Origin: JBDRGX01 sp043817485 [NCBI: bacterium]
GTDB taxonomy: Bacteria > JBDRGX01
Direction of reading: 5' to 3'
Length of the DNA: 6,520 nt
Assembly: GCA_043817485.1 (NCBI GenBank)
Contig: JBDRGX010000080.1
Location: 1 to 6,520, forward strand
The number at the start of each line of letters is the position of its first letter. The first letter of the stretch is position 1. Positions 1 through 6,520 of this stretch are shown here, one piece after another. Under the pieces are notes generated by a model. It was given only the letters and a program-made list of their open reading frames with translations. It had not been told where the DNA came from and ran no database searches. The position numbers and the translations under genes were made by a program.

Positions 1-297
1 GTCTCCAGCCGGCCCACTTCCAGAATTGAGAAAATTTTTTTCTATTTCAATATTAACATAATTTTCATTTTTTCCAATATTTATATCTTTTATTTGAGAC
101 ATATCTTTAATTAGCCCTTCAGCAGCAAGAAATCCTATAGCAAGATATTCTAAATTACATGGAGTACAAAGAAGAGTTACAATTTCTTGATTATTTATTA
201 AAATAGTAAATGGTGTTTCTTTAATAATTAAATCTTTTTCATCTTTTTTTTCATTATTTTTTATTTTTACAATTTCTATATTTTTCATTAAATCCAT
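1..297 (-). CDS. fdhD: FdhD formate dehydrogenase accessory sulfurtransferase, N-terminal part (cut by window edge)
   Basis: FdhD is a cytoplasmic protein that passes sulfur from a cysteine desulfurase (IscS type) to the molybdenum or tungsten bis-MGD cofactor, which formate dehydrogenase needs for activity. The 99 visible residues carry the family's N-terminal signature: ETPFTILIN near residues 27-35, then CTPCNLEYLAIGFLAAEG at 44-61, matching the usual pattern of a TP dipeptide, a Leu-Glu-x-Leu segment and GFL..EG. The ATG start lies 1 nt after the prfA stop codon, so translation is probably coupled; an in-frame ATG at codon 4 is an alternative. No strong Shine-Dalgarno is visible. Where many homologues have an SGCG or CGxCG cysteine motif, this copy reads SGSG (residues 92-95), very close to the window edge. 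The last ~20 bases are also unusually GC-rich for this window. About two thirds of the gene is missing. The family call is strong; its activity cannot be judged. Confidence 0.92.
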   Translation of the reverse strand, partial: MDLMKNIEIVKIKNNEKKDEKDLIIKETPFTILINNQEIVTLLCTPCNLEYLAIGFLAAEGLIKDMSQIKDINIGKNENYVNIEIEKNFLNSGSGPAGD

Positions 298-298
298 T

Positions 299-1370
299 TT
301 AAATATTTTCCATTTGTTTTTTTTGTTCTTCAATAATTAAAGCATTTATTAAATCATCCATATCTCCATCTATAATATTATTAAGATTATATAAAGTAAG
401 ATTAATTCTATGATCTGTTATTCTATTTTGAGGAAAATTATATGTTCTAATTTTTTCACTTCTATCGCCTGTGCCTACCTGTGTTTTTCTATTTTGATCA
501 ACATTATTTTTTTCTTGGTGTTTTTTAAAATCAGATAATCTTGATAACAAAACTCGCATTGCTTTTATTTTATTTTGCTGTTGAGATCTTTCATCTTGAC
601 ATTGAACTACTATTTTTGTTGGAAGATGAGTTATTCTTACAGCAGAATCTGTTGTATTTACGCTTTGTCCACCTTTGCCACCAGATCTAAAAACATCTAT
701 TTTTAAATCTTTTGGATCTATTTTAACATCTTTTTCTTCCATTTCTGGCAAAACTACAACAGAAACAGCTGAAGTATGAACTCGTCCACGTGTTTCAGTA
801 TCTGGAATTCTTTGTACTCTATGAATACCACTTTCAAAATTCCAAAATTTATAAGATTTTTTTCCTTCAACAATAAAAATTATTTCTTTATATCCCTTTA
901 CTCCACTTATATGTAAATCAATTATTTTCATTTTCCACTTTTTTTTTTTCTATATATCGACTATACATTCTAAATAAATTTGCAGCAAATAAACTAGCTT
1001 CTTCTCCTCCTGTCCCAGCTCTAATTTCTACAATTACATTTCTATTTTCATTTGGATTTTCAGGTAATAAAAATTCTTGTATTTCTTGTTCAGTTTTATT
1101 AATTTTTTCTTTTATTTCCTTAATTTCTTGTATAGCTAATTCTTTTAATTCTGCATCTTGATTATTTTCTAACATTTCTTTTGCATTATTTTCTTGTTTT
1201 TCTAATTTTTTCAAATAAAAATATTTTTCAAAAATGAATTTTAATTTACTATATTCTTTACTTGTTTTTTGAAATTCTTCGTTATTACTTATTATTTTTG
1301 GATCTGATATTTTTTGTTCTAATTCTTGATATTTTTGTTTTAAATCTTCTATTTTTTCAAATAATTTCAT
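299..1370 (-). CDS. prfA: Peptide chain release factor 1 (RF1), interrupted by a +1-type frameshift at an A11 tract
   Basis: RF1 releases the finished protein from the ribosome at UAA and UAG. The gene appears as two overlapping reading frames: an N-terminal half (1370-918, coiled-coil rich, with [26 protein letters not shown] at about 114-139) and a C-terminal half (to 299). They join at eleven A residues (minus strand, 949-939). Dropping one A gives EKKKWK and a continuous 356-residue protein, normal for RF1 (E. coli 360). In that product the stop-codon recognition tripeptide is PDT at 189-191 (RF1-type PxT, not the SPF of RF2) and the catalytic GGQ is at 233-235. The HRVQR and [11 protein letters not shown] motifs are intact. 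No other lesion is visible, which argues against an old pseudogene. The unshifted frame ends at UGA (920-918). AGAGG lies 5 nt before the ATG, which overlaps the cobU stop by 4 nt. The shift may be a homopolymer sequencing error, a real mutation, or one rescued by transcriptional slippage. Confidence 0.95.
939..949 (-). repeat. A11 homopolymer at the prfA frame break
   Basis: The coding strand has eleven consecutive A residues between G (950) and GTGG (938-935). The RF1 frame needs 10 (or 13) A residues here. With 11, the downstream frame is lost and the ribosome meets a UGA about six codons later. In-frame A10 and A9 tracts also occur in cobU (coding strand, around 1673-1682 and 1735-1743), so long runs are tolerated in this genome. 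Runs of this length are known sites of both sequencing error and RNA polymerase slippage. Confidence 0.95.
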
Positions 1371-1897
1371 TTTAACCTCTGATTAATGCCTGCAACCAAA
1401 AAATAAACTTCATTAGCAAATTTAGCTATTGTTTGGTTCACTTCTCCTTGTAAATCTCTAAATTCTCGTGTTATACTATTCATAGGAACTATTCCACAAC
1501 CTACTTCATTACTTACAATAATAAAAATATTTTTTGAATCTTGATGTAATTTAAGAATTTTTTTAATATGTAATTTTATTTTTTCTTTTTTCTCTTTTAA
1601 ATTTCGATATTCATAAAAAAGATTTGATAAATAAACAGTTAAACAATCTAATATAATCAAATTATTAGAAAATTTTTTTTTTAATTGAGGAATAATATTT
1701 TTACTTTCTTCAATTGTATTCCAGTTTTTAGGTCTTTTTTTTTGATGTTTCAATATTTTTATTTGCATTTCTTGTGTATCATTTATGGCTGTAGCAATAA
1801 AATAAGTTTTTCTTTTTATTTTTTTTCCTAATAAAAGAGCATAATCACTTTTTCCAGATTTTGCACCACCTAAAATAAAAATAAGTTTATTATTCAT
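1367..1897 (-). CDS. cobU: CobU/CobP adenosylcobinamide kinase / adenosylcobinamide-phosphate guanylyltransferase
   Basis: This bifunctional cytoplasmic enzyme phosphorylates adenosylcobinamide and then attaches GMP, making adenosylcobinamide-GDP for the late steps of cobalamin assembly or cobinamide salvage. The 176 residues are full length for the family (about 180). Visible motifs are the P-loop GGAKSGKS at 10-17, IATA at 34-37, and [10 protein letters not shown] with His51 aligned to the guanylylated histidine (His46 of the Salmonella enzyme). Further on are [11 protein letters not shown] at 83-93, [11 protein letters not shown] at 128-138 and [12 protein letters not shown] at 144-155. 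The ATG lies 13 nt after the CCA end of tRNA-Gly, and the leader is AT-only with no Shine-Dalgarno. The P-loop position rules out a much later start. The stop TGA overlaps the prfA start (ATGA), so the two are probably translationally coupled. No other cobalamin gene is in the window, so salvage versus full synthesis cannot be decided here. Confidence 0.96.
1376..1380 (-). promoter_or_regulatory. Ribosome binding site of prfA inside the cobU end
   Basis: AGAGG on the minus strand lies 5 nt upstream of the prfA ATG (1370-1368), within the last codons of cobU. It supports the chosen prfA start and the overlapping cobU-prfA arrangement. Confidence 0.65.
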
Positions 1898-1910
1898 ATA
1901 ATATAAATTT

Positions 1911-1985
1911 TGGAGCGGGATACGGGACTTGAACCCGTGCTACCAGCTTGGGAAGCTAGCACTCTACCAACTGAGTTAATCCCGC
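1911..1985 (-). tRNA. tRNA-Gly (anticodon CCC)
   Basis: The 75-nt cloverleaf folds fully. The acceptor stem is GCGGGAT with ATCCCGC, and the D-stem is ACTC with GAGT. The anticodon stem is CTAGC with GCTGG (one T-G pair), around loop TTCCCAA, giving anticodon CCC. The T-arm is ACGGG-TTCAAGT-CCCGT, the discriminator is T, and CCA is encoded. It reads GGG codons; these do occur in the window, for example three in pgk. It lies between the palindromic repeat (directly at its 5' end) and cobU (13 nt downstream), so it may share a transcript with cobU and be cut out by RNase P and 3' processing. CCC is the glycine anticodon least expected in an AT-rich genome, where UCC can often read GGG by wobble. 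Confidence 0.96.
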
Positions 1986-2113
1986 TATTAATACCAAGTC
2001 ACATTTAAACGCTAACTGTGTTGGCTTTGTTACGGCTTCTCCAGCGTATTATCTAATACGCTTTTGTCGCCTTCTTTTTTGTGCCTTGTTATCATTCTAA
2101 ATGTAATTTAATA
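1986..2113. repeat. Short palindrome-centred repeat element, possibly a small non-autonomous mobile element
   Basis: This ~128-bp intergenic block is visibly richer in G+C than its surroundings and has no coding frame of note. Its centre is a perfect inverted repeat at 2043-2062: AGCGTATTA, a TC loop, then TAATACGCT. Outer inverted arms are ACATTTA (2001-2007) with TAAATGT (2098-2104), and TATTAA (1986-1991) with TTAATA (2108-2113). Directly repeated segments flank the centre: CTTTGTTACGGCTTCT (2025-2040) resembles TTTTGTCGCCTTCT (2062-2075), and GGCTTTGTTA (2023-2032) resembles TGCCTTGTTA (2082-2091). One end abuts the tRNA-Gly 5' end. The layout resembles the short palindromic repeats scattered in Rickettsiales and similar genomes, but that is recollection, not a match. 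It could instead be a structured RNA or a fossil element. Exact ends are uncertain by several bases. Confidence 0.6.
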
Positions 2114-2130
2114 TAAAAAATTTCAATTTT

Positions 2131-2763
2131 TTAATTGTTTTTTAGTTTTAAAAGAATATTTTTTAATTCTATTCTTTTTTCTTCAATGTTTTTTTCGTTT
2201 TTATCAATAAATATTGGATCCCCAATAAAAATAATTCCTTTACTAAAAGGTTTTGGTAAAATATATTTATCCCATGCTTTTTCAAAAATTTTAGATTTTT
2301 CTATTTTTATTGAAATTGGAATAATAGGTTGACCAGTTTTTTTTGCTAAATATATTACTCCTGGCTTAGGTTCATAAATAGGACCTACTGGACCATCTAT
2401 TGCTAAAGCAATATCAAATCCTTCGTTTATTTTTTCTATAAGAGATAATAATCCTTTTACTCCACCTTTTTTATTATCTCCTCTGACAACTTGGTATCCT
2501 AATTTTTTTATTATTTTAGTTTGATAATTTCCATCTTCACTTAAACTTGTAATTAAACAAATATTTTTGTCTTTAAAAAAATAAGCTAAAGGAAATTGTT
2601 CTCCATGCCAGAAAGCATAAATTATTTTTCCATGATTTTTTTTAATTTTTTCTATTTTAGAAAAACCTATAATTTTTAAATTAAGTGTTTTTCCAATGCT
2701 TCTAATTAAAAAGTTTCCTAAATATGGAGAAAAAAAATTCAAAAAAGCTTTTTTTATTTTCAT
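2131..2763 (-). CDS. DUF374-type lysophospholipid acyltransferase-like protein
   Basis: A 210-residue protein of the DUF374 branch of the lysophospholipid acyltransferase superfamily. These proteins are expected to move acyl groups onto lipid or lipid A-like acceptors at the cytoplasmic membrane face; the true substrate is not established for this group. Visible motifs are FWHGEQFPL at 51-59 with the candidate catalytic His53, LITSLSEDGNYQTKIIKKLGYQVVRGD at about 70-96 (the S.DG and RG pattern of the family), AIDGPVGPIYEPKPGVIYLAKKTGQPIIPIS at 121-151, and IGDPI near 180-184. The canonical HX4D of PlsC is absent, as is usual for DUF374. The frame extends upstream to a TTG (2805-2803), but the ATG at 2763 gives the family's typical beginning (MKIKKAFLNFFSP). 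Neither start has a Shine-Dalgarno site. The gene is divergent from gap and upstream of the palindromic repeat and tRNA-Gly. No promoter could be singled out in the almost pure A/T region. Confidence 0.85.
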   Translation of the reverse strand: MKIKKAFLNFFSPYLGNFLIRSIGKTLNLKIIGFSKIEKIKKNHGKIIYAFWHGEQFPLAYFFKDKNICLITSLSEDGNYQTKIIKKLGYQVVRGDNKKGGVKGLLSLIEKINEGFDIALAIDGPVGPIYEPKPGVIYLAKKTGQPIIPISIKIEKSKIFEKAWDKYILPKPFSKGIIFIGDPIFIDKNEKNIEEKRIELKNILLKLKNN

Positions 2764-2902
2764 AATTATTTTTTTTACAATAATATTTTTTAAAAAAAAT
2801 GTCAATAAAATTACTTTAAAAAAAATAAATTAAAAAATTTCTTGCCAAATAAAATATTATATATTATTTATCTACAAATTTTAAAATTTATTTTTGCTTT
2901 TG

Positions 2903-2908
2903 TATAAT
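2903..2908 (+). promoter_or_regulatory. Candidate -10 box for gap-pgk
   Basis: A perfect TATAAT preceded by TG sits about 88 nt before the gap ATG, inside the divergent intergenic region. The -35 region (around 2880-2885, TTTTAA) is weak. In DNA this AT-rich, chance TATAAT sequences are common, so the call rests on its position and the preceding TG. It would give a leader of about 80 nt. Confidence 0.35.
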
Positions 2909-2980
2909 GAAAATAATATAAAATATTTTACAAAGTAATTTTGAAAAATAAGTTTTTAAAATAATTTTTAATTATCTAAC

Positions 2981-2987
2981 AGGAGGT
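2981..2987 (+). promoter_or_regulatory. Strong ribosome binding site of gap
   Basis: AGGAGGT, a near-perfect Shine-Dalgarno, lies 8 nt before the ATG at 2996. It fixes the gap start and is the best such site in the window, fitting a highly expressed glycolytic gene. Several other genes here have none. Confidence 0.9.
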
Positions 2988-2995
2988 AATAATAA

Positions 2996-4000
2996 ATGGG
3001 AAAAAAAATTGCTATTAATGGATTTGGAAGAATTGGTAGAAATATTTTAAGAGCTGCTTTAAAATATAATTATGATTTTGATTTAGTAGCAGTAAATGAT
3101 TTATGTGATGCAGAAAATTTAGCTTATTTATTTAAGTATGATTCTATACATAGAACATTTGAAGGTAAAGTAGAATTTACGAATAATAGTTTAATTATAA
3201 ATGGAAAAGAAATAAAAGTTTGTTCAGAAAAAGATCCAGCAAATTTACCTTGGAAAGATTTAGGTGTTGATATAGTAATAGAATCTACTGGTTTGTTTAC
3301 TGATGCTACTCTTGCCTCAAAACATATTCAAGCTGGAGCAAAAAAAGTTATTATTTCTGCACCTGCTAAAAATGAAGATATTACCATTGTTTTAGGTGTA
3401 AATGAAAATAAATATGATATAACAAAACATAATATTATTTCTAATGCTTCTTGTACTACTAATTGTTTGGCTCCTATTGCAAAAGTACTTCATGAAAATT
3501 TTAAAATAATAAAAGGTTTAATGACTACAATTCATGCTTATACAGCTAATCAAGGAATATTAGATGGTCCAGCAAAAAAAGATTTTGCAAGAGGTAGAGC
3601 TGGTGCTCTTTCTATGGTTCCAAGTACTACAGGTGCAGCAAAAGCTATTGGTTTAGTTTTACCAGAATTAAAAGGAAAATTAAACGGAATGGCAATGAGA
3701 GTACCAGTACCAAATGTTTCTATCGTAGATTTAGTGGCTACTTTAGATAAAAAAGTAAGCGTAGAAGAAATAAATAATGTTATTAAAGAAGCTGCTAATA
3801 ATAATATGAAAAAATATGTTGAATATATTGAAGGAACTCCTTTAGTTTCATCAGATTTTATTGGTAATCCTCATTCTTCTATTTTTGATGCTTCTCAAAC
3901 AATGTTAATGGATGGAGATATGATTAAAGTATTAGCATGGTATGATAATGAATGGGGTTATTCTTGCAGAACAGTAGAATTAACTAATTATATTATGTAA
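2996..4000 (+). CDS. gap: Glyceraldehyde-3-phosphate dehydrogenase, type I
   Basis: This cytoplasmic glycolytic enzyme oxidises glyceraldehyde 3-phosphate with phosphate and NAD to 1,3-bisphosphoglycerate, the substrate of the next gene's product. The 334 residues are full length. The Rossmann motif INGFGRIGRN is at 7-16, and VNDL at 33-36 has Asp35 where NAD-dependent enzymes usually have it. The catalytic segment SNASCTTNCLAP is at 149-160, with Cys153 and the partner His180 in TIHAYT. TTGAAKAIGLVLPELKGKLNG is at 211-231, and WYDNEWGYSCR closes the C-terminus. There is no sign of decay. The start is fixed by AGGAGGT 8 nt upstream. pgk follows after 54 nt with its own ribosome binding site and no visible terminator, so a gap-pgk operon is likely. 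NAD preference is inferred from Asp35 only. Confidence 0.99.
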   Translation: MGKKIAINGFGRIGRNILRAALKYNYDFDLVAVNDLCDAENLAYLFKYDSIHRTFEGKVEFTNNSLIINGKEIKVCSEKDPANLPWKDLGVDIVIESTGLFTDATLASKHIQAGAKKVIISAPAKNEDITIVLGVNENKYDITKHNIISNASCTTNCLAPIAKVLHENFKIIKGLMTTIHAYTANQGILDGPAKKDFARGRAGALSMVPSTTGAAKAIGLVLPELKGKLNGMAMRVPVPNVSIVDLVATLDKKVSVEEINNVIKEAANNNMKKYVEYIEGTPLVSSDFIGNPHSSIFDASQTMLMDGDMIKVLAWYDNEWGYSCRTVELTNYIM

Positions 4001-4039
4001 GAATTTGTTAAAAAAACTCTAATAAAAAATTATTTATAG

Positions 4040-4044
4040 AGGAG
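4040..4044 (+). promoter_or_regulatory. Ribosome binding site of pgk
   Basis: AGGAG (within AGAGGAG) lies 10 nt before the ATG at 4055, in the 54-nt gap between gap and pgk. It supports the chosen start. Confidence 0.8.
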
Positions 4045-4054
4045 ATTTTTATTT

Positions 4055-5233
4055 ATGACAAAATTAAATTTAAAAGATATAGATTTAAAAAATAAACGAG
4101 TATTAATAAGAGTTGATTTTAATGTACCATTAGATGAAAATTTGAAAATTACTGATGATACAAGAATTAAAGAAAGTCTCCCAACTATAAATTATTGTTT
4201 AGAACAAGGCTCCAAAGTAATTTTGATGTCTCATATAGGAAGACCTAAAGGCAAAATTGTTTCTGAATTTAGTCTTAACCCAGTAAGTATTCGGCTTTCA
4301 GAATTACTTGGGAAAAAAGTAATAATGGCAAAAGATTGTGTTGGAGATGAGATTAAAGAATTAGTAAATGAAATGAAATCTGGAGAAATTATTTTATTAG
4401 AAAATTTAAGATTTCATATTGAAGAAGAAAAAAACGAAAAAGAATTTGCTTTACAACTATCTTTATTAGGTGATATTCTAATAAATGATGCATTTGGGAT
4501 TGCTCATAGAGCACATGCTTCGAATGTAGGAGTAGCAAATTTTTTACCAGCTGTATCTGGATTTTTATTAATAAAAGAAATTAAATATTTAGATGAAGCA
4601 ATAAATAATCCAAAACGTCCTTTTACTGCTATATTAGGTGGATCGAAAATTTCTGGGAAAATAGATGTAATTAAAAATTTGCTGGATAAAGTAGATAATT
4701 TACTTATTGGTGGTGCAATGGCTTATACTTTTTTAAAAGCACAAGATAAAGAAATTGGAAATTCAAAAATAGAACAAGAAAAAATTTTATTAGCAAAAGA
4801 AATTTTACAAGAAGCAAGTAAGAAAAAAGTAAATTTTATTCTTCCAGAAGATCATATTGTAGTTTCAGAAATTAAAGAAAATGCAGAAATAAAAGAAGTC
4901 AAAGAAATTCCATTTAATTCAATAGCTGTAGATATAGGAAAAGAAACAGTTAAAAAATTTAAAGAAATATTAATAAATTCAAAAACAGTAGTTTGGAATG
5001 GACCTATGGGAATTTTTGAAATGAAAAATTTTCAAACTGGAACATTTGAAATTGCTAAAATGTTGAGTGAAATTGATGCAATTACAATAGTTGGTGGTGG
5101 AGATTCTGTTGCTGCTGTTAATCAAGCTGGATATTCTCATAAAATTACACATATTTCTACAGGTGGAGGTGCTTCTTTAGAATATTTGGAAGGAAAAATT
5201 TTACCGGGAATTGCTTGTTTGAAAGATTTTTAA
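4055..5233 (+). CDS. pgk: Phosphoglycerate kinase
   Basis: Phosphoglycerate kinase transfers the phosphate of 1,3-bisphosphoglycerate to ADP, the first ATP-yielding step of lower glycolysis; it runs in reverse in gluconeogenesis. The 392 residues are full length for this two-domain monomer. The N-terminal substrate domain shows RVDFNVP at 19-25, SHIGRPKG at 59-66, LLENLRF at 114-120 and the arginine-containing AHRAHAS at 150-156. The C-terminal nucleotide domain shows ILGGSKISGKIDVI at 193-206, VVWNGPMGIFE at 312-322, IVGGGDSVAA at 345-354 and STGGGASLEYLEGK at 368-381. All catalytic landmarks are present. The gene directly follows gap, giving two consecutive pathway steps. The 90 nt after the stop show no hairpin-type terminator, so readthrough into the two tRNA genes is possible. 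Confidence 0.99.
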   Translation: MTKLNLKDIDLKNKRVLIRVDFNVPLDENLKITDDTRIKESLPTINYCLEQGSKVILMSHIGRPKGKIVSEFSLNPVSIRLSELLGKKVIMAKDCVGDEIKELVNEMKSGEIILLENLRFHIEEEKNEKEFALQLSLLGDILINDAFGIAHRAHASNVGVANFLPAVSGFLLIKEIKYLDEAINNPKRPFTAILGGSKISGKIDVIKNLLDKVDNLLIGGAMAYTFLKAQDKEIGNSKIEQEKILLAKEILQEASKKKVNFILPEDHIVVSEIKENAEIKEVKEIPFNSIAVDIGKETVKKFKEILINSKTVVWNGPMGIFEMKNFQTGTFEIAKMLSEIDAITIVGGGDSVAAVNQAGYSHKITHISTGGGASLEYLEGKILPGIACLKDF

Positions 5234-5323
5234 ATATTGAAATGAAAATAGTTTTGATATTAAATTAAAATAAATATTGACTTTTATTGTAAAATGAATT
5301 AAAAAAATATATATAATTATGAT

Positions 5324-5398
<75 letters not shown>

Positions 5399-5410
5399 AC
5401 TATATAATGC

Positions 5411-5487
5411 GGCGGTGTAGCTCAGTTGGTTAGAGCATACGGTTCATACCCGTAGTGTCCGGGGTTCGAGTCCCTGCGCCGCTACCA
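5411..5487 (+). tRNA. Elongator tRNA-Met (CAT)
   Basis: A 77-nt cloverleaf, 12 nt after tRNA-fMet. The acceptor GGCGGTG pairs with CGCCGCT through two G-T wobbles. The D-arm is GCTC-AGTTGGTTA-GAGC, the anticodon stem TACGG pairs with CCGTA around loop TTCATAC, the T-arm is CGGGG-TTCGAGT-CCCTG, and CCA is encoded. G1 and the GGTTCATACCC anticodon arm match common elongator tRNA-Met genes. A tRNA-Ile2 with CAT (the substrate of TilS) is the alternative, but its typical loop is CTCATAA, so Met is preferred. It is probably co-transcribed with tRNA-fMet and ended by the hairpin downstream. Confidence 0.93.
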
Positions 5488-5510
5488 AAATATAATTGTA
5501 CCAAAATAAT

Positions 5511-5538
5511 TTGAAATTTAAAGACAATTTTTTAATAT
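5511..5538 (+). promoter_or_regulatory. Possible tilS promoter overlapping the tRNA terminator
   Basis: TTGAAA (5511-5516) and TAATAT (5533-5538) are separated by 16 nt, and the -10 lies in the loop of the tRNA terminator. It would start transcription about 25 nt before the tilS ATG. No other promoter fits easily between the terminator and tilS, but matches of this quality are frequent in such AT-rich DNA. Confidence 0.3.
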
Positions 5539-5558
5539 GAAAAATTGTCTTTTTTTTT
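5520..5558 (+). terminator. Rho-independent terminator after the tRNA pair
   Basis: A 13-bp perfect stem, AAAGACAATTTTT (5520-5532) with AAAAATTGTCTTT (5540-5552), encloses a 7-nt loop. The downstream T-run covers 5550-5558, nine T residues overlapping the stem base. It is placed to end the fMet-Met transcript, and any gap-pgk readthrough, just before tilS. Confidence 0.85.
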
Positions 5559-5570
5559 ACCTAATAAAAT

Positions 5571-6520
5571 ATGAATAAAATATTAAATACAATACAAAAT
5601 ACAATTGATAAGTATAAAATGATTTCTTCTTATGACAAAATTCTTCTTGGTATTTCAGGAGGACCAGATTCAGTAATGTTATTTATGGCTTTATATTTTT
5701 TTATGAAAAAATATAAATTTTCTTTTATTTGTGCTCATCTTAATTATAAACTGAGAGGAAAAGAATCTTTTGAAGATCAAGAATTTGTAAAAAGTTTATG
5801 TGAGCAATTTAAAATTCCTTGTTTTATTAAAGAAATAAATATTGCAGAATTATCTAAAAAAAAAGGTGGAATAGAAGAAATTGCAAGAGAAGAAAGATAT
5901 AAATTTTTTTTAAAACAAGCTAAAAAAAATAAAGCAAACAAAATTGCTACCGCTCATACTCAAAATGATAATATCGAAACTATTTTAATGTATTTTTTAC
6001 GAGGTACTGGAATAAATGGGTTACAAGGAATACCTATTGTAAGAGATAATATTATAAGACCTCTTCTTAATATTTCTCGAAAAGAAATATTGGAGTTTTT
6101 GAATGATAATAAAATAAAATTTAGAATTGATTCTACTAACTCTAAAAATATTTATTTTAGAAATAAAATAAGAAATAATTTTCTTCCTTATTTAAAAAAA
6201 AATTATAATCCTAATATTGATAATGTACTTTTAAATACTTCTTCTATAATTAAAGAAGAAAATAAATATTTATATAAAATAGTAAAGCAAAAATATGAAA
6301 AGATAATTAAAAATACATTTTCTACAAAAATTATTTTAAATTTAGATGAATTTTTGAAAAATGATATAGTAATTCAAAAAAGAATAATTATAAATTGCTT
6401 TAAAAATTTAAAAATTAAAGAAATATATTATCAGCATTTAGAGAATATTATTTTATTTTTAAAAAATGGCAAAACTACTTCTTTTATAAACTTACCTAAT
6501 AAAATTGTTATTAAAAAACA
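5571..6520 (+). CDS. tilS: tRNA(Ile)-lysidine synthase TilS (3' end beyond window)
   Basis: TilS joins lysine to C34 of the CAU-anticodon tRNA-Ile using ATP, so that this tRNA reads AUA instead of AUG. It is essential in nearly all bacteria and acts in the cytoplasm. The open frame holds 316 codons with no stop before the edge; complete family members are often 320-460 residues. The ATP-binding PP-loop SGGPDS is at 29-34, and AHLNYKLRGKES at 55-66 is the family's H-N-x-x-LR motif. AREERY is at 105-110, and TAHTQNDNIETILMYFLRGTG at 128-148 varies the common AHHxDDQ form but keeps the second Asp (133) and ET. IIRPLL is at 161-166, and DSTN..N.YFRNKIRNNFLPYL at 187-208. The ATG at 5571 gives the usual spacing before the PP-loop. 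It follows the terminator T-run by 12 nt and has no Shine-Dalgarno. An in-frame ATG at codon 17 is less likely. Confidence 0.96.
   Translation, partial: MNKILNTIQNTIDKYKMISSYDKILLGISGGPDSVMLFMALYFFMKKYKFSFICAHLNYKLRGKESFEDQEFVKSLCEQFKIPCFIKEINIAELSKKKGGIEEIAREERYKFFLKQAKKNKANKIATAHTQNDNIETILMYFLRGTGINGLQGIPIVRDNIIRPLLNISRKEILEFLNDNKIKFRIDSTNSKNIYFRNKIRNNFLPYLKKNYNPNIDNVLLNTSSIIKEENKYLYKIVKQKYEKIIKNTFSTKIILNLDEFLKNDIVIQKRIIINCFKNLKIKEIYYQHLENIILFLKNGKTTSFINLPNKIVIKK

Follow-up and report, generated by a model that had tools for sequence, protein, structure and literature searches.

An RF1 gene interrupted only at an A11 tract in a very AT-rich bacterial contig

The window analysed here, that is the whole stretch of 6,520 nucleotides, has a G+C content of 24.4% and carries prfA, the gene for the termination factor RF1, in two reading frames (Table 1). 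The ATGA overlap of cobU with prfA and the one-base spacing between prfA and fdhD place prfA in a seemingly compact operon, the neighbours of which are open. The palindromic intergenic stretch listed in Table 1 contains an inner palindrome, GCGTATTAGATAATACGC, together with an outer imperfect palindrome and, as single-stranded DNA, folds far better than its shuffles (z −3.68). By its sequence, it looks like a mobile palindromic element. A distant DNA search gave no match for this palindrome in plasmids or phages, and neither its core nor the flank of the A11 tract has an exact match in viral contigs.

Table 1. Features of the window with their positions and strands
Feature	Positions	Strand	Remarks
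fdhD, 5′ part	1–297	−	ATG one base past the prfA stop; leaves the window edge
prfA (RF1)	299–1370	−	Two frames: from 1370 to A11, then the +1 frame to 299
prfA, C-terminal part	299–931	−	210 residues with PDT and GGQ; TAA end; TIGR00019 positions 150–357
prfA, N-terminal part	918–1370	−	150 residues in the zero frame; TGA end; TIGR00019 positions 5–146; PCRF profile 1–135
A11 tract (T11 on the plus strand)	939–949	−	RF1 frame changes by +1 here
cobU	1367–1897	−	Intact; its terminal TGA is part of the ATGA shared with the start of prfA
Palindromic intergenic stretch	1985–2110	−	G+C-richer; past tRNA-Gly
DUF374 gene (Pfam PF04028)	2131–2763	−	Beyond tRNA-Gly; divergent from gap-pgk
tRNA-Gly		−	
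gap, pgk, start of tilS		+	tilS incomplete
Two tRNA-Met		+	

The two prfA ORFs are joined on the minus strand by the sequence GAAAAAAAAAAAGTGG, which includes the A11 tract. The zero frame halts at a TGA and the RF1 frame restarts one base on (W K M K I I D L H), the switch falling within EKKKWK of RF1, between EKKK and WK. RF1 is not contained in one open reading frame: the frame changes at A11, the longest A or T run of the whole window. The eight ORFs of the window hold 26 A/T runs of at least 7, five of which are A9 or longer, and the frame is broken only by A11. As the join coincides exactly with the longest of these 26 runs, a one-base change in the length of the tract is the only sensible reading of the break. 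The preliminary description had claimed that the gene is broken only at the poly(A) tract, and we indeed find a single lesion, the A11 at 939–949, with no further stop or frameshift. Its prediction that A10 or A13 restores the frame holds as well, the productive frame being +1 relative to the N-terminal frame, and removal of one A yields, as it had stated, a 356-residue RF1 with PxT (as PDT) and GGQ.

This A10 read-through scores 502.5 bits with TIGR00019 (NCBIfam RF1), against a cut-off of 423.25 that neither half of prfA reaches on its own; the C-terminal ORF covers positions 138–194 of the PCRF profile and the RF-1 domain. When aligned with PDB chain 5j30_QY, which we take to be E. coli RF1, the read-through shows no gap over the join. 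The PxT and GGQ motifs are defining features of RF1, and the P and T of PxT as well as GGQ are present in the window RF1 and in 131/131 other aligned RF1s. These 131 distinct proteins, taken from the surveyed loci, served to count the columns with a conservation of at least 95%: the window RF1 departs from 0 of 68 such columns, 9 of them in the N-terminal part and 59 in the C-terminal part, which makes this a weak test for the former. In a leave-one-out comparison on the conserved columns, the other RF1s show a median of 0 departures and a maximum of 4. The halves had been called perfectly conserved; this is correct at the invariant sites but not overall, as the near-full-length RF1s found share about 46–56% of their residues with the window RF1. 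The intact conserved sites limit the time for which prfA can have been functionless, but they fit equally a sequence artefact, a mutation of recent date or a frameshift that the cell tolerates.

Other long A tracts of the window lie in open frames. cobU, which apparently shares its operon with prfA, contains an in-frame A10 at 1673–1682 and an in-frame A9 at 1735–1743, two tracts that act as natural controls for miscounted lengths, and the tilS ORF stays open across two A9 tracts. Across the five genes without a break, of which tilS is partial, one A tract of at least 10 was observed versus a mean of 0.98 expected from 1000 synonymous-codon shuffles; since long A tracts are at the codon-use expectation, selection is not needed to account for them. 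At the join site, the A run does not exceed 8 among 134 other RF1 loci, several of which share genomes and most of which come from organisms of higher G+C.

We surveyed RF1 in 296 Spirochaetota genomes, 384 Omnitrophota genomes, and 35 genomes of the phylum of the genome G305. At an E-value of 0.001, where RF2 is also counted among the matches, the RF1 query found 294/296, 382/384, and 34/35 of them, respectively. Among the matches listed for Spirochaetota and Omnitrophota, the rows with stops are two with ordinary C-terminal TGA, and the G305 phylum adds two further ordinary TGA ends and one weak row (G724:C33, 30% identity, three stops). The genomes G462, G445, G728, and G733 were discarded as carriers of a broken RF1, their internal TGA codons being ordinary gene ends, as was G637 as a carrier of a split gene, with a run of N (assembly gap) at the break. 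By hand count, 27 of the 384 Omnitrophota genomes, and likewise 16 genomes of the Spirochaetota sample, lack any match stronger than about E 1e-65. A repeated search of the 27 Omnitrophota genomes gave RF2-like rows (31–45% identity), fragments, many of them at contig ends, or nothing; one of these genomes, G454, has a row at 38% identity with one TGA. Among 139 loci whose RF1 match reaches 42% identity or more, the site of the join is spanned in a single frame in 138, the remaining one starting past the site at a contig edge. At one locus (L176, G741:C60), pieces of RF1 lie in two frames through a short direct duplication away from the site and not at a homopolymer; it belongs to an unrelated genome, and its break is either an assembly error or real.

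From these sequences, frameshifted RF1 genes look rare. No second poly(A) frameshift in RF1 was found among the matches listed, in samples from which close AT-rich relatives are absent. The searches of these genomes yielded no close relative, the best near-full-length RF1 identity being 56%; a scan of genome contigs with the C-terminal part gave at most 66% identity, and about 46–54% for near-full-length matches, in the best 80 of 324 relatives. By phosphoglycerate kinase (PGK), no close relatives were found in sets of 40, 1, and 81 genomes. A poly(A) frameshift in prfA/RF1 was not found in the open-licence literature either, as judged by the titles and abstract openings of the papers listed.

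In a tree of 31 PGK proteins, which contains no starred branch and has one other row on a very long branch, the window groups with Omnitrophota (SH-aLRT 87 and 90), and the highest PGK identity in a set of 40 genomes, 61%, is to an Omnitrophota genome. The sequences thus compared weakly suggest an affiliation with Omnitrophota, which is only tentative because the best GAPDH match among ten genomes is a Spirochaetes MAG (62%), with Deltaproteobacteria and Omnitrophica genomes each at 60%. The window possibly comes from an unusually AT-rich member of Omnitrophota that is absent from the genomes searched.

As an explanation of the break, we put first, with a probability of somewhat under one half, an A10 tract whose extra A is a miscount of its length, so that one ordinary full-length RF1 would be made; this and the other weightings given below are judgements and were not computed. 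The miscount could stem from a read, library-PCR or assembly error, or from a minority strain variant picked by the assembler, and the change would then sit in the record and not in most genomes of the population. The sole disruption in 356 codons lies where the window has its longest homopolymer, the kind of site at which sequencing and replication slip most, while no decay is seen elsewhere (0/68 conserved columns changed) and A10 aligns gap-free over the join. The apparent rarity of frameshifted RF1 (138/139 loci in one piece at the site, A run of at most 8 in 134) points in the same direction. Homopolymer indel errors in (meta)genome assemblies likewise change a length by one base at the longest homopolymer, with the gene otherwise intact. 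Against a miscount, none of the 25 other A/T runs of at least 7, including the A10 and A9 of cobU and the two A9 of tilS, closes its ORF, and errors are therefore not widespread in the contig. Short-read consensus, too, is usually correct even at A11.

A real and fixed A11 is a serious possibility that we hold to be less probable. RNA polymerase slippage would then yield a share of A10 (or A13) transcripts giving a working RF1, whereas the remaining transcripts would give a dead fragment of 150 residues ending at the UGA: a tolerated damage and not a programmed regulation. Sliding of ribosomes on AAA codons, which occurs on poly(A) (PMC4363877), could contribute; a shift of +1 or −2 is needed here, and poly(A) sliding is not limited to −1. 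The absence of any other lesion, the unchanged conserved columns, the confinement of the indel to a long A tract, and an AT-rich window with A tracts at the codon-use expectation all agree with slippage; judged from sequence evidence, slippage and a miscount fit equally well. On the other hand, the same A11 is found in no relative, the closest near-full-length RF1 being at 56%, and the tract, whose length does not exceed the expectation from composition, bears no mark of selection.

The preliminary description had drawn on endosymbiont precedents, and that of Blochmannia is borne out: eight genes of B. vafer, among them dnaX, dnaG, and pth, and thus genes of replication and translation, are reported to carry homopolymer frameshifts that slippage may correct (PMC3017870). 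Since homopolymer frameshifts that slippage possibly corrects are already known for essential genes of Blochmannia (PMC3017870), the present case, if real, would at most add one more to them. For two insect endosymbionts, a review gives 12–50% of corrected transcripts in frameshifted genes (PMC5009743). The B. vafer genome is described as having 153 coding polyA tracts of at least 9 (PMC3017870); at the resulting rate, a set of five such tracts would include one or more shifted tracts in about 1 in 4 cases, if the present genome behaves like that of B. vafer. In vitro, deletion is said to predominate when E. coli RNA polymerase transcribes an A11 tract (cited in PMC6260861), which suits the need for one deleted A. 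Against slippage here, where the loss of one A (or the gain of two) is required, stand the lacZ A7–A11 reporters, in which insertion exceeds deletion in efficiency at least twofold, and the lesser slipping of E. coli RNA polymerase on A runs than on T runs (both PMC6260861). Laboratory drift shows that longer repeats gain more indels and that these are also bypassed more (PMC3812077).

The present case resembles those of Buchnera and Blochmannia, in which rescue is thought or shown to occur, by an AT-rich composition and by the nature of the damage: in a gene essential for information transfer, a long A tract carries a one-base indel and the frame is otherwise intact. It differs in that the latter are endosymbionts, with dnaX, dnaG, and pth as the genes concerned in B. 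vafer, whereas here the gene is prfA, no relative shares the frameshift, and the organism, probably of a different phylum, is at most a possible endosymbiont. Slippage in endosymbionts was reportedly also treated in a 2008 PNAS paper.

The programmed frameshift of prfB (RF2) offers another comparison, likewise a release factor gene in two frames that requires a +1 shift. The prfB shift comes early, at codon 26 in E. coli (PMC5009743), on an in-frame UGA that RF2 itself reads, whereas prfA of the window shifts at poly(A), near codon 143. We rejected a programmed frameshift with feedback by RF1: as RF1 does not read UGA, the stop of the zero frame, no feedback loop results. The two marks of the prfB type, a conserved shift site and a self-read stop, are both lacking, 138/139 RF1 loci crossing the site in one frame. 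We found no evidence for a programmed control of RF1.

Quite improbable in our view is a real A11 of recent origin, as a null or mixed A10/A11 allele or as an early pseudogene in a lineage that has another prfA copy or uses UAG stops rarely or never. In genomes like that of B. vafer, indels at homopolymers are described as key initial events of gene erosion (PMC3017870), and the stops of the five complete genes of the window, four TAA and one TGA, include no TAG; five stops are, however, too few to count, and every strongly conserved residue of RF1 is retained. Least probable by far is an RF1 made as two polypeptides that assemble, with reinitiation at ATG 931: the stop of the N-terminal ORF lies 11 bases downstream of this ATG, an overlap that permits reinitiation, but the ORFs meet inside the PCRF domain (profile 1–135 and 138–194), making two separate working proteins unlikely, the conserved-looking WK just upstream of ATG 931 is part of the C-terminal half in the read-through, the N-terminally shorter PDB chains of RF1 start at query residues 99–111, well before the cut, and ATG 931 is preceded by a weak Shine-Dalgarno-like gtgga, compared with aggagg, gagga or agagg for gap, pgk, and prfA.

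The significance of the locus depends on which reading is correct. If the tract was miscounted, A tracts of at least 10 in very AT-rich contigs can fake broken essential genes. Should A11 be real, leaky transcription is what a termination factor relies on, and the tolerance of poly(A) damage would reach RF1 and extend beyond the insect endosymbionts from which it is already known. That a very AT-rich, Omnitrophota-affiliated bacterium with a fixed RF1 frameshift lives on slippage-supplied RF1 is, taken as a whole, rather unlikely; were it true, the capacity for UAG termination would be set by transcription infidelity, and this would be, as far as the searches show, the first such case for RF1 and possibly a first step to dropping UAG.
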